From Flammeovirgaceae bacterium SG7u.111 (GTDB lineage Bacteria; Bacteroidota; Bacteroidia; Cytophagales; Flammeovirgaceae), in contig CP139021.1 of NCBI GenBank assembly GCA_034044135.1, positions 6,486,001 to 6,550,000 of the forward strand: 64,000 nt of DNA, given 5' to 3'. The position numbers and the translations under genes were made by a program. Within the stretch, counting starts at the first letter, position 1; each line of letters opens with the position of its first letter. The notes under the pieces were generated by a model that was not told the origin of the DNA, searched no databases, and was given only the letters and a program-made list of their open reading frames with translations. Positions 1 to 64,000 of this stretch are shown here, in pieces.

Positions 1-1056
1 CAATATACTATATATTTTATTTTGCAGCGAGGCGGGGAGCTATTGGATGAGTATGAAAAAATAGGTAGTGTTTTTATTTGGAATAGGAATTATGAAGACA
101 AGAAGCTGTTAGAAAGATTATTAAATAGGCTATATGATTACGAACAAAAGCGTAAGGAAAAGTTTTTGTTCGGCATCAAAAATGAGATAGACACCATTTA
201 CTGTAATACCTGCACTAATGGTGAAATTATAGAATCAGTAAAAAATATTATTTCTAAACCTTTGATCACAAGAATTCCAGAACTCGAATATGTAATCAGG
301 CTATTCAAAACGCTTGGAAAAGTAAAAAACACTTTCGAGCAAAGTGATGCGATCATCGCAGTGGCAGAAGCAGTAAAAACAAACCTGATTGCCAATCATC
401 AAGTCCCTGCATCCAAAATACATGTCTGCTATGGAGCTATCCCTCCTCCAAAGCCCATCTCTCAAAATAAAAGCTCCTTAAAAAAATCACTAGGAATAAG
501 CGAGCATGATTTTGTGATAGGAGGATGTGGGTCGCTAATCTGGAGAAAAGGTTACGACCTTTTTATCCAAACAGCCAAATTAGCAAAGGACCTACACCCA
601 ACAGCTAACTTCAAGTTTCTATGGGTTGGAGGCAAAGAAAATTCAAATGCAATGTTGGAAGCTCAACGGGAATTAGAATTGCTCGAACTTGTCGATAGGG
701 TGATATTTCAACCTTCTATACCCAATGTAGAAGATTATTACCAACTGATGGATGTATTCTTTATGACATCCCGTGAGGATCCATTTCCTTTGGTAAACTT
801 AGAAGCTGCCAGCTTTGGCTTGCCTATTATCTGTTTTGACAAATCTGGAGGAAGTACAGAATTTGTCAATGAAGAAATTGGCTTTGTAGCACCTTATGAA
901 GACTTAGAGTTTGTGGTAGATAAAATTTCATTACTTAATGAAAACAGTTCATTATTACAAAACCTGTCTATTGGCGCCAAAGAAAAATCCAAACAATTTA
1001 ACATGGAAAAATCTGCTAATGAGATATTTGGGGTAATTCAAAAAATAATAAAATAA
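1..1056 (+). CDS. GT4 family glycosyltransferase, 5' end cut by the window
   Basis: This is a group 4 glycosyltransferase that moves a sugar from a nucleotide-sugar donor to a growing surface glycan at the cytoplasmic side of the inner membrane. The C-terminal Rossmann half is clear: GSLIWRKGYD near residue 170, then the EX7E-type donor-binding stretch REDPFPLVNLEAASFGLP near residue 255. The frame is open to the left edge, so the TTG at 22 is probably internal and the true start lies outside the window. It is followed after 2 bases by a GT2 gene, so it is one member of a polysaccharide biosynthesis operon. Donor and acceptor cannot be told from sequence. Confidence 0.88.
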   Translation, partial: QYTIYFILQRGGELLDEYEKIGSVFIWNRNYEDKKLLERLLNRLYDYEQKRKEKFLFGIKNEIDTIYCNTCTNGEIIESVKNIISKPLITRIPELEYVIRLFKTLGKVKNTFEQSDAIIAVAEAVKTNLIANHQVPASKIHVCYGAIPPPKPISQNKSSLKKSLGISEHDFVIGGCGSLIWRKGYDLFIQTAKLAKDLHPTANFKFLWVGGKENSNAMLEAQRELELLELVDRVIFQPSIPNVEDYYQLMDVFFMTSREDPFPLVNLEAASFGLPIICFDKSGGSTEFVNEEIGFVAPYEDLEFVVDKISLLNENSSLLQNLSIGAKEKSKQFNMEKSANEIFGVIQKIIK

Positions 1057-1058
1057 AT

Positions 1059-2006
1059 ATGGGCAAAATATTTATTTCACTCCTCAATTGGATTAATTTC
1101 CAAGACTGTATAAAGTGTGTTAAATCGTTAGAAAAATTATCTTCTCCTGAAATAACCATCCTTATCAGAGACAATGCCTCACCTAATAATTCTGTTCAAA
1201 AATTAAAAGAGGCATTACCTAACTATCCCATCTATGGATCTAAACATAACAATGGATATGCAGCAGGGCATCTGGCAAATTGGGAAATAGCTAAAAAGGA
1301 GGGAGCTGATTTTTTTTGGATTCTAAATTGTGACTTAATCGTAAGCTATAACTCACTTGATGCTTTTTTAGATGCTTACAAAAGAAATGGCGAACATATA
1401 TATGGTTCTATTTCACTCCAACCAGAAAACCCCAATCTTATAGATTTTGGAGGAGGTATCCAGCCTATCACCAATCAAGAACCTTTTACCTACAACCTTT
1501 GGGAAGGCAAAAGCTACCGAGACTATTCACAAATATACCCCCAAGAAAGAGAAATTCAATCTGTCGAAGGATCATCTATGTTTCTGCCAGCCTCTTTGAT
1601 ACACAAATACGGCTTTATGCATACAGACTTTTTCATGTATGCCGAAGAAAATGATTACGCCTACCGACTAAGGAAAAAAGGGGTAAAATCTATTCTTGTA
1701 ACCAACTCAACAGTTATCCACTATAGTGCTAGTTCATTTAAAGGAGAAAACAAACTATATTTGGTAAGTGCTTACTACAGAAGAAGAAACTTTATGCGGT
1801 TTCTCAAGACCCATTACAATTGGAATAGTATGAATATCCTTAACCATCCAGACTCCTTTCTCTCAAAAGTGAAATTTTTAACGAAGTATTACCTTTCCCC
1901 TTCATTTAGAAGAAAGAATGAAAAGCAGTTTATATACCTAAAAGGAAGTCTGGATGCTGTCTTTGAGAGGGCAGGAAAAACAATAAAACCAGAAAAGTTT
2001 ATATAA
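1059..2006 (+). CDS. GT2 family glycosyltransferase (rhamnosyltransferase-like)
   Basis: A 315 aa family 2 glycosyltransferase with an inverting GT-A fold. The N-terminus gives the nucleotide-binding strand (MGKIFISLLNW) and RDNAS; NCDL near residue 90 takes the place of the usual DxD metal-binding motif. A later segment, YAEENDYAYRLRKKG near residue 195, matches the acceptor-side ED motif of rhamnosyltransferase-like members. No membrane helices are seen, so it is probably a cytoplasmic or peripheral membrane enzyme. It sits 2 bases after one transferase and 1 base before an FkbM methyltransferase, which supports a single transcript for surface glycan assembly. Confidence 0.88.
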   Translation: MGKIFISLLNWINFQDCIKCVKSLEKLSSPEITILIRDNASPNNSVQKLKEALPNYPIYGSKHNNGYAAGHLANWEIAKKEGADFFWILNCDLIVSYNSLDAFLDAYKRNGEHIYGSISLQPENPNLIDFGGGIQPITNQEPFTYNLWEGKSYRDYSQIYPQEREIQSVEGSSMFLPASLIHKYGFMHTDFFMYAEENDYAYRLRKKGVKSILVTNSTVIHYSASSFKGENKLYLVSAYYRRRNFMRFLKTHYNWNSMNILNHPDSFLSKVKFLTKYYLSPSFRRKNEKQFIYLKGSLDAVFERAGKTIKPEKFI

Positions 2007-2007
2007 A

Positions 2008-2904
2008 ATGAAAGCAACAAGCCTTATTTATCAACTCTTTACAGGGTTCTATAAAATTATCCCTTTTAAGAAACAGGTTTGTTCTCTTCTTAGAAAGATT
2101 CCTTTTAAAGAAAATTTTTATACGGATCTGAAGTTTCGTGCCCCATTTCAAGTTAAAATAAATGAGCAATCCTTTTCGCTATTTCATTGGGAAAGCACTA
2201 TAGAGAATGAAATTTTTTGGCATGGATTAGGCAACACTTGGGAATCTGAAACCATCTTTGTCTGGAAAAAGATCTGCCCTCATGTCAATATAATTTTAGA
2301 TATTGGAGCCAATACGGGAGTCTATTCTCTTATGGCCAAAGCGATTAATCCTTCAGTTAATATATTTGCTTTTGAACCGTCAGACTTGGTTTACAACAAA
2401 CTAACGTTCAACAATAAAATGAATAATTTTGATATTCATTGCATCAATAAAGGCGTGTCAAATATTTCTGACTCACTTACATTTTATGATGTAGAAGGAA
2501 CCCATCAAACAAGTGCCTCATTAGAACCTGCCAAATTAAAAGACTTACCTTCGTTTAAAGGCAAAATAAGAGAATACCAAATTTCAACAATCACTATTGA
2601 TGAATTTATCAGGGATAATAATTTAGAAAAGGTGGACCTCATTAAAATAGATGTAGAGTTGCATGAACCCCAAATATTAGAAGGCTTTTCTACTTATCTT
2701 ACACTATATTACCCCTATATCATTATTGAAGTACTTACAACAGAAGTTGCAAAAAAACTAAATAAAATAATTACCAAAACTGAATATGAAATATTTAATA
2801 TAGAACATAACAAGCTAACTAAAACTGATAAATTAACACCAATTGGATGCTACAATTATTTATTGGCACATCCTTCAAAAAAAGTAACGTCTCTATTCAA
2901 TTAA
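2008..2904 (+). CDS. FkbM family SAM-dependent methyltransferase
   Basis: A 298 aa FkbM-type methyltransferase that probably O-methylates a sugar of the polysaccharide made by neighbouring genes. The SAM-binding loop DIGANTGVYSLMAK is near residue 97, the acidic strand-2 end is FAFEPSD near 123, and the family's KIDVELHEPQILEGF motif lies near residue 215. The ATG at 2008 starts directly after the stop of the upstream GT2. The downstream GT2 starts 17 bases after the stop. The substrate is not determinable. Confidence 0.88.
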   Translation: MKATSLIYQLFTGFYKIIPFKKQVCSLLRKIPFKENFYTDLKFRAPFQVKINEQSFSLFHWESTIENEIFWHGLGNTWESETIFVWKKICPHVNIILDIGANTGVYSLMAKAINPSVNIFAFEPSDLVYNKLTFNNKMNNFDIHCINKGVSNISDSLTFYDVEGTHQTSASLEPAKLKDLPSFKGKIREYQISTITIDEFIRDNNLEKVDLIKIDVELHEPQILEGFSTYLTLYYPYIIIEVLTTEVAKKLNKIITKTEYEIFNIEHNKLTKTDKLTPIGCYNYLLAHPSKKVTSLFN

Positions 2905-2921
2905 GCCTAATATTTACCTTC

Positions 2922-3791
2922 ATGTCGCCATTTTTCTCCATCATCCTACCAACCTATAACCGAGCAAACTTTCTTCCAAAAGCGATTGAAAGTGTATTGT
3001 CCCAAACCCACACAAGTTGGGAACTTATCATTGTAGATGATGGCAGTACGGACAATACCAAAGAAATTATCACTGAATATAAAGACGAAAGAATAAAATA
3101 TATCTACCAAGAAAACGCCGAAAGAAGTGCTGCTAGAAATAATGGGATAAAAAATGCTAAAGGAGAGTATATATGTTTTTTGGATAGTGATGATTTTTAT
3201 TTACCTGACCACCTCCATTTTTTTCATGAATTCATATTAAAAACAGAACAAAAGTGCAGCTTATTTTTTTGTAACTACAGACTTTGTACAAAAGGAAAAC
3301 TAGAAGAAAACCAAGTAGTTTTTTCTAAAAAAACAAATCCATATGAGATAATTTTATTGGGAAATATCGCTAGTCAAAGGGTATGTATTCATTCATCAAT
3401 ACTAAAGAACAACTATTTTAACGAATCACTAAATGTAGCAGAAGATACAGAACTTTGGTTTAGAATTATTGAACATTATCCTTTCATATATGTAGATCAG
3501 GCTACGGTTGTAATAGTTTCACATGCCAATAGGACTATAGATAGAAAAAATATATCAAGTTACCTTAAAAGCTTAGAGGTCAAAAAGAAACTAGCCAAGT
3601 CAGTAAAAGCTACCCTTTCAAAGCACACTTACTCAAAAGTGATTCATGATTCTTACTTTTCTTTGGCACAAAGCTATGAAGTTCACCATAAGTTTTGGAA
3701 TATGAGTCGTACACTCCTAAAAGCATCTTGGTATTTGCCTACTTATCGATGGAAAGAAAAAGTATATATGGTTTATGCCAACTTAAAATAA
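2922..3791 (+). CDS. GT2 family glycosyltransferase
   Basis: A classical GT-A family 2 enzyme of about 289 aa. The N-terminus FFSIILPTYNRANFLPKAI, the VDDGSTDNT motif near residue 40, and the DxD-like FLDSDDFYLPDH near residue 90 bind the nucleotide-sugar and metal. EDTELWFRI near residue 170 fits the catalytic-base region. The ATG at 2922 is preferred because it places the conserved first beta strand at the N-terminus; a start at 2847 would add 25 unrelated residues overlapping the FkbM gene. It is part of the same operon. An 90-base gap follows before the sulfotransferase-like gene. Confidence 0.88.
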   Translation: MSPFFSIILPTYNRANFLPKAIESVLSQTHTSWELIIVDDGSTDNTKEIITEYKDERIKYIYQENAERSAARNNGIKNAKGEYICFLDSDDFYLPDHLHFFHEFILKTEQKCSLFFCNYRLCTKGKLEENQVVFSKKTNPYEIILLGNIASQRVCIHSSILKNNYFNESLNVAEDTELWFRIIEHYPFIYVDQATVVIVSHANRTIDRKNISSYLKSLEVKKKLAKSVKATLSKHTYSKVIHDSYFSLAQSYEVHHKFWNMSRTLLKASWYLPTYRWKEKVYMVYANLK

Positions 3792-3881
3792 GTTTGCAAC
3801 TTTAACAAGTTCTGCCTATTTTCAATATAAAAGTAAGCTTCTAACGAAAGCTAAAACCTCTATTAAAAAAAAATAAAGTAC

Positions 3882-4607
3882 TTGAAAAATATCCGCCATT
3901 TTATCAGACGATTACTCCATCTGTTCATTGTAAAATACAATCGTCTTGCCTCCTCGTTCAGAACCCCCAACAAAACCAATAATCTACTAATGATTATTGG
4001 TTTTCAACGATCAGGAACAAATGCACTATTTGATTCACTATCATATGATAATGAAATAAGAGTATATAATGAAAGTGATAAATATGTTATGAAAAAATGG
4101 TTGCTCAGACCTGAAAAAAAAATAAGAAATATTCTTTGTAGAGATAAAAAAATTCTTTTAAAACCTATTACTGAAAGCTATATACGAAATACAGGCGATC
4201 TTTTAGAGGAATATAAAAAATATAATATCACTCTGGTATTTATTTTTAGAGACCCTATTAATGTTTATTATTCTAATATGCTTCATGATAGTTATTATCA
4301 TGAAGTAGATAATTTCATTCATTTATATAAAAAAAGGATGAAAAATATTATGGAAGGATTTCCTACTGATAAAGAAAAAGGTATAATAGTTAAATATGAA
4401 GATTTGATATCTGATAAAACCTTATTTGACTCTCTATGTACATCCTTAAAAATAAAAGGGAATTTCATTTTTAAGCCTGATTCCAATAAGGGTTATAAAA
4501 ACCTATCTAAAGAAATAATTGAAAAAATTAATAACACTACCAACGAAACTTATAGCCAAATAAATAACCTATATGCTGAATATCGGAAAGAAACCGAAAA
4601 CGCTTAA
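3882..4607 (+). CDS. Sulfotransferase-like P-loop protein
   Basis: A 241 aa protein with the two PAPS-binding signatures of the sulfotransferase fold: the 5'-phosphosulfate loop MIIGFQRSGTNALFDSL near residue 37 and the 3'-phosphate strand VFIFRDPINVYYSNMLHD near residue 125. It probably sulfates a sugar of the surface glycan. The TTG at 3882 keeps a basic N-terminal segment; the ATG at 3990 would start at the first beta strand and is the alternative. From about 4020 to 4560 the DNA is visibly more AT-rich than in the flanking transferases, which may mean a separate origin. The 3' end overlaps the next gene by 35 bases. Confidence 0.72.
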   Translation: MKNIRHFIRRLLHLFIVKYNRLASSFRTPNKTNNLLMIIGFQRSGTNALFDSLSYDNEIRVYNESDKYVMKKWLLRPEKKIRNILCRDKKILLKPITESYIRNTGDLLEEYKKYNITLVFIFRDPINVYYSNMLHDSYYHEVDNFIHLYKKRMKNIMEGFPTDKEKGIIVKYEDLISDKTLFDSLCTSLKIKGNFIFKPDSNKGYKNLSKEIIEKINNTTNETYSQINNLYAEYRKETENA

Positions 4608-5724
4608 AACCCTCCAAATCATCCCTGCCCTTCCAAAAGGAGGCGCCGAACGCTTGGTACTGAATATTTGCCATGAACTTACTAAAAGAGAAGCCATTGA
4701 ACTAACTTTAATTACCTTTCGAGAAGACAATGCCTACCCATTCCTTACTACAGGAATCAACTACAAAGTTATTCAAGCTAAGTTTGTCCCCTCTCTCAGT
4801 GGGAAACCGTTGAAACAACTCGATGCCCTGCAAGAGTTTATAAACAGTTATCAACCCGATATTATTCATTCCCATCTCTTTGAAGCGGAGATGGTAAGCA
4901 GGCAAGTACTTTACCCAACAGCTACATATTTTACCCACTTCCACGATAATATGCACCAGCTTCGCCCCTTCTCGTGGCAGGTGCTTACAAATAAAACATA
5001 TTTGACTGAATTTTATGAAAAGTACTTACTTCAAAAGCAATACAAGCAATGCAACAACCATTGCATTGCTATCTCGCAAGATGCGTATCAGTATGCCCAA
5101 AAAGCATTGAAATTAACAAGCAAAGATGTCACTTTACTGCACAATGCCATCGACCTTTCCCGTTTCAAACCCTCTAATGAATCAAAAACCAAATTACGGC
5201 TTGTAAGCATAGGAAGCTTAGTGCCCAAAAAAGCCCACGCATTTTTAGTAGATGTAGTTGTCCATTTACACCAAATAGGAATAAAAGCAGAATTAGATAT
5301 ACTAGGAGATGGACCTGAAAAGGACGCCATTTCAAATAGAATAAAAGAGGTAGGTTTAACTCAATCAATTCGCTTGCAAGGCAATGTCCCTTACCCAGAA
5401 GAATTCCTTCAAAAAGCAGATGTATATATACATTCGGCTAACTATGAGCCTTTTGGCTTGGTACTTATAGAAGCTATGGCTTGTGGACTGCCCGTAGTCT
5501 GTACCGATGGAAAAGGCAATAGAGATTTGATAAAAGAAGGAGAAAATGGATTTATGGTCTGGGAAAGAGACCCCAAGCAATTTGCCGAGAAAGTTTCCCT
5601 TCTCTTGAAGGAGAAAGACCTCTATGCTAGTATGTCCAAAAATGCTTTGGCATTTAGCCAACAGTTTGGGATAAAGGAATATGTTGATAAACTACTGGAA
5701 TTGTATAAAAAACAATCGAGCTAA
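4573..5724 (+). CDS. GT4 family glycosyltransferase
   Basis: A 383 aa GT-B glycosyltransferase. The acceptor-side motif PALPKGGAERLVLNICHEL is near residue 19, IHSHLFEAEMV near 98, the donor-side loop SIGSLVPKKAH near 215, and the EX7E stretch EPFGLVLIEAMACGLPVV near residue 292. The ATG at 4573 lies inside the end of the sulfotransferase-like gene, suggesting translational coupling. Its stop is 2 bases from the end of a convergent GT4 gene, so it closes the plus-strand surface-polysaccharide operon with no room for a separate terminator. Confidence 0.9.
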   Translation: MLNIGKKPKTLKTLQIIPALPKGGAERLVLNICHELTKREAIELTLITFREDNAYPFLTTGINYKVIQAKFVPSLSGKPLKQLDALQEFINSYQPDIIHSHLFEAEMVSRQVLYPTATYFTHFHDNMHQLRPFSWQVLTNKTYLTEFYEKYLLQKQYKQCNNHCIAISQDAYQYAQKALKLTSKDVTLLHNAIDLSRFKPSNESKTKLRLVSIGSLVPKKAHAFLVDVVVHLHQIGIKAELDILGDGPEKDAISNRIKEVGLTQSIRLQGNVPYPEEFLQKADVYIHSANYEPFGLVLIEAMACGLPVVCTDGKGNRDLIKEGENGFMVWERDPKQFAEKVSLLLKEKDLYASMSKNALAFSQQFGIKEYVDKLLELYKKQSS

Positions 5725-5726
5725 AA

Positions 5727-6980
5727 CTATTCTTTCAATAACCCCACAAACTCCTTATAATTCAATTCTGCATTGTATTCCCTCTCCCAAGTTTTCCGAG
5801 CCTCTTTTACATATGTCGAATACTGACCCGCGTCTAATGTTACAAAGTATTTGATGGCTTCAGCCACTTCATTTACTGTTGGATCAGAGGCTAGCAACAG
5901 GCCATTTTCTTGATGACGAAGGATTTCATTATTCCCGCCCACATCTGTAGCAATGGCTGGAATGCCAAATGACATCGCTTCCATGATAGAAACAGGAATT
6001 CCTTCCGAACTGCTCACATTGATGAACAGAGAAGGCTTTTTCGCAGCGTATGCTTCCAACAATTCTGTATTGGAGACTGCTCCTGCGAAGGTATATTCAG
6101 TTTTTGTTGAAGACAGTTTCTCTGCTGCCAACTGTTTTACTTCCTCTGCTTGCGGACCATCGCCAAAGTGAAACCACTTTACAGGCAAATTCAATTCTCC
6201 TAAGGCTTGGACAATCAAATCAACCCTTTTCCGTGTAATGATGTAAGAGCAGCTTACTATCAAAAATGGGGCATTTTGTTTTTCAGTTGAAAAAGGGAAT
6301 TCATTAAAAACACCCAACTTTGACATTCGCAGCTTTGAAAAACAAAGCTGTTCCACTCCCCATTTACTTTTGATATACTCAATTCCATCTTGAGAAATAC
6401 TGATCACAGCATCTAACGTTTCTAACATCAATTTCCTAAAAGGCAGATAATTGATAGAAGCATTCTCAAAGTAAATATCCCACCGATGCCCCCTACTCAC
6501 CGCTTTAATAGTTGGCAACTCATTTTTCAACATGGCCAGCCCCACTGCCGTATCATTGCTCCAATAGGAATACGTGATGGCTTGCTCAGGAGAAACACCT
6601 TCTTTTTGCATTATTCCCTTCATGTATTTTATTAGCTTTTTCCCCTTATACAAAGAAAATAGTATTGTGCTTACAATAGGCTTTGAAGGTTTGAGCTTAT
6701 AAAAACTTAGCTGTTTAAATTCTTTCCAGAACAATGGATTAAACAATTGGAACAGAGCAAATAATTTTTCAATAGCACTTAGTTCGTAGGGAAACCGGAA
6801 TAGCTCTACATTGTCAGGAGTCGATCTTGTCTGCTCATTATTCAGATCATTTGATATTAAAATAATTTTCTCAAAAGCCTCAGCCAAAAATGGCATTTCC
6901 CCCTCAATAAAAGCCTCTCCAAAGCCATAAGGATAATTAGCCGTCAAAAAAATAAGAGTATTTCTTTTTTCCATGTTCAA
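5727..6980 (-). CDS. GT4 family glycosyltransferase
   Basis: A 417 aa GT4 enzyme on the opposite strand. The N-terminus FLTANYPYGFGEAFIEGEM is typical of Bacteroidota GT4 proteins of exopolysaccharide clusters. The donor-binding half has VSCSYIITRKRVDL near residue 243 and the EX7E stretch SSEGIPVSIMEAMSFGIPAI near residue 323. Translation may start at the ATG at 6980 or at the one at 6974. Its gene lies 12 bases downstream of the PCMD lipoprotein gene on the same strand, so the two may share a transcript. Acceptor and donor are unknown. Confidence 0.88.
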   Translation of the reverse strand: MNMEKRNTLIFLTANYPYGFGEAFIEGEMPFLAEAFEKIILISNDLNNEQTRSTPDNVELFRFPYELSAIEKLFALFQLFNPLFWKEFKQLSFYKLKPSKPIVSTILFSLYKGKKLIKYMKGIMQKEGVSPEQAITYSYWSNDTAVGLAMLKNELPTIKAVSRGHRWDIYFENASINYLPFRKLMLETLDAVISISQDGIEYIKSKWGVEQLCFSKLRMSKLGVFNEFPFSTEKQNAPFLIVSCSYIITRKRVDLIVQALGELNLPVKWFHFGDGPQAEEVKQLAAEKLSSTKTEYTFAGAVSNTELLEAYAAKKPSLFINVSSSEGIPVSIMEAMSFGIPAIATDVGGNNEILRHQENGLLLASDPTVNEVAEAIKYFVTLDAGQYSTYVKEARKTWEREYNAELNYKEFVGLLKE

Positions 6981-6992
6981 GTTTACTAATTC

Positions 6993-8063
6993 CTACTCAT
7001 ACACCAACTCAAAGTTATCCACCAGAAGGGTGCTGTTTTCTGCACCTTGGAATTCTGCTCCGTAGGCACTGGAGGCGAATACTACATTTATATGGGTGGG
7101 GGTTTCGCCTAGGGCTGCGTAGGTTTCGCCTTCTTTGGGCAACATGTAGGATGGGGTGCGTGCAGGAAGCTCTCCATACGTGTATGTTACCTGGATACTT
7201 TGAATATCTCCGCCGTTGCCCGTAGTTCTCAGCCACGCTGTTGCCACTCGCTTTACTTGGTCGCCTTCTCTCCTTTCCAATACGGAGTAGATATCACAAG
7301 AATCGGGGAAGGAAAGAGCGTTGCCGTTTTTATCTATATTTTTTGGCCCTGCTTCGTAAAGGTACTGCAGCTTAAAAGATGCTGGCGTGGCGGTAAAGGG
7401 TATCCCAAAATCAATAGCTGCCTCAGGGTCGTTGATATCGATATTGTCTACATCAAAAAAGCCCGTAAAGGCAGACCCTGATGCAATCGGCTTTTTAAAA
7501 ACAGCCGCCAAGCTGCTATATCTCGTCACCATTTTGATAGCAAAATCATCGTTACTTACTTCTTCTTGCAACACATTGGCATCCATTCCCCCAAATTCCA
7601 CACCTGGATTACTCGTCCCCCAAATGGTCGAATTGACATCTGCCCCTATTTCCAAATACCCTTTTTGGGAATCGTACCATTGGTTGAAATCGGAGTTGGG
7701 TAGCTGTGGATTGCTCCCTACTTCAAATACATGCACTTTCCAGTTAGTCTGACTTTGGTCTTCGCTAGTAACTACAAAGTCGGCACTGCCAGAGGTAAAA
7801 TCGACAAGGTCGCCAACCTTCCGAGAGGAAGCGGCAAATGAAGAAAGCTCTAGCTTGGTCAGCTGGACTTGGCTAAGGTTCGTCCCATTGGCTAGCTCCA
7901 CATACACCGAGTCGTTGCTGCGGTTTATGCTCGCACTTCCATTCTGGTTCTTGAACTCGATGGACAAAATATTTCCCGCAGAAGACAGCCCAAAATGGTC
8001 TTCTTTGATACATGATTGCACCAAAATAGCAGAGAATATGAGTATAGGAAAGATATTTTTCAT
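6993..8063 (-). CDS. PCMD-type surface lipoprotein (putative carbohydrate metabolism domain)
   Basis: A 356 aa lipoprotein: a short hydrophobic leader ends in LVQSC near residue 18, so it should be lipidated and reach the outer membrane. The N-terminal part (about 25-115) looks like an Ig-like region. The remainder (about 120-355) matches my recall of the PCMD family: DFNQWYDS, then WGTSNPGV, LPKEGETYAAL and a final LLVDNFELVYE strand. That family is found near glycan-related genes in Bacteroidota but its biochemical role is not established. It lies 15 bases downstream of a beta-barrel gene and 12 bases upstream of a GT4 gene, all on the minus strand. Confidence 0.68.
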   Translation of the reverse strand: MKNIFPILIFSAILVQSCIKEDHFGLSSAGNILSIEFKNQNGSASINRSNDSVYVELANGTNLSQVQLTKLELSSFAASSRKVGDLVDFTSGSADFVVTSEDQSQTNWKVHVFEVGSNPQLPNSDFNQWYDSQKGYLEIGADVNSTIWGTSNPGVEFGGMDANVLQEEVSNDDFAIKMVTRYSSLAAVFKKPIASGSAFTGFFDVDNIDINDPEAAIDFGIPFTATPASFKLQYLYEAGPKNIDKNGNALSFPDSCDIYSVLERREGDQVKRVATAWLRTTGNGGDIQSIQVTYTYGELPARTPSYMLPKEGETYAALGETPTHINVVFASSAYGAEFQGAENSTLLVDNFELVYE

Positions 8064-8078
8064 GATAAATCGTGTTTG

Positions 8079-8819
8079 CTAGAAGTAATAGGCTACCCCA
8101 AAATTGAGGCTGAGCAGATCAATTTTGAAATTAAAATCAAGATTGGTGGCATCTCCCGTTTGCCCATTCCCATAGTCCGATTTTATATAGTCCATTTCAA
8201 ACCCTATCAAATCTATAGCTATTTCAAAGGAAAAGTTTTCCACAATGAAAGCATTTATGCCTGGCCTTATTCCAAACCTTGCTATGTATGATTCCCCATA
8301 ATACTTCTCTATTTTATCCTCGCTTACTGTTTTTCTTCTCAGTGTCTGCCCATAGCCAAAGGTCAAGCCTGTCTCATTGAACACACTAAATCTGTTGTTT
8401 TTGGAAAGGGGAATATAGTTCCGAAGGAAAGGAGTAAACGCGAAACTATGGTTCAACCGTTTGGTGTTCACTGTATCGGCATCTTGCAGTGTATTCAGAT
8501 TCGAATTGGAACGGTTAAACTTAATGTTTAAACCTGCCGACATTTCATCTTTGAAAAAATAGCCTCCCGAAAAACCTACACCATAGGAAAAAGTATTCCC
8601 ATCAATCACATTTGCCAACAGGTTTATCTGGTTGCTTTCCTCCGTTTGGGAAAAATTCAGGACTAAGTTCGTATGCCAATTTCCTTTTGTAAAAGGCTGG
8701 AAGCTTTCATTATAAAAATCATTCCATGACTCGGCATCCCCTTCTACATCGGTTTGGGCAACAGCATAGCCGCAAATCAACAATAGCCAAATAAACAGGA
8801 TTGTATAGTGTTTAAGCAT
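8079..8819 (-). CDS. Outer-membrane beta-barrel protein
   Basis: A 246 aa protein with a signal peptide (LLLICGYAVAQ, predicted cut after residue 21). After a short acidic linker come repeated amphipathic strands such as GNWHTNLVLNFSQ, FSYGVGFSGGYFF, GLTFGYGQTLRR and a C-terminal SLNFGVAYYF ending in Phe, the usual signature for insertion by the BAM machinery. It resembles small porin-like or OmpA-barrel-like proteins with no peptidoglycan domain. It is first in a minus-strand set with the PCMD lipoprotein and a GT4 enzyme, 98 bases after the TIR protein fragment. No specific function can be given. Confidence 0.72.
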   Translation of the reverse strand: MLKHYTILFIWLLLICGYAVAQTDVEGDAESWNDFYNESFQPFTKGNWHTNLVLNFSQTEESNQINLLANVIDGNTFSYGVGFSGGYFFKDEMSAGLNIKFNRSNSNLNTLQDADTVNTKRLNHSFAFTPFLRNYIPLSKNNRFSVFNETGLTFGYGQTLRRKTVSEDKIEKYYGESYIARFGIRPGINAFIVENFSFEIAIDLIGFEMDYIKSDYGNGQTGDATNLDFNFKIDLLSLNFGVAYYF

Positions 8820-8917
8820 AGTGTAAGTGCTAGGTTCAGTAATTTACCACCCTAAAATTCACTCCTTAAAAAATGAAAAGCAAGCATTAAGCTTTCCACT
8901 TCCCCAAAACAGCTCTC

Positions 8918-9316
8918 TTATTGCACTCCAAATAACTTCAACAGCTCCTTATCCTCTTCAGAAAGATCGGCGAGGCTAGGTGCAATAATTTCAGATAGAC
9001 TACTGAGTTTCAAACTCAGGTGAAGTGAATCCGTTTTTGCAACATATCCTTTCATCCGTTGTTGATAATCATCAGGACCAAAGTTTACATCTTTATACAT
9101 ATCCCTGAGCAATGGCAGTGCGCCATTAAGTTTGTTATCGTACAGGTAAGCCAAGGCTAATTTTGTGTTGATCCATTTATAAGAAGGATCTTTTTCCTTA
9201 CCTAGTAATGCTTTTGCTTTGCCTTTTTCTACCTCCCCTATTTGGGTGTAGTAGTAAGAAAGTGAATTGTAATTATTGGCTGCATATCTTCGGAATAATG
9301 CTTCGTTCCGGCTACA
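8918..9316 (-). pseudogene. C-terminal TPR-like fragment of the triple-TIR protein, out of frame
   Basis: The open frame between a stop at 9317-9319 and a stop at 8918 encodes a clear continuation of the upstream TIR-WD40 protein. It reads EALFRRYAANNYNSLSYY, then KAKALLGKEKDPSYKWINTK, then ALAYLYDNKLNGALPLLRDM, and ends LLKLFGVQ. It looks like TPR-type helical pairs. It has no good start of its own; a TTG at 9154 is the first candidate and would omit conserved-looking sequence. The join point is near 9302-9306, where moving back by one base restores a continuous protein. It therefore belongs to the gene at 9238-13170 and not to a separate gene, unless the product really ends early. Confidence 0.7.
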
Positions 9317-12300
9317 TTATCCTCCAAAATCTCATTATATAATTCTTCTACTTTTTCAAAAGCCTTAATTTTGAGGGCAAGCTGCTGGCTACCATATTTC
9401 TGAATAAGGTACTGGGCCACAAAATGCTTCTGCTCGGGTGAAGCCAAAGTAAACATTTCATCAAAATCGGGCAGATTATCTTGCGCTAGCCAAAGGGGTA
9501 GTTCCAATTCAAACCGTAAATCGGCTACTTCTACTTGCGAATAAACTGAACCATACTCAAGCTCATTAATTTTGTTATAAATAGCCAATGAACGTTCTAA
9601 ATTCAATTTTTTATCCTCTTCGTTTAGCATATTCCCTATCTCATTTTTGAAATAATTGGCATATACATGCAACAGTGAAGAATCCTCTGAGGCAATTACC
9701 TCCTGATAGTCGCGGATAATGCCAAACCGAAGTCGATCCACCTCCGCCATTTCCATAGTACTGGAAGAATGTTTGTCGAACCATTTATTAATGGTTGTTT
9801 TGAGGTTTCCATTATTATTCGAAAGCAATTGTTCCAAATTCCGTTGGGCAAGCACCGTATCCGAGGCGCTCCACGCTTTCAGCACCCCTTCATCCGAAAC
9901 AGTGATCAACTTTTCTTTTTCTATTGAAAAACCAATATGACTAATCTTAGATTTATGAGCTTTTAACACGGCAAACTCTTCCCCGTTCGCTTCCCAAATA
10001 GAAACAGTTCCCGATTTATCTGTTCGCAAAATTAACTTACCTCTTGGCGAAAGTCTCACCAAATCGGTCGGGCTCTCCTCTCTGCTAAAATCTACTTCGC
10101 CCAATAATTCCCCATTTAACTCCCAAACAGCCGCATGGCCGTCTTTTCTATAAGTAAGAACCACTTTTTTATTTTCCGAAAGGATTACCCCATCTATACT
10201 TTCTTCTAACTGGGAAAAAGTAGCCAGCTCTCTGAAAAAGCTGCCATCTACTTCCCTAAGGCTCACCCTATTTCCTCCTTCTTGTATAAGAACAAGATCG
10301 GGCACGCTGGTAAACCGCACATAGGTTACGCCAGAATATTCAGTATGCATTACCAACCTGTTGTTTTCAACATGCCAAATCACTACATCGTTGTTCGAAA
10401 AATGAGTCAGGAGCTTTTCCCCATCTTCCGAAAACTCGGCAAACTTGATGGTATTTGGCGCAATTTTTATCTCGTCCAGAAAATTATTACTAAACTTTTT
10501 GAGCGACCAAAGTCTTCCTGTTTTATCTTTCGAATAGGTAAAAACACGGGTTTGGTCTGGGGAAATAGCCATTCCTTCCACAGCCATACTATGGTTGAAA
10601 GTACTCATCCACACCCAGCGTTCTTTTAGTTGGGAATAAAGTCTCATTGCCCCACTTTCTTGGGTTACAAACACGCCTCCTCCCCCATCAAAAAGGTGAA
10701 TTCCAGTAGCTGTCCCATAGTCCGACACATCCTGTATTTCAAGGTTTTGACCATCACCTATATCCACAGCATAAACCTTTTTATCCATACCCAATACAAA
10801 TGCTCTGTCTATCCCAAATACTAAGCTCCTGATAGGCTCAGGAAACAAAACTTCCGCGTTCTCATTTATTTTCTTACCTCTTAAATCCCTTACCATCAAC
10901 TTATTTCCCGCATAGGTAACAAGCAAGGTATCTGAACCATTTCGGGGAATACTTAAGCCTCTAACCGGTCTTTCAAACTGCAATGTATGCTCGCTTAGCG
11001 AATTGGAAATTTCCCTAAGTACAGGTAAAAGCTTGTTCAGCGACTTATTGCTAATGAGCAAAGAAGCCTCTTTGGCGATGCTCAACGCACGCATGGGATC
11101 ATGCTCTTTATCCAACACCTGCTTGGCTGCATAGAGATAGTTCAACGCCTCCTTTTCCTTCGATTCTTTTACCGAATAGATCATATAAATAGGTGGAGCC
11201 AACATGGCCATCACCAGTAAGCTTAGCCAAAAGTGTCGTCGGGTCTTCAAGAACCGAGAACATATTCTGAGGTACTCTTTTTGGAGGGGAGTTGGCGTCG
11301 GGATTTTCTTTTCGGCAAGGGAGCGGGAAAACCACACCTGAGACTGCACAAACTCCGACTTCTTGAGCAAAAGATCTACATCAGCCCTTCTAAACAAAAA
11401 ATTCAATACTTTCTTTCTACCCTGTTTGTCCCATTCTGCCGCTTTTTGCTGAAGGCGAGTATGCTCTTTCACATGCTCACGATCTATGTTGAGCGTATGC
11501 ATGAGGGAGCTAAATGCTATATCAAATTTATTTTCCTTGAAGTCTATCCATTGTACTTCTTTGAGCGCAGCGGGCATCGTTTCAGGGTCAACATCATCAA
11601 GCAAAACAGTAATAAAGCGCTTGCCCATTTCTGCGGCAAACCTAACTTCTTCTTCGCAAAATTCTGAAGCTAGGGAGTTGGGAGAAATGATAAACAAGAA
11701 ATTATCAGAAGTAGAAATCCCTTTCTTTATCTCTTCTTCAAAATTGCTGGCAGAGGCAATGCTTTCTTGGTCGAACCAAGTGGTTTTTCTAAAACTCTGA
11801 AGCTTCAGGTTGAGCTTTCGGGCAAAGTCCGCATCTTTTTGAGAATAGGAAATAAATACCTCGGAGGAGAGAATTCCTATCTTGGACATGCTTGTGGCAA
11901 TAAACTTATCATGCAATGAAGTAGGAGCATTTACTTTTCTATGCTTCCCTTCATCTAGCCACTCTTGGGATTGTAAAAGATTAGTTCCTCTCAGCAGAAA
12001 ACTATCGCTTTCTCCCATTCGCTCCCATTTGAGAGCTTGCACCAGTAGTTGCTTATGCTTATGGAAATATTCTCGGTCATCTTCCAACTGTATCATCAGC
12101 TCGTCCATGTCTCGGTCAAAGTCGCTCTTATCTTTTTTGGCGATCTTCACCTTGTTTGGATCATTGTCCGTCAGGTCGATGGAGTTTAAATTACTCAACT
12201 CCTTGGGGAGGTGTTCCTTATCAACATTTTCGCAGATGATGGGGATAATTCGTTTGCCAAGAGAAGTTGCATAGCACAAATCTTCTAAGCAAATCTCCGA

Positions 12301-13170
12301 AACCACAGAGCGCTTCGAAATTACAAAAATCACATTATCCGAAAGCTCAATGCCCTCTTGCAAAGACTCCCGCAAGTCAGAGCCAGGCTTCATATCTTGC
12401 TTGTCCAGCCAAGTGGTGGTCCCGCTTTTTTGCAGCTCTTGGTTTATTTCCCTCACTATGGCAAGGTCGTTATCATCGTAGGCAAAAAATGCATCTGCCA
12501 TCATGTTCTCCGCATTCTTCCGAGCCTCGCAGATGTACTCACAATGGATAGGGGAAAATGGATTGGGAACATCCAAACGCTTATTATTTTCCAAGTGCTT
12601 TTGCGCATCTATCCGTTCTTGGGCATAGAGCAAAAAGCTTTTCCGCTTATTATTATTTTCCCACTCTAGTGCCCTTAACAAAAGGCTAGTATGCAACAAG
12701 TTATAGCTTTCATTTTCTTCTATTTTCGATGTTAAAACACCAACACCCTTATCAAAATCATCAATGCTTTCCCAATCTTCTGGGAGCTTGGTCGTATCTT
12801 CCTTTTCCCTTATAAATAAAAAATTGATCTCGCTGATTACATTGTTCAGCTTATCAATATCTCGCTCAATGTGCATCACAGGAATAATCCGCTTGCTATA
12901 CGCAAGTGCCAGCTCTATTTCTTTTTTGCAATGGGGCGAGCTAATAGCGTGAGGGGAAATGAGAAATATAAAGTTCTTGGCAGAAGCAATACCCTTGTCT
13001 ATCCTATCTTGCCAGTCCGTACCTACATCAATCTCCTCAAGATCTAGCCATACCTTTAAGCCCTGGCTTTCCAAGTACGATTTCACCCTCATGGCAAAAT
13101 GCTTACTTTCCTTTCTTCCATAGGAAATGAATGCATCGATAAGAGGAGGCGTTTGAGGATCAGGTTTCAT
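9238..13170 (-). CDS. Triple-TIR, membrane-anchored WD40-repeat protein (frameshifted near the 3' end)
   Basis: About 1310 aa from the ATG at 13170; a GTG at 13236 would add 22 residues. Three TIR modules occur in tandem (about residues 11-128, 224-353 and 436-558), opening with DAFISYG, DAFFAYD and EVFISYS. Each is followed by a similar linker (ALEWE..., ALKWE..., AAEWD...) known from bacterial TIR-WD40 proteins. The Cys-x-x-Glu site expected for NADase activity is CKKE in module 1 and CEEE in module 3, but CLED in module 2, with Asp in the Glu place. One membrane helix (about 647-666) separates the TIR part from a WD40-like beta-propeller (about 730-1110) and a TPR-like tail. Nucleotide-based defence or signalling is likely by family but not shown. 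The last 20 or so residues after the frameshift are not real. Confidence 0.8.
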   Translation of the reverse strand: MKPDPQTPPLIDAFISYGRKESKHFAMRVKSYLESQGLKVWLDLEEIDVGTDWQDRIDKGIASAKNFIFLISPHAISSPHCKKEIELALAYSKRIIPVMHIERDIDKLNNVISEINFLFIREKEDTTKLPEDWESIDDFDKGVGVLTSKIEENESYNLLHTSLLLRALEWENNNKRKSFLLYAQERIDAQKHLENNKRLDVPNPFSPIHCEYICEARKNAENMMADAFFAYDDNDLAIVREINQELQKSGTTTWLDKQDMKPGSDLRESLQEGIELSDNVIFVISKRSVVSEICLEDLCYATSLGKRIIPIICENVDKEHLPKELSNLNSIDLTDNDPNKVKIAKKDKSDFDRDMDELMIQLEDDREYFHKHKQLLVQALKWERMGESDSFLLRGTNLLQSQEWLDEGKHRKVNAPTSLHDKFIATSMSKIGILSSEVFISYSQKDADFARKLNLKLQSFRKTTWFDQESIASASNFEEEIKKGISTSDNFLFIISPNSLASEFCEEEVRFAAEMGKRFITVLLDDVDPETMPAALKEVQWIDFKENKFDIAFSSLMHTLNIDREHVKEHTRLQQKAAEWDKQGRKKVLNFLFRRADVDLLLKKSEFVQSQVWFSRSLAEKKIPTPTPLQKEYLRICSRFLKTRRHFWLSLLVMAMLAPPIYMIYSVKESKEKEALNYLYAAKQVLDKEHDPMRALSIAKEASLLISNKSLNKLLPVLREISNSLSEHTLQFERPVRGLSIPRNGSDTLLVTYAGNKLMVRDLRGKKINENAEVLFPEPIRSLVFGIDRAFVLGMDKKVYAVDIGDGQNLEIQDVSDYGTATGIHLFDGGGGVFVTQESGAMRLYSQLKERWVWMSTFNHSMAVEGMAISPDQTRVFTYSKDKTGRLWSLKKFSNNFLDEIKIAPNTIKFAEFSEDGEKLLTHFSNNDVVIWHVENNRLVMHTEYSGVTYVRFTSVPDLVLIQEGGNRVSLREVDGSFFRELATFSQLEESIDGVILSENKKVVLTYRKDGHAAVWELNGELLGEVDFSREESPTDLVRLSPRGKLILRTDKSGTVSIWEANGEEFAVLKAHKSKISHIGFSIEKEKLITVSDEGVLKAWSASDTVLAQRNLEQLLSNNNGNLKTTINKWFDKHSSSTMEMAEVDRLRFGIIRDYQEVIASEDSSLLHVYANYFKNEIGNMLNEEDKKLNLERSLAIYNKINELEYGSVYSQVEVADLRFELELPLWLAQDNLPDFDEMFTLASPEQKHFVAQYLIQKYGSQQLALKIKAFEKVEELYNEILEDNVAGTKHYSEDMQPIITIHFLTTTPK

Positions 13171-13752
13171 TGAATTATCTTCTGTACTTATTGGTTGGTT
13201 TAAGTTATTATTTTGCAAAAAACCAATAATCCACACAATTTAATGAAATTTTATTATTCTCCCAGTAAAAAAAGACAGGGCAGCTCTCCAAAAAGTAAAA
13301 TATGCTCTTCTAGGTAAAAAAGTGCTTAAAGAGCTAAAGGGAAATCTACTGTCTAACTCATCAGAATAAAAGCATAGTTCAACGCTTCATATATAACCCT
13401 CTCTGCTCCAGATAGGAAAAACTAGTACATACAATCCTCGGGTTTGAATATAAAATGTGATAATAAGCCTACTAAAGCATCTTGCTCCATCTCTTCAACA
13501 AAAGAAAGCCCAAGTTTTTTGAGTTGTACCAAATCAAAAAGCAAATCTACCCGAAAGGGTTAAAAACCAATCAAAGGTACGATGGAATATAAGCAGACCA
13601 ACAAGATTGAAAATCCTCCTTCCAAAGAGTTATAAGTGGAACAAACCAACTTCTTCTAGCAATTTATATGTAAAAGAAACAATTTTAGAATTCGAAACTT
13701 CTGATGCTCAAATACAGATGAAAAAAAGTCTTAATTCAACCCACACTACCAC
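13171..13752. other. Intergenic stretch with a short coding-like remnant
   Basis: About 580 bases separate the divergent TIR gene and M61 peptidase gene. On the minus strand, 13422-13559 is an open stretch bounded by stops that reads VDLLFDLVQLKKLGLSFVEE and ends LLSHFIFKPEDCMY. Its residue composition is protein-like, but it has no convincing start and I do not recognise it. It may be the worn end of a lost gene. Promoters for both flanking genes should lie here, but I could not pick a clear Bacteroidota -7/-33 pair. Confidence 0.4.
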
Positions 13753-15585
13753 ATGAAACTACGGAAAAACAAGTCAATAAGTAAACTATTGAGGCATACT
13801 ACTTCCCGAATCTTAATTCTCTATATTTTCTCATCCTTAGTGGCATGTTCTAGCCCCCAAAAGCCTTCCATTACTTTTACGGTGGCTATGGAAAACCCAT
13901 CAGAACACACTTTTCAGGTGAAAATGGAATGCACGGGGATGGAAAAAGAATACGTCGATTTTAAAATACCAATGTGGTCGCCAGGATACTACCAAATCCT
14001 GAATTTTGCAGAGAATATTGAAAACTTTGCCGCGACAGACGAAAATGGGACCGAACTCGCTTTTGAAAAACACAATGAAAACACTTGGCGAGTTACCAGA
14101 GGGCAAAGCTCCAGTATTGTACTGAACTACGATGTAAAAACTGTCCGCACTTTTGTGGCGATTCCTTACCTTGATGAGGAAAGAGGCTATATCATTCCTA
14201 CTGGCGTGATGCTCCACCCTACCGAACTGGTGCAAACCCCCTCAAAAATCATCATCGATCCCTACGAAGGCTGGGATAAAGTGGCCACAGGGTTGGATGC
14301 CGTAGAAGGCGAAAACTTCACTTTCATGGCAGACAACTTCGATGCACTCTACGACAGCCCGCTCTTGGTAGGGAAACTGGAAGAACTTCCTTCCTTTACC
14401 GTGAAAGGTGTTCCCCACTATTTTATGGGCTACAAAATGGGCGAGTTTAATAAAGAGGGATTCATCAACGATTTGAAAAAAGTGACTGAAGCAGCTACCG
14501 ATATCATTGGCGATGTTCCTTTCAAACACTATACATTTATCGGGATTGGGCCAGGTCGTGGTGGCATTGAACACCTCAACTCTACTACCGTTAGCTTTAA
14601 TGGAAACAGCCTAAGCGACACAAGTAGTTATCAAAGAATGCTCAATTTTCTCGCCCACGAATATTTCCACCATTACAATGTAAAACGAATCCGCCCCATA
14701 GAGCTTGGTCCTTTTGATTACGACAAGGAGAACCGTACCAAAATGCTGTGGCTTTCGGAAGGCGTAAGTGTGTATTACGAATACCTAGCGGTGAAACGTG
14801 CCGGGCTTTGCAATGAAACTCAGTTGTTAGGACATTTAAAAAATGACATCTTGGCTTATGAAAGAAAACCAGGGCGCTTATTCCAATCTTTGGCCGAGTC
14901 AAGTTATGAAACTTGGGAAGACGGTCCTTTCGGAAGAGTTGGAGACGAATTCAACAAAACGATTTCTTATTACGACAAAGGACCAATTGTTGGATGGCTT
15001 TTCGATTTTGCCATTAGGCACGAAACTAAAAATGAAAAATCGCTGGACGATGTAATGCGCTTTTTGTACAACCATTACTACAAAGAGCTGGGAAGAGGCT
15101 TCACTGAAGACGAGTTACGCGAAGCATTGGAAACTGCCGCGGGCACAAAGTTGGACGAGCTATTTACCTACATCTACACCACCGAAGAATTGGACTACAA
15201 CAAGTACTTGGCATATGCTGGTTATCAAATAGATGTAACTCCTCAGCCTGTTGCTGGCGGATGGCTTGGGGCTACTGCAAGCAGCAAAAATGATTCGCTT
15301 TTTATAAAGGACGTGGAATGGAAATCACCCGCTTGGGAAGGAGGATTGCGTAAAGGAGATTTAGTCTTAGACATCAATGGTGCTGAGGAGCTGAAAAATA
15401 TTATTTCCACCAAAAAAGAGGGGGATATTATCCAAGTGACGGTTCGAAAAGATACAGAAAGCAAGAAAATAAGCATTCCACTAGGCACCAAAATGTTCCG
15501 TTCATTTGAATTCAGCAAATTGGACAGCCTGACCGAACTACAGCAAAAAATCCAACAATCTTGGCTGGGGGAAGTAGCCTTGTAA
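13753..15585 (+). CDS. M61 family metallopeptidase with PDZ domain (glycyl aminopeptidase-like)
   Basis: A 610 aa lipoprotein-like peptidase. The leader ends in SSLVACSS near residue 32. The M61 fold follows, with the zinc site AHEYFHHYNVKRIRP near residue 301 (HExxH in the form HEYFH) and a downstream WLSEGVSVYYEY near 336 supplying the third ligand. A PDZ domain (about 500-585) begins with GGWLGATASS and contains RKGDLVLDING. Family members cleave N-terminal Gly or Ala from peptides in the periplasm. It stands alone between an intergenic gap and a strong terminator. Length and motif order fit the family. Confidence 0.9.
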   Translation: MKLRKNKSISKLLRHTTSRILILYIFSSLVACSSPQKPSITFTVAMENPSEHTFQVKMECTGMEKEYVDFKIPMWSPGYYQILNFAENIENFAATDENGTELAFEKHNENTWRVTRGQSSSIVLNYDVKTVRTFVAIPYLDEERGYIIPTGVMLHPTELVQTPSKIIIDPYEGWDKVATGLDAVEGENFTFMADNFDALYDSPLLVGKLEELPSFTVKGVPHYFMGYKMGEFNKEGFINDLKKVTEAATDIIGDVPFKHYTFIGIGPGRGGIEHLNSTTVSFNGNSLSDTSSYQRMLNFLAHEYFHHYNVKRIRPIELGPFDYDKENRTKMLWLSEGVSVYYEYLAVKRAGLCNETQLLGHLKNDILAYERKPGRLFQSLAESSYETWEDGPFGRVGDEFNKTISYYDKGPIVGWLFDFAIRHETKNEKSLDDVMRFLYNHYYKELGRGFTEDELREALETAAGTKLDELFTYIYTTEELDYNKYLAYAGYQIDVTPQPVAGGWLGATASSKNDSLFIKDVEWKSPAWEGGLRKGDLVLDINGAEELKNIISTKKEGDIIQVTVRKDTESKKISIPLGTKMFRSFEFSKLDSLTELQQKIQQSWLGEVAL

Positions 15586-15611
15586 ACTGCTTGTAATTAC
15601 TACTTTATCAG

Positions 15612-15657
15612 GTCGTGACCGCACAAAAAGAAATTGTATGGTCACGACTTTTTTATT
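15612..15657 (+). terminator. Rho-independent terminator after the M61 gene
   Basis: A 9-bp perfect stem GTCGTGACC / GGTCACGAC (15612-15620 with 15640-15648) with a loop of about 19 bases is followed by TTTTTTATT. It lies 26 bases after the M61 peptidase stop. The rest of the gap to 15928 is AT-rich and shows no gene. Confidence 0.85.
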
Positions 15658-15928
15658 CACACCTACTCCCTACCTCGCCTAATCACAACTAACTGTAAAC
15701 AAGAGTACTACATACAAAAAGAGTAACAATCATCCATCAAAAACACTGTTCACAATTATATTTAACCCTCAATTGCTAACATACTAATCCTTTTATTTCT
15801 TAATAATCAATCAAATAAAATAGCTCTCTTATTTGTTATAAGCTCGAAGTAGCATTCTATAAAATACCAATAAAAGATACTACATAACAATTCGTAACAA
15901 ACATTTTTTTTAACCATATACTATTCAA

Positions 15929-16642
15929 ATGATCAAAAGGACAACAATGGTACTAGCGCTAGTACTAACAGCACTTTTAACTCAAGCACAAACCTTTGCT
16001 CCTGGCTTTGTCGGATTTTCTGTAAAGAAAACTACTTACATCACTATGAATGATGGCAGTGAAGTAGAAGGAAGATTGAAAAAACTTTCTTATAAAAAAG
16101 GGTTGGTCGAGGAAATCAAAATTGAAGATGCAAGCACTGGCAAAAAAGTCAAAATCAAACCTGAAGATATCAAATTCATGTATGTTCCACCAAGTAATAT
16201 GGGCAAACTAGCTCAAAAAATAGAGGCTTCGAATAACCTCTCAAGGCTAATTGATGGTGAATTATCTTCAGAACACTTGAACGATGGATACCTCTATATG
16301 GAATCGTCTAAAGTGCAGCTTAAGAAAAAAACAGGTACGTATATGCTCCAGTTAGCAAACCCTACTTTTAGTGCCAAAATAAAAGTATACATTGATCCTT
16401 TTGCAAAGCAATCAGCTGGCATAGGTGTAGGAGGAATGACCTTGGCTGGTGGTCTGGACAAGTCGTACTACATCAAAAAAGCAACAGAAGACGTAGCTCA
16501 AAAAATCACAAAAAAGGAGTATAAAAAAGAAATGGCTCTGCTTTTTGCCGAAAGCCCTGAGCTATTGGCCAAATACAACGATGACCCAAAATGGAGCGAA
16601 TTCGAGAAGTTTATTTACGAATACTCCACTTCGGTTCAATAA
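15929..16642 (+). CDS. Secreted protein of unknown function
   Basis: A 237 aa protein with a signal peptide (MVLALVLTALLTQAQTFAPG, cut near residue 21). The mature part opens with a strand-rich segment (TTYITMNDGSEVEGRLKK) that resembles the SH3-like folds seen in small Bacteroidota periplasmic proteins. A middle region contains a glycine-rich GIGVGGMTLAGGLDKSYYI, and the C-terminus is lysine-rich and helical. I do not recognise the family. It is a single gene between two terminators. A 343-base AT-rich gap upstream should hold its promoter. Confidence 0.7.
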   Translation: MIKRTTMVLALVLTALLTQAQTFAPGFVGFSVKKTTYITMNDGSEVEGRLKKLSYKKGLVEEIKIEDASTGKKVKIKPEDIKFMYVPPSNMGKLAQKIEASNNLSRLIDGELSSEHLNDGYLYMESSKVQLKKKTGTYMLQLANPTFSAKIKVYIDPFAKQSAGIGVGGMTLAGGLDKSYYIKKATEDVAQKITKKEYKKEMALLFAESPELLAKYNDDPKWSEFEKFIYEYSTSVQ

Positions 16643-16671
16643 ACAAATCACACATTCTCTTAAATTTATGA

Positions 16672-16701
16672 AAGCATCAGACCTTGGTCTGGTGCTTTTT
16701 C
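16672..16701 (+). terminator. Rho-independent terminator
   Basis: A nearly perfect hairpin AAGCATCAGACC / GGTCTGGTGCTT (16672-16683 with 16686-16697, one G-T pair) runs into a T run (TTTTT then CTTG). It lies 30 bases after the stop of the secreted protein gene. Confidence 0.85.
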
Positions 16702-16786
16702 TTGTTTATGCCTTTTCTTCACTGCTCTTTTAGGTTAATTTAATGTATTCCCCAACTAATTCTAAATGAGCTGTACACCTATCTCT

Positions 16787-17747
16787 ATGAAGCAAACAGT
16801 TAATTCTCAAAATAACACATGTGCTTTTGCCATTTACCCTGCGATTGTGGCATTCGCATTTCTTCTTTTCTCCTCTTGCTCCCCAAAAGAAGAAAAACAG
16901 AGCGTCAGTAATCATAACACGCCAAATAGAATTTTGAATATTGCTGATTTTAAGTCATTAAACCCAATCAATAAACGACTTTCAGAAGCCAATCCTGGAG
17001 AATGGCTTTATACTCAAAAGGAAAATGGGCAGTCTTTTAAGGAATATATTAATTCGCAACCAGTACGTCCAAACTCTAGACAGAATAAAATCTACCTAAA
17101 AATGCTGGGCGAGTTTGATACTGTGGATTTTTATGTGATAGAAATGCTAAGTGAATACTTGGATATCTTTTTGGGTCTAGAAACCATTATAATGGAGCCA
17201 GTTTCTGACTCCATTATTCCTGCATACTCCAGAAGAATACATATGGATATTGAACAGCTTCATACAAAATACATTTTGGATAGTATTTTAGTCCCATCGA
17301 TTCCAGCAGATGCGATCACCTACATGGCTTTGACTAGCAAAGATCTCTATCCAAAAAAATCATGGAACTTTGTATTTGGTCAGGCGTCTTTAAAAAACAG
17401 GATCGGTGTATCGATACAAGAGTGAAAAAATAGATACCACAAACTGTCAACTTTATTTCAATAGAATTGCAAAAACAGCATCCCATGAAATAATACATAT
17501 ACTCTCTATAAAGCATTGTACCAACTACAAATGTCTTATGAATGGAAGCATCAGTTTGAAAGAGGCAGATAAAAAACCATCTTGGTTATGTCCCGATTGT
17601 TTGGCAAAACTTATTTGGTGTACAAAAAGTGATGTTTTTGATAGGTACGATAAATTGATTAAGTTCTTTGATGAAAATGACTTTCCCACGAAAGCAAACT
17701 TTTATAAAAAGTCCAAGAAACTATTATGGGATAAAGTAGAATCATAA
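16787..17747 (+). pseudogene. Archaemetzincin-like metalloprotease lipoprotein, split by one frameshift
   Basis: Two overlapping frames together make one archaemetzincin (family M54). The first part (from the ATG at 16787) has a lipoprotein leader ending FSSCSPKEE and runs to VFGQASLKNRIGV near 17410, a family hallmark just before the active site. It then meets a stop at 17425. The next frame, open from 17406, continues with YKSEKIDTTN and carries the zinc site HEIIHILSIKHC, the CLMNGS segment and a CPDC knuckle, ending at 17747. The usual Gly in HExxHxxGxxHC is Ser. A one-base change between about 17408 and 17420 restores the protein. It is either a sequencing error or a recent loss. In the true family the enzyme is a zinc aminopeptidase-type protease. 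Confidence 0.78.
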
Positions 17748-17779
17748 TTCAATATTTCAAGAAAACAATCACCATAAAT

Positions 17780-18679
17780 ATGCCCCCGGCCAACCTCATA
17801 AAAAACAGGATTTCCAACTCGTGGGAGCTGGATAAACTTCTTATTTCTCACAACATTCTTGATTACCAGTCGAGTGGGAAGATGGTATCCAAAAATGATT
17901 CGGAATTTGTCAGGATGCACTTTGGCTTACAGGGGAGCTATTCCTTTCGTTTTTCCCAGTTGGATCGTTCGTTCGACCTTGGGGGGCATCACAACAACAT
18001 CATGTATTCTAAGGGGTTGGAGATTGAGGTGTTGAATAAAAGCCAGCGTATCGAAACTTTTGGGGTGAACTTTACGCCCGAGGCTTTCATAGAAATAGGG
18101 CAAAATGGGAACGAGCCGCTGAAGCGATTCACCGAAAAGGTGATCAACCAAAAAGATTGCATGTTATCTGCCCACTGGAAGACGAATAATTTCAAAATCC
18201 AGCAAGTGATTCAGGAAATTATCCAATGCCCTTACACCAACCAACTGAAAAATTTATTTCTCCTTTCCAAAAGCATTGAACTGCTCGTGCTCCAAGCTGA
18301 ACTCTACGAAGAACAGGAAACTTTTCAATTCATAAAATCGGAGCAGGATAAGAGAAAGTTGATTGAAGCCAAGGAATTGCTCAACTCCCGAATAGGTACC
18401 CCCCCTACTATAGTTGAGCTTTCAAAATTGAGCGGCGTCAACGAATACAAACTCAAAAAGGGCTTCAAAGAGCTTTTTGGCACTACTATTTTTGGCTATA
18501 TCCATCACTGCCGGATGAGCTTGGCGAAGAAACTTTTGCTGGGAACAGACAAATCTGCCAAAGAAATTGCCTACGAAACTGGCTACAGCTCGCCCCAGCA
18601 TTTTTCCAATGCCTTCAAAAAAGAATTTGGCGTCACTCCCAATGGTGTTAGGATAAATCCCGATGCTGCAATCGGTTAA
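17780..18679 (+). CDS. AraC family transcriptional regulator
   Basis: A 299 aa DNA-binding regulator. The C-terminal AraC domain (about 205-295) has both helix-turn-helix units: IVELSKLSGVNEYKLKKGFK and the second recognition segment AKEIAYETGYSSPQHFSNAF, followed by FGVTPNGVR. The N-terminal 190 residues are a ligand-sensing part without an obvious cupin motif. The ATG at 17780 comes 32 bases after the archaemetzincin stop. The following SRPBCC gene on the same strand, 45 bases downstream, may be its target or operon partner. Confidence 0.9.
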   Translation: MPPANLIKNRISNSWELDKLLISHNILDYQSSGKMVSKNDSEFVRMHFGLQGSYSFRFSQLDRSFDLGGHHNNIMYSKGLEIEVLNKSQRIETFGVNFTPEAFIEIGQNGNEPLKRFTEKVINQKDCMLSAHWKTNNFKIQQVIQEIIQCPYTNQLKNLFLLSKSIELLVLQAELYEEQETFQFIKSEQDKRKLIEAKELLNSRIGTPPTIVELSKLSGVNEYKLKKGFKELFGTTIFGYIHHCRMSLAKKLLLGTDKSAKEIAYETGYSSPQHFSNAFKKEFGVTPNGVRINPDAAIG

Positions 18680-18724
18680 ACCAATGGTTCTTCATTTTTG
18701 AACTTCAACCAAAAACACAAAAAG

Positions 18725-19171
18725 ATGAACGATTCAATGGTTTTCAAAGAAGAAGTAATATTTCAGGCAAGCCCTGAACAAGTATGGGGTTTATTGACCA
18801 ACCCTGCCATGACCAAGCAGTACATGTTTGGCTGCGAAGTGATTTCTTCTTGGAATATTGGCAGCCCAATCCACTGGAAAGGGGTGACGGAAGATGGCAA
18901 AGAAGTGGTGTATGTGAAAGGAACCATTCTCGAATATGAAGAAAACAAAAGGATCACTTTTTCCATGTTCGATCCCAACATGGGCATCGCCGATATCCCT
19001 ACAAACTATGTCAACATGACTTACTCGGTAATATCAAATGGGCTTGGCACTGCGCTTACCATCACCCAAGGCGACTTTGCCGGAGCTGACAATGCTGAAC
19101 AACGGTTTGAAGAATCGAAGAAAGGTTGGGAAATGGTGATCCCGCTGATGAGGAAGGTTTTGGAAGGCTAA
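18725..19171 (+). CDS. SRPBCC (AHSA1/START-like) domain protein
   Basis: A 148 aa protein made of one helix-grip domain. VFKEEVIFQASPEQVWGLLT at the N-terminus, the internal VKGTILEYEENKRITFSMFD and the C-terminal helix ESKKGWEMVIPLMRKVLEG match AHSA1-type proteins. These bind hydrophobic ligands or act as Hsp90 cochaperone-like domains; the ligand here is unknown. The ATG at 18725 is chosen over a TTG at 18698 because the fold begins there. It is probably co-transcribed with the AraC regulator. Confidence 0.82.
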   Translation: MNDSMVFKEEVIFQASPEQVWGLLTNPAMTKQYMFGCEVISSWNIGSPIHWKGVTEDGKEVVYVKGTILEYEENKRITFSMFDPNMGIADIPTNYVNMTYSVISNGLGTALTITQGDFAGADNAEQRFEESKKGWEMVIPLMRKVLEG

Positions 19172-19238
19172 ACCATCGATTTCTTGATGTTCCCATATTT
19201 AGTTTCAAAATTGGTAGTTGGTTTCTAACTTAGCTGCC

Positions 19239-20546
19239 ATGAAAAGACTATTCGTATTACTACCCAGTTTATTATTTTTTTTCGCCTTAAATGCACAAAA
19301 CTACCCTTATAGAAGCAATGTCCTTTGGGTCACCACTCCTGACCATACCGATTGGCTTTACAAAGTAAATGAAGAGGCTAAAGTGACCGTATCGCTTTAT
19401 GAATACGGCATGTTGCTAGAAGATGGAATGCAAATTAGCTATAGCGTTGGCCCAGAGTTGATGCCCTCCGATAAAACCGGAGCGGTTGTGATCAAAAAAG
19501 GAAAAGCCGTTATTTCTATGGGGACTTCATCCAAGCCAGGCTTTAGAGACCTAAAGCTCAGCGTGACTCGGGATGGAAAAGAATACAAGCACCACATAAA
19601 AGTAGGCTTCGAGCCAGAGAAACTTAAGCCCTACACTCAATTCCCCAACGACTTTGATAGTTTTTGGGAAGAAGCCAAGGAAGAAGCTGCCAACTGCCCA
19701 ATGGTGGTAGAGAAGGAATTCATTCCCAAATATTCAAATGATAAAATCGACTGCTACCTAATAAAACTCCAAGCCTACAAAAAGAACCAATTCGTTTATG
19801 GCTACCTCACGCTCCCCAAAAGAGCGGGAAAATATCCTATAGTTTTTGCACCTCCAGGAGCTGGCATTAAGCCAATGAGCTTGAAGCACCTTTTCTATGC
19901 GGAAAGTGGAATAATCCGTTTCGATATGGAAATTCATGGAATCCGACCTGATTTGGACAGGGAAAGATATAACGAAATCAGCCGTGCTTTTGGCAACAGG
20001 AACAATAGCTATTTGGTGAATGGGCTGGATAATAAAGACAACTATTACATGAAAAAAGTGTATCTCTCTTGCGTGCGCGCCTTGGACTTTTTGACCTCCT
20101 TGCCTGAGTGGGATGGCAAAAACCTGATTGCCCAAGGGGGAAGCCAAGGAGGAGCTTTGGCACTAATCACCACTGGGCTGGACTCACGAATCACCGCTTG
20201 CGCTGCCAACCACCCTGCGCTCAGCGATATGGCAGGTTACAAAGCCGGTCGGGCTGGAGGTTACCCTCACCTTTTCACCAAGTTTGATGGAATGGATACG
20301 GCTGAAAAACTCAACACGCTAGCTTACTACGATGTGGTCAACTTTGCAAAACTGATAAAAGTACCCACCTTCATGACCTGGGGCTACAACGACGATACCT
20401 GCCCTCCTACCACAAGCTATATTGTCTACAATATCTTGGACACAGAAAAAGAAGCACTGATCACCCCTGTGAACGAACACTGGGTTTCCACCGAAACTCG
20501 CCATGTAATTTTGAATTGGATAAAGAAGGGGTTGAAGGTGAAATAA
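19239..20546 (+). CDS. Acetylxylan esterase family protein (CE7-like)
   Basis: A 435 aa secreted alpha/beta hydrolase. The signal peptide is LFVLLPSLLFFFALNAQ. An N-terminal strand-rich domain (about 20-130) precedes the CE7/AXE1 fold: PPGAGIKPMS forms the oxyanion region, GGSQGGALA near residue 305 holds the nucleophile Ser, WGYNDDTCPP near 388 the acid Asp, and NEHWVSTETR near 418 the His. The family removes acetyl groups from xylo-oligosaccharides or antibiotics such as cephalosporins. It has no polysaccharide locus beside it, so the substrate is open. The ATG at 19239 puts the signal peptide at the start. Confidence 0.88.
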   Translation: MKRLFVLLPSLLFFFALNAQNYPYRSNVLWVTTPDHTDWLYKVNEEAKVTVSLYEYGMLLEDGMQISYSVGPELMPSDKTGAVVIKKGKAVISMGTSSKPGFRDLKLSVTRDGKEYKHHIKVGFEPEKLKPYTQFPNDFDSFWEEAKEEAANCPMVVEKEFIPKYSNDKIDCYLIKLQAYKKNQFVYGYLTLPKRAGKYPIVFAPPGAGIKPMSLKHLFYAESGIIRFDMEIHGIRPDLDRERYNEISRAFGNRNNSYLVNGLDNKDNYYMKKVYLSCVRALDFLTSLPEWDGKNLIAQGGSQGGALALITTGLDSRITACAANHPALSDMAGYKAGRAGGYPHLFTKFDGMDTAEKLNTLAYYDVVNFAKLIKVPTFMTWGYNDDTCPPTTSYIVYNILDTEKEALITPVNEHWVSTETRHVILNWIKKGLKVK

Positions 20547-20562
20547 TAAAAGTATAATCAAA

Positions 20563-21042
20563 ATGATGTTGAAACCCCTTATCATTCTAATAACTCTACT
20601 TTCTGCGGCTTACACAAGCTTCTGTCAGAATCGAGATGATACACAAATTGATACTATCCATGTACTGAACAATGATGGTGAATAGAATAGGTTTTGGAAA
20701 TATAAAAATGAAGCCGGAATCCTTCAAAGGAGTGGGTTTGATCCAGATCCTGAAAGTTGGGATGATGAATATAGAATTGAACTCTCGCTCATTATCCCTA
20801 ACTGGTCATCTATCGAGTTGAATAGGAAATATGATGTATCAAATATTTTATCTCCAATCTCAGAATGCCAAAAAGAAGGATATGGGATAAGTTACACATT
20901 AACTTCCCCCACTGGTTTTATCACCATAATCAATACAACAAAGAATCATCTAACCGTTGACCTTGATTTACATATGCCTTCAACTGACAATAAGATTCTT
21001 ATTATATATAAGGGTATAAGAACTTTTAAAAGAGACTTCTAA
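20563..21042 (+). pseudogene. Small secreted protein gene with an in-frame stop
   Basis: From the ATG at 20563 the frame encodes a signal peptide (LIILITLLSAAYTSFCQ), then DDTQIDTIHVLNNDGE, then a TAG at 20683-20685. The same frame continues without another stop, reading NRFWKYKNEAGILQR and ending KGIRTFKRDF at 21042. The full product would be about 159 aa. The uninterrupted continuation shows that the TAG is a nonsense change (or sequencing error), not a natural end. I do not recognise the family. A second copy of its last residues lies at 22008-22079. Confidence 0.72.
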
Positions 21043-21105
21043 AAAGTTCTTTATTGAATAACATAAATGTGCCATTAAACAGCTTTAGATCACTCAAAAA
21101 ATACA

Positions 21106-21882
21106 ATGAAATCAAAATACCACTTTATCTATCTTTCAATAATCTTAATTCTTTCCACCCTTCTGTTAAAAGAATATTGGATGTATTTTCAGGTAGAAAA
21201 GAATATTGAAGAAGCAGGAAATTTATTCTTCCCTGAAAAAAGCACATTGACCGATGAACAGCTTATAGGTTTATATGAAAACGTTAAAGCTGATATTGAA
21301 GAAATCAAATCACCTTTTAAAAACTGTTTCAATGTAGAGCATGTATCAATACTCAATGAAGATGTCTCATTATCAATATTTTCAAAATCTTTAATCGAAA
21401 ACCCAGAATTATTCCATAACACTCCAAATTTCAATCTTGGTATGTTAGGTATTGAAGAAAATATTCAAATAAATGTAATTGATGATAGCCTCGTAATCTC
21501 AACAAATGATTCTACTCTTATTTCTACAATTGATTGGAGAGTTGAATTTTACTATAATGAGCTCATTGAGGAGTTTTCAAATTTTCTTCTAGATCAAAAA
21601 ATATCGATAGACAAAATTATTGAACAGCTTAATAGAAGTAACTTATATGCTGTCAAGTCTCTGCCTATAGCTAATTCTAACGAGCTCCTTCTTTTCTATA
21701 TAGGCGACGATAATGGTAATCATTTTATTTTTATGGAAAACTATCAAATTATAGCTCAAGACTTTCCTCCAGAAGAAGATATAGCAATTGAACAAACATT
21801 TTATCAGATCCATGTTATTAACAATAAGGCATTTTTAACCCCTACTGGAGCCGAAGCTAGTATTATTAAGTTAAATGAGTAA
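21106..21882 (+). CDS. Membrane-anchored protein of unknown function
   Basis: A 258 aa protein with an N-terminal hydrophobic segment (FIYLSIILILSTLLLKEYWM, residues 7-26) that should anchor it in the membrane with the remainder outside the cytoplasm. The mature part is acidic and Leu/Ile-rich, with alternating strand-like pieces (INVIDDSLVIST, LLLFYIGDDNGNHFIFME) and no cysteines apart from one near residue 72. The DNA is more AT-rich than its neighbours. I do not recognise it. It follows the broken secreted-protein gene by 63 bases and may belong to the same set. Confidence 0.62.
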   Translation: MKSKYHFIYLSIILILSTLLLKEYWMYFQVEKNIEEAGNLFFPEKSTLTDEQLIGLYENVKADIEEIKSPFKNCFNVEHVSILNEDVSLSIFSKSLIENPELFHNTPNFNLGMLGIEENIQINVIDDSLVISTNDSTLISTIDWRVEFYYNELIEEFSNFLLDQKISIDKIIEQLNRSNLYAVKSLPIANSNELLLFYIGDDNGNHFIFMENYQIIAQDFPPEEDIAIEQTFYQIHVINNKAFLTPTGAEASIIKLNE

Positions 21883-22007
21883 AACCGATAGTTTGGTAGT
21901 CGCAACAAAGAAGGAGTTTGAAGCGTAGATTGCCATTTTTTTTACATTCAATCATTTTAAAAATGATTCTATTCAAATCCCTTCTAAGTAAGCTTTTAAA
22001 GCAAAAT

Positions 22008-22079
22008 ACAACACCACTACTAAAAATAAGGCTCTTCTTCATTCACAAAGGCACAAGAACTTTTAAAAGAGATTTTTAA
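22008..22079 (+). pseudogene. 3'-end remnant paralogous to the broken gene at 20563
   Basis: This short frame reads KIRLFFIHKGTRTFKRDF then stop. The end of the broken gene at 20563-21042 reads KILIIYKGIRTFKRDF then stop. The identical last seven residues and the nearly identical DNA (AGAACTTTTAAAAGAGA) show a duplicated, mostly deleted paralogue. Upstream of it back to 21883 I see no intact gene. Confidence 0.6.
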
Positions 22080-22151
22080 GAACCCACCCCTCCTCCAAAC
22101 CGTATATATCACCAATTAGCACTTTATTTTTTTTACTTAAAACACAAACAA

Positions 22152-22412
22152 ATGGGGTTTGCAGGAGATGGCTTTAACAGAAGTCGCCAAAATAGGGACT
22201 TATTGAGGGACAAAGTGGACAAGTATTTTAAAAGGGCAAGCCCGAAGAACAAAAGTACTGGCAAGTTGAAAGTCAAACCAACTGACCCTAAAAAAATACG
22301 AGAAATAACAGAAAACATTCAAAAACAAGAAAGAGCAGCAGTTATAAAAATCCTATCTACTTTGGCTGTTATAGTGATATACTTCTTCGTGATACAAAAG
22401 TTTCTTAGTTGA
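22152..22412 (+). CDS. Small protein with C-terminal membrane helix
   Basis: An 86 aa protein. The first 60 residues are very basic (MGFAGDGFNRSRQNRDLLRD and later STGKLKVKPTDPKKIREI) and the last 20 form one membrane helix (ILSTLAVIVIYFFVIQKFL). The layout is tail-anchored with the basic part in the cytoplasm. It resembles short conserved proteins of Bacteroidota with no known role. It stands alone between two AT-rich gaps. Confidence 0.6.
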   Translation: MGFAGDGFNRSRQNRDLLRDKVDKYFKRASPKNKSTGKLKVKPTDPKKIREITENIQKQERAAVIKILSTLAVIVIYFFVIQKFLS

Positions 22413-22587
22413 CAATCGTATAAAACTAGTCCGCAAATTCCTTTTCAGAAATATTCCCACACCCTAGAAGTAGAACACACTCCTTGTCAACACTCAGCCT
22501 CTTGAAAAGAAGAAAGAAAACAAGCAATACGATCAAAAAGAAACTGTTTTACCATCAAGTTAAACAGACTTTAGCACATCATAACCA

Positions 22588-23127
22588 ATGAAGAAACCTC
22601 TATTTTTTTTAGCAGTTACAGGTTGGGTATTAGGGCTCACGGTTCATTTGCTTTCCGTCGCAAATATCGATCTTACGGAAAAAGCCCCCTATGTCTGGCT
22701 ATTGCATATTGGAATTTTTGCCGTTTGGCTGCCAGCTGTCCTCGAGCTGCGAAACAACAAAGAATTCAAAAAATACAGAGACGAGGCTACGAACGACAGC
22801 ATGAACCCGGTTGCCTTCTACAAACTTATTTTTAGCAAAACCCCTACTTGGTTTGCCATACTTGCCTTAGGTGGATTTGCCTATGCCATGATAAACTTTA
22901 TGCTGTTCATAACCTCCCAAGCCGGTGTTCCAGACATTCAGGAGGGGCAGTATGTATTGCATAATCATGGCGAAATCCTCAGAACGATCACCGAACAAGA
23001 GTACCACCACTACAAGGCAAATGAGGTGAGAGGCTTTTCGGGGCATTGGATGGCTTTTTATGGAATGGCCGCAGCTATTTTGTTCCCTTTCAAAAAGAGA
23101 GGGAATACATCTTCACAAAATAAGTAG
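22588..23127 (+). CDS. Multi-pass membrane protein of unknown function
   Basis: A 179 aa protein with about four hydrophobic helices (near residues 5-25, 35-52, 88-110 and 152-168). A loop between helices three and four is rich in His (HNHGEILRTITEQEYHHYKA), which might bind metal or heme, but this is only a suggestion. The C-terminus ends KKRGNTSSQNK. The last seven residues, stop codon and following bases recur at 37171-37200 next to the DinB gene. I do not recognise the family. Confidence 0.66.
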   Translation: MKKPLFFLAVTGWVLGLTVHLLSVANIDLTEKAPYVWLLHIGIFAVWLPAVLELRNNKEFKKYRDEATNDSMNPVAFYKLIFSKTPTWFAILALGGFAYAMINFMLFITSQAGVPDIQEGQYVLHNHGEILRTITEQEYHHYKANEVRGFSGHWMAFYGMAAAILFPFKKRGNTSSQNK

Positions 23128-23137
23128 AAAAAGCTTA

Positions 23138-23194
23138 TTACACCTCTTCAGGATTTTCTACCAAAGCCCTGCTCTCACTCAGCACCTTACAAAC
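23138..23194 (-). pseudogene. C-terminal remnant of a DinB-like gene
   Basis: On the minus strand this reads VCKVLSESRALVENPEEV then stop. It resembles the end of the intact DinB protein at 37202-37783 (FQMLSEYEESAKKPEVV then stop). It lies in the same convergent position 10 bases past an NTSSQNK-ending frame, as at the second locus. The remainder of the gene is gone. Confidence 0.55.
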
Positions 23195-23243
23195 AGATTG
23201 TTTTTATCTTTGCACAACCGCTTAATTCAAGAAATTGTAGACA

Positions 23244-24116
23244 ATGATGAAGTATATCAAGTTCAACAAGACGCTTTGTGGAGTAGACTTTCTTTTGAAT
23301 GTAATTGAGATAAGAGAAGAAAAGGCGAATAAGATTCCTAAAATGGTTCATGCAGCGGACTTTTTCCAAATTATATTTGTGAGAAATGGAAAAGGAACTC
23401 TTATGCTAAACAACCAACGGATTACTTCTGTTAAAGGATCGATCTTGTTTATTTCCCAACATCAAAAACATCAATGGATTAGTAATGAGGAACACTTTCA
23501 CATCCAAGTGCTCGTATTCCAAGAAGATTTTTTGAATGAATACTTCTCCGATAAATACTTCACTTTTCGCCTACTATATTTTTATCAAACCCAATTCTCG
23601 TTACGTCTACAACTGGTAGAACCTTTATTTGATGGGCTATTAACCAAATTGAATGAAATAAAGGCAGAACTTTGTAATACTAAAAGTGATAGTGTCCATC
23701 TCATCAGGTCTGTCTTATATTATGTGCTTATCCTACTAAATAGAGAATATGCTAAGAGCAATAATATAAAAACAGCTATTGCACTAAACAACATAGCTTA
23801 TCAATTCAGAAAATTAGTGGAAGAGCATATTTGTGCCAAACAAAGAATTGAAGACTATACAGAACTAATGAAAATTAGCCGAATCTCTTTGAACAAGGCT
23901 GTAAAAGAACAGTTTAATGTAACAGCCTCAGATTTTATAAAAGCCCGGCTACTACAGGAAGTAAAGGCTCTATTGATTTTTAGTAATTTATCGATAGCCG
24001 AAATTGCCAATAAGCTCCATTTTTCCGAACCGAACCATCTTACTCGGTTCTTTAAGACTAGGGAGGGCCAAAACCCTACTCAATTTAAAATAGATTATCA
24101 AAATGGTAGCCATTGA
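23244..24116 (+). CDS. AraC family transcriptional regulator
   Basis: A 290 aa regulator with an N-terminal cupin-type sensor (HAADFFQIIFVRNGKGTLML, then FISQHQKHQWIS) that probably binds a small ligand, and a C-terminal AraC domain (about 190-285). The two helix-turn-helix units are LMKISRISLNKAVKEQF and SIAEIANKLHFSEPNHLTRF, followed by the closing GQNPTQFK. It sits 67 bases upstream of an MBL-fold hydrolase gene on the same strand, which may be its target. Confidence 0.9.
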   Translation: MMKYIKFNKTLCGVDFLLNVIEIREEKANKIPKMVHAADFFQIIFVRNGKGTLMLNNQRITSVKGSILFISQHQKHQWISNEEHFHIQVLVFQEDFLNEYFSDKYFTFRLLYFYQTQFSLRLQLVEPLFDGLLTKLNEIKAELCNTKSDSVHLIRSVLYYVLILLNREYAKSNNIKTAIALNNIAYQFRKLVEEHICAKQRIEDYTELMKISRISLNKAVKEQFNVTASDFIKARLLQEVKALLIFSNLSIAEIANKLHFSEPNHLTRFFKTREGQNPTQFKIDYQNGSH

Positions 24117-24183
24117 CCCAACTTTGGTAGCACCCAACACTGTCAAAAGCCTCTATTTTGCATAAAACAAAACACGATTAATT

Positions 24184-24939
24184 ATGCAAAACATAGAAAT
24201 CCAACTCATCAGAAATGCTACACTCAAAGTAACATATGCAGGGGAAACCTTTTTAGTAGACCCCATGCTTTCTTCCCCAAAAAGCTTTCGATCTTTTGTC
24301 AAGCCCGAGGAAAACCTGAATCCCACGGTAGATCTACCATTTCCTACTGAGAAAATAACCCAAGGAATAACAGCGATATTATTGACACATTCTCATCCCG
24401 ACCATTTTGATCCTGCCGCAATGGAAGCCTTGCCTAAAGACCTTCCTTTTTATATGCAACCACCGGATTTAGCATTGGTGAAAAATGCCTCTTTCACTAA
24501 AGTAGAAACCATACATACATCAACAATATTTGAGGGTATTACCATTACTCGTACCGGTGGAAAACACGGGCCTAAAGAAATTTTAGAACAGCTTGGTCAA
24601 GTTTCCGGCTTTGTGCTGCAAGCGATAAATCACCCCACTATCTATATCGTTGGCGATTGTCTGTGGGATGATGAGATAGAAAACAACATTAAAACTTATC
24701 AACCTGATATTATCATCACCAACTCTGGTGGAGCAGTTTTTATGGGAAAATACAGGATTTTGATGGATGAGAAAGAGACGATAAAAGTAGCCAAAACAGC
24801 ACCTAAAGCAAATATAATCGCCGTGCATCTCGAATCATTAGATCATTGCCAGACCACCAGAGAAGTACTCCGCACAAAAGCAGCAAAAAAAACATTGAAT
24901 ATTCTTGTGCCTGAAGATGGGGAAGTGATAAAAATGTAA
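24184..24939 (+). CDS. MBL-fold metallo-hydrolase (UPF0173-like)
   Basis: A 251 aa member of the metallo-beta-lactamase superfamily. The metal site LLTHSHPDHFDP near residue 66 gives the HxHxDH pattern, TRTGGKHGPKEI near 123 and IVGDCLWDD near 156 add further ligands, and AVHLESLDHC near 218 closes the site. The N-terminus (IEIQLIRNATLKVTYAGETF) is typical of the compact cytoplasmic forms related to UlaG. No signal peptide is present. The physiological substrate is unknown. It follows an AraC regulator and ends before a convergent hairpin. Confidence 0.84.
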   Translation: MQNIEIQLIRNATLKVTYAGETFLVDPMLSSPKSFRSFVKPEENLNPTVDLPFPTEKITQGITAILLTHSHPDHFDPAAMEALPKDLPFYMQPPDLALVKNASFTKVETIHTSTIFEGITITRTGGKHGPKEILEQLGQVSGFVLQAINHPTIYIVGDCLWDDEIENNIKTYQPDIIITNSGGAVFMGKYRILMDEKETIKVAKTAPKANIIAVHLESLDHCQTTREVLRTKAAKKTLNILVPEDGEVIKM

Positions 24940-24948
24940 TACTATATT

Positions 24949-24983
24949 AAGCTTTGGCTAAAACTATTATGTTAGCCAAAGCT
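24949..24983. terminator. Hairpin between convergent genes
   Basis: An 11-bp stem AGCTTTGGCTA / TAGCCAAAGCT (24950-24960 with 24973-24983) and a 12-base loop lie between the end of the MBL gene (24939) and the end of the GH32 gene (25005). The tails are A/T-rich on each side, so it could serve both strands, though the T runs are weak. Confidence 0.55.
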
Positions 24984-25004
24984 CAAAAAATACTTTCCAG
25001 TAGG

Positions 25005-26582
25005 CTACTCCACTTTTTCCCAAATAGAATTCACTTCATTATAGGAAAATCCGTTTATTTTCACTTCGCTATCGGCTTTAAAAGATACTTGGGTATATGG
25101 ACTTTCGGGAAAGATCAATTCTGTAAAAACATACCTCCCATCGTTGATAAAGATCTCCACCGAAGCAGCATCTATAAATACTTCAATATTTTGCAACTCG
25201 AAACCTTCTTTCAAGTCTAGCTGGTGTATATCAGCAAAAGCAGGATGAAAATCTACTAGCCCAGATTGGCTTCTATCGGTGATCAACTGCTGCGAATCCA
25301 GGTCTACGATCAACTTGAAGCGTTCCTTTTCATTTCCCATTATCATTTCTAGGCGGCGAGCATCACCCATGCTTGCATTAAAAAAGAAATGCGCGGTTTC
25401 TGCCAACTCCAACCCATCTACCGTGTCTATTCCTGCAAATTCAAAATCTTCAATTAATTGAGCAGACCGCATGATATTGCCCAGTTCTTTCACAGGTTTT
25501 TGAAGTAAGTAATTATCAACTGTAAGGTTGAGTGTCCTAGGAATGGTCATCGCACTTCGCCAGTCGTAGGTGGGAACAATGTTGGCATATTGCCAGTTTG
25601 ATAGCCAGCCTAAAAATAGCCGCCTTCCATCTTCCTCGGGGATATCCGACCAAGTTACGCCGGCATAATTATCCGCACCGTAATCTATCCAGCGAATAAC
25701 GGTATCGGCAGGAGTAAAAGTTTTGCCATCAAAGTCTCCCACAAAATATTGGGTAGCCGAACCGCCTTGTGGGCCGCCCGGGTTTATGCTCAGGAAGGTC
25801 ACCCATTTTTCATTTCCCTCGCTATCGACCATAGGGAACATATCGGGACATTCCCACACGCCACCGTGAGCACCAATGTTGTTTCCAAAATCGCTTTCCA
25901 ACGTCCAATTCTTCAGGTCAGGGGAAGAATAAAAACTAATATGATCTTTCACCGCCAAAGTCATGATCCATTTCTGCTGAGGCTCGTACCACCTTACTTT
26001 TGGATCTCTAAAATCCCAAATACCCGGGTTTTTTAACACAGGATTTCCTTCGTATTTGGCCCAGCTTCGCCCTTTATCGGTTGAATAAGCAATGCCCTGC
26101 GTCTGGTGCTCAACAACACCGGCTTTTTCTTTTTCCATGTCATGATAGGTAAAAATAGCCACCAACGGAGGATTGGTTTCTGTCCCAAAACCTGAGGTGT
26201 TTTTCCAGTCGACTACGGCAGATCCAGAGAAGATCATCCCAAGGTCATCGGGGTAAAGCGCAATGGGCAAATTCTCCCAGTTTACCATATCGGGGCTCAC
26301 TACATGCCCCCAGTGCATCGGTCCCCATACATTGCTGTCGGGATAATGCTGATAAAAAAGATGGTATTCCCCTTCGTAATACACCATGCCATTAGGATCG
26401 TTCATCCACTGCTGGGGAGGGGAAAAATGGTATTGTGGACGGTATTGTTGTTGGTAATTAGGAGCTTCGGCTACGAGTTGCCCTTTCGACTCCGTATCTG
26501 TTTGCTGTGTTTCGCAACTGAGCAGCGAAATGCCCAAAAGCATAATAAGGAGACAAATACTTGAATGGTTTTCAGTTTTCAT
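25005..26582 (-). CDS. GH32 fructan hydrolase lipoprotein (levanase/inulinase-like)
   Basis: A 525 aa lipoprotein; the leader ends in ISLLSCETQ near residue 23, so it should sit at the cell surface or in the periplasm. The GH32 propeller has the nucleophile motif WMNDPNGMVYYEGEYHLFYQ near residue 60, the transition-state site FRDPKV near 190 and the acid/base WECPDMFP near 242. A C-terminal beta-sandwich (about 380-520) ends in EVFIDAASVEIFINDG. It cleaves beta-fructosyl linkages; exo or endo action and beta-2,1 or 2,6 preference cannot be told by eye. It is the last gene of the fructan PUL, separated from SusD by a hairpin. Confidence 0.93.
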   Translation of the reverse strand: MKTENHSSICLLIMLLGISLLSCETQQTDTESKGQLVAEAPNYQQQYRPQYHFSPPQQWMNDPNGMVYYEGEYHLFYQHYPDSNVWGPMHWGHVVSPDMVNWENLPIALYPDDLGMIFSGSAVVDWKNTSGFGTETNPPLVAIFTYHDMEKEKAGVVEHQTQGIAYSTDKGRSWAKYEGNPVLKNPGIWDFRDPKVRWYEPQQKWIMTLAVKDHISFYSSPDLKNWTLESDFGNNIGAHGGVWECPDMFPMVDSEGNEKWVTFLSINPGGPQGGSATQYFVGDFDGKTFTPADTVIRWIDYGADNYAGVTWSDIPEEDGRRLFLGWLSNWQYANIVPTYDWRSAMTIPRTLNLTVDNYLLQKPVKELGNIMRSAQLIEDFEFAGIDTVDGLELAETAHFFFNASMGDARRLEMIMGNEKERFKLIVDLDSQQLITDRSQSGLVDFHPAFADIHQLDLKEGFELQNIEVFIDAASVEIFINDGRYVFTELIFPESPYTQVSFKADSEVKINGFSYNEVNSIWEKVE

Positions 26583-26613
26583 ATCGTCATTCTTTTATAA
26601 AAAAAGTACTTAA

Positions 26614-26644
26614 AAATAGCCCAGTACAAGATAATGGGCTATTT
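26614..26644 (-). terminator. Stem-loop between SusD and GH32 genes
   Basis: Read on the minus strand, AAATAGCCCA / TGGGCTATTT (10 bp, 11-base loop) is followed by TTAAGTACTTTTTTT. It lies just past the SusD stop and before the GH32 start in one operon. It probably lets most transcripts end after SusCD and lowers GH32 expression, or protects the upstream mRNA from 3' decay. Confidence 0.7.
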
Positions 26645-26650
26645 GGTCAG

Positions 26651-28384
26651 TTAATAATTAGGGTTTTGTTCATATAACCCTTTTGTAAGGTCGATTTCTC
26701 TTTGAGGAATTGGGAAATATTCATCCCTACCTTTCGTAAAACTAGCTTGAGAAAGATATGCCCTACGTTTTTTTTCCACTTCAAGATAACCATTTAGCGT
26801 TTCGGCCGCAATTCCCCACCTTACCAAATCGAAAAACCTTGGGCTCTCCATCGCAAACTCTAACCTCCGTTCCCATTGTAAAGCAATTCTGGCATTTTCT
26901 TGTGTCCAATTGATATTCACCCCGTCTTCATACTCCGAAATACGGTAATTTGATGGGTTGCTACCATCAGCATATTTCAGCCTTTCGGTACTTTGCTGCG
27001 CCCTAGCCCTTACTTGGTTGATAAGCGGCAACGCTTCACTATGTCTTCCGAGTTCGATCAAAGCTTCGGCTTTCCAAAGCAACACGTCCGCAAAGCGTAT
27101 GATATCAATATTGACCGAACTTCCATAAAATGGCCCTACTTTACTAAAACACGGGCAATCTGATGCCTGCTGTTCTTTCATGTTCCCAAATCCGCCATAC
27201 AATGCTGGCACTCTTTCCCAGCTATGGTCATACAAAACATCTGGTTGGTATTTGAAAGGATGACCTTGGATACCTACCGTATGGTCTAGGCGTGGATCAA
27301 CACCATTCGTCATGAAATCTTCCGGCTCAACCATTGACTCTTCGTTGAATGTATCGAACATCGGTATTCCATTATCATCTGTTTTAAATGCATTGACCAT
27401 GTTTTGACTAGGGATATGAAACCAGCAGCAGCCGTATTGTGGCGCCAAACTGTAATTCAAACTCGTTGACATACTTAAACGCCCGATGTCAGTACCGTCA
27501 TCAATAGAATATTGAATGGCATAAATTGACTCAGGACCATTGTCATATCCTACTAGAAAATTCTCGGCAAAATCAGGCTGGAGAGTGTACTTACCTGAGT
27601 TGATTACATCATTAGTCAACCTCACTACTTCATTCAATCGTGAAGCATTGATCCCTATTACAGTATGAGATTCGTCTTGTTCGTACGCTTGGTATAACCT
27701 CACCTTAGCCAAATAAGCTTTCGCTGCCAGTTGATTTGCCCGACCAACTTCTGACTGTGTTTCTGGAAGGTTATCCACTGCAAATTGGAAGTCTTCGGCT
27801 ATTTTATCCCAAAGTTGATCATTAGTATATTCTGTATTGGAAACCAGCGCTCTCTCATCATCTGAAATAGTCTCTTCAATATAAGAGATTTTTTTGAAAA
27901 GCATTTTTAACATAAAATGGCTGTGCCCTCTCAAAAAACGCATTTCTCCTTGGCGAACAACCTTTTTTGAGAAGTCATTGTCAGAAACCTCATTTAAAAC
28001 TGACAAGGCATAATTGGCTCTTGAAATAGCTTTGTAAAAATTTTCCCAAGTAGTTGGCGCCAAAATTGGGTCAGACTGAGAGGCTTGTGTCAGGTTATAT
28101 TGTTCGTACTGGTTAAGTACCCCAACATCATCAACACTGCCCCCTCCTTTATAAGCATCGTCGGAACGAACACTTCCATACATCCACATGCTGGTGATAG
28201 AGCCATTCCAAAAGTCATTGCCCGTACTTGCATAGGCTGCAGTTACCAAACCATCAATATTTTCAGGGGTAGAAACATCACTTGACGTAAGCGAGCCTTT
28301 TGGCTGAAAATCAAGATGTTTCTCACAAGAAGTCACAAACAAAAAGCTTAAAGTTATGAGCGAGGAATATATATATGTTTTCAT
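26651..28384 (-). CDS. susD: SusD/RagB-type fructan-binding lipoprotein
   Basis: A 577 aa SusD-family surface lipoprotein. The leader ends in LFVTSCEKHLDFQPKGS, giving lipidation at Cys near residue 20. The TPR-containing fold shows FLRGHSHFMLKMLF near 150 and the C-terminal block RRLEFAMESPRFFDLVRWGI near 510, then EYFPIPQREIDL. It caps the SusC channel next to it and captures oligosaccharide, here most likely fructan given the GH32, fructokinase and fructose sensor neighbours. The gap to the SusC stop is 55 bases. The symbol denotes the family, not a proven orthologue. Confidence 0.92.
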   Translation of the reverse strand: MKTYIYSSLITLSFLFVTSCEKHLDFQPKGSLTSSDVSTPENIDGLVTAAYASTGNDFWNGSITSMWMYGSVRSDDAYKGGGSVDDVGVLNQYEQYNLTQASQSDPILAPTTWENFYKAISRANYALSVLNEVSDNDFSKKVVRQGEMRFLRGHSHFMLKMLFKKISYIEETISDDERALVSNTEYTNDQLWDKIAEDFQFAVDNLPETQSEVGRANQLAAKAYLAKVRLYQAYEQDESHTVIGINASRLNEVVRLTNDVINSGKYTLQPDFAENFLVGYDNGPESIYAIQYSIDDGTDIGRLSMSTSLNYSLAPQYGCCWFHIPSQNMVNAFKTDDNGIPMFDTFNEESMVEPEDFMTNGVDPRLDHTVGIQGHPFKYQPDVLYDHSWERVPALYGGFGNMKEQQASDCPCFSKVGPFYGSSVNIDIIRFADVLLWKAEALIELGRHSEALPLINQVRARAQQSTERLKYADGSNPSNYRISEYEDGVNINWTQENARIALQWERRLEFAMESPRFFDLVRWGIAAETLNGYLEVEKKRRAYLSQASFTKGRDEYFPIPQREIDLTKGLYEQNPNY

Positions 28385-28439
28385 TATTATTTCTTTTTGA
28401 AATTAAACATCGGGGTGTTTGATCGGGAATGAAACTAGA

Positions 28440-31400
28440 TTAATTGAATACTGCATTTACTCCAAAAGTGAAAGAAGTAGGCACAGGTATCAGATCAAAA
28501 TTGGAGACTTCAGGATCAGCCCCTTGGTAATCTTTGCTTTTGATCCACATCAAATTTTCACCCATCACAAATACCCTCAAACTCTCCAAATGTATAGGTT
28601 GAAGCATGTTTGTTGGGAAGCTATATCCTAACTGAATATTCCTCAATTTGAAATAGGAAGTGTTGATATTGAAATAGTCAGAAGTACGGGTTTCATTATT
28701 GACATCCACTAGCGTAAGCATAGGTATATCCGAGTCCATATTTTGCGGAGTCCACGCATCCAACACTCCAGAGCCCATATTTTCCCTTACCCTCAAAAAG
28801 TTATTCCAGAAGATGTATGGTTCGAAACCAGATCTGCCCCCAACACCTGACCCGAAGACAGAAAAATCAAAGTTTTTGTAAGCAAGGTCTATCCTTATAC
28901 CGTATTCAAATCCAGGTAACGTAGTTCCCAAATAATCTTGGTCAAGAGCATTGATCACTCCATCGTTATTCAAATCCACATATTTGATTCGCCCAACTCC
29001 TGCTCCCACTTGTTCAGCATGGGCATCAACCTCTGCCTGATTTTGGAATAGGCCATCGGTTTTGTAACCAAAGATGGAAAGCTCGGACTGGCCTAAGATT
29101 GTTTTCTCGGAATTTCCAGGAAATGCAGTTCTTACTTCTTCAGGAAGCTGAGTGATTTTATCGCGATACCTGCTGAGATTTCCATTTATTCCGTAGCTAA
29201 TACCATTGTCTAATGTATTGCGATAATTCAAAACAAATTCCCAACCTTTATTGGTCTTGGTGGCACCGTTTACCCATTTTATTTTTCCTTCACCAACGGC
29301 AGATGCCAATGGTGGTTGTAACAAAATATCATAGGTTTCCCTAGTAAAATAATCAAAAGACCCAATCAATTTATCGTTCCAAAAACCAAATTCAACACCT
29401 ACATTCACCTCTTCGGTGGTTTCCCATTTCAGATCAGAGTTTGCACCCTGCACAGAAACAAAGCCAGAGGGGAGGCTTCCTGAGTTTACTCCTCCCAAAT
29501 CATAAGCAGTACCTACATTGAGCCACTGCCCTGGGAAGTCTACACCATTGTTAAAGCGAGTGCCATACCTAGGCTCGTACAAACCTAACCTTGCTACGTC
29601 TCCTATTTCTTGGTTACCTACTCTACCTACACCTGCCCTGAGCTTCAGGTTAGAAACCGCGGTCATGTTTTGCATAAATGGCTCATTGATCACCCTCCAA
29701 CCTACCGTGGCCGCAGGGAAGAAACCATATTTATTATCCTCTCCAAATCGAGAAGAACCATCTCTACGTAGGGTCACGGAAGCAAGGTACTTATCATCAA
29801 AAATATAATTAACCTTACCAAATTGAGCCAGCAACCTGCTGCCTGTTGCCCTACCAAAATTAGTATTTCTCCCTGTACCTGAACTTATGTAAAAGAAATC
29901 TTCTGTTTGTTGAGCAAAACCTTCTCGGTAGGCACCAAATTCTTCAGAGTCATTCCAAATAGCTTCTACACCCGCCAATACGTTAATCCTACTTCTTCCC
30001 AGCTCTACTTCGTACTGCAATGTATTTGACCAAGTTAAACCCAGAAAGTCACTATTAGTGCGGTTAAGGCTATTTACATCCCTACCCAAAAAACCTTCTT
30101 GAAAAGTGACGTTGATGTCTTTCATGGAAACATTGGAATAGTCAATACCTATATTTGACTTAAAAATTAAGTTTTCAATAGGTTCTATCTGTACATATGC
30201 ATTTGCAAAAAGAGATTTACGGTTGGTATTATCCCAACGGTTGATATATTGCATGTGCGCTGGATTGTTCCTATCAGAATAGCCCGCCCCAACTGGCCCA
30301 GCAAATTCTCCATCGGCAGTATATACAGGGATAGTTGGGGCAAGTGTGATCGCAAGGAATGGAACTGGAGCTCCTCCCAAGTCATTGGACTCCAATGTTT
30401 CATTAGAGGTCACAAACTGAGAGTTGACTCCAATTTTCACTTTGTCATCTAGAAACTTGGTGTTAGCATTGATACGAGCACTATACCTTTCATAACCCGT
30501 ATGCACCAACACACCCGAGTTGTTTACATAACCTAGGTTAATCAACAAACCACTTTTATCGTTTCCCGCTGTTAGGGTCAGGTCATTGGCAGTCACATAC
30601 CCTGTTTCATAAGTTGCATCTTGCCAATCGGTATCTCCAACAGGCACATTCGGATCGCCCCCTACAAATGGTTGTACCGTAACGCTATTTAGGACAGGGT
30701 TGTTGAAATCGTTATTCCAATCATAAGTGTATATAGCTGAATGCTCTGCTGGATCCGTACCATCATTAACCGAACCTTGCCAAAGCGCCCTACCTCTGTC
30801 TTCTGCGTTCAACATATCCAAACGTTGGGCTTTTGTGTTTTGGATGGAAAAGGTAGAGTTGAATGCAACACTAACTTTGTCACCGCTTTTCGAAATCCCA
30901 TCTTTGGTGGTAACGACAATCACTCCATTAGAAGCCCTTGAACCATAAATAGAAGCGGCTGAGGCATCTTTTAGTACTTGAACCGACTGGATGGTACTCG
31001 GGCTTAAACTTTGGAAAACCTCAGACCTTTTGGTAGGAACACCATCAATTACATACAGAGGATCGTTGTTGCCCAAGGTATTGACACCCCTGATAAGTAT
31101 TCGACTATTTCCTCCTGTTGGTGTACCCGTTTTTTCAACCAATAGTCCTGCTACTTGCCCTTGCAACGCTTGCATAGGATTGCCCGAAGAATTATTTTTG
31201 ATAGGCTTTAAGTCTACCACGGCAACCGCTCCTGTCACATCTACCTGCCGTTCTGCTGTATAGCCTGTTACCACAACCTCTTCTAGTTGGGAAATATCTT
31301 CTACCAAAGAGATATTAATCTCAGTTTGGCTACCAACTTCGACTTCTTGTGCTAGCATACCTACATAAGAAAAAACAAGTGTAGCTGAAGGATCGACCTG

Positions 31401-31583
31401 TAAGGCGAAGTTGCCATCAAGATCGGTCACAGTACCTCTGGCAGTACCTTTTACGAGTACAGATACTCCTGGGATAGGGCTTCCGTCATCGGCAGTCACT
31501 ACCCCTTTTACAGTAAATTGAGCCCATGCTAAAGGCGAAAGCGCCATAAGCATGAAATAAAGTAAGACTGATTTCATTTTCAT
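28440..31583 (-). CDS. susC: SusC/RagA-type TonB-dependent outer-membrane transporter
   Basis: A 1047 aa TonB-dependent transporter. After the signal peptide (MALSPLAWAQ) comes a carboxypeptidase-like domain (about 22-100, with GSPIPGVSVLVKGTARGTVT), then the TonB-box region QLEEVVVTGYTAER near 105. The plug (about 115-230) has RGVNTLGNNDPLYVIDGVP and ASAASIYGSRASNGVIVVTT. The 22-strand barrel ends in TSFTFGVNAVFN. It imports oligosaccharide across the outer membrane using energy from TonB, paired with the SusD downstream. Length and domain order fit the family. It starts 45 bases after the fructokinase stop. Confidence 0.94.
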   Translation of the reverse strand: MKMKSVLLYFMLMALSPLAWAQFTVKGVVTADDGSPIPGVSVLVKGTARGTVTDLDGNFALQVDPSATLVFSYVGMLAQEVEVGSQTEINISLVEDISQLEEVVVTGYTAERQVDVTGAVAVVDLKPIKNNSSGNPMQALQGQVAGLLVEKTGTPTGGNSRILIRGVNTLGNNDPLYVIDGVPTKRSEVFQSLSPSTIQSVQVLKDASAASIYGSRASNGVIVVTTKDGISKSGDKVSVAFNSTFSIQNTKAQRLDMLNAEDRGRALWQGSVNDGTDPAEHSAIYTYDWNNDFNNPVLNSVTVQPFVGGDPNVPVGDTDWQDATYETGYVTANDLTLTAGNDKSGLLINLGYVNNSGVLVHTGYERYSARINANTKFLDDKVKIGVNSQFVTSNETLESNDLGGAPVPFLAITLAPTIPVYTADGEFAGPVGAGYSDRNNPAHMQYINRWDNTNRKSLFANAYVQIEPIENLIFKSNIGIDYSNVSMKDINVTFQEGFLGRDVNSLNRTNSDFLGLTWSNTLQYEVELGRSRINVLAGVEAIWNDSEEFGAYREGFAQQTEDFFYISSGTGRNTNFGRATGSRLLAQFGKVNYIFDDKYLASVTLRRDGSSRFGEDNKYGFFPAATVGWRVINEPFMQNMTAVSNLKLRAGVGRVGNQEIGDVARLGLYEPRYGTRFNNGVDFPGQWLNVGTAYDLGGVNSGSLPSGFVSVQGANSDLKWETTEEVNVGVEFGFWNDKLIGSFDYFTRETYDILLQPPLASAVGEGKIKWVNGATKTNKGWEFVLNYRNTLDNGISYGINGNLSRYRDKITQLPEEVRTAFPGNSEKTILGQSELSIFGYKTDGLFQNQAEVDAHAEQVGAGVGRIKYVDLNNDGVINALDQDYLGTTLPGFEYGIRIDLAYKNFDFSVFGSGVGGRSGFEPYIFWNNFLRVRENMGSGVLDAWTPQNMDSDIPMLTLVDVNNETRTSDYFNINTSYFKLRNIQLGYSFPTNMLQPIHLESLRVFVMGENLMWIKSKDYQGADPEVSNFDLIPVPTSFTFGVNAVFN

Positions 31584-31628
31584 AAAGTTTATGTTAAAAA
31601 GAGATTCTAATGAGAGCTTATTTGTAGG

Positions 31629-32522
31629 TTACTCGTTCATCAAAGCGGTTATATCTTGCTCTTTGATGAGAGGGTTTGCACCCTTGAAAGTAGAGACTAC
31701 AGCACCAACAGCACATGCAAACTGAAGGCGTTCATAAGGGTATTTTTGTTCCATCCATTTGGTGATATAGGATGCCAGAAAAGCATCGCCTGCACCAATA
31801 GTATCTTCCACCTCTACAGGAAATCCATATTGTTTGTAGATTTGTCCGTCTTCCAAAAGCCAAGCGCCTTTTTCCCCACGAGTAAGGCAGATGGTATTTA
31901 TGCTGAATTGTTGTTGTAAAAAAAGGAGCTGTTCTTCTTCTTTGCCAAAAAAATCTAGCCAACTACACAAAAGTGAAAGTTCATCGTCATTGACCTTTAC
32001 CAAATCGGCTTTTGCCAATACCTGTTGGATGAATTCCTTCTCATAAAATGGACTGCGAAGATTCACATCAAAAATGTTGAACTTGGATACTTCCAAAAAA
32101 GCAAGGAGCGATTGCCGCGTTACTTCATCTCGACTGGCTAGGCTACCAAAAACAAAAGCATCGGCTTCTTTCACTAGTTGTAAGTTTTCTTCGGTTACTT
32201 CAATGAAATCCCATGCGCAAGGCGTGTCAAATACATATTTCACATTTTGCCGATCATCGGCAATTACTTGGACTTTGCAGGTATCATGAAAAGGATCGAC
32301 TTGCAAAAAAGTGGTATCAAGAAATCGGCCATTAAGATAATTTTCAAGCTCTTTTCCAAGTGGATCGAGCCCTACTCTGCTTATTAGAGAGACACGTGTA
32401 CCAAGGTTTTGCAAATGGGAAGCCACGTTCATAGGGGCACCTCCTGGCGTTCTTCCTTCAGGTGCAACGTCCCATAAAACTTCACCAAAGCATACAATAT
32501 TCCCATATAGGCTATTTTTCAT
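31629..32522 (-). CDS. PfkB family carbohydrate kinase, probably fructokinase
   Basis: A 297 aa ribokinase-fold sugar kinase. The N-terminal CFGEVLWDVAPEGRTPGGAP with the GGAPMNVASHL sugar-binding loop and the C-terminal DTIGAGDAFLASYI, which carries the catalytic Asp and the anion hole, define PfkB. In this gene set the substrate is almost certainly fructose, making fructose 6-phosphate in the cytoplasm. It lies between the MFS porter gene (16 bases upstream) and SusC, inside the fructan PUL. Confidence 0.9.
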   Translation of the reverse strand: MKNSLYGNIVCFGEVLWDVAPEGRTPGGAPMNVASHLQNLGTRVSLISRVGLDPLGKELENYLNGRFLDTTFLQVDPFHDTCKVQVIADDRQNVKYVFDTPCAWDFIEVTEENLQLVKEADAFVFGSLASRDEVTRQSLLAFLEVSKFNIFDVNLRSPFYEKEFIQQVLAKADLVKVNDDELSLLCSWLDFFGKEEEQLLFLQQQFSINTICLTRGEKGAWLLEDGQIYKQYGFPVEVEDTIGAGDAFLASYITKWMEQKYPYERLQFACAVGAVVSTFKGANPLIKEQDITALMNE

Positions 32523-32538
32523 CGTAAAAAATTTTAGG

Positions 32539-33906
32539 TTAAAAATTTTGTCCTACCACTATTGCTGGCTCTTCCTCTTGTTCTGTAATTCCCAGCTCCA
32601 GTTGTTCAAGGGATTTCCCCTTGGTTTCGGGCATGAGTTTCCAAACAAAAAGGAGTTGCAATACCATCATGAAAGAAAAAATAAGAAAGGTATTCCCCCC
32701 TCCTAGTGTACTGGCAATGTAGGGGAAGGAAAAGGCAATGATGGCGGCAAAAAACCAATGGGTAAAACTTCCCAATGACTGCCCTTTGGCCCGCACTTGG
32801 TTGGGAAATATTTCCGAAATAAATACCCATATAACAGCTCCTTGCGAAAAGGCAAAAAAAGCGATGAAGGCGAATAGGTAAATAGGAACAGCTATGCCAA
32901 ATGTTTGAGTGTAAAAGGCATGTGCAACCAAAGCTAGCGTCACAATCAGCCCTACAGAACCTACATACATAAGTTTTTTCCTACCGTATCTGTCGATCAG
33001 GTTCAGCCCGATTAGGGTAAATACGAAGTTGACGGCACCCATGCCTGCAGAGGAAAGCAAAGCCGATTTCGTCCCTAAACCAGCCATTTCAAATATTCGG
33101 GGGGCGTAGTAAATAATAGCGTTGATTCCTGAAAATTGGTTGAAAGTGGCAAATAGTACTGCTAGAGTAATGGGAAGTGAATATTTTTTCGAGAAGAATT
33201 TTTCTCTGTGATTGGCTATTTCATGGTATTTGGAAGTTAAGATTGCCCGAACTTGCTCCTCCGAAGTTGCGCTATCTATGATTTCTAGCGTCAGCTTTGC
33301 TTCTTCCACTTTTCCTTTCTTCACTATCAACCAACGAGGACTTTCTGGCACAAAAAGGATGGAAACAAGAAATGCAAATGCAGGGAAAACTTCTACTCCT
33401 AACATCCATCTCCAAACTCCATTTCCTCCACCACCTATTAGATAATTGGAGAAGTAAGCGATAAGGATTCCAAAAACGATATTGAACTGGAAAAGAGCTA
33501 CTAATTTGCCTCTTTTATTTGCGGGGGAAATTTCTGAAATATACATGGGGGCCGTAACAGAAGAAGCGCCTACTCCCAGCCCACCTAAAAACCGGAAGGC
33601 TAAAAAAGAGTACCAATCAAAAGCTAAGGCTGAGCCTAAAGCTGAAATGAAATACAATGCCGCAATCCAAAACAAGGTTGGTTTTCTTCCTAATGTATCA
33701 GAAGGTATTCCTCCGAGCATAGCTCCTATTACAGTGCCTATTAAAGCGATTGAAACAGTGAGCCCATGCTCGAATGCGGTGAGTTCCCATACTTTTTGGA
33801 TTGCTTTTTCCGCTCCTGATATTACTGCCGTGTCGAAGCCAAATAAGAAGCCACCAAGGGCTACGGTTATTGACCATAATAATACTTTTCCACTTTTCAT
33901 TTTCAT
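32539..33906 (-). CDS. MFS sugar porter, probably fructose/H+ symporter
   Basis: A 455 aa inner-membrane transporter with about 12 helices. Sugar-porter signatures are all present: GFLFGFDTAVISGAEKAI in helix 1, DTLGRKPTLFW after helix 2, VPESPRWLIVKKGK at the end of the first half, DRYGRKKLMYVG in the second half, and PETKGKSLEQLE at the end. It should bring monosaccharide released in the periplasm into the cytoplasm for the PfkB kinase encoded next. It is the first gene of the minus-strand fructan operon, 195 bases downstream of the sensor gene. Confidence 0.9.
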   Translation of the reverse strand: MKMKSGKVLLWSITVALGGFLFGFDTAVISGAEKAIQKVWELTAFEHGLTVSIALIGTVIGAMLGGIPSDTLGRKPTLFWIAALYFISALGSALAFDWYSFLAFRFLGGLGVGASSVTAPMYISEISPANKRGKLVALFQFNIVFGILIAYFSNYLIGGGGNGVWRWMLGVEVFPAFAFLVSILFVPESPRWLIVKKGKVEEAKLTLEIIDSATSEEQVRAILTSKYHEIANHREKFFSKKYSLPITLAVLFATFNQFSGINAIIYYAPRIFEMAGLGTKSALLSSAGMGAVNFVFTLIGLNLIDRYGRKKLMYVGSVGLIVTLALVAHAFYTQTFGIAVPIYLFAFIAFFAFSQGAVIWVFISEIFPNQVRAKGQSLGSFTHWFFAAIIAFSFPYIASTLGGGNTFLIFSFMMVLQLLFVWKLMPETKGKSLEQLELGITEQEEEPAIVVGQNF

Positions 33907-34051
33907 ACATGTTTTTGATCGTATCCAAAGGTAATTGGAGCATTACCCGAAACGATTTACACATGTATCAAAATGTTTCAATCTTGTACCATAAAAATAA
34001 AATTACGTACAATTAATTTATAATCAACCTATTACAAACAAAATACAGACC

Positions 34052-34066
34052 CTTTCAGTCTGAAAG
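34052..34066. promoter_or_regulatory. Inverted repeat, candidate operator for the fructan operon
   Basis: CTTTCA-GTC-TGAAAG is a perfect 6-3-6 inverted repeat in the 195-base gap between the sensor/regulator gene and the MFS porter gene. The same gap has near-repeats of TTGTATCA / TGTATCAAAATG. This is where the AraC domain of the hybrid regulator would be expected to bind; the assignment is inference. Confidence 0.35.
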
Positions 34067-34101
34067 CTTTTAGATTTTGTATCACCACTTTCGAAATTGT
34101 A

Positions 34102-36900
34102 TCAGGATTTGGGTAGCTTCTTATTTTTCAAGAACTCCGAAGGGGAAACATGGTACTTGGTCTTGAAGGCAGTGGAGAAATAGGCAGGAGAAGAGAAGCC
34201 AACTTGGTAGGCAACCTCAGCTATTGTCATGTCATTTTCCAGAATTAAAACCCTTGCTTTCTTCAACCTCACCGATTTTATATAGTCATTTATCCCGACT
34301 CCCATCAAGGCTGTTATTTTTCTATAAAGTTGTACCCTAGAAAGCCCCAACTCTTCTGCAATCTCGTTCGCTCCATAATCGGCATTGCCCAGATTTTCTT
34401 CTACTATCGCTTTAAAGTGGTTGATAAATTTTTTATCTATAGAATTCCCAGCATTTATAATTTCAGTTGCAGGTAACTCATGGGAATATTTACCTTTGAG
34501 CAACTCCCTCGTTTTGATGATATTTCGGATATTTTCCAAGAGATACTGGATACTGAATGGTTTTACGATGTAGGCGTCCGCCCCAGTCTGAACTCCTTCA
34601 ATTTTTTGCTCGGTTGTGCTTTTGGCTGTAAGCAAGATGATAGGGATATGAGAAGTTCTTATATCATTCTTTAAGGTTTTGGTAATGGCTAGCCCATTCA
34701 TTTTCGGAATCATTATATCGCAGATAATTAAATCGGGAATCTTATCATAGGCTTTATCCAGACCTATTTTTCCATCTGCTGCTTCAAAAACCTCATACGT
34801 CTCCTTCAGCTTATCAGTTAATAAGTCACGGAGTTCATCATTGTCTTCAATAATGAGCAAAGAATAACTCCTCTGCTTTTTAGTGCCTTTTTCTGGTTCT
34901 TTTAGAGAAACAAGCTCAGAAGTTTCTACAAAAAGCTTTAACCCTGTTTGCTGGGTATTGTGGATGCCTTCATCGGAAAGCTGGTTAGAAGAAAAGTGGT
35001 TTTTTCCAAGTGGCAATGCAACTTCAAAGCGAGTGCCTTTACCTTTTTCACTTGTCACGCTTATTTCTCCATGATGCAGCTTTATAATTTCTTTGGAAAG
35101 AGAAAGCCCTAAACCGATACCGAAAGTTTCATAATTATTCCCCTTATAAAACCGATCGAATGCATGCTCTACATGTTCTTTGGACATTCCCCTCCCGCTG
35201 TCTTCTATTACCAAGACCACATTGTTTTCCAGAGCTTTCTCTTCAATACCAACCCTTATATAGCCACCTTCCTTGGTAAACTTAAAAGCATTGGAAAGCA
35301 GGTTGAATAATACCTTATCTAGCATTCCTAAGTCGAACCATACCTCAAGATTGTTGATGTTCGAGCTTAAGTAAAAATCGATTTGTTGCTTGGTAGCCAA
35401 GTTTTCAAATTCGACCATGATATCCTTTACAAACTTCACAATATCATGTTTGGAAGCCCAAATATCCATTTTGTTGTTCTCGATTTTTCGGAAATCCATC
35501 AACTGATTAACCAAACGGAGCAATCGGGCGGCATTTCGGTTGATAAGGTCTAAATCTTTCTTGAATTTTTTGGAATAGGAAGATGTAAACTCTTGCATCT
35601 CTTCTACCGAAGCCATTACCAATGTTAAAGGCGTTCTAAACTCGTGAGAGATGTTGGTAAAAAACTTAAACTTAGCTTGTGTTGCTTCTCCAGCTTCTTT
35701 TGCTATTGCCTCAATCTGGTTTCTCTGGTTAATAATTTCCTCATTCTTCGATTTGAGGTTTCGATTGACCTGTTGTTTTTCTTTTAGAGAGTACAAAATA
35801 TAAAAACCAAAAAGCAGAGAGCAAGTAAGGCTTGCCAGTAAGATGTACATAAGTACTTGCTGGTTTTGGTAGATCTCTAACTGATTTTTGATGTGATTTT
35901 CCTGCCTTACTATGTCTTTTTGCTGGGAGAGAATTCTATCTGTTTGTTGCTTCATTACTTTAATGTTCCCCTTATTTATTAAAGTAGTCTGCAGAATATT
36001 TTCTTTGTTTACAGTTTTCCCACTTAAGATATCCATGGCAATTTGTATGGCCTGCTCACCTCCGGTAGGATATAAAAATGTGGCATCCAAAATACCATCG
36101 CTCACAAACTGTAAGCCTGCCTTAGGTCCAGGCAAACCATCTATCCCCACAAAATAAAAATCATCTTCTCTTCCGTAGTCCTTACATACATCGTACGCTC
36201 CTAAACCCATAATATCGTTATGCGCAAATATCAGATCTGCACCTGCTATTTGTTCTAGAACGGCGGGAAAAACATTCCGGACCGTATCTACTTCCCATTT
36301 CCCCTCGACTTTTTCTATAATTTCGACATTGGGAAATTCACTTAACGACTCCGTAAACCCCCTGTGCCTTTCTACAGCGGGAGTAGAGCCCGGTAAGCCC
36401 CATATTTCAATGATTTTACCATTTCCTTTCAGAAGCTCACCAATATATTTTCCAGCAATTTTCCCTATTTCATAGTTATCCGCCCCTATATAAGCTGTGT
36501 AAAAATTAGAACTCGTTTTCCGGTCAATCACAATCACTGGAATACCCTGATGGAAAATTTCATCTATAATTGGTGTTATAGGCTCTGCCTCGTTGGGAGA
36601 GATAATCAGAAGGTCTATACCTGCCTTTAGCAGTTCTTCAATTTGGGCAAGTTGTTTTTCGCTACTATTTTCCGCATCTTTTATAATGAGCTCTGCATTT
36701 GGATGAAATGAGATTTCCCTTTTCATATCTTCATGCATAGTCCTCCGCCAAGTATCGGCACCTGTGCATTGTGAAAAGCCTATCGTATAGGAAATCTTTT
36801 GACCTTGTTCCCTACAGGCTTGCAAAGACAATATAATTACGATCCAAAATATTGGATATAGCTTTCCTAAAAGAAATACACTCCCCTTTTCTTTTCTCAT
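34102..36900 (-). CDS. Hybrid two-component system regulator with periplasmic sugar-binding domain (fructose sensor type)
   Basis: A 932 aa one-protein signalling system. The leader (IFWIVIILSLQAC) is followed by a type I periplasmic binding protein domain (about 33-310, opening ISYTIGFSQCTGADTWRR). Then come a membrane helix (about 349-371), the HisKA site FFTNISHEFRTPLTLV near 418, an HATPase with NLLSNAFKFT and GIGLGLSLSKEI, and a receiver domain with phospho-Asp in LIICDIMIPKMNG near 737. A C-terminal AraC DNA-binding domain (MTIAEVAYQVGFSSPAYF) ends the protein. The order matches BT1754 of Bacteroides thetaiotaomicron, which senses fructose and controls a fructan PUL. It should activate the genes downstream. 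Confidence 0.93.
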   Translation of the reverse strand: MRKEKGSVFLLGKLYPIFWIVIILSLQACREQGQKISYTIGFSQCTGADTWRRTMHEDMKREISFHPNAELIIKDAENSSEKQLAQIEELLKAGIDLLIISPNEAEPITPIIDEIFHQGIPVIVIDRKTSSNFYTAYIGADNYEIGKIAGKYIGELLKGNGKIIEIWGLPGSTPAVERHRGFTESLSEFPNVEIIEKVEGKWEVDTVRNVFPAVLEQIAGADLIFAHNDIMGLGAYDVCKDYGREDDFYFVGIDGLPGPKAGLQFVSDGILDATFLYPTGGEQAIQIAMDILSGKTVNKENILQTTLINKGNIKVMKQQTDRILSQQKDIVRQENHIKNQLEIYQNQQVLMYILLASLTCSLLFGFYILYSLKEKQQVNRNLKSKNEEIINQRNQIEAIAKEAGEATQAKFKFFTNISHEFRTPLTLVMASVEEMQEFTSSYSKKFKKDLDLINRNAARLLRLVNQLMDFRKIENNKMDIWASKHDIVKFVKDIMVEFENLATKQQIDFYLSSNINNLEVWFDLGMLDKVLFNLLSNAFKFTKEGGYIRVGIEEKALENNVVLVIEDSGRGMSKEHVEHAFDRFYKGNNYETFGIGLGLSLSKEIIKLHHGEISVTSEKGKGTRFEVALPLGKNHFSSNQLSDEGIHNTQQTGLKLFVETSELVSLKEPEKGTKKQRSYSLLIIEDNDELRDLLTDKLKETYEVFEAADGKIGLDKAYDKIPDLIICDIMIPKMNGLAITKTLKNDIRTSHIPIILLTAKSTTEQKIEGVQTGADAYIVKPFSIQYLLENIRNIIKTRELLKGKYSHELPATEIINAGNSIDKKFINHFKAIVEENLGNADYGANEIAEELGLSRVQLYRKITALMGVGINDYIKSVRLKKARVLILENDMTIAEVAYQVGFSSPAYFSTAFKTKYHVSPSEFLKNKKLPKS

Positions 36901-36966
36901 ATATTTTCAAGTTCATAATTACTACCCTCTAATTTACTAAAAATACGATAGGATTCTTGCTTGTAA

Positions 36967-37194
36967 AACCAGTCTGCTACTTCCTGTTGCAGAAATAAGC
37001 CCAAACCTGATAAAAAGCAATTCGTTGAAACCGACAATGAATTAATAGCTTTTTTTGCGGGTAAACATGAAAGTAAAAGCAGCCAAGAACTAGAGCATAT
37101 ACTTAAAAACAAAAGTAAATACACACCGGAAATAATTGAGGCAATAGAAAAAACTTTAGTGATGAAAAAGAACACATCTTCACAAAACAAGTAG
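36967..37194 (+). pseudogene. 3' remnant of a gene with no start, ending like the gene at 22588
   Basis: A 75-codon open stretch on the plus strand without a start codon reads KPDKKQFVETDNELIAFFAG, then SSQELEHILKNKSKYTPEII, EAIEKTLVMKKNTSSQNK, stop. The middle resembles short helical repeats of Bacteroidota membrane proteins (EL..IL.N...YTPE...A). The last seven codons, the stop and the next bases match the end of the membrane protein gene at 22588-23127. It is a truncated gene, convergent with DinB. Part of the sequence from 36897 to 36992 also reads plausibly on the minus strand (WFYKQESYRIFSKLEGSNYE), so the area may be a mosaic of fragments. Confidence 0.5.
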
Positions 37195-37201
37195 AAAAAG
37201 C

Positions 37202-37783
37202 TTACACCACCTCAGGCTTTTTAGCAGATTCCTCATACTCGCTAAGCATTTGAAATGCCTGAGCGATGTGCCGCTGATTGTGGTAGATCACTATACGGAA
37301 AGTATCCCCAAGCTTGAGCGTTAAATATTTGGTGATGCTCATCCCTGTGATGGTCTTGTTTAGGCTTACTTTCCTTGCCCTTCCGAGTAAATCCAGCAGC
37401 CTTTTTTGCTGGTCTATGAATTGCTCAATAACGGTTTTGTCAAGCTTGCTGCCTATCGGATCATTTTCCTTCAAGGTTTTCATCTTTTTCACATTTTCCT
37501 TCGCGCTTAGCATGTTGGCAAAATAATTCCCCAGCCACCTACTTTTAAAATACGCCTCAGGAGTTTTATGCGGAGTTTGGGCTATTTGCAGGCTGATCTC
37601 GGGTAGGTAATACGCTCCATAAATGTTCAAATGCTCGATGCACTCTAAGGCATTCCATTTTTTCGGGTTGCTTTTCCAGTTCAATTTTTCCACAGAAAGT
37701 TGGCACAATTGCTCAGCTTTGTTCAAGTTTTGCATTGTCCTTTTTATCAAATCTTCAATAAGTATTTCCGTTTTTATGTTCAT
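37202..37783 (-). CDS. DinB family protein (DinB-like helical bundle)
   Basis: A 193 aa protein from the ATG at 37783; a TTG at 37834 would add 17 unlikely residues. The four-helix DinB fold is suggested by LNWKSNPKKWNALECIEHLN near residue 37, with His in the usual first metal-ligand place, and by YHNQRHIAQAFQMLSE near 170, which supplies further His. Such proteins often act as thiol-dependent transferases with mycothiol or bacillithiol, or are of unknown role. It lies 52 bases after a Crp-family regulator gene on the same strand and probably forms an operon with it. Confidence 0.8.
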   Translation of the reverse strand: MNIKTEILIEDLIKRTMQNLNKAEQLCQLSVEKLNWKSNPKKWNALECIEHLNIYGAYYLPEISLQIAQTPHKTPEAYFKSRWLGNYFANMLSAKENVKKMKTLKENDPIGSKLDKTVIEQFIDQQKRLLDLLGRARKVSLNKTITGMSITKYLTLKLGDTFRIVIYHNQRHIAQAFQMLSEYEESAKKPEVV

Positions 37784-37835
37784 CGTTTTTTTCTTCAAAG
37801 ATGGGGGAGTTCTCTGCCATTTTCCTTGATCCAAA

Positions 37836-38372
37836 TCAAGACTTTTTAATTCTTGACAGCGTTTCGGGAGTCATCCGCAGGTAAGAGGCTATGTACTTAT
37901 GAGGGATTTCTTGGAAAAGCTTTGGGCTGCGTTCCATTACCCTTTTATAGCGTTTGATGGGCGAAGAAGTCAAAATATCCCTTTCCCGCTCTAGCTGTTG
38001 GGAAATGATCTGCTCCAAAATCTTGTTCCAAAGTTCTTGGTTTTCCGATGAAGAATGGACAAATGCCATGAACTGCCGCTTACCCATCACTTTCAGTTCA
38101 GTTTTTTTTATTGCCTGAATGTAATAGTCGGATGGCAGTTCACCAATAAAAGAATCGAGCGAGGCAAAAAAGCTTCCTTGGTAGCCAAAGCGGATGGTGT
38201 GTTCTTCATATTCGTCCATCACAAATATCCGCAAGCTCCCACTCACCACAAAATACATGTTCGTGTCTACACTTCCCGCTACTTTCAGGTATTCATTTCG
38301 GCTGAGCGTAAGATCTTTTTCCCACAGCCTTTGCTCTTCAATGTCTGCTTTTAATTTTTCGAGAATGTTCAT
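37836..38372 (-). CDS. Crp/Fnr family transcriptional regulator
   Basis: A 178 aa regulator. The N-terminal cyclic-nucleotide-binding fold spans about 15-115 (MYFVVSGSLRIFVMDEYEEH, then GSFFASLDSFIGELPS). It lacks the Arg-Ser/Thr pair of true cAMP-binding pockets, so the ligand is open. The C-terminal part has the wing and a helix-turn-helix ending IPHKYIASYLRMTPETLSRI. It is short for the family but typical for Bacteroidota. It probably controls the DinB gene next to it. Confidence 0.88.
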   Translation of the reverse strand: MNILEKLKADIEEQRLWEKDLTLSRNEYLKVAGSVDTNMYFVVSGSLRIFVMDEYEEHTIRFGYQGSFFASLDSFIGELPSDYYIQAIKKTELKVMGKRQFMAFVHSSSENQELWNKILEQIISQQLERERDILTSSPIKRYKRVMERSPKLFQEIPHKYIASYLRMTPETLSRIKKS

Positions 38373-38404
38373 CTAAAAGGAGTTGTTCCAGCTATTCCAA
38401 ATAA

Positions 38405-38428
38405 GTAAAACCCCTTTTGGGGTTTTAC
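38405..38428 (-). terminator. Hairpin terminator after the PAS protein gene
   Basis: A palindrome GTAAAACCCC / GGGGTTTTAC (38405-38414 with 38419-38428, with a 4-base TTTT/AAAA loop) lies 25 bases past the stop of the minus-strand PAS gene and before the Crp gene. It has only a short T-rich tail (TTATTT) on the minus strand. Confidence 0.6.
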
Positions 38429-38452
38429 TGTAGCACTATATTTTACCTTTAA

Positions 38453-39316
38453 TTACTCCACAGCCTTATCATCTTCTTTGAAGGCACTGAGGAAATAATC
38501 CCGGTTGTTCCATTTCACTACGCTGGAGCGCACATGCAAATACACTTTTTCACCTCCTTTGTTGGTAATAGTAGTGTCCACATAATGATGGTCTATATCT
38601 TCTTCAAGTTGCTCAATATCGTGGACGGTAAAGTCCCTGTCAGCAGGGTCGGGATAGATATATTCCAAAAAGAAGGGGGCATTGTTCGCATCCTCTTTGG
38701 AGTAGCCTGCCAAACGCTCCATCTTCTTGTTATAGATTACAAAATCCCCTTCCTTATCGCTCATTGTGATTCCTCTGTCCAAGTGGTCAAAAATAACTTG
38801 GAAAACCCCTTGCAACTCTTCCAGTTTAAAGCTTTTAAGCTCCAGTTCCTTGTCCAAAATACCGTACTCCGCTTTCAACTTATCCAATTCTTCGCAGCAG
38901 TTATCATCACTTTTTTGGGCAGCAGTAGCAAGTGCAGTTAACTCCCCTTTCGCCAAAATCAAATCATTCTGCGCTTTTTTGTATTCCTCTTTGAGTGTTT
39001 CCAATTCTGCGCAACAATCGTCTTTCTTGTCTGCTGCCATGGTTGCCAATTCTCCTTTTGCCAGCATCAGTTCATCTTCCAGCTTTTTATAACTAGTTTT
39101 CAAGGTTTCCAACTCGGCACAGCAGTCATCTTTAGTAACAGCAGCACCTTTTTTTGCATTTTCTATTTCAAGCAGCAATGCCTCACGTTCACTTTTCCTC
39201 TTCCACATCCAGTAAAGCCACGAGATGATAAATCCTATTAAAAAAGCAACCAACACTATAATGGTAATCTCCATCCATGCGGTTGACTTGGCCATGGGGT
39301 TCATTTCTTCAAACAT
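38453..39316 (-). CDS. Membrane-anchored PAS protein with repeated Cys-Cys coiled coil
   Basis: A 287 aa protein. One N-terminal helix (about 16-37, VLVAFLIGFIISWLYWMW) anchors it. A coiled-coil stalk (about 41-165) carries three copies of a motif DDCCAELETLK at about residues 63, 99 and 137 (the last as DDNCCEELDKLK), spaced 36 and 38-39 residues apart. A PAS domain (about 165-283) begins VFQVIFDHLDRGITMSD and ends YFLSAFKED. There is no kinase or output domain. The paired cysteines facing a coiled coil could form disulfides or bind metal or sense redox state; this is inference. It follows an OmpA-like gene by 66 bases. Confidence 0.72.
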   Translation of the reverse strand: MFEEMNPMAKSTAWMEITIIVLVAFLIGFIISWLYWMWKRKSEREALLLEIENAKKGAAVTKDDCCAELETLKTSYKKLEDELMLAKGELATMAADKKDDCCAELETLKEEYKKAQNDLILAKGELTALATAAQKSDDNCCEELDKLKAEYGILDKELELKSFKLEELQGVFQVIFDHLDRGITMSDKEGDFVIYNKKMERLAGYSKEDANNAPFFLEYIYPDPADRDFTVHDIEQLEEDIDHHYVDTTITNKGGEKVYLHVRSSVVKWNNRDYFLSAFKEDDKAVE

Positions 39317-39382
39317 ATTCGTTTAGTTGAGATTTAATGAAGTTGAAAATTTCAGTTTCTTTATTTCTTTTTGAGGTAACAT

Positions 39383-39931
39383 CTACTGCTCTAGCCCTGT
39401 CACCTTCACCTCTACCCTTCTGTTTAAGGCTTTCCCCTCAGGGGTTTCATTGTCGGCAATTGGTGCTGTTTCCCCCTTCGAGGAAATCGACATTTTAGTG
39501 GAATCTAATCCGCTTTGCACGAAGTAGTTCCCTATGGACTCCGCTCTTTTCAAGCCTAACCTATAGTTGTAGTCGGCGTCTCCCGATGAATCTGTATGCC
39601 CTACCAAGGTCACCGTTCCATCAGGGTTTTGGACTAAATAATCTACCAACTCAGTGGTAAAATCATCTAGCACATACAGGTCGGAAGGCTTAATTTCATC
39701 CACCCCAAAATGGACATTTGCATGGTTCGCATTGATACGCTTGAGCTCAATGCTCGGTTTGATGGTGTCCATTGGCAAAACCTCCTCCGCTTTCGGCTGC
39801 ACGGGCGGGAGCGTTTCTACCACTTCGGTAGTTTCTTCATCGCACAAATACTTTATGTTACAAATGTACCAATGGGCTGAGGCAAATAACCAAATGGTTA
39901 TAAGTACGGCACCTAATAGTAAAATTCTCAT
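39383..39931 (-). CDS. OmpA family peptidoglycan-associated protein
   Basis: A 182 aa protein with an N-terminal hydrophobic segment (LLLGAVLITIWLFASAHWY) and a proline-rich acidic linker (VETLPPVQPKAEEVLP). The C-terminal OmpA domain (about 70-180) has GTVTLVGHTDSSGDADYNYR and LGLKRAESIGNYFVQSG, and ends ALNRRVEVKVTG. The domain binds meso-diaminopimelate in the peptidoglycan. No beta barrel is present, so it anchors something else or acts alone in the envelope. It is upstream of the PAS protein and may be co-transcribed with it. Confidence 0.85.
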   Translation of the reverse strand: MRILLLGAVLITIWLFASAHWYICNIKYLCDEETTEVVETLPPVQPKAEEVLPMDTIKPSIELKRINANHANVHFGVDEIKPSDLYVLDDFTTELVDYLVQNPDGTVTLVGHTDSSGDADYNYRLGLKRAESIGNYFVQSGLDSTKMSISSKGETAPIADNETPEGKALNRRVEVKVTGLEQ

Positions 39932-40213
39932 GTTAGAAAAATATAGTGAATAAATAGAGTCTAGCTAATTTGAAGTATGTTTGAGGTAATAGATACCAGC
40001 TTGCAATGCATAGCAATTCCTACAAAATGCGCAGAAAGGCATTAGTGTAATAAAGAAAGGAAATTAAAAGGCGAGAGTCTTTAATCTGATGTTATATGTA
40101 GGTTAAATTAAACACAAAATATTATTAACCAAAACTTTGGCTATATAAATGAAGGATAATTTGAAGAGATAAATCAATTACCTTGATCAACTGTGTGAAT
40201 TAAACCTTACTTT

Positions 40214-40291
40214 CTATGGCTTCTCCCTCCAATACAGAAAAAAAAGCAGCCCACCAGCTATCCCAAAAGCCATAGTGAAGGCCCAAACTGT
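40214..40291 (-). pseudogene. C-terminal end of a lost membrane protein
   Basis: On the minus strand a 25-codon open stretch reads TVWAFTMAFGIAGGLLFFLY then WREKP and stop. The pattern of a membrane helix followed by a basic tail is typical of a transporter C-terminus. A stop codon lies directly upstream in the same frame, so the remainder is gone. The parent family cannot be named. Confidence 0.45.
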
Positions 40292-40377
40292 TCACACATT
40301 TTTTCATCTACAGTTTTTTTCTTGTAAAGAAAGTGTTGAGAAATATCAATTTCATTGACCTTGGTTAATAAATGAAT

Positions 40378-40612
40378 CTATCGTTTTGTCATTCGTTTCC
40401 TAATTCTGTTCAAAGACTGAGGTTTAACCCCTAAAAAGGAAGCCAAGTAATATTGAGGAATCCTATTCACCAATTCAGGGTTTTGCTTTGCGGGAGTTTT
40501 CTCGTAAGCACTTACAAACTTGTTTTACACATAAAAAAACGTTGTTTTCTCTTCTACTAGAACTGCATGCGAAGAAAGAAAAGTCAGTAAGGCTTCGGTC
40601 ACAGAGTTACGG
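40378..40612 (-). pseudogene. Degraded Crp/Fnr-family regulator
   Basis: The end of the frame is a clear Crp-family helix-turn-helix: [20 protein letters not shown] then [14 protein letters not shown] and stop. It parallels the intact regulator at 37836 (IPHKYIASYLRMTPETLSRI). Upstream, after an in-frame stop, the same strand continues with SVTEALLTFLSS and VLVEEKTTFFYV, matching the sensor domain. The N-terminal half is missing. Confidence 0.68.
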
Positions 40613-41068
40613 ATTTTGAAAAACAGAGGTTATTGAACAATACCTAAGGTAAAGAAATTTACTTACCTGAATCTTTATACAGTGTCACCCAGTCTTTTGG
40701 GTTCAGGGTATAATTTAACATCCAAAAAAATATTTTTTAGCACTTTACCTTACCTTACTAAAACTAAATAGACAGACATTAAAACATTGATAGGCAGCTA
40801 AAGGCATAACTAATTCATAAAGAACACTTCTATATAAATAAAATACACAAAACACGTTATAAATAACACAATATATACACCTACTAGCAAGAAATTATCT
40901 ATTGCAAATGGCTCATAAAGCACCTTACAAATTGTTTTAATCAACTGAATTTTCAAGTTGTACATTAGGTTATGTGAAAATAAAATTTAAAATTGTACAA
41001 TAACTAGTGACTATTAACAACTTGGAGCATACTTATCAAAAGTATCATCTAAAACAAATCATTTCCTT

Positions 41069-43261
41069 TTGAAAGCAAACAAGCTAAAACCTTTCCCATT
41101 TATCAAACAAGTAGGTTTTATGGAGTGTGGAACGACCTCCCTCGCCATGATATTCAAATATTACGGGTACTATGATGTAAGAAATTTTTTATCGAAAAAA
41201 TCAGAAGTCAATACAGAAGGAATCGATCTATACACTATTAGTGGATTGGCAGAAGGTTTTGGTTTTGAAACCAATGGCTTTCAACTTAATTTTGAAAACC
41301 TGGGCAAACTCCACCTTCCTTGTATAGCGCATTATAATGGGAACCATTTTGTAGTTGTTTATAAAGTGAACGCTAAGCAGGTCTGGATCGCCGACCCAGC
41401 GGTTGGAAAATACACGCTTACCCGAGAAGAATTTGAGGCAAAATGGAACGGTATAGTCCTAGAGGTACGGCCTACAAATGAAATATTTAAACATACGGAA
41501 CTTGCCGAATTAGCCGAAGCGAACCTAACAAAAAGGAAAACCCTGTTCTCAAAATTTTATTGGAGCTCCTTACTTCCTACCAAGGGAATCGTTTTCCAAA
41601 TACTTCTAGCAACACTTTTTCTTCAACTCCTTGGCTTAGCACTCCCTTTCTTTACCCAGACTATTATCGATCAAGTGCTTGTAAACGCTAATATAAAATT
41701 GCTTTACGCAATCCTAATTGGCATGTTAGTTTTACTTACTAGCCAAGTGATGTTGACTTATGGGCGAAATATGCTCATTACTCAGTTTAAATCGACCTTT
41801 GAACTAAACTTCTTCTCCAAGTTTTTTAACCACTTCCTCCAGTTGACCCAAACTTTTTACGACAATCATAAAAGAGAAGACTTTATCAACCGCTTTCAGG
41901 TCAATTTAAAAATAAGAAATGCATTGAGGCCCTCAATTTTGGAGGGAGTCATAGATTTTGCATTTATCATGACATACCTATTGGCCCTACTTGCCTACAA
42001 TGTTCAACTAGGGCTTATTATCGTATTATTCACCTTGTTTTATACTGTTCTGACTGTTTCCTTCAGCCCCAAGCTTAGGCACCTAGAAAACAAAATATTC
42101 ACTGAAAACCAAAAAACCATGGGCCAATTTCTGGATACTCTTCTGGGCATCCAGTCGGTAAGGTTGCTGGGAATTGAAAAGCTTCGCTATTGGCAATGGA
42201 AAAACCAGTACACCAGCGCATTGAATAAGGTGATGGATACCGAAAAAAATTATATCCAACTAACTACGCTACTCAGCTCACTTAAATTTACGTGCCAGAT
42301 TGCCATCTATTGGTATGGAGCATACCTCTCTTTCAATGGGGTAATTACCATTGGACAATACATTGCCTTTATTACCATTTTCACCACTATTATAAACTCA
42401 TTATCTCGAATTACCCAGCTTTGGTTTTTGTTCACAGAGATGTCGGTCAATTTAAGTAGAATGAACGATGTCTTTATAGAAGAAACTATAGATTATTCCC
42501 CGCTAAACAAAGTTTCAATTAGCGGTCCCATCGGGATAGATATCCGCCAAGTCAATTTTAAATACAGCAGTCGCAATAAAGATTACACATTAAAAAATAT
42601 CAATCTTGAAATACAACCAGGAACTTTCCTCGGAATAGTAGGTAGAAATGGGTCGGGTAAAACCACTTTGATCAAGTTACTAAGCAACTTGTATGACCAT
42701 TATGAGGGGGAAATATGCATGAACGATGTGAGCCTAAAAAACATACTACCTGCCCAGCTAAGGAAAAAAGTGGCGGTCATACCCCAAGATATATTCTTGT
42801 TTGATGCCACCATCAAAGAAAATATTTTGTACGGAAACCCTAATGCTACAGATGAAGAGGTAATAGAAGCTGCTCAGATGGCCGATATTCATGATTTCAT
42901 TAAAACATTGTACCTAGGCTATAATCAAAAAATAGGGGTAAATGGCGCCAATTTATCTGGAGGACAGCAACTCAAAATAGCTTTTGCCCGGTTATTTGTC
43001 TCTAATCCGGAAGTGGTTATTTTGGATGAGGCCAGTAGTGCGCTAGATGTGGAAACAGAACATAGGATTATGCAGAATGTTTTCCGAAAGTTTAAAGGAA
43101 AAACAATAATCTCAATAGCCCATCGGCTACATACGCTGCAACACGCTGATTATATTGCCGTACTAGAAAAAGGTGAACTCGCTGAATATGGATCGCATAA
43201 TGTTCTGATGGATAAACAAGGTATTTACAGCCAATTTATTAACACTTACATAAACTTTTAG
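41069..43261 (+). CDS. Peptidase-containing ABC transporter (PCAT; C39 leader peptidase plus exporter)
   Basis: A 730 aa exporter that cuts leader peptides after Gly-Gly and pumps the core out of the cytoplasm. The C39 peptidase (about 1-135) has catalytic Cys in VGFMECGTTSLAM near residue 20, His in GNHFVVVYKV near 98 and Asp in WIADPAVGKY near 114. Membrane helices fill about 165-460. The ATPase shows Walker A GRNGSGKTTL near 528, the signature LSGGQQLKIAF near 630 and Walker B VVILDEASSALD near 652. The TTG at 41069 is needed because the only nearby ATG falls inside the active-site motif. It is 4 bases ahead of the HlyD gene and upstream of six double-glycine precursors. Confidence 0.94.
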   Translation: MKANKLKPFPFIKQVGFMECGTTSLAMIFKYYGYYDVRNFLSKKSEVNTEGIDLYTISGLAEGFGFETNGFQLNFENLGKLHLPCIAHYNGNHFVVVYKVNAKQVWIADPAVGKYTLTREEFEAKWNGIVLEVRPTNEIFKHTELAELAEANLTKRKTLFSKFYWSSLLPTKGIVFQILLATLFLQLLGLALPFFTQTIIDQVLVNANIKLLYAILIGMLVLLTSQVMLTYGRNMLITQFKSTFELNFFSKFFNHFLQLTQTFYDNHKREDFINRFQVNLKIRNALRPSILEGVIDFAFIMTYLLALLAYNVQLGLIIVLFTLFYTVLTVSFSPKLRHLENKIFTENQKTMGQFLDTLLGIQSVRLLGIEKLRYWQWKNQYTSALNKVMDTEKNYIQLTTLLSSLKFTCQIAIYWYGAYLSFNGVITIGQYIAFITIFTTIINSLSRITQLWFLFTEMSVNLSRMNDVFIEETIDYSPLNKVSISGPIGIDIRQVNFKYSSRNKDYTLKNINLEIQPGTFLGIVGRNGSGKTTLIKLLSNLYDHYEGEICMNDVSLKNILPAQLRKKVAVIPQDIFLFDATIKENILYGNPNATDEEVIEAAQMADIHDFIKTLYLGYNQKIGVNGANLSGGQQLKIAFARLFVSNPEVVILDEASSALDVETEHRIMQNVFRKFKGKTIISIAHRLHTLQHADYIAVLEKGELAEYGSHNVLMDKQGIYSQFINTYINF

Positions 43262-43265
43262 CACA

Positions 43266-44537
43266 ATGCCTAACACCAATAACACCTTGGCTAACTTACA
43301 AGAACATCAATACAAAGACCTCTACCACGAAGACGATGTCCCTCTTAATAACATTGGTAAGAAAATTGCCAAACTACTAATTGTTTATGGAATTGTTATT
43401 ACATTAATAAGTATCGTTATTAGTTGTGTGGTTATCGTTCCTAACGAACTGGACCTAACATTTGAACTTAGGGGAGGGAGAACGGAAAATATCATCCAGT
43501 TTCAGGAAGATTTGTATGTGAAGCAAACCTATGTAACAGTAGCCCAGCCTATAAAAAAAGGGCAACCGTTAGTAACCATTAGTTCTCCACGGATAGTGGG
43601 GCTCATTGCCGATATCAATGAAAAAGCATCCGCTCTTCACTTTTATGTAAGCCAGCAGGAGAAAGCTAACCATCAAGAAACGTTGATGATCCAAACAAAG
43701 ATTAAAGGAACTAACAATAACCTTAGCCGCCTAAGAGCAGAGCTAGCTGTATTAAAAACCTCAGCGGAACATGAAATTGGTAACCTAACCAATCAGGTTA
43801 AAAATATAGAGGGGCAGCATAACCGGATTACCAAACTATATAAAAATGGAGCAATTGCAGCACTTGAATATGACGTTTCGCTAAAATCACTTCAAGAGGC
43901 CAAATACAAGCTAATTGCTGAAGAAGAAAATTACAATATTGAACAAGCGACCCTGAGAAGCCGCATAGAAGTACTCCAAAATGAGCTTGCCAATACCAAA
44001 CAGGAATTGGAAAGTTTTATCAGTAACAGTACAGTGAAACAAGCCAACCTTGAAGAACAACTTGAACTGAGCAAAAATAGACTAGCACTCTTGTATGGAG
44101 CAACACGTATTAATGGTAATGCCATAACCCTACTGAGCGAAGCAGATGGACATGTTACCTTGCTCACAGAAAGTGAGATAAAAGTGCCTTCTGGGCAAAT
44201 TTTGGTAAGAGTACAGACCGATACCCAATCGTATTATGCTTATGCATTGGCAGAGCCAAAAGATATTGGACTGATTGGCAACAACATTTTAGCAGTGTTA
44301 AAATTTGAAGGGCTGCCGCATTATTACTACGGCACTATGAAAGCAGAGGTAGTGTCGACTAGTGAAAGCCCCGATGCTTCTGGAAAATACCCTGTACGGA
44401 TGAACATCCATGACCAAGGACAATTGGCTAACAAAGTAAGGAAAGGGATGCGAGGGACGGCTTCTGTAGTGATAGAAGAAAGACCGATCATAGGCTATTT
44501 GCTGCGTGCTTTCCTAGAAAAAACAACATTTGAGTAA
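43266..44537 (+). CDS. HlyD-type membrane fusion protein
   Basis: A 423 aa periplasmic adaptor. One N-terminal membrane helix (about 38-58, VYGIVITLISIVISCVVIVP) is followed by a lipoyl half (IQFQEDLYVKQTYVTVAQPI, KKGQPLVTISS), a long helical hairpin rich in Glu/Lys/Asn (about 115-260), and a beta-barrel domain (about 280-400, with VRVQTDTQSYYAYALAEPKD). It links the PCAT to an outer-membrane TolC-like channel that is not encoded here. It starts 4 bases after the PCAT stop, so the two are one operon with the precursor peptides 75 bases downstream. Confidence 0.88.
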   Translation: MPNTNNTLANLQEHQYKDLYHEDDVPLNNIGKKIAKLLIVYGIVITLISIVISCVVIVPNELDLTFELRGGRTENIIQFQEDLYVKQTYVTVAQPIKKGQPLVTISSPRIVGLIADINEKASALHFYVSQQEKANHQETLMIQTKIKGTNNNLSRLRAELAVLKTSAEHEIGNLTNQVKNIEGQHNRITKLYKNGAIAALEYDVSLKSLQEAKYKLIAEEENYNIEQATLRSRIEVLQNELANTKQELESFISNSTVKQANLEEQLELSKNRLALLYGATRINGNAITLLSEADGHVTLLTESEIKVPSGQILVRVQTDTQSYYAYALAEPKDIGLIGNNILAVLKFEGLPHYYYGTMKAEVVSTSESPDASGKYPVRMNIHDQGQLANKVRKGMRGTASVVIEERPIIGYLLRAFLEKTTFE

Positions 44538-44612
44538 CCAATATGGCCTGATTGCTTCACGCCATACAAAATCGTAATTTCTTTTTTTTAAACCTAAAAT
44601 CATATAAAAACA

Positions 44613-44750
44613 ATGAGAACAAAAGCAGAGAATTCCAACGCACAACCTACCAACAAAAACGAGGTGAGGCAGCTAAGCCAAGAGGAACTACAAACCATCA
44701 TTGGGGGGCCTGATTTAGAAGTTGATGATGACGACGATGATAATGGTTAA
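44613..44750 (+). CDS. Double-glycine precursor peptide, copy 1 (Asp-rich core)
   Basis: A 45 aa peptide, MRTKAENSNA start, leader LSQEELQTIIGG near residues 21-32 and core PDLEVDDDDDDNG. The leader fits the LSxxELxxIxGG signal cut by C39 peptidases, and the exporter is encoded just upstream. The core has six Asp in a row, no Cys and no ring-forming residue, and should carry a strong negative charge. It is the first of six tandem copies. The start is fixed by conservation with the other five copies. Function unknown; export as a signal or matrix peptide is inference. Confidence 0.9.
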   Translation: MRTKAENSNAQPTNKNEVRQLSQEELQTIIGGPDLEVDDDDDDNG

Positions 44751-44802
44751 AAATCAACCCTGTGAAATAAATAAAATCTTTCAACTAAAAAACAAGAGTA
44801 AA

Positions 44803-44937
44803 ATGAGAACAAAAGCAGAGAATACCAACACACAACCTGCCAACAAAGATGAGGTAAGGCAACTAAGCCAAGAGGAACTACAAACCATCATCGGGGGACC
44901 TGATATTGAGGTGCGTGATGACGACGATAACGGTTAA
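44803..44937 (+). CDS. Double-glycine precursor peptide, copy 2 (Asp-rich core)
   Basis: A 44 aa peptide with the same leader (LSQEELQTIIGG) and core PDIEVRDDDDNG, the only copy with Arg before the Asp run and the shortest run (four Asp). The frame is open further upstream to 44722, but all six copies share the ATG at this place and the sequence before it is the conserved spacer, so 44803 is the start. Confidence 0.9.
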   Translation: MRTKAENTNTQPANKDEVRQLSQEELQTIIGGPDIEVRDDDDNG

Positions 44938-44988
44938 AAATTAATCCTTTGAAATAAATAAATCTTTCAACTAAAAAACAAGAGTAAA

Positions 44989-45126
44989 ATGAGAACAAAA
45001 GCAGAAAACACAAATACACAGCCTACCAACAAAAACGAGGTAAGGCAGCTAAGCCAAGAGGAACTACAAACTATCATCGGGGGACCTGATATAGAAGTGA
45101 ATGATGACGACGATGATAATAGTTAA
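44989..45126 (+). CDS. Double-glycine precursor peptide, copy 3 (Asp-rich core)
   Basis: A 45 aa peptide, leader LSQEELQTIIGG and core PDIEVNDDDDDNS. The leader body has TNTQPTNKNEVRQ. Asp codons alternate between GAT and GAC, which argues against simple triplet slippage as the only source of the run. The end in Ser rather than Gly is shared with copy 4. Confidence 0.9.
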   Translation: MRTKAENTNTQPTNKNEVRQLSQEELQTIIGGPDIEVNDDDDDNS

Positions 45127-45178
45127 AAATCAACCCTTTGAAATAAATTAATCTTTCAACTAAAAAAACAAGAGTAAA

Positions 45179-45316
45179 ATGAGAACAAAAGCAGAGAATA
45201 CCAGCGCACAGCCTGCCAACAAAAACGAGGTAAGACAGCTAAGCCAAGAGGAACTACAAACCATCATCGGGGGACCTGATATGGAAGTAACTGATGATGA
45301 CGATGATAATAGTTAA
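45179..45316 (+). CDS. Double-glycine precursor peptide, copy 4 (Asp-rich core)
   Basis: A 45 aa peptide, leader LSQEELQTIIGG and core PDMEVTDDDDDNS. It shares TSAQPANK in the leader and Met-Glu-Val-Thr in the core with copy 5, so these two are probably the most recent duplicates. Confidence 0.9.
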   Translation: MRTKAENTSAQPANKNEVRQLSQEELQTIIGGPDMEVTDDDDDNS

Positions 45317-45368
45317 AAATCAACCCTTTGAAATAAATTAATCTTTCAACTAAAAAAACAAGAGTAAA

Positions 45369-45506
45369 ATGAGAACAAAAGCAGAGAATACCAGCGCACA
45401 GCCTGCCAACAAAGACGAGGTGAGGCAACTAAGCCAAGAGGAACTACAAACCATCATCGGGGGACCTGATATGGAAGTAACTGATGATGACGATGATGAT
45501 AATTAA
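45369..45506 (+). CDS. Double-glycine precursor peptide, copy 5 (Asp-rich core)
   Basis: A 45 aa peptide, leader LSQEELQTIIGG and core PDMEVTDDDDDDN with six Asp and a single final Asn. The following spacer is 8 bases shorter than after copy 4 because the AAAAATC segment after the stop is missing. Confidence 0.9.
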   Translation: MRTKAENTSAQPANKDEVRQLSQEELQTIIGGPDMEVTDDDDDDN

Positions 45507-45550
45507 CCCTTTGAAATAAATTAATCTTTCAACTAAAAAACAAGAGTAAA

Positions 45551-45688
45551 ATGAGAACAAAAGCAGAGAATACCAACACACAGCCTGCCAACAAAGACGA
45601 GGTGAGGCAACTAAGCCAAGAGGAACTACAAACTATCATCGGGGGACCTGATATAGAAGTGAATGACGACGACGATGATAATGGTTAA
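45551..45688 (+). CDS. Double-glycine precursor peptide, copy 6 (Asp-rich core)
   Basis: A 45 aa peptide, leader LSQEELQTIIGG and core PDIEVNDDDDDNG. It is the last copy, followed 28 bases later by a strong terminator. Its coding end and terminator resemble the end of the larger protein at 46595-47008 at the DNA level. Confidence 0.9.
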   Translation: MRTKAENTNTQPANKDEVRQLSQEELQTIIGGPDIEVNDDDDDNG

Positions 45689-45716
45689 CAGTAAGTTAGA
45701 TAGAAAGTGATATGGG

Positions 45717-45748
45717 AAAGCCTATTATAAAATAGGCTTTCTTTTTTT
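45717..45748 (+). terminator. Rho-independent terminator after the peptide array
   Basis: A 10-bp stem AAAGCCTATT / AATAGGCTTT (45717-45726 with 45731-45740) with a 4-base loop is followed by CTTTTTTT. It closes the exporter-peptide operon. Confidence 0.9.
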
Positions 45749-46594
45749 ATACGTACCTGACGTATAGAAAAAAATGTTAGCAATACTTTGGACATCACAT
45801 TAGGAATCTATAAAAAAGTACTTGTTGAAGTCATGTAAACTTGTTCACTGATTATAGTTGTAATACAGTGACTACCTGCCTCTTTAAAGAGGTCGTTTAT
45901 TTTCTTTTGAGTGAGCGAGGCTTAATACCGCTAAAGCCGCACAGGAAACATCGCCTAGTTAACTGCCTCTTTTTTATAAATAGGTGCGACCTTTAGTCGT
46001 ACATTTTCGATCTAATTAAAAGAGGCTTTAGCCAAAAGTTTAAATCAGTTCGTTGAATAGCCTACTTCTCTTGTTAGCTACAAGCAAAAAAAAATCTATA
46101 TATTAGACTATATCACGGTGTGTAGCAACAAAGTTATTTCCAAAGATCAATAACGAGTATAATTTAGCCCAAAAACTAACATTCATGTTGTTATTAACAA
46201 AACAAAGCCTCTCGATAGTGAGAAAACCTCAATAGGCGGGGCTTTTAAGCCCCGTTTGAAAGAAAAAATGACATCGGCTTTAGCCTAAACTTTTAATCCA
46301 AAAAGTCTATACAACTCAAACCGTGATATAGTCTATTGTTACAAAGTAACCCCTCACCTATATTGCACACATCAAAACTTGCATTTACGGTCAAGTAACA
46401 TTATCAATAATAACATCCCCCACATACTTAATATGATTTTCATGTAAAAAATACAGTGTTTAGAAACAATAAGGTATAAAATGCTTGGTTATACTTGTGG
46501 AAATTATCCAACAATAAGCCTTTAAAATCCAATTATGCTTATTATCTTTAGGGAGTTTCCATTTCTATTCACTCATATAAACTTAATATTACAA
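45749..46594. other. Intergenic region with several inverted repeats
   Basis: About 850 bases without a supported gene. It contains a hairpin CGGGGCTT / AAGCCCCG at 46237-46254, two copies of GGCTTTAGCC (near 46025 and 46275), and a 16-base inverted pair TAGACTATATCACGGT (46104-46119) / ACCGTGATATAGTCTA (46320-46335). It may be a worn mobile element or intergenic repeat cluster. The promoter of the gene at 46595 must lie in its last part. Confidence 0.5.
46104..46335. repeat. 16-base inverted repeat pair enclosing about 200 bases
   Basis: TAGACTATATCACGGT at 46104-46119 and its exact reverse complement at 46320-46335 flank a segment holding the GC-rich hairpin at 46237-46254. Similar bases continue outward (TAGCAACAAAGTTA on one side, TTGTTACAAAGTAA on the other). 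The form resembles a small non-coding element with terminal inverted repeats; there is no transposase gene. Confidence 0.5.
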
Positions 46595-47008
46595 ATGGAA
46601 TCTGTAAAAACTGTAGCATCTGTAAAATCTGCAACCATTTTTATTACCAAAAACCCAGAACCTGGCAATACAAGTCTGGTCTTGTTTGACACAGAAGGAA
46701 ATGTTGGTCTCCAAACAATTACTACCAAAATTGCTCCTGGAGGAACTATCACTTGGAAAATCGCCAATGAAAGCGGTGGTATCACTGAAATCACCAATAT
46801 TTGCAAGAAAAACGATAGCCAAGATGTTTTTCAGTACGACCCTACAAAACAAGAAGACGGATCTTGGCTAGGAGTAGTTAGTAGCACAGCAAAAGGCACT
46901 GAATCTTATAATATAGGCTATGTAATTGATGGAGTACATTATTTAGATGACCCTGATATAGATGTCGAGGAAGATGACGATGATGATGATGATGAAAGCG
47001 GAAATTAA
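46595..47008 (+). CDS. Ig-like protein with poly-Asp tail matching the peptide cores
   Basis: A 137 aa protein from the ATG at 46595; 20 further residues from 46535 look non-native. It has no signal peptide and no Gly-Gly leader. The body is strand-rich (SATIFITKNPEPGNTSLVLF, KIAPGGTITWKIA, YNIGYVIDGVHYLDDPDIDV) and resembles small single-domain Ig-like proteins of Bacteroidota with a Y-x-Asp-Pro-x-Ile-x-Val last strand; I cannot name the family. It ends DDPDIDVEEDDDDDDDESGN, closely parallel to the peptide cores (PDIEVNDDDDDNG). The DNA after it also resembles the terminator region after copy 6. Its gene is followed 22 bases later by the sensor kinase, suggesting one transcript. Confidence 0.8.
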   Translation: MESVKTVASVKSATIFITKNPEPGNTSLVLFDTEGNVGLQTITTKIAPGGTITWKIANESGGITEITNICKKNDSQDVFQYDPTKQEDGSWLGVVSSTAKGTESYNIGYVIDGVHYLDDPDIDVEEDDDDDDDESGN

Positions 47009-47030
47009 TTTTATTTCGTTGTGGCATGAT

Positions 47031-48935
47031 ATGGGGAAAGCCTTTTTAATAGGCTTTCTTTTTTTGTATACAAGCTCTGTATACGCTCAAAGGAATCAGC
47101 AAAAAGCTGATAGTCTGATTACAGTCTTTGAAAATAAACAACAACAATTAACCGATACAGTCAAATTAAAAATTATATTAAAAATCTGTAAGAACAATAA
47201 TAATACAGATCAGCGAATATATTATGGCCATAAAGCACTAGAACTTTCAAAAAAAACAAACAATTTATACTGGTTATACCAAAGCTCAATAGCATTAAGT
47301 CATGCATACAGAAAAAAAGGCGATCTCCAAATAGCTCTTAATTATCTTTTTGAAGCGTTAGAATATGCAAACCAAATGCACAATGAAAAACGGATAGCAA
47401 TAGCCTATAGTGCTATTGGAACCGTTTATAAAGTTGAAGGAAACTTCGAAACAGCTCTTAAATTCCTTAATTTAGCTATCTCTCACTTAAGGAAAGTTAA
47501 CGATGCTAAAAACTTAGCTAGGAGCTTGATGAATACGGGAGAACTGTACAGAACCAACCACATATTGGACACTGCCCTTCTCTACTTCCAAGAAGCAGGT
47601 GATTTATACCAACAACTTGATTACAAACTAGGAACTGCCTATAATATCGGAAATATTGGGCTAGTATATGCCGAACAGGGCAAGCATACATTAGCTGAAG
47701 AATACATAGCAAAATCTACAGCGGTTTTGGAAGAACTGGGCGATCGTTATCCAATTGCCGTATATAGTACTTGTATGTCTGATATTTATTGGGAGAGAGG
47801 GGAATGGGATAAAGCCTTTGCATATGCCCACCTTAGCCACAAAATAGGGGTAGAGGAAGGCTTGAAAGAACAAATACGAGATGCTAGCCTCAAGCTATCC
47901 GAGCTGTACGGTGAAGCAGGAGATTACCAACAAGCATTTGAGTACCACAAACAATATGTTTCGTATCGTGACAGTCTGAACAATGAGGATAATATCCGAA
48001 AAATGGCAGACTTGCGTACGAAATACGAGGTAGCGCAAAAACAAGTTGAAGTAGATATACTAGAAAAAGACAAGAAAATACAGCAGCTTCTATGGGTAGC
48101 TCTTACCATCATAACAATCCTTATATCCACCCTTGCCATTGTTTTTTACCGAAGAGGGCACAAAAAAATAAAAATCAACAAAATCCTTTCTGAACAAAAA
48201 GAAGAGCTGGCAGCCCAGCGAGATCAGCTCGACCAGCTAAACCATACAAAAGACCGTTTTTTCTCCATCATTTCCCACGACCTCCGCAGCCCTGTCAATG
48301 GTATTAACGGTTTGGTAGAGCTCATTAAAATGTACATGGAGACCAAAAACTACGATGAACTAGACGTTATGGTGAAGAACATAGACAAATCTTCTACCCA
48401 CCTCTCCTTTTTGCTCGACAATCTCCTAGATTGGGCCATAAACCAACAGGGAGAGTTCCCCTACCATCCAGAGCAAATCAACCTTAAGGCAACCGCCGAA
48501 GAGATCATCGGGATATTTCAAGATTCGGCAAGGGCAAAAGAACTCAACTTGGTTATAGACATAGAAGAAGATGTATCTGTCTGGGCAGATAAGAACTCTG
48601 TAATGACTATCATCAGAAATCTGGTAAATAATGCCATAAAATTCACTTTACGGAATGGCACAATAACTATTAAGGGGTATCCTAATGGCGAATTTGTCTT
48701 TGTAAAAGTAATTGATACTGGCATTGGAATCCCTCAAGACAAAATGGACTCTCTCTTCTTGCTCAAAGAGAAAAAAAGCACCGGAGGAACCAATGGAGAA
48801 AAGGGCTTAGGGTTGGGACTCAGACTCGCCTTCGAATTTGCCGAAATGAACAAGGGAAGTATCAAGGTAGAAAGCGTGGTAAGGCAAGGAACTACTTTTA
48901 CGGTAAGTTTGCCTCAAGCTTGCCCGGCTTCTTAA
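47031..48935 (+). CDS. TPR-containing sensor histidine kinase
   Basis: About 634 aa. The signal peptide is MGKAFLIGFLFLYTSSVYAQ. Periplasmic TPR repeats (about 45-340) include ALNYLFEALEYANQMHNE, AYSAIGTVYKVEGNFETALK and AYNIGNIGLVYAEQGKHTLA. One membrane helix follows (about 350-372, LLWVALTIITILISTLAIVF), then a short coiled coil. The kinase has HisKA FFSIISHDLRSPVNGINGL near 405, N-box NLVNNAIKFT near 530, and G-boxes DTGIGIPQDKMDSLF and GLGLGLRLAFEFA near 560 and 590. There is no receiver or DNA-binding domain and no response regulator gene beside it. The ATG at 47031 is preferred because it opens the signal peptide. A terminator-shaped hairpin overlaps codons 2-11. Confidence 0.9.
   Translation: MGKAFLIGFLFLYTSSVYAQRNQQKADSLITVFENKQQQLTDTVKLKIILKICKNNNNTDQRIYYGHKALELSKKTNNLYWLYQSSIALSHAYRKKGDLQIALNYLFEALEYANQMHNEKRIAIAYSAIGTVYKVEGNFETALKFLNLAISHLRKVNDAKNLARSLMNTGELYRTNHILDTALLYFQEAGDLYQQLDYKLGTAYNIGNIGLVYAEQGKHTLAEEYIAKSTAVLEELGDRYPIAVYSTCMSDIYWERGEWDKAFAYAHLSHKIGVEEGLKEQIRDASLKLSELYGEAGDYQQAFEYHKQYVSYRDSLNNEDNIRKMADLRTKYEVAQKQVEVDILEKDKKIQQLLWVALTIITILISTLAIVFYRRGHKKIKINKILSEQKEELAAQRDQLDQLNHTKDRFFSIISHDLRSPVNGINGLVELIKMYMETKNYDELDVMVKNIDKSSTHLSFLLDNLLDWAINQQGEFPYHPEQINLKATAEEIIGIFQDSARAKELNLVIDIEEDVSVWADKNSVMTIIRNLVNNAIKFTLRNGTITIKGYPNGEFVFVKVIDTGIGIPQDKMDSLFLLKEKKSTGGTNGEKGLGLGLRLAFEFAEMNKGSIKVESVVRQGTTFTVSLPQACPAS
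47036..47065 (+). terminator. Terminator-shaped hairpin inside the kinase signal-peptide codons
   Basis: GAAAGCCT / AGGCTTTC (47036-47043 with 47051-47058, 7-base loop) then TTTTTTT. The sequence matches the terminator after the peptide array (GATATGGG-AAAGCCT...AATAGGCTTTCTTTTTTT). It follows the Asp-tail protein gene by 28 bases yet lies just after the kinase start codon, so it may attenuate kinase expression. Confidence 0.7.
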
Positions 48936-48969
48936 GAAAGTCGACAAATGTAATCATACAATGAAAACT

Positions 48970-48997
48970 GAGGTTTGTGGCTTACAAGCCTCTTTTT
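48970..48997 (+). terminator. Rho-independent terminator after the sensor kinase
   Basis: Stem GAGGTTTGT / ACAAGCCTC (48970-48978 with 48984-48992, one G-T pair), 5-base loop, then TTTTT. It lies 35 bases after the kinase stop. The rest of the gap to 49371 shows no gene. Confidence 0.75.
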
Positions 48998-49371
48998 GGT
49001 AATACAACCTTATGTAACATAATGTAGAGACAATCTTAAAAACCCAACCTCTTGTCGCTACAAGGAGACGTAATAGAGATAGTTGTTTTTTTCATATTAG
49101 GTCTATGCCAAAAGGTAAGTAAATATTTTTCTTTTAGCTGGGAAAACCAAATTTGGCTTTCCGAAGCCTTGGTTTAATAAACACGGAAATTTCGTAAAAA
49201 AGACACCTACCTAACTGGCTGGCTCCCAAACCTCCTCCTCTACTAGATTGAACACATCTATTCTGAAATAAAAAAAATAAATGTAGTGGAGTCACCGTTA
49301 TCCCAACAAATTTTACCTATTCAAATAGCACACAAATATTCTTTCATGCTCTCAATAAAACACAAAACTTT

Positions 49372-49854
49372 ATGATGCACAAAAACACAATAACATTTAT
49401 TGTTTTTGCCCTCCTAAGCTTAAACTCTTTATATGCTCAAGAAGCTGTTCCTGCCGCGGGGGGTGAAGCAACTGGTACAGGAGGAAAGGCAAGTTATACA
49501 ATAGGGCAAGCGATTTATACCAGTCAAAATGGAAACAATGGCTCTATTTCACAAGGAATACAGCATACTTATGAAATTTCTGCTGTACTAGGAATAGACG
49601 ATACCAGAATTCGTCTTGAATTAAATGCTTATCCAAATCCTACCATAGACGTCTTAAATCTTGAGATTGGTAATTATGACAACAGAAAGCTCACTTACCA
49701 CCTCTACAACCTACAAGGCAAGCTAATAGATAGCAAGAACGTAATCCAAAATAGCGCATCCATACCTATGGAAACCCTTCCCAATGCCACCTACTTTTTA
49801 AAAGTAAGCAGCAATAACCAATTCCTTAAAACATTCAAAATCGTCAAAAAATAA
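49372..49854 (+). CDS. T9SS type A sorting-domain protein
   Basis: A 160 aa secreted protein. The signal peptide is TFIVFALLSLNSLYAQ. A short mature region holds a repeated pattern (GGEATGTGGKASYTIGQAIY). The C-terminal sorting domain (about 82-160) has LNAYPNPTIDVLNLEI, YHLYNLQGKLIDSKNV and the end YFLKVSSNNQFLKTFKIVKK, all typical of type IX secretion signals. The protein should be carried across the outer membrane and anchored or released. It is 6 bases upstream of a repeat protein gene, so the two probably act together. Confidence 0.88.
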   Translation: MMHKNTITFIVFALLSLNSLYAQEAVPAAGGEATGTGGKASYTIGQAIYTSQNGNNGSISQGIQHTYEISAVLGIDDTRIRLELNAYPNPTIDVLNLEIGNYDNRKLTYHLYNLQGKLIDSKNVIQNSASIPMETLPNATYFLKVSSNNQFLKTFKIVKK

Positions 49855-49860
49855 GTACAC

Positions 49861-51498
49861 ATGAAGAAATTATTTATCTCAATAATAATAGCAATCATCT
49901 CCACAAGCGCATTTGCACAAGCTCCTGAAAAAATGAGCTATCAGGCAGTAGTAAGAAATGCAAACAACGAACTGGTCACTAATGAAACAGTAGGTATCCA
50001 ATTCAGTATTTTACAAACATCTATTTCGGGTACAGCTGTATATGTAGAAACACAAAGCCCAACCACTAACAGCAATGGACTGATCTCACTAGAGATAGGG
50101 CGTGGAAATGTTATATCTGGTACTTTCAGCTCCATTGATTGGAGCAAAGGGCCTTACTTTATTAAATCAGAAATTGACCCTCAGGGTGGTACAAGCTATA
50201 CAATAACAGGCACCAGCCAATTGATGAGTGTTCCTTATGCACTTCACGCCAAAACGGCTGAGTCGATAATTGGTGGTATTACGGAAGTGGACGGATCGGT
50301 GACAAATGAGATCCAAGACTTGAAACTCGAAGGAAACAACCTAACAATAACTAACAATGGAACGGCTACTACTATTGACCTGAGCCCTTACCTTGATGAT
50401 ACTAACACCCAACTTACAGAAGCAGAAGTAGATGCTCTTGTTGCAAATAATGGATTCTTAACTGCCGAAGTGGACGGCTCGGTGACTAATGAAATTGAAC
50501 TACCTGCACAAACTGGAAACTCTGGGAAAGTATTGGTCACGGATGGCACAAGTCCTGCTTGGAGCACGGTAAGTTACAATGACTTGACAGATGTTCCAGC
50601 AAGTGTTTCTTTCGATGGTAACTTCTCTAGTTTGACCGGAGTACCTACGGGATTGAGTGATGGAGATGATGACACCCAGCTTACAGAAACAGAAGTAGAT
50701 ACTTACGTAGCAAACAACGGATTCCTAACGGCAGAAATGGACGGGTCGGTGACTAATGAGATTCAAGATTTGAAGCTTGTAGGGAACAACCTGACCATCA
50801 CCAACAATGGCACGCCCACTACTATTGACCTGAGCCCTTATCTTGATAACACTGACACTCAGCTTACAGAAACAGAAGTAGATACTTACGTAGCAAACAA
50901 CGGATTCCTAACCGCAGAAGTGGACGGATCGGTGACTAATGAGATTCAAGATTTGAAGCTTGTGGGAAACAACTTGACTATCACCAACAATGGCACAGCC
51001 ACTACTATTGACCTGAGTCCTTATCTTGATAACACTGACACTCAGCTTACTGAAACCCAAGTAGATGCTTATGTAGCAAACAATGGATTCCTAACTGCCG
51101 AAGTGGATGGGTCAGTTACTAACGAAATTGAACTACCCGCACAAACAGGACAGGCTGGTAAATTTCTAACTACAAACGGGTCATCTCCTTCTTGGGAGAC
51201 TCCGACAGCTACCCCAACAAGTTCAGTAAGAACAATAAGTGCCAACACTACTTTAACCACAACCGATGAGATAGTTTTTATCAATGGTGCTTTTACAGCT
51301 ACACTCCCAGCTTCCCCTGTTGACGGACAAAGAATCACTCTTTGTAGCACTAATCAAACGGCAGGTTTAAATGGTAATGGGAAACTAGTTCATATAGCGG
51401 GAACCTCCTTATCATCATTAACATTTATGGATGCATCGAATAACATGTTCATCCTTATATACAGTAGTGCAATCGGTGCATGGATGACGAATTACTAA
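49861..51498 (+). CDS. Secreted repeat protein (61-residue repeats)
   Basis: A 545 aa protein with a signal peptide (ISIIIAIISTSAFAQ). The N-terminal domain (about 20-140) has EKMSYQAVVRNANNELV and SVPYALHAKTAE, a pattern common in Bacteroidota tail-fibre-like or adhesin-like proteins. Copies of a 61-residue repeat follow (EVDGSVTNEIQDLKL, NNLTITNNGTATTIDLSPYL, QLTETEVDTYVANNGFL) and alternate with ELPAQTG segments. The C-terminal 100 residues form a separate strand-rich domain. It is encoded 6 bases after the T9SS protein. A role in adhesion is plausible but unproven. Confidence 0.8.
   Translation: MKKLFISIIIAIISTSAFAQAPEKMSYQAVVRNANNELVTNETVGIQFSILQTSISGTAVYVETQSPTTNSNGLISLEIGRGNVISGTFSSIDWSKGPYFIKSEIDPQGGTSYTITGTSQLMSVPYALHAKTAESIIGGITEVDGSVTNEIQDLKLEGNNLTITNNGTATTIDLSPYLDDTNTQLTEAEVDALVANNGFLTAEVDGSVTNEIELPAQTGNSGKVLVTDGTSPAWSTVSYNDLTDVPASVSFDGNFSSLTGVPTGLSDGDDDTQLTETEVDTYVANNGFLTAEMDGSVTNEIQDLKLVGNNLTITNNGTPTTIDLSPYLDNTDTQLTETEVDTYVANNGFLTAEVDGSVTNEIQDLKLVGNNLTITNNGTATTIDLSPYLDNTDTQLTETQVDAYVANNGFLTAEVDGSVTNEIELPAQTGQAGKFLTTNGSSPSWETPTATPTSSVRTISANTTLTTTDEIVFINGAFTATLPASPVDGQRITLCSTNQTAGLNGNGKLVHIAGTSLSSLTFMDASNNMFILIYSSAIGAWMTNY
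50284..51099 (+). repeat. 183-base in-gene repeats
   Basis: Nearly identical 183-base units at 50284-50466, 50734-50916 and 50917-51099 encode 61 residues each. Partial copies begin at 50467 and 51100 and carry the alternative ELPAQTG end. The last two full units are direct neighbours, so copy number can change by recombination and may be misassembled in short-read data. Confidence 0.88.
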
Positions 51499-51520
51499 TA
51501 TTATTCCTTTTGAATATTTA

Positions 51521-51577
51521 AAAAAACAGAGATCGAGAAAGCAAAAAACTAGGCTATTCTCAATCTCTGTTTTTTTA
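51521..51577. terminator. Bidirectional terminator between convergent genes
   Basis: AAAAAACAGAGAT-C-GAG pairs with CTC-A-ATCTCTGTTTTTTT around a 21-base loop, with A-rich and T-rich sides suited to both strands. It lies between the repeat protein (end 51498) and the GyrI-like gene (end 51575). Confidence 0.82.
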
Positions 51578-52057
51578 CCTAACCGGAATCCAAACCTCCT
51601 CCTCGGCATTTGGGTCAACGGGGCTATAACCTGCTGGCAACAGCTCAAAATGGGGGCGGTGGTCGAGCTGGAAGCCTGAGCTGGGCAGCCAGTCTACAAA
51701 GATCGCTTTCCAAGTTTTGGGGAAATCGCTGGGCAAGCCTTTGTGGGTGAAAACCGCATATTTCCCCCCTTCCAACTCAAACACTTCCATTCCTGCTGGC
51801 AGATCTTCTATTTCGGAAACTTCTGTCGCCGCCCATTTTTCAAACTCGGTGGTGGGTGTAACCGAAAGGTATTCCAAGCCTTCTTCGTACACTTGCATGG
51901 AAATTAGGTCAGTGCCAACTTGGTTTTTCACTTCATTTCTGTGCGGCATAAAACTGCGCCACAGCTCAGCAGTTTTTATCGGATTTGTGGCTAGGGTCAT
52001 GGTCAAGTGCTTACCAACTAATTTCTTGGGGGAAAGGGTTTCTATTCTTGGGGTCAT
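51575..52057 (-). CDS. GyrI-like (AraC effector-binding domain) protein
   Basis: A 160 aa single-domain protein. RIETLSPKKLVGKHLTMTLA, ELWRSFMPHRNEVKNQ and the C-terminal FEKWAATEVSEIEDLPAGM then EVFELEGGKYAVFTHKG, with the final HFELLPAGYSP, match the GyrI/AraC effector-binding fold. Such stand-alone domains bind small aromatic or cationic compounds, or act as hydrolases. No DNA-binding domain is present. It probably forms its own transcript, ending at the bidirectional terminator. Confidence 0.85.
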   Translation of the reverse strand: MTPRIETLSPKKLVGKHLTMTLATNPIKTAELWRSFMPHRNEVKNQVGTDLISMQVYEEGLEYLSVTPTTEFEKWAATEVSEIEDLPAGMEVFELEGGKYAVFTHKGLPSDFPKTWKAIFVDWLPSSGFQLDHRPHFELLPAGYSPVDPNAEEEVWIPVR

Positions 52058-52106
52058 TTTGTTAAATATGATTCAATTGATATTTCTTAACTATGAGAGG
52101 TAGTAT

Positions 52107-52313
52107 TTAACTTTTCACTTCATGGTCTATCTCTTCAATATTTCGAGCGTATTCCCTCAAATTTTCTATTGTTTTAGACAATCCTTTATCTTTATTATAA
52201 GCCATAATAAGCTCATCACTAACCCCCTGAAGTATTTTATATGCGAAAAACGCCCTTTTCTTTAAAATTTCAATTCTATCCGCTGAAAGCTTTTTGCTTC
52301 TATTTTCATACAA
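52107..52313 (-). CDS. Short helical frame, possibly the C-terminal part of the upstream GNAT
   Basis: A 68 aa frame from a TTG, reading LSADRIEILKKRAFFAYKIL and IMAYNKDKGLSKTIENLREY. It is helical and protein-like but has no recognised family. It overlaps the GNAT gene by 52 bases in another frame. If the GNAT is frameshifted here, the joined protein would read PSKKVA then LYENRSKKLSADRIEIL. A stand-alone gene is the alternative; the TTG start is weak. Confidence 0.4.
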   Translation of the reverse strand: MYENRSKKLSADRIEILKKRAFFAYKILQGVSDELIMAYNKDKGLSKTIENLREYARNIEEIDHEVKS

Positions 52314-52702
52314 ATTCCCAAAGCTACCTTTTTTGATGGCTCATTATGCGGAGGAATAGTGACAACTATCTCTTTCTTGCATTTTACATCAAATAAATAT
52401 GGAATTATGGCTTTTTTTAATGCTTTAGTCAAATATCCTTTCTTCCTAAAAGCTTGCTGTATATACCAGTGTAAATCATTCATCATCACATACACAGCCC
52501 CAATATAACTACCTCTCTCATTTCTAATAAAAAAGAAATCCATTGAAGGAGATTCATTGTTTACTAAATCAGTTACCTCAGGAAACGAATCCCATACCTT
52601 AGCGACGTCAACAAATTCACTTATTTGTCTAATAAAAATCGTTTCAGCATATGTTTTTTTATTGAGCAGATCTATATACTTCTCAATCTCTTCATCTTTC
52701 AT
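52262..52702 (-). CDS. GNAT family N-acetyltransferase-like protein
   Basis: A 146 aa protein resembling GNAT enzymes. A beta-strand pair (SPSMDFFFIRNERGSYIGAV, YVMMNDLHWYIQQAF) precedes the acetyl-CoA loop segment RKKGYLTKALKKAIIPYLFD near residue 90. The usual Q/R-x-x-G-x-G/A is here RKKGYL. The end (SKKVALGICMKIEAKSF) departs from the expected GNAT tail, and another frame takes over with plausible sequence, so a one-base error near 52300 is possible. Substrate unknown. Confidence 0.6.
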   Translation of the reverse strand: MKDEEIEKYIDLLNKKTYAETIFIRQISEFVDVAKVWDSFPEVTDLVNNESPSMDFFFIRNERGSYIGAVYVMMNDLHWYIQQAFRKKGYLTKALKKAIIPYLFDVKCKKEIVVTIPPHNEPSKKVALGICMKIEAKSFQRIELKF

Positions 52703-52914
52703 TTTATAATAATTTTGGTTTAACTACTCTTAATTTCAATGAGTATAACATACAAAAATAGCCATATACTTACCCATATAAGCAACGGCTATTGAAAAAC
52801 TCCACTAATACAACCTAATCCCTACCAACTAATCTCTAAAACACCTCTACCTTAAATAACCGACCAATAATGGTTGGGTCGAGGGCGGAAGCTTTTTTGT
52901 TATAGTCTTTGCCT

Positions 52915-54261
52915 TTATTCTTCAAAAACTTGTTCAAGTTTAATATAATCGATGGCTAACTCTCCTTTTGAAGGCTTCCAATTTCTCTTGAATATACGTA
53001 TCAAGTTATCACCGGCTTTCAACTCAACAATACCAAAATCTATTTCACGAAATGCTTCCGATTGTGGGAAAACAAAGTCTCTGTACTGATGGCTATTAAT
53101 CAAAATATCATGATTCGATTCTCCATCTGGGGAAGCGTATCTTACTTTAAACCGATATTTTTCAGGTTTGGCTACCTGGGCTAAGATGGAAACATGGTCG
53201 TATGGATTATCAAAATTTGTAACATATCCTTTACCGCTGTATCCTTTTATCCATGTATCAACAAACACATTATATAATTCTCCGCCGGCTGCAAATCCAT
53301 TTTCAGCTTCCAATTGAAGGGTTGTTTTGGTTCGCTCCGCATTGCCCAATCCTTTTTTAGAGGGTACAATTGGAATGATATTCCCTTCATTGTCGTAGTT
53401 TAAATAATCTGCCATTACCGAGCGGGTTTCACTTAAACCGCCTGAAAGCCATGCGCTGTGGTAGAACATGATATCCTTTCCTTTGTAAGTCACCGTTCCT
53501 CCGTGGTTTGTACCACCCTGACCTTCAAAATCATCGATAAAACAACCCTTAAATTCGTAAGGGCCTAGTGGCTTATCGGCTACAGCATAAAACATTTTTT
53601 CTGGCCACCGGCGTGGCGTTAATCCTGGGTATGTTAGGTAGTATTTCCCCTTGTATTTGTGTACCCAAGGCCCTTCAAACACATGTGTCAATTGAGAAGT
53701 CAAATCAACATAGGTTTCTGGCTTAATGGACATTAAATCGGCATTTAATTCTGCAGCAAAACATTTACGATCGTGCCCCCAAAACAAGTAGGGAGTTTCG
53801 TCATCATCAATAAAAATTGCAGGGTCTTGACCAAATTCTACACCTTTCACATATCCCAAGTCTGTGAACGGCCCTTCGGGGACATCGCTACGAGCAACAC
53901 CCGTCCTAAAAAGCCCGATCCCAGCTTCTTTCATACAATATATAATGTAGTATTTGTCCCGGTAATATGCCGCATCCATTGCCCAAGCATGGCTCTCCGC
54001 CCATTTCACATTTTCTAAATGTAAAATACGTCCGTGGTCTGTCCAGTTCACCATGTCAGTCGTAGAAAATGCATGATAGCCGGTCATTCCATAGTGGTTG
54101 TTGGAACCAGGTTCATCGTGGGAAGTATACACCCACAAACGACCGTCGTTTGGCCAAACATGTGGTGAAGGATCCGCCGTGAAAACGTGGGTAAAAATTG
54201 GATTTTGGGCAAATGCAGACCCTGTCAGGGTTAAGCAAATTAAAAGGGTATAAAATCTCAT
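52915..54261 (-). CDS. GH43 family glycoside hydrolase with C-terminal carbohydrate-binding module
   Basis: A 448 aa secreted enzyme. The signal peptide is TLLICLTLTGSAFAQ. The five-bladed GH43 propeller (about 20-310) has the base Asp in FTADPSPHVWPND near residue 30, the second Asp in AWAMDAAYYRDKY and the acid Glu in HVFEGPWVHKYKGKYYLTYP near 190. A CBM6/CBM35-like domain (about 315-448) runs from LQLEAENGFAAGG to LAIDYIKLEQ. Family members are xylosidases, arabinosidases or galactosidases; the neighbouring GH95 and sulfatase suggest an L-sugar or galactose side chain. It is 18 bases downstream of the sulfatase gene. Confidence 0.88.
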   Translation of the reverse strand: MRFYTLLICLTLTGSAFAQNPIFTHVFTADPSPHVWPNDGRLWVYTSHDEPGSNNHYGMTGYHAFSTTDMVNWTDHGRILHLENVKWAESHAWAMDAAYYRDKYYIIYCMKEAGIGLFRTGVARSDVPEGPFTDLGYVKGVEFGQDPAIFIDDDETPYLFWGHDRKCFAAELNADLMSIKPETYVDLTSQLTHVFEGPWVHKYKGKYYLTYPGLTPRRWPEKMFYAVADKPLGPYEFKGCFIDDFEGQGGTNHGGTVTYKGKDIMFYHSAWLSGGLSETRSVMADYLNYDNEGNIIPIVPSKKGLGNAERTKTTLQLEAENGFAAGGELYNVFVDTWIKGYSGKGYVTNFDNPYDHVSILAQVAKPEKYRFKVRYASPDGESNHDILINSHQYRDFVFPQSEAFREIDFGIVELKAGDNLIRIFKRNWKPSKGELAIDYIKLEQVFEE

Positions 54262-54279
54262 ATTTTGTATTGTATATTT

Positions 54280-56742
54280 TTAATGATCTAAAGCTACTGA
54301 ATACACTTTGAAATTATCAATTTGTAAATGGGTTCGGGCTTGCCGAAAACCAAACCAGCCTTCGGTATAAGGATTTTGATCGTAGAAGTCCCAATAAATT
54401 CGCCCATCTCTGTACACACTAATTTGATTGTCAACACAAACAATTTTCATCTTGTAGGTTTGATTCGGACCGTTCAAATGCGTCTTATCATTTGACTCAT
54501 GGACTAAGGTGCGCTCACTATTAAAATAGCGACGGAAACGCGTGGTTCTATTTTTATTCCCTCCAATGCCGGCATAGTACATATTATATTTACTATAGTC
54601 CCCCAAACTTCCTTCGCCAGTGGGCTGTTCATTGGGCAACTCAGGATTATGCGCCATCCAAAACAGGTTATGATCTCTGGGCAGACCATCTATCCCATCA
54701 TCATATGTAGTCACTTCATACGTAATAACAACAGGTTGCTCCAGTTTCTGGTTGAACCACACGGTACTTCCCATCTCCGTGTTAATGTCAAGTTTCCCAT
54801 CCACCAAACTTATGCTTGCAGTAGTCTCAATTTCTGTAGTCCAGTTTTCCAATGAAGTATTGAACTCATCCTGATATAATAAACTTTTCTTCAGTTTCTT
54901 ATTGTCATTCATTGCACCAGCTCCGGTTTTCATGTCATATGAGCTATGGCTCGCATAGTTATAATACACGGCGCCTTCCATTTCACCAGCGGCGTTATAA
55001 AACCAGGTTTGAATAAAGGCAGGGCCTTTGGGTAAGTCCTTAATGGAAAAGTTTACTCCGTCAGCGTTTGGGTCAGCCTCCTTTTTTTCGTCTGCATAAA
55101 CTTTATCTCCATTCCAGATTTTTATACGAGCACTTGCTATATCTAGCGCTTTACCCGAACCAGCAGAAGTTAACGTCGTTTCACCTTCAATCTCTTTGGG
55201 CCAACGGCGGAGATCGAAATGGTAAGTACCTGGTTTATCAAGTTCAACGGCAATAAAACCACTGCCTTTAGCACCTTTTTTAACATCATCCTGACTCCAA
55301 ATCACAGTCCCATGAAAATCGTGAGCCAAAAGATGCGATTCAGGCTCTTCAGAGTTGTCCAAAATAATACGGGTGTATTCGCTGGAACGCTCATCTACAA
55401 GTTTCCACCATGCTTCATATTCTTCTTTTAGTTCGGCAACAACAGCTTTGTGAACAGGGTCGCCAATAATGTCGTTTTTCTGTGCCTCGTCAACCAAAAC
55501 ATCATACAGTTCCCAGTCGGAATCGCTACTAGTCCGGGTCAAGCGCCATTTGTGTTTTATGACATCACCATCCCAGCTATCTTTTTTTACAGACAATTTT
55601 TTGTACTTCTCAGGAAATTCAGTCCACATATCATTGATAGTAACTGCTCTGTTTTTATAATCTATCGGGTCGTTTGATGGGTCATCATCTAGGAAAGGCT
55701 TGAAGCTTCGTCCACGAATTTTTAGCTTTTCAGGTCTGTTTTCCACATCCTCAAGTCCTAACATATCCATAAAGGTCGGCAACCAGTCGATGTGGGCAGT
55801 TAATGGTAACACATCTCCCCCTTTTCCATCTCCTCCAAGGTTTCCATTTGCCCACCTGATAAAGCATGGAACCCGAGTACCTCCATCGTAATTAGACCCT
55901 TTTCCTCCTCGCAAGGGACCGCCTGCACCATTGTCGGTAGTAAATATTAGTATCGTGTTATCAGCAATCCCCTTGTCGTCAAGAAACTTCAATAACCTAC
56001 CAAAGTTTTTATCAATATTTTCGATGGTTCCCGTTTTAGCACTCACCCCAGAACGAGCATCAGGGGGCATAACATGGGGGGCATGTGCGGTGGCAAGAGG
56101 AATATAGGCAAAAAATGGCTTATTCTTTTGGATGTTTTCATCCATAAAATCCATGGCGCAGCTGATAAAAAAGTTGGTGGTAAAAGCTCCCTCAATCCCA
56201 TCATCTTCATCGACCATTTTTACCAAAGAATCATTCACCCACATGCTGGCACTTTGGTTGGTATTCCCCCAATAATCGGGCAATTGGCCAGTACCTCCGC
56301 CTTTGGTCCAAGCTACATACTCGAATCCGCGGTCTTTAGGGCGAAAGGGGTAATTATCCCCCAAATGCCATTTAAAAAATAGTCCGGTAGCATAACCATT
56401 GGCCTTAAAAATATCTGCCATGGTGATTTCATCGGCGCGCAGCATATTTCGACCGTTGATGGTATGCCAAACACCCACCACATCACTTGGCCTTCCTGTT
56501 AAAAGTGCCGCCCGTGTTGGTGAGCAACTTGGGGAAACATGAAAGTCGGTCAATCGAACAGCATCCTTTGCAAACCCATCAATACTAGGAGTTTGTGGTC
56601 CATTTTCCTTATAATACGAAAAGGCATTGTGGCTAATATCATCGGGCATTACAAAAATCACATTGGGCCTGTCCGTCGATTGAGCAGAAAGAGTAAGAGG
56701 TGTTATTAAAGTTAAAAAAAATAATAGCCGCAAAAGTTTCAT
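54280..56742 (-). CDS. S1 family sulfatase fused to a C-terminal jelly-roll domain
   Basis: An 820 aa protein. The signal peptide is LLFFLTLITPLTLSAQ. The sulfatase part (about 20-600) has DDIS metal ligands near residue 34 and the maturation site SPSCSPTRAALLTGRPS near 73, of the Cys type that becomes formylglycine (C-x-P-x-R). IFTTDNGAGGPLRGGKGSNY near 267 holds further ligands. A C-terminal domain (about 625-820, LYQDEFNTSLENW to LQIDNFKVYS) looks like a beta-jelly-roll similar to DUF6250 or laminin-G-type modules. The fusion makes it longer than usual sulfatases. It removes sulfate ester from a glycan. The maturase (anSME) is not in the window. Confidence 0.88.
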   Translation of the reverse strand: MKLLRLLFFLTLITPLTLSAQSTDRPNVIFVMPDDISHNAFSYYKENGPQTPSIDGFAKDAVRLTDFHVSPSCSPTRAALLTGRPSDVVGVWHTINGRNMLRADEITMADIFKANGYATGLFFKWHLGDNYPFRPKDRGFEYVAWTKGGGTGQLPDYWGNTNQSASMWVNDSLVKMVDEDDGIEGAFTTNFFISCAMDFMDENIQKNKPFFAYIPLATAHAPHVMPPDARSGVSAKTGTIENIDKNFGRLLKFLDDKGIADNTILIFTTDNGAGGPLRGGKGSNYDGGTRVPCFIRWANGNLGGDGKGGDVLPLTAHIDWLPTFMDMLGLEDVENRPEKLKIRGRSFKPFLDDDPSNDPIDYKNRAVTINDMWTEFPEKYKKLSVKKDSWDGDVIKHKWRLTRTSSDSDWELYDVLVDEAQKNDIIGDPVHKAVVAELKEEYEAWWKLVDERSSEYTRIILDNSEEPESHLLAHDFHGTVIWSQDDVKKGAKGSGFIAVELDKPGTYHFDLRRWPKEIEGETTLTSAGSGKALDIASARIKIWNGDKVYADEKKEADPNADGVNFSIKDLPKGPAFIQTWFYNAAGEMEGAVYYNYASHSSYDMKTGAGAMNDNKKLKKSLLYQDEFNTSLENWTTEIETTASISLVDGKLDINTEMGSTVWFNQKLEQPVVITYEVTTYDDGIDGLPRDHNLFWMAHNPELPNEQPTGEGSLGDYSKYNMYYAGIGGNKNRTTRFRRYFNSERTLVHESNDKTHLNGPNQTYKMKIVCVDNQISVYRDGRIYWDFYDQNPYTEGWFGFRQARTHLQIDNFKVYSVALDH

Positions 56743-56860
56743 GTCCTTTCTTTTTTTACAAAAATATTTTTAATGTCTGAAGTTATCCAAAGTAACAGCC
56801 CTCTCATATTTGACTAGAAAACCCTTCCTTAGATAACTTCTCCTTGTACAATTCCCCAAC

Positions 56861-59440
56861 CTACTTCTTCACCAAAACAACTTTCTCCCCTGCCTTCGTT
56901 TCAACATCATATAGATATGTATCTGGCAGATCAAATCCCTTCAACACTGCTTTTTCAGAAATTAATGGTTCTTTGATCGACGGAGTTTGGTAAAATGGAT
57001 TTTCGTTGTCTCCATTGGCAACCGTAAGGCCTCCTCCTCCTTCCAAAGCCAATTCCGAATAGCTTCTGATACGGCAATTGCCACCTAATTTTGATTTGAT
57101 AATAGCCTTAACTACCTCTCCGTCTTTCCATTCCAATTCTTCTATTTCGAAACCGCCTCGTGCCCGTAAACCAGTAACTTTTCCTGTTTTCCAAGCGTCG
57201 GGCAATGCTGGGATCAGGTGAATAGCACCATCGTGACTTTGAAGCATCATTTCGGTTAAGCCCGAAGTAAAACCAAAGTTTCCATCGATTTGGAAGGGAG
57301 GGTGGGCATCCAACATATTGGCATAGGTTCCGCCACCTTTGGGAGAACCAGGACGGCCAACCAATTTAATTTGGTCGGTCATCATTTTATAAGCATGGTT
57401 ACCGTCCAGCAAGCGAGCCCATTGGTTAATCTTCCAGTTCATAGACCAACCGGTTGATGGGTCTCCACGATAAACCAATACATTTCTGGTAGCCTCGGCT
57501 AATTCCGGGGTACGGAAAGGTGAAAACTGATTGGAAGGGTGCATGCCGTATAATTGCGAAATATGGCGGTGCTTATCTTCTGGGCTGTCCCAGTCGTTAA
57601 TCCATTCCTGAACTTGACCATGCTGACCAATTTGATTTGGCGCCAACTTAGGAAGAGTGCCTTCAATTTGTTTAACCAGCCCGGCATCAGTACCCAATAC
57701 TTTAGCTGCCTCAGCAGTTTTAGTCAGTATATCAAATATCAGTTGATTATCCATGGTAGTCGCATAAGCAATATTTACCATGTTTGGCATATGTGCAGGC
57801 CTGTTTTCAGGTGAAGTAGAAGGGGCAAAAATTAACCAGCCATTATCAGGTTCGGGCGTTAAAAAGCTAAGGCAAAACTCGGCAGCACCTTTCATGGCAG
57901 GATATACATCCCGCAAATAGTCCAAATCGCCATTATATAAGTACTTTTCCCATAAATGCTGGCTCAACCAAAGCCCACCACTTGGCCACATCCCCCAAGT
58001 TGCGCCGTCAACTGGGCCGCAGATGCGCCATAAGTCCGTATTATGATGGCATACCCACCCATCAGCTCCGTACATATCCTGGGCGGTTTGCTGACCGGCC
58101 ACCGATAGTTCTTTTACCAACTCAATCAACGGTTCATGGGTTTCACTAAGGTTCGTAGGCTCAGCAGGCCAGTAATTCATTTCCGTATTAATATTTACGG
58201 TATAAGCACTTTTCCATGGAGGTGTGAGCTGATTACACCATATCCCTTGCAAATTACCAGCTTGACCACCTGGCTGCGAAGAACAGATCAACAGGTAGCG
58301 TCCATACTGAAAATATAGGGCCGCTAAAGCAGGGTCATTCCCTTGGCTAAATTCTTTAATACGAACATCAGTAGGATTCTTAACGGAATCGGTTGCGCCC
58401 AAATCAAGCGAAACCCTATTGAAATAATTTTGGTAAAAAGCGGAATGTTCAGACTTTAACTGCTCATAATTTTTCTTTTCGGCTCCAGCTAAATACCCTA
58501 CGGCACGCTCGTGCTCATCGGCACTGACATCTTGATAGTTTACAAAGTTAGTCGCAATAGATACATACAAAGTAGCACTATTGGCATCGGTTAAAGAAAG
58601 GTTGTTACCAGATGTGTGTAATACGCCGCCATCAGGTACAATTTTAAGCCTCGACTCAAAATCTATGCGCCCTTTAATTGGAGTTGTATCTATGGGGGTT
58701 CTCTTGCTTTTGGTATCGGCACAAGTTCCTGTCATTTTTAGTATTTCCATCCCTTCGGTTTCAACTCTGACAGCAGCTGGCTCGGGCCTGTCCATGCCTG
58801 CGGAGAAAGAAAGCTTACCTTTTTCGCTAGCCGTAAGCCTTATTATCAACACCTGATCGGTAAAGGAGGTAAACACTTCTCGGGTATATACTACACCATC
58901 CACTGTGTAAGAGGTTTTAGCAACGGCATTTTCAATATCCAACTCTCGGTAATAATCAGAGTAATTTGCATGACCTTCAAAGTTGAGTCGCAGATTACCT
59001 ACTGTTTCATAATTCATACCATGCGATATTTTTGAAATAATATTCGCATTAGCCAGATCGTGAGCTTCTTTGTATTTTCCATCAAACAACAGTTGACGAA
59101 TTTCTTCTAAAACCTCCTTGGCTTCGGGGTTGTCGTTTCGGTGTGGTCCACCTGACCATAGGGTTTCTTCATTCAACTGAATATTCTCCTGATCAGGAAT
59201 CCCAAATACCATTGCTCCTAGCCGACCATTCCCAATGGGTAACGCTTCATTCCAATTAGCTGCAGGGGCATCATACCATAGCTTCAAAGAAGAGGGTTGA
59301 TCAACGTCAGCCTGCATACACGACATGCATAAAACACTCAGAAATACAGCTATCCAATAAGGAATAAAACGATTTGGTTTTCGGTTTTTATTTTCTGATA
59401 AAACATTTAGCCTCAACGAATCTTTACCATTCTCTTTCAT
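56861..59440 (-). CDS. GH95 family glycosidase (alpha-L-fucosidase or alpha-L-galactosidase), copy 1
   Basis: An 859 aa lipoprotein-like enzyme: leader FLSVLCMSCMQADVD near residue 40. The GH95 family signature APAANWNEALPIGNGRLGAM, then NEETLWSGGPHRNDNPEA, opens the protein. The catalytic (alpha/alpha)6 core holds TVNINTEMNYWPAEPTNLSE, HHNTDLWRICGPVDGATWGM, and VQEWINDWDSPEDKHRHISQ near 600. The Asn-Ile-Asn of the first motif should match the pair that activates water in characterised members. An all-strand C-terminal domain ends in VLVKK. The paralogue at 59884 is only distantly similar, so they may act on different linkages. Confidence 0.92.
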   Translation of the reverse strand: MKENGKDSLRLNVLSENKNRKPNRFIPYWIAVFLSVLCMSCMQADVDQPSSLKLWYDAPAANWNEALPIGNGRLGAMVFGIPDQENIQLNEETLWSGGPHRNDNPEAKEVLEEIRQLLFDGKYKEAHDLANANIISKISHGMNYETVGNLRLNFEGHANYSDYYRELDIENAVAKTSYTVDGVVYTREVFTSFTDQVLIIRLTASEKGKLSFSAGMDRPEPAAVRVETEGMEILKMTGTCADTKSKRTPIDTTPIKGRIDFESRLKIVPDGGVLHTSGNNLSLTDANSATLYVSIATNFVNYQDVSADEHERAVGYLAGAEKKNYEQLKSEHSAFYQNYFNRVSLDLGATDSVKNPTDVRIKEFSQGNDPALAALYFQYGRYLLICSSQPGGQAGNLQGIWCNQLTPPWKSAYTVNINTEMNYWPAEPTNLSETHEPLIELVKELSVAGQQTAQDMYGADGWVCHHNTDLWRICGPVDGATWGMWPSGGLWLSQHLWEKYLYNGDLDYLRDVYPAMKGAAEFCLSFLTPEPDNGWLIFAPSTSPENRPAHMPNMVNIAYATTMDNQLIFDILTKTAEAAKVLGTDAGLVKQIEGTLPKLAPNQIGQHGQVQEWINDWDSPEDKHRHISQLYGMHPSNQFSPFRTPELAEATRNVLVYRGDPSTGWSMNWKINQWARLLDGNHAYKMMTDQIKLVGRPGSPKGGGTYANMLDAHPPFQIDGNFGFTSGLTEMMLQSHDGAIHLIPALPDAWKTGKVTGLRARGGFEIEELEWKDGEVVKAIIKSKLGGNCRIRSYSELALEGGGGLTVANGDNENPFYQTPSIKEPLISEKAVLKGFDLPDTYLYDVETKAGEKVVLVKK

Positions 59441-59883
59441 TTCAATATTTTTAATTAATGTTCATCTTAGCCCAAAAGCTGTTTTGAAGCTAAATTTAAA
59501 AATGGTTATAGCTTATTTTGCCTCATTATGCACCGAAAGAAGCTATAATAAATTTGAAGGTATGTTTCCAAACAGCTTCTCAAGAAAGTAAATAATATTT
59601 AGGTCTGGCAATACCTGCAAATCACACGCCCAATGGCAATCATATGGACTGTTTCACTACAAAAACTCTCAAGTCAGAAGACTAAAAAAATCCTCATTCA
59701 TGCCATTTTAGATGTTCTCCAACTCACCTCCAGAGATATTATAATTAGGATTTATCTTGTATTAAAAAGAAGCAATCAACAGTAATATTAGTGTTGACTA
59801 TTGCTTGAATAAAAAATGTACTAGGCCAGGCGATCATCTCCCGACCCAGTAAATTTAAGGTTCAACAAATAAAAATGGCAACT
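59441..59883. other. Intergenic region between the two GH95 genes
   Basis: About 440 AT-rich bases with no gene. It holds the terminator of the upstream GH95 gene (59770-59806) and, nearer 59440, should hold the promoter of the downstream GH95-sulfatase-GH43 unit. Confidence 0.5.
59770..59806 (-). terminator. Terminator after GH95 copy 2
   Basis: On the minus strand AAGCAAT / ATTGCTT with inner CAAC/GTTG pairing around AATATT is followed by CTTTTTAAT. It lies about 80 bases past the end of GH95 copy 2, so the next GH95 gene probably has its own promoter. Confidence 0.65.
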
Positions 59884-62265
59884 TTATTCAAAATCAGCCT
59901 CTGAAATAGTAATTGTCTCACCCTCAGCAATTGAATACTCAAGGGTTTTCTCACCATGACGGACAACTAGTGGCTTGCCTAAAAGTGATTTGATTTTACA
60001 CTGTACCAATTTTCCTTCTTCCCATTCAATATCCACCTCAAATCCATCCCTTGCACGGAGGCCTTTTACCGAACCATTTGCCCAAGCTTTGGGAAGTGCT
60101 GGCAGAAGATGAATTTCATTATTTTGACTTTGAACCAGCATTTCAGCAATGCCGGCCGTAGCACCAAAATTGGCATCGATTTGGAAAACTCGCCTTCCAC
60201 TAAGCAAGTTTGAGGTCAGCCCATGCATCACATGGTTGTTGAGCATACTATGGGCACGGTCACCGTCACCTACACGAGCCCATAAAGAAATTCGCCATGC
60301 CCCTGGCCAACCGCCAGAGTTTCCTCTTTGAATCAGTGATGTTTTTGCCGCCTCAAAAAGGTCGGGAGTATCATAAGGATTAATCTGCTTACTTGGATAT
60401 AGCCCATAGAGGTGCGAAACATGGCTATGAGGATTGTTGGGATTATCCCAGTCTTCCTGCCATTCTTGAAGCTGGCCATGTTTGCCAATTTTCATTGGAG
60501 CTAGGCGATCTTTTGTTTTCTTCACTTTCTTTCTAAAATCCTTATCCACCCCCAAAACCTCAGATGCCTTCATGCAATTGGCAAAAAGGTCGTTCAGAAT
60601 CTGTAAATCCATAGTAGGCCCTGCACAAAGCGATGCCCCACTGCGGTCCGAACTCATCCCGTCCTTGTTTGTTCCTCCATGACTATGTTCTGGCGAAATT
60701 GATGGAGAAGTAATAAGGTATCCATCTTCATTCTTCACAAGAGCATCAAGGAAAAATTCAGCCGCCCCTTTCATGATCGGATATGATTTTTTCAGATGTT
60801 CGATATCGCCGGTGTACAGGTAATGTTCCCAAAGGTGTTGGCACAACCATGCGCCACCTGTTGGCCACATGCCCCAATGTGCCCCATCGACCGGTGCTGT
60901 GCCCCGCCATAGGTCTGTGTTGTGATGAACCACCCAACCACCAGCTTTATAATGGACTTCGGCCGTTTTCTTTCCTGGTTCTTGCAACTCGCCAACCATA
61001 CGAAGGAAAGGTTCGTGACATTCACTAAGGTTACCAACCTCTGCCACCCAATAGTTCATTTGAATATTGATATTGATAGTGTACTTACTGCACCACGGAG
61101 GGTTGATCGTTCCATTCCAGATTCCTTGCAGGTTAAGCGGTTGTGTACCAGGACGAGATCCGGCAATCATCAAATATCGACCGTATTGGAAAAGCTGTTC
61201 ATCAAGTAGAGGATCTGCCCCTCCATCTATTACACTTTTAAGTCGTTGGTCTGTAGGCAAATCATCATTTTTACCTCCAAGGTCAAGAGATACACGGTCA
61301 AAAAGCGCTGAGTAATCATCAGTATGCCTTTTGTAGAGTTGGCTAAAGGATTTGCCCTCTGTATTGGCTATGTATGCATTTACTTTTTTTACAGGATCAC
61401 CGCTTACATCTTTGGCATTAACAAAACTGGTGGCTGCTACATAAACAAGCGTAACCGAGTTGGCATCCCTTACAGAGATTTTACTTCCTTGATCAATAAC
61501 CTCCCCACCTTCTGCCAATACTTTCACCTTTGCCGCAAATTTGATCCCCTCGCCTTCCCATGGACCAATCAACCCTCTTTCCTTGCGTTTCCCTAGCTGA
61601 CCGGTCATCAAAAGGGCATTGCCATCTAATACTTCGGATGTTGAGCGATGTGGACTAGTCAGCAACAAATCGAAAGTGATTTTCCCTCGCCCGCTGCTCT
61701 CAAGCCGCATAACGATGGCTTGGTCAGGATACGAGGCAAATGTTTTGCGTGTATAGTCAACTCCTCCAATAGTGTAGCTGACCGTACTTACTGCTTTTTC
61801 TAAATCGAGCTCGCGTCGATAATTCTGTGATTTTTCGCTCTGGGAAAACATGAGAAAAAGATCGCCAAGTGGCTGGTAGGCCATTTGCTTAACTGGGTTA
61901 CCCATCATTTTCCCGGCCAGCTTTTCAGCTTCTATGTACTTCCCTTCGTCGAGCAACTTACGGACAGCCGCCAGATGCTGATAGGCATCAGGATTAGCGT
62001 AATCGTGCGGGCCACCATTCCATAAAGTTTCTTCATTTAGCTGCAGTTGTTCTTGGTGGATTCCTCCATATATCATAGCTCCCAATCGACCATTTCCGAT
62101 GGGCAACGCCTTGGTCCATTCTGTTGCCGGCTCTGTGTACCAAAGCGATAACTTGTTGTCTTTGGTTGTAGTCTCTTGCGACTGGGCAAAACATATAGTT
62201 GGTTTTCCAAACAGTGAACTCAGCCCTCCTATTATAAGGGCAAAGAGAAAGTGCTTTATTTTCAT
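59884..62265 (-). CDS. GH95 family glycosidase, copy 2
   Basis: A 793 aa secreted enzyme: leader FALIIGGLSSLFGKPTICFA. It opens with SLWYTEPATEWTKALPIGNG and NEETLWNGGPHDYANPDAYQ. The core has TININIQMNYWVAEVGNLSE, HHNTDLWRGTAPVDGAHWGM and LQEWQEDWDNPNNPHSHVSH. The Asn-Ile-Asn and Gln-Glu-Trp sites are kept, but the stretch after EDWD (NPNNPHSHVS) lacks the PEDKHRH pattern of copy 1, so specificity may differ. C-terminal strands end ETITISEADFE. It follows the SusD gene across a terminator. Confidence 0.92.
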   Translation of the reverse strand: MKIKHFLFALIIGGLSSLFGKPTICFAQSQETTTKDNKLSLWYTEPATEWTKALPIGNGRLGAMIYGGIHQEQLQLNEETLWNGGPHDYANPDAYQHLAAVRKLLDEGKYIEAEKLAGKMMGNPVKQMAYQPLGDLFLMFSQSEKSQNYRRELDLEKAVSTVSYTIGGVDYTRKTFASYPDQAIVMRLESSGRGKITFDLLLTSPHRSTSEVLDGNALLMTGQLGKRKERGLIGPWEGEGIKFAAKVKVLAEGGEVIDQGSKISVRDANSVTLVYVAATSFVNAKDVSGDPVKKVNAYIANTEGKSFSQLYKRHTDDYSALFDRVSLDLGGKNDDLPTDQRLKSVIDGGADPLLDEQLFQYGRYLMIAGSRPGTQPLNLQGIWNGTINPPWCSKYTININIQMNYWVAEVGNLSECHEPFLRMVGELQEPGKKTAEVHYKAGGWVVHHNTDLWRGTAPVDGAHWGMWPTGGAWLCQHLWEHYLYTGDIEHLKKSYPIMKGAAEFFLDALVKNEDGYLITSPSISPEHSHGGTNKDGMSSDRSGASLCAGPTMDLQILNDLFANCMKASEVLGVDKDFRKKVKKTKDRLAPMKIGKHGQLQEWQEDWDNPNNPHSHVSHLYGLYPSKQINPYDTPDLFEAAKTSLIQRGNSGGWPGAWRISLWARVGDGDRAHSMLNNHVMHGLTSNLLSGRRVFQIDANFGATAGIAEMLVQSQNNEIHLLPALPKAWANGSVKGLRARDGFEVDIEWEEGKLVQCKIKSLLGKPLVVRHGEKTLEYSIAEGETITISEADFE

Positions 62266-62637
62266 ATTATTTTAGGGTCTTGAAGTTTTAAAGCATGTTT
62301 AAAATAAATCTGCTTCGCTACAAATGCGCATATCGCACCCGTACCCGAGTCGAGAACTTTACTTCGAAATATTATAGTTTTCACTGAACAGCGCTGTTCC
62401 ACGGTGGCTGCTACTGGGACACCAGTCCGATAAAACATTTACTTCTTTGGTAAGAATCACAATCTGAGCATTTTCCCTTGAAAGGATAATTTTAAACAAG
62501 CTCTTATTTTGATGAAAAAAGGTAAAAAAACTGATAGTATCGATTGTCTATCCTTATAATAAGGACTTCAATCATGTCTAGAAAATAGGCCACCGAAAAA
62601 AACCAGTGGCCTCACTAAAATTTATACTAACGCTCTA
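62266..62637. other. Intergenic region between SusD and GH95 copy 2
   Basis: About 370 bases with no gene. Apart from the terminator at 62587, it has a perfect 14-base palindrome GAACAGCGCTGTTC at 62386-62399, a possible operator. Confidence 0.45.
62587..62612 (-). terminator. Terminator after the second SusD gene
   Basis: On the minus strand AGGCCAC / GTGGCCT (7 bp, 12-base loop) is followed by ATTTTCT. It lies about 25 bases past the SusD stop and separates SusCD from the enzyme genes. Confidence 0.68.
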
Positions 62638-64000
62638 TTAATATCCTGGTGTTTGTGTAAGTTCACCGTCTGTAGCATCGCCATTGGCTTTCTGAATTTC
62701 TTCAATGGCAATGGGAATAAAATACAATCTATCGTCCCAAGCTCTTTCGAATAAACTGACAGGAGTATATGTTTTTACACCGGTATCAACATCTTTGACA
62801 ATATCTATCCCATGTAGGTTTACAACTTCTGTATACGGAGCAATTTTCCATCTTCTCACATCAAAGTATCTGTGCTCTTCAAAAGCCAACTCAACTCGTC
62901 GTTCGTTATAAAGTTTTGTTCGAAGTTCCTCTCCAGTAACTGTTGCCGGAATTGCAGGCATTTCAACAGTTGGCCTCGCTCTTATCATGTTTAAATACTC
63001 TCTGCAAGTAGCTTCATCACCAAGTTCAAACATTGCTTCGGCATAATTGAGGTATACCTCACCTAACCTGAAGCGGATATAAGGGCTGACGTAATTTTGG
63101 CTCCAGCCCATATCAGGCATAACATCGGTTCCTGGCATAAACTTTCTCAAGGTATAATTACTACGAGGGTTATCTCCGCTTTGCTTATACGAATCGAAGC
63201 CCCATGTAGCTCCATCTGACGAGATCCACTTCTCCATAATTACATCACGTAATTCTGTTCCATCAAAAGTGACTGATTGATAAAAGCGTGGGTCGCGATT
63301 AGCGTAAGGATTTTGCGGGTCGTATCCCGAAGCCGGGTTGATTGTAGCAGTGTTTACATGGTTCTCTTTGATAAAAGGAAGTTCTCCATTCGTCATTTCG
63401 TAATCATCTACCAGGTTTTGAGACACGCCACCGGCGCCTCCCCAACCACCATAAGCACCCCACCGGCGACCCATCATGTACATTGGCAGGTCATGGGCAT
63501 TCGATGCCGTATAATTTCTAGCCCAAATTAATTCGTTATTAGCCGTTCCGCTAGGGGCATTAAAAAGTGTGGTATAATCAGGATGAAGCGAATAATTTCC
63601 ATCATCGATCAAATCTAGCGCTGCATCTGCTGCCTTCTGCCATTTTGATTGATCATTACTCTCATTAAAAAGCGGAGAAGCCATGTATAAGTAAAACCGG
63701 GAAAGCAAAGCCTTGGCAACCGATTGGTTTACTTTTCCAAAATCACCATCGCTGGCAAATATTGCTTCAGGTAAGTCAGGCATAGCTGCTGCTATATCAG
63801 CTTCTACATATGCAGCACACTCATCCATTGTATTGCGTGGAAAACTAAATTCGTCGTCCAATGCATACACCTTATCAATAATGGGTACACCGCCATACCT
63901 TACCATAAGCCTAAAGTACATAAATGCACGAATAACCCGTGCCTCAGCAATTAAAGATGTTTTTTCGTCATTATCCAACACCTCGTTGCCCTCCATTTCA
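62638..64000 (-). CDS. susD: SusD/RagB-type glycan-binding lipoprotein, 5' part outside the window
   Basis: At least 452 aa; the frame is open to the right edge, so the lipoprotein leader is missing. The SusD fold shows ARVIRAFMYFRLMVRYGGVP, then LYLNYAEAMFELGD-like VYLNYAEAMFELG and the C-terminal block RRVELAFEEHRYFDVRRWKI, ending YFIPIAIEEIQKANGDA. It captures glycan on the cell surface together with a SusC that should lie beyond the edge. Neighbouring GH95, sulfatase and GH43 genes point to a sulfated, fucose- or L-galactose-containing glycan. The symbol denotes the family. Confidence 0.92.
   Translation of the reverse strand, partial: EMEGNEVLDNDEKTSLIAEARVIRAFMYFRLMVRYGGVPIIDKVYALDDEFSFPRNTMDECAAYVEADIAAAMPDLPEAIFASDGDFGKVNQSVAKALLSRFYLYMASPLFNESNDQSKWQKAADAALDLIDDGNYSLHPDYTTLFNAPSGTANNELIWARNYTASNAHDLPMYMMGRRWGAYGGWGGAGGVSQNLVDDYEMTNGELPFIKENHVNTATINPASGYDPQNPYANRDPRFYQSVTFDGTELRDVIMEKWISSDGATWGFDSYKQSGDNPRSNYTLRKFMPGTDVMPDMGWSQNYVSPYIRFRLGEVYLNYAEAMFELGDEATCREYLNMIRARPTVEMPAIPATVTGEELRTKLYNERRVELAFEEHRYFDVRRWKIAPYTEVVNLHGIDIVKDVDTGVKTYTPVSLFERAWDDRLYFIPIAIEEIQKANGDATDGELTQTPGY

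Follow-up and report, generated by a model that had tools for sequence, protein, structure and literature searches.

A locus in Flammeovirgaceae bacterium SG7u.111 places the genes for a peptide exporter and for six small precursor peptides beside those for a MakD-like protein and a TPR sensor kinase. We read it, with a probability of just under one half (about 0.48), as a MakD-like/TPR-sensor module onto which a secreted-peptide signalling system has been built, with a peptide that would be exported, bind to the TPR sensor and act on it. The reading draws on the gene order, the GG leaders, the P-x-h-x-h pattern of the cores, the repeated junction DNA and the position of MakD-like genes before TPR sensors whatever their output, all of which are evident in the DNA. 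That the ends of these putatively exported peptides duplicate the tail of a protein encoded nearby suggests a peptide signal for TPR sensors. The window, as we call the whole stretch of 64,000 nucleotides that was analysed, carries the following features, for which the type of evidence is given in brackets:

41069..43261, + strand: PCAT, a C39 peptidase-ABC exporter of 730 aa with a TTG start (ORF, domain, motif matches)
43266..44537, + strand: HlyD-like membrane fusion protein, 423 aa (ORF, profile matches)
44613..44750, + strand: GG precursor 1, core PDLEVDDDDDDNG (ORF, alignment)
44803..44937, + strand: GG precursor 2, core PDIEVRDDDDNG (ORF, alignment)
44989..45126, + strand: GG precursor 3, core PDIEVNDDDDDNS (ORF, alignment)
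45179..45316, + strand: GG precursor 4, core PDMEVTDDDDDNS (ORF, alignment)
45369..45506, + strand: GG precursor 5, core PDMEVTDDDDDDN (ORF, alignment)
45551..45688, + strand: GG precursor 6, core PDIEVNDDDDDNG (ORF, alignment)
45708..45748, + strand: duplicated block behind the array, a terminator-like hairpin that looks like a vestige of the kinase start (sequence comparison)
46595..47008, + strand: MakD/PixA-superfamily protein, 137 aa, C-terminal end DPDIDVEEDDDDDDDESGN (family profile comparison)
47027..47065, + strand: the other copy of this block, source-like, where the MakD-like and kinase genes meet (sequence comparison)
47031..48935, + strand: TPR sensor histidine kinase, 634 aa (signal-like N-terminus, TPR, TM, HisKA, HATPase_c)

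The first two genes and the array form a PCAT-exported double-glycine system: the exporter has an N-terminal C39 domain with its motif residues (E 6.6e-36), together with ABC membrane (E 1.4e-26) and ATPase (E 8.2e-31) domains, and GG-leader precursors lie beside it. The motifs MECGTT, GNHFVV, DPA, Walker A and LSGGQ, which have catalytic roles in PCATs, are all present, and the exporter is the only C39 match in this genome. The HlyD-like protein scores barely above the cut-off of the HlyD_3 model. Five of the six precursors are 45 aa long and copy 2 is 44 aa long; LSQEELQTIIGG is identical in all of them, and their Cys-free cores of 12-13 residues follow the pattern PD[LIM]EVxD(4-6). The array is under coding constraint: over 15 pairs, pN/pS is 0.15 for the leader and 0.22 for codons 1-9 of the core. 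The preliminary description had recognized a PCAT, an HlyD protein and six GG precursors of 44-45 aa with very acidic, Cys-free cores of 12-13 residues, and the ORFs, domains and motifs as well as the alignment of the six copies bear it out. It had also seen no modification or immunity gene, and we likewise find none among the ORFs at 40.5-49 kb; the modifying enzyme expected of modified RiPPs (lanthipeptides and others) is thus not seen among these ORFs, and all matches to lantibiotic leader models lie under their cut-offs. No RNA families were detected at 40-50 kb, and sigma-70-like sites are not in excess (28 versus 26.6 in shuffles).

With copy 6 as query, the six precursors are the only matches in the genome at E<=10. 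Relatives of the leader plus Asp-core precursors, for which the preliminary description had proposed a search in other Bacteroidota, did not turn up: among 97 genomes searched, a profile of the six copies matched their own genome only, the candidates fitting the precursor pattern (39 in genome contigs, 54 in viral contigs) contained no relatives, and a search of plasmids and phages for the precursors gave nothing. The ComC model (PF03047) matches the precursors with an E of 0.11, under its cut-off.

The MakD-like gene and the TPR kinase gene lie inside the interval 41069-48935 covered by the preliminary description and are absent from its account. Taken alone, the MakD-like protein of the window matched none of the NCBIfam and Pfam models at E 0.1, but as a profile of an 11-sequence family it falls into the MakC/MakD-PixA superfamily (8rqy, 2.7e-8; MakD, 0.0019). 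The NCBIfam MakCD model matches six of the 11 members; the PixA model (PF12306) matches one, at 19.1 bits against a cut-off of 21. The likeness to the superfamily consists of this profile match and of a common last strand, in which both groups of proteins end, whereas the TPR-output gene directly downstream and the long acidic tail of the window protein set our family apart. The protein had no match in plasmids, and no gene resembling a Mak toxin was seen by eye among the listed ORFs. Inspection by eye of 29 MakD-like genes for signs of export revealed a signal-like N-terminus in L109 only and a hydrophobic C-terminus in L112 only, and V. cholerae MakC and MakD are cytosolic (PMC11484084). A MakD-like protein therefore has no evident route to an outside-facing TPR domain, which counts against the peptide-signalling reading, although the L109 protein itself speaks for it.

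The kinase is a TPR sensor histidine kinase, with a signal-like N-terminus, a TPR superhelix, a TM segment, a HisKA domain with its His and a HATPase_c domain, in a topology deduced from hydropathy only. Its sensor has a predicted structure with a pLDDT of 86, and Foldseek ranks 1-24 are occupied by LGN/Pins TPR domains, most of them in entries whose titles name a complex with a partner peptide or protein. A predicted periplasmic TPR, a TM segment and a kinase are what it has in common with Porphyromonas gingivalis FimS and other TPR sensor kinases; it differs from FimS in having a candidate ligand encoded beside it and in missing the FimS cut-off of NF053520 (235.3 bits versus 600). PMC11053733 states that the signal of FimS is unknown and suggests a polypeptide ligand, and no known ligand of TPR sensor kinases and cyclases was found. 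A match of charge between sensor and peptide was looked for and not found: the net charge of the sensor (-2 in the window, -12 in Fulvivirga, +14 in Aquimarina) does not track that of the peptide, which counts against the peptide-signalling reading.

In all 25 MakD-like loci examined, a TPR-output gene lies directly downstream of the MakD-like gene. The outputs are 17 kinases, seven cyclases and one SpoIIE, and these three kinds imply that the constant partner of the MakD-like gene is the sensor half. PCAT and HlyD genes are also present in three of the 25, namely in the window, in Fulvivirga and in Aquimarina, and the other 22 loci have no PCAT. The 22 loci bear on the possibility that this is a bacteriocin or microcin locus, with peptides that kill competitors, immunity provided by the MakD-like protein or by an unseen gene, and the kinase as regulator. 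Class II bacteriocins are usually exported by means of a GG leader and a PCAT, and the bacteriocin-leader model TIGR01847 is above its cut-off in each of the three precursors scanned out of six. Yet the cores are short, linear and very acidic, without Cys or an amphipathic stretch, and the PCAT-free MakD-like/TPR loci argue that immunity is not the general role of MakD-like genes, so that we judge such a function very unlikely. TPR sensors are common, with four further ones in 366 kb of control sequence, which tells against the peptide-signalling reading. In its favour, TPR-output genes are found near PCATs also where a MakD-like gene is missing (L051, a cyclase; L052, a kinase; L057, a SpoIIE).

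The two copies of the duplicated block align with a local score of 55, a value that 2000 shuffle pairs did not approach (maximum 35), and the block is present at exactly two places in the 7.7 Mb genome. The repetition of junction DNA behind the last peptide indicates that the window core was probably copied from the MakD-like tail.

Core and tail also resemble each other across genomes. All 10 precursors of the three loci with both PCAT and MakD-like genes start their cores with P-x-[ILM]-x-[VI], resembling the last MakD-like strand. The wider pattern P-x-[ILMFV]-x-[VIL] stands at the core start in these 10 of 10 and in none of 16 peptides from eight other PCAT loci (p 0.006 in a Fisher test by locus), the 16 having been chosen by eye and including a doubtful gene in L055. 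None of the GG-type ORFs outside the 16 (one in L052, two in L047) fits the pattern by eye, and the 22 MakD-like loci without PCAT (325 kb) contain no peptide with it. The cores were compared with 28 tails from the 29 MakD-like genes, the L106 tail being excluded; L102 has three DP sites, and the last one served as its tail. When full cores are compared, the tail from the same locus comes first for all six window cores and for Aquimarina, and third, fourth and first for the Fulvivirga cores; with the comparison restricted to five residues at the core start, the window tail drops to ranks 2-4 of 28. Outside the window genome the likeness is at the protein level only. These last two results weigh against the peptide-signalling reading.

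The four to six consecutive Asp residues could also mean that the peptides bind metal, matrix or mineral and that the neighbouring genes are unrelated. Some cores end in DDDDNG, which we take to recall a calcium loop. However, the Asp run tracks the acidic tail of the window's own MakD-like protein, and the counterpart cores (PELRIDRRP in Fulvivirga, PYLDIHPK in Aquimarina) have no acidic runs; acidity thus appears to be a local trait matching that tail, and this explanation is highly improbable. The preliminary description had proposed exported signal, matrix or metal-binding peptides rather than pore-forming bacteriocins. Its signal part has gained from the neighbouring MakD-like gene and TPR kinase, from the same gene order in Fulvivirga and from the core-tail copy, and its matrix and metal-binding parts have gained nothing, the cores of Fulvivirga and Aquimarina not being poly-Asp.

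Fulvivirga sediminis has the order PCAT-HlyD-MakD-like-TPR kinase of the window, and its three GG precursors, each of 24 aa, lie upstream on the opposite strand. In Aquimarina agarilytica these components are arranged differently, and its PCAT is interrupted by an in-frame stop. At E<=1e-150 the window PCAT had no matches in 57 relatives; among 394 further genomes from the class, at least six matched it at 1e-110 (two candidates scored per genome). Of 21 loci collected, the seven weak ones (L058, L059, L061-L065) were excluded, as were six weak matches from a separate search (G043, G062, G113, two in G223, one in G285). A MakD-like gene occurs in two of 14 other genomes with the window type of PCAT, beside the PCAT in both. 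In a tree calculated without L057 and L060, the three MakD-linked PCATs do not form one clade and are joined in 0% of 200 bootstrap trees; a single origin is unsupported. This last result would fit a core-tail likeness that is convergent or a by-product: P-x-h-x-h would be an extended string widespread in this PCAT clade, and either chance or shared regulation would have brought the PCAT next to a MakD-like/TPR module. The small number of loci (three) would fit it too, as would strand-like strings in genomes without a detectable MakD-like gene (PPEIIIV and PPELIIV inside the core in Exilibacterium; precursors ending in DPGPDID and DPGADIDT in L047). These strings, the scattered PCATs and the in-frame stop in Aquimarina also count against the peptide-signalling reading. 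We hold the convergence or by-product to be unlikely, given the duplicated block in the window, the adjacency of PCAT and MakD-like genes in all three genomes with both, and the comparison of Fulvivirga with a congeneric genome, where 11 genes are collinear and the extra PCAT, HlyD and peptide genes adjoin exactly the MakD-like gene.

If the peptide-signalling reading is right, the C39 domain would cut the precursors after GG, and linear peptides of 12-13 residues would be released through the PCAT, the HlyD-like protein and an outer-membrane channel encoded elsewhere. Outside the inner membrane, the TPR superhelix would take up the peptide in its groove, where the MakD-like tail would also bind, and the kinase would thereby be switched. 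The peptide would amount to the partner's recognition tail in a free, exported copy and would function either as an autoinducer or as a competitor at population level, its dose raised by six near-identical copies. The peptides might instead target the MakD-like protein, for example when they arrive from a neighbouring cell or while they are still unexported, with the core replacing or competing with the last beta-strand of the sandwich and altering its oligomer or activity. Such strand exchange would agree with the alignment of the core with that strand and with a low-confidence model that places a strand at 121-125 (DIDVE). The model is poor, though (pLDDT 52), and was kept out of fold searches; the peptide is expected outside, most MakD-like proteins have no visible export signal, and the MakC/MakD dimer is built from strands 5-1-2-3 and does not use the last one (PMC11484084). 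We regard strand exchange as quite unlikely.

A wider form of the peptide-signalling reading, which we put forward as possible rather than probable, is that many TPR sensors of Bacteroidota have as their ligand the P-x-[IL]-x-[IV] tail at the C-terminus of a MakD-like protein dedicated to them. In a few lineages, a copy of this tail would then have been placed after a GG leader and exported by a PCAT, so that a cue until then carried by a protein became a free pheromone. The ligand of such a sensor would then be written in the genome beside it and could be directly synthesized and tested, and a pheromone could be seen to have a simple origin in a protein tail copied behind a leader and then exported. 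MakC, MakD and PixA, described as of unknown function in PMC11484084, would receive a first functional lead as sensor partners.

Among known systems, the window shares a short linear GG-leader peptide, a C39 exporter with an accessory protein and a histidine kinase in the locus with ComC/ComAB and Blp. These GG-leader peptide pheromones are exported by PCATs; the window differs from them in a sensor that is a TPR superhelix predicted outside a Gram-negative inner membrane, in the additional MakD-like gene and in its tandem precursors. The RRNPP receptors (Rap, Rgg), which act in the cytosol after peptide re-import, use a TPR superhelix as peptide receptor, as is proposed here for the window. 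RapF stands at Foldseek rank 45, and the TPR domain of the window, in contrast to the RRNPP receptors, is linked to a kinase by a TM helix.

The PCAT (C39 peptidase-ABC exporter), the HlyD-like protein and the six double-glycine (GG) precursors of the preliminary description are all present where it placed them. This PCAT is the sole C39 match in the 7.7 Mb genome, and the six peptides are the genome's only matches of their kind. Silent change lies far above replacement change among the precursor copies (pN/pS of 0.15 in the leader and 0.22 in the core, the part after the leader). One gene, absent from that description, has to be added:

46595-47008, MakD-like gene (137 aa), between the precursor array and the kinase

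The gap between the array and this gene carries a 19-nt inverted repeat (46104-46335) with arms 194 nt apart, possibly a small mobile-element remnant; the core of the repeat arm has no other occurrence within the window.

The MakD-like protein ends in DPDIDV followed by an acidic run, and the neighbouring peptide cores read PDIEV followed by an acidic run. In addition, the DNA 3' of the precursor 6 stop and that 3' of the MakD-like stop have a block in common, TGATATGGG(G)AAAGCCT...ATAGGCTTTCTTTTTTT, which starts 19 and 18 bases past the respective stops and occurs exactly twice in the genome. Its local score of 55 compares with a maximum of 35 over 2000 shuffle pairs and of 28 against 2524 other window pieces. 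The copy 3' of the MakD-like gene encodes the kinase start MGKAFLIGFLFLY and that 3' of the array reads MGKAYYKIGFLFLY, then stop; consequently, the array-side copy looks like the derived one. Both copies also read as terminators. The simplest account, we infer, is that the core arose by duplication of the MakD-like gene end together with the kinase start, the duplicated tail (C-terminal end) being joined to a GG leader.

Fourteen loci carry PCAT relatives at 44-61% identity (7 weaker loci were excluded), and in two of these genomes a MakD-like gene is present and adjoins the PCAT. Fulvivirga sediminis, of the same order as the window's host, has the window's gene order PCAT-HlyD-MakD-like-TPR kinase and three 24-aa precursors on the opposite strand, with cores PEIRVGPGS, PEMKIRERD and PELRIDRRP and the MakD-like tail PQLRIQPNPPS. 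An additional copy-like stretch without an ATG start lies 3' of the third precursor (locus L045, about 7281-7390). A same-genus relative (G252) has 11 collinear genes, and between the two neighbours that enclose PCAT, HlyD and the peptides in Fulvivirga it has none of these, through a gain in Fulvivirga or a loss in the relative. In Aquimarina agarilytica, where the PCAT is interrupted by an in-frame stop, core and tail are PYLDIHPK and PYFNLKSKR.

All 10 precursors of the window, Fulvivirga and Aquimarina loci have the core start P-x-[ILM]-x-[VI]; of 16 precursors taken from eight further PCAT loci, none does (Fisher test by locus, p 0.006). When full cores were compared with 28 tails, the own tail came first with each of the six window cores and with the Aquimarina core, and ranked 3, 4 and 1 with the Fulvivirga cores; with five residues the window's own tail ranked 2-4. 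A scan of the 22 MakD-like loci without PCAT (325 kb) found no peptide of this kind and no C39 motif, and the identical scan recovered 6, 3 and 1 peptides in the window, Fulvivirga and Aquimarina loci. Two results speak against the signalling mechanism proposed below: strand-like strings occur in precursors of Exilibacterium and locus L047, genomes without a detectable MakD-like gene, and the three MakD-linked PCATs do not form one clade in the PCAT tree. In L047 (5325-6458 and 6549-7000), a methyltransferase with weak PRMT likeness adjoins GG precursors with Arg/Gly-rich cores and C-terminal DPGPDID or DPGADIDT.

The MakD-like family profile (11 sequences) matched the solved inclusion body protein 8rqy (2.7e-8) and MakD (0.0019). 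The NCBIfam MakCD model matched 6 of the 11 members; the Pfam PixA cut-off was not reached by family members. The last strand of the family, at its C-terminal end, reads D-P-x-[IL]-x-[IV], and P-x-[ILMFV]-x-[VIL] fits 26 of the 28 tails. Among MakD-like loci, L107 (3552-4520) encodes a fusion to a Ricin-B-like lectin domain (PF14200, 8.8e-11), and the proteins of L109 (7018-7476) and L112 (7481-7933), unlike the others, have a signal-like N-terminus and a hydrophobic C-terminus, respectively.

With the MakD-like profile, 390 genomes of the order yielded a match in 21 and 395 genomes of the phylum in 3, each count including the window's own genome; adding Aquimarina brings the set to 25 loci. 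Directly downstream of the MakD-like gene, all 25 encode a TPR protein that also carries an output domain, which is a histidine kinase in 17 (in some, only HATPase_c exceeded the threshold applied), a class III cyclase in 7 and a SpoIIE phosphatase in 1. Hydropathy indicates, for most of the 25, a hydrophobic N-terminus or a signal-like stretch, and around residue 350-360 a TM helix. Sensor halves diverge more than kinase halves in two pairs (57.8 versus 67.2% and 61.7 versus 72.0% identity). These genomes commonly carry TPR sensors: control sequence totalling 366 kb contained four others. Three loci that lack a MakD-like gene (L051, L052 and L057) likewise have a TPR-output gene close to the PCAT. 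In L104 (5166-7131), the TPR kinase of the Fulvivirga relative is broken into two ORFs.

The sensor model (pLDDT 86) predicts roughly 14 helices wound into a TPR superhelix, from which a long helix leads into the membrane. In structure it most resembles LGN/Pins TPR domains, which take ranks 1-24 of the matches and were mostly solved together with partner peptides or proteins; this makes a linear peptide freed by the PCAT a natural candidate ligand, and the MakD-like tail is another. Against this reading, sensor charge and peptide charge do not correspond. Also against it, MakC and MakD are cytosolic (PMC11484084), which makes the cellular location of the MakD-like protein a difficulty. The individual parts of the locus belong to known kinds, and no description of their combination was found in the open-licence papers searched. 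A survey of Bacteroidales RiPP clusters mentions TPR genes beside PCAT-type clusters and raises pheromone binding (PMC10352776); work on FimS describes the signal of this sensor as unknown and proposes that the ligand is a polypeptide (PMC11053733).

Other genes adjoin PCATs. Those in L036 (6368-6940; on the same contig as L053), L054 (991-1533) and L060 (7406-7885) encode a 10-11-residue core (VIIIQDIVIDG, PIDPFALIDG), then a Hint/intein-like domain that starts with Cys (PF14890 at 1.7e-4 in L036). A GG leader precedes the core, except in the L060 gene, which has none. A precursor with both peptide ends fixed by proteolysis would be unusual. An asparagine-synthase-like gene lies immediately 5' of the PCAT in L050 (14-1423) and L052 (3264-5438), the Pfam check covering L052.
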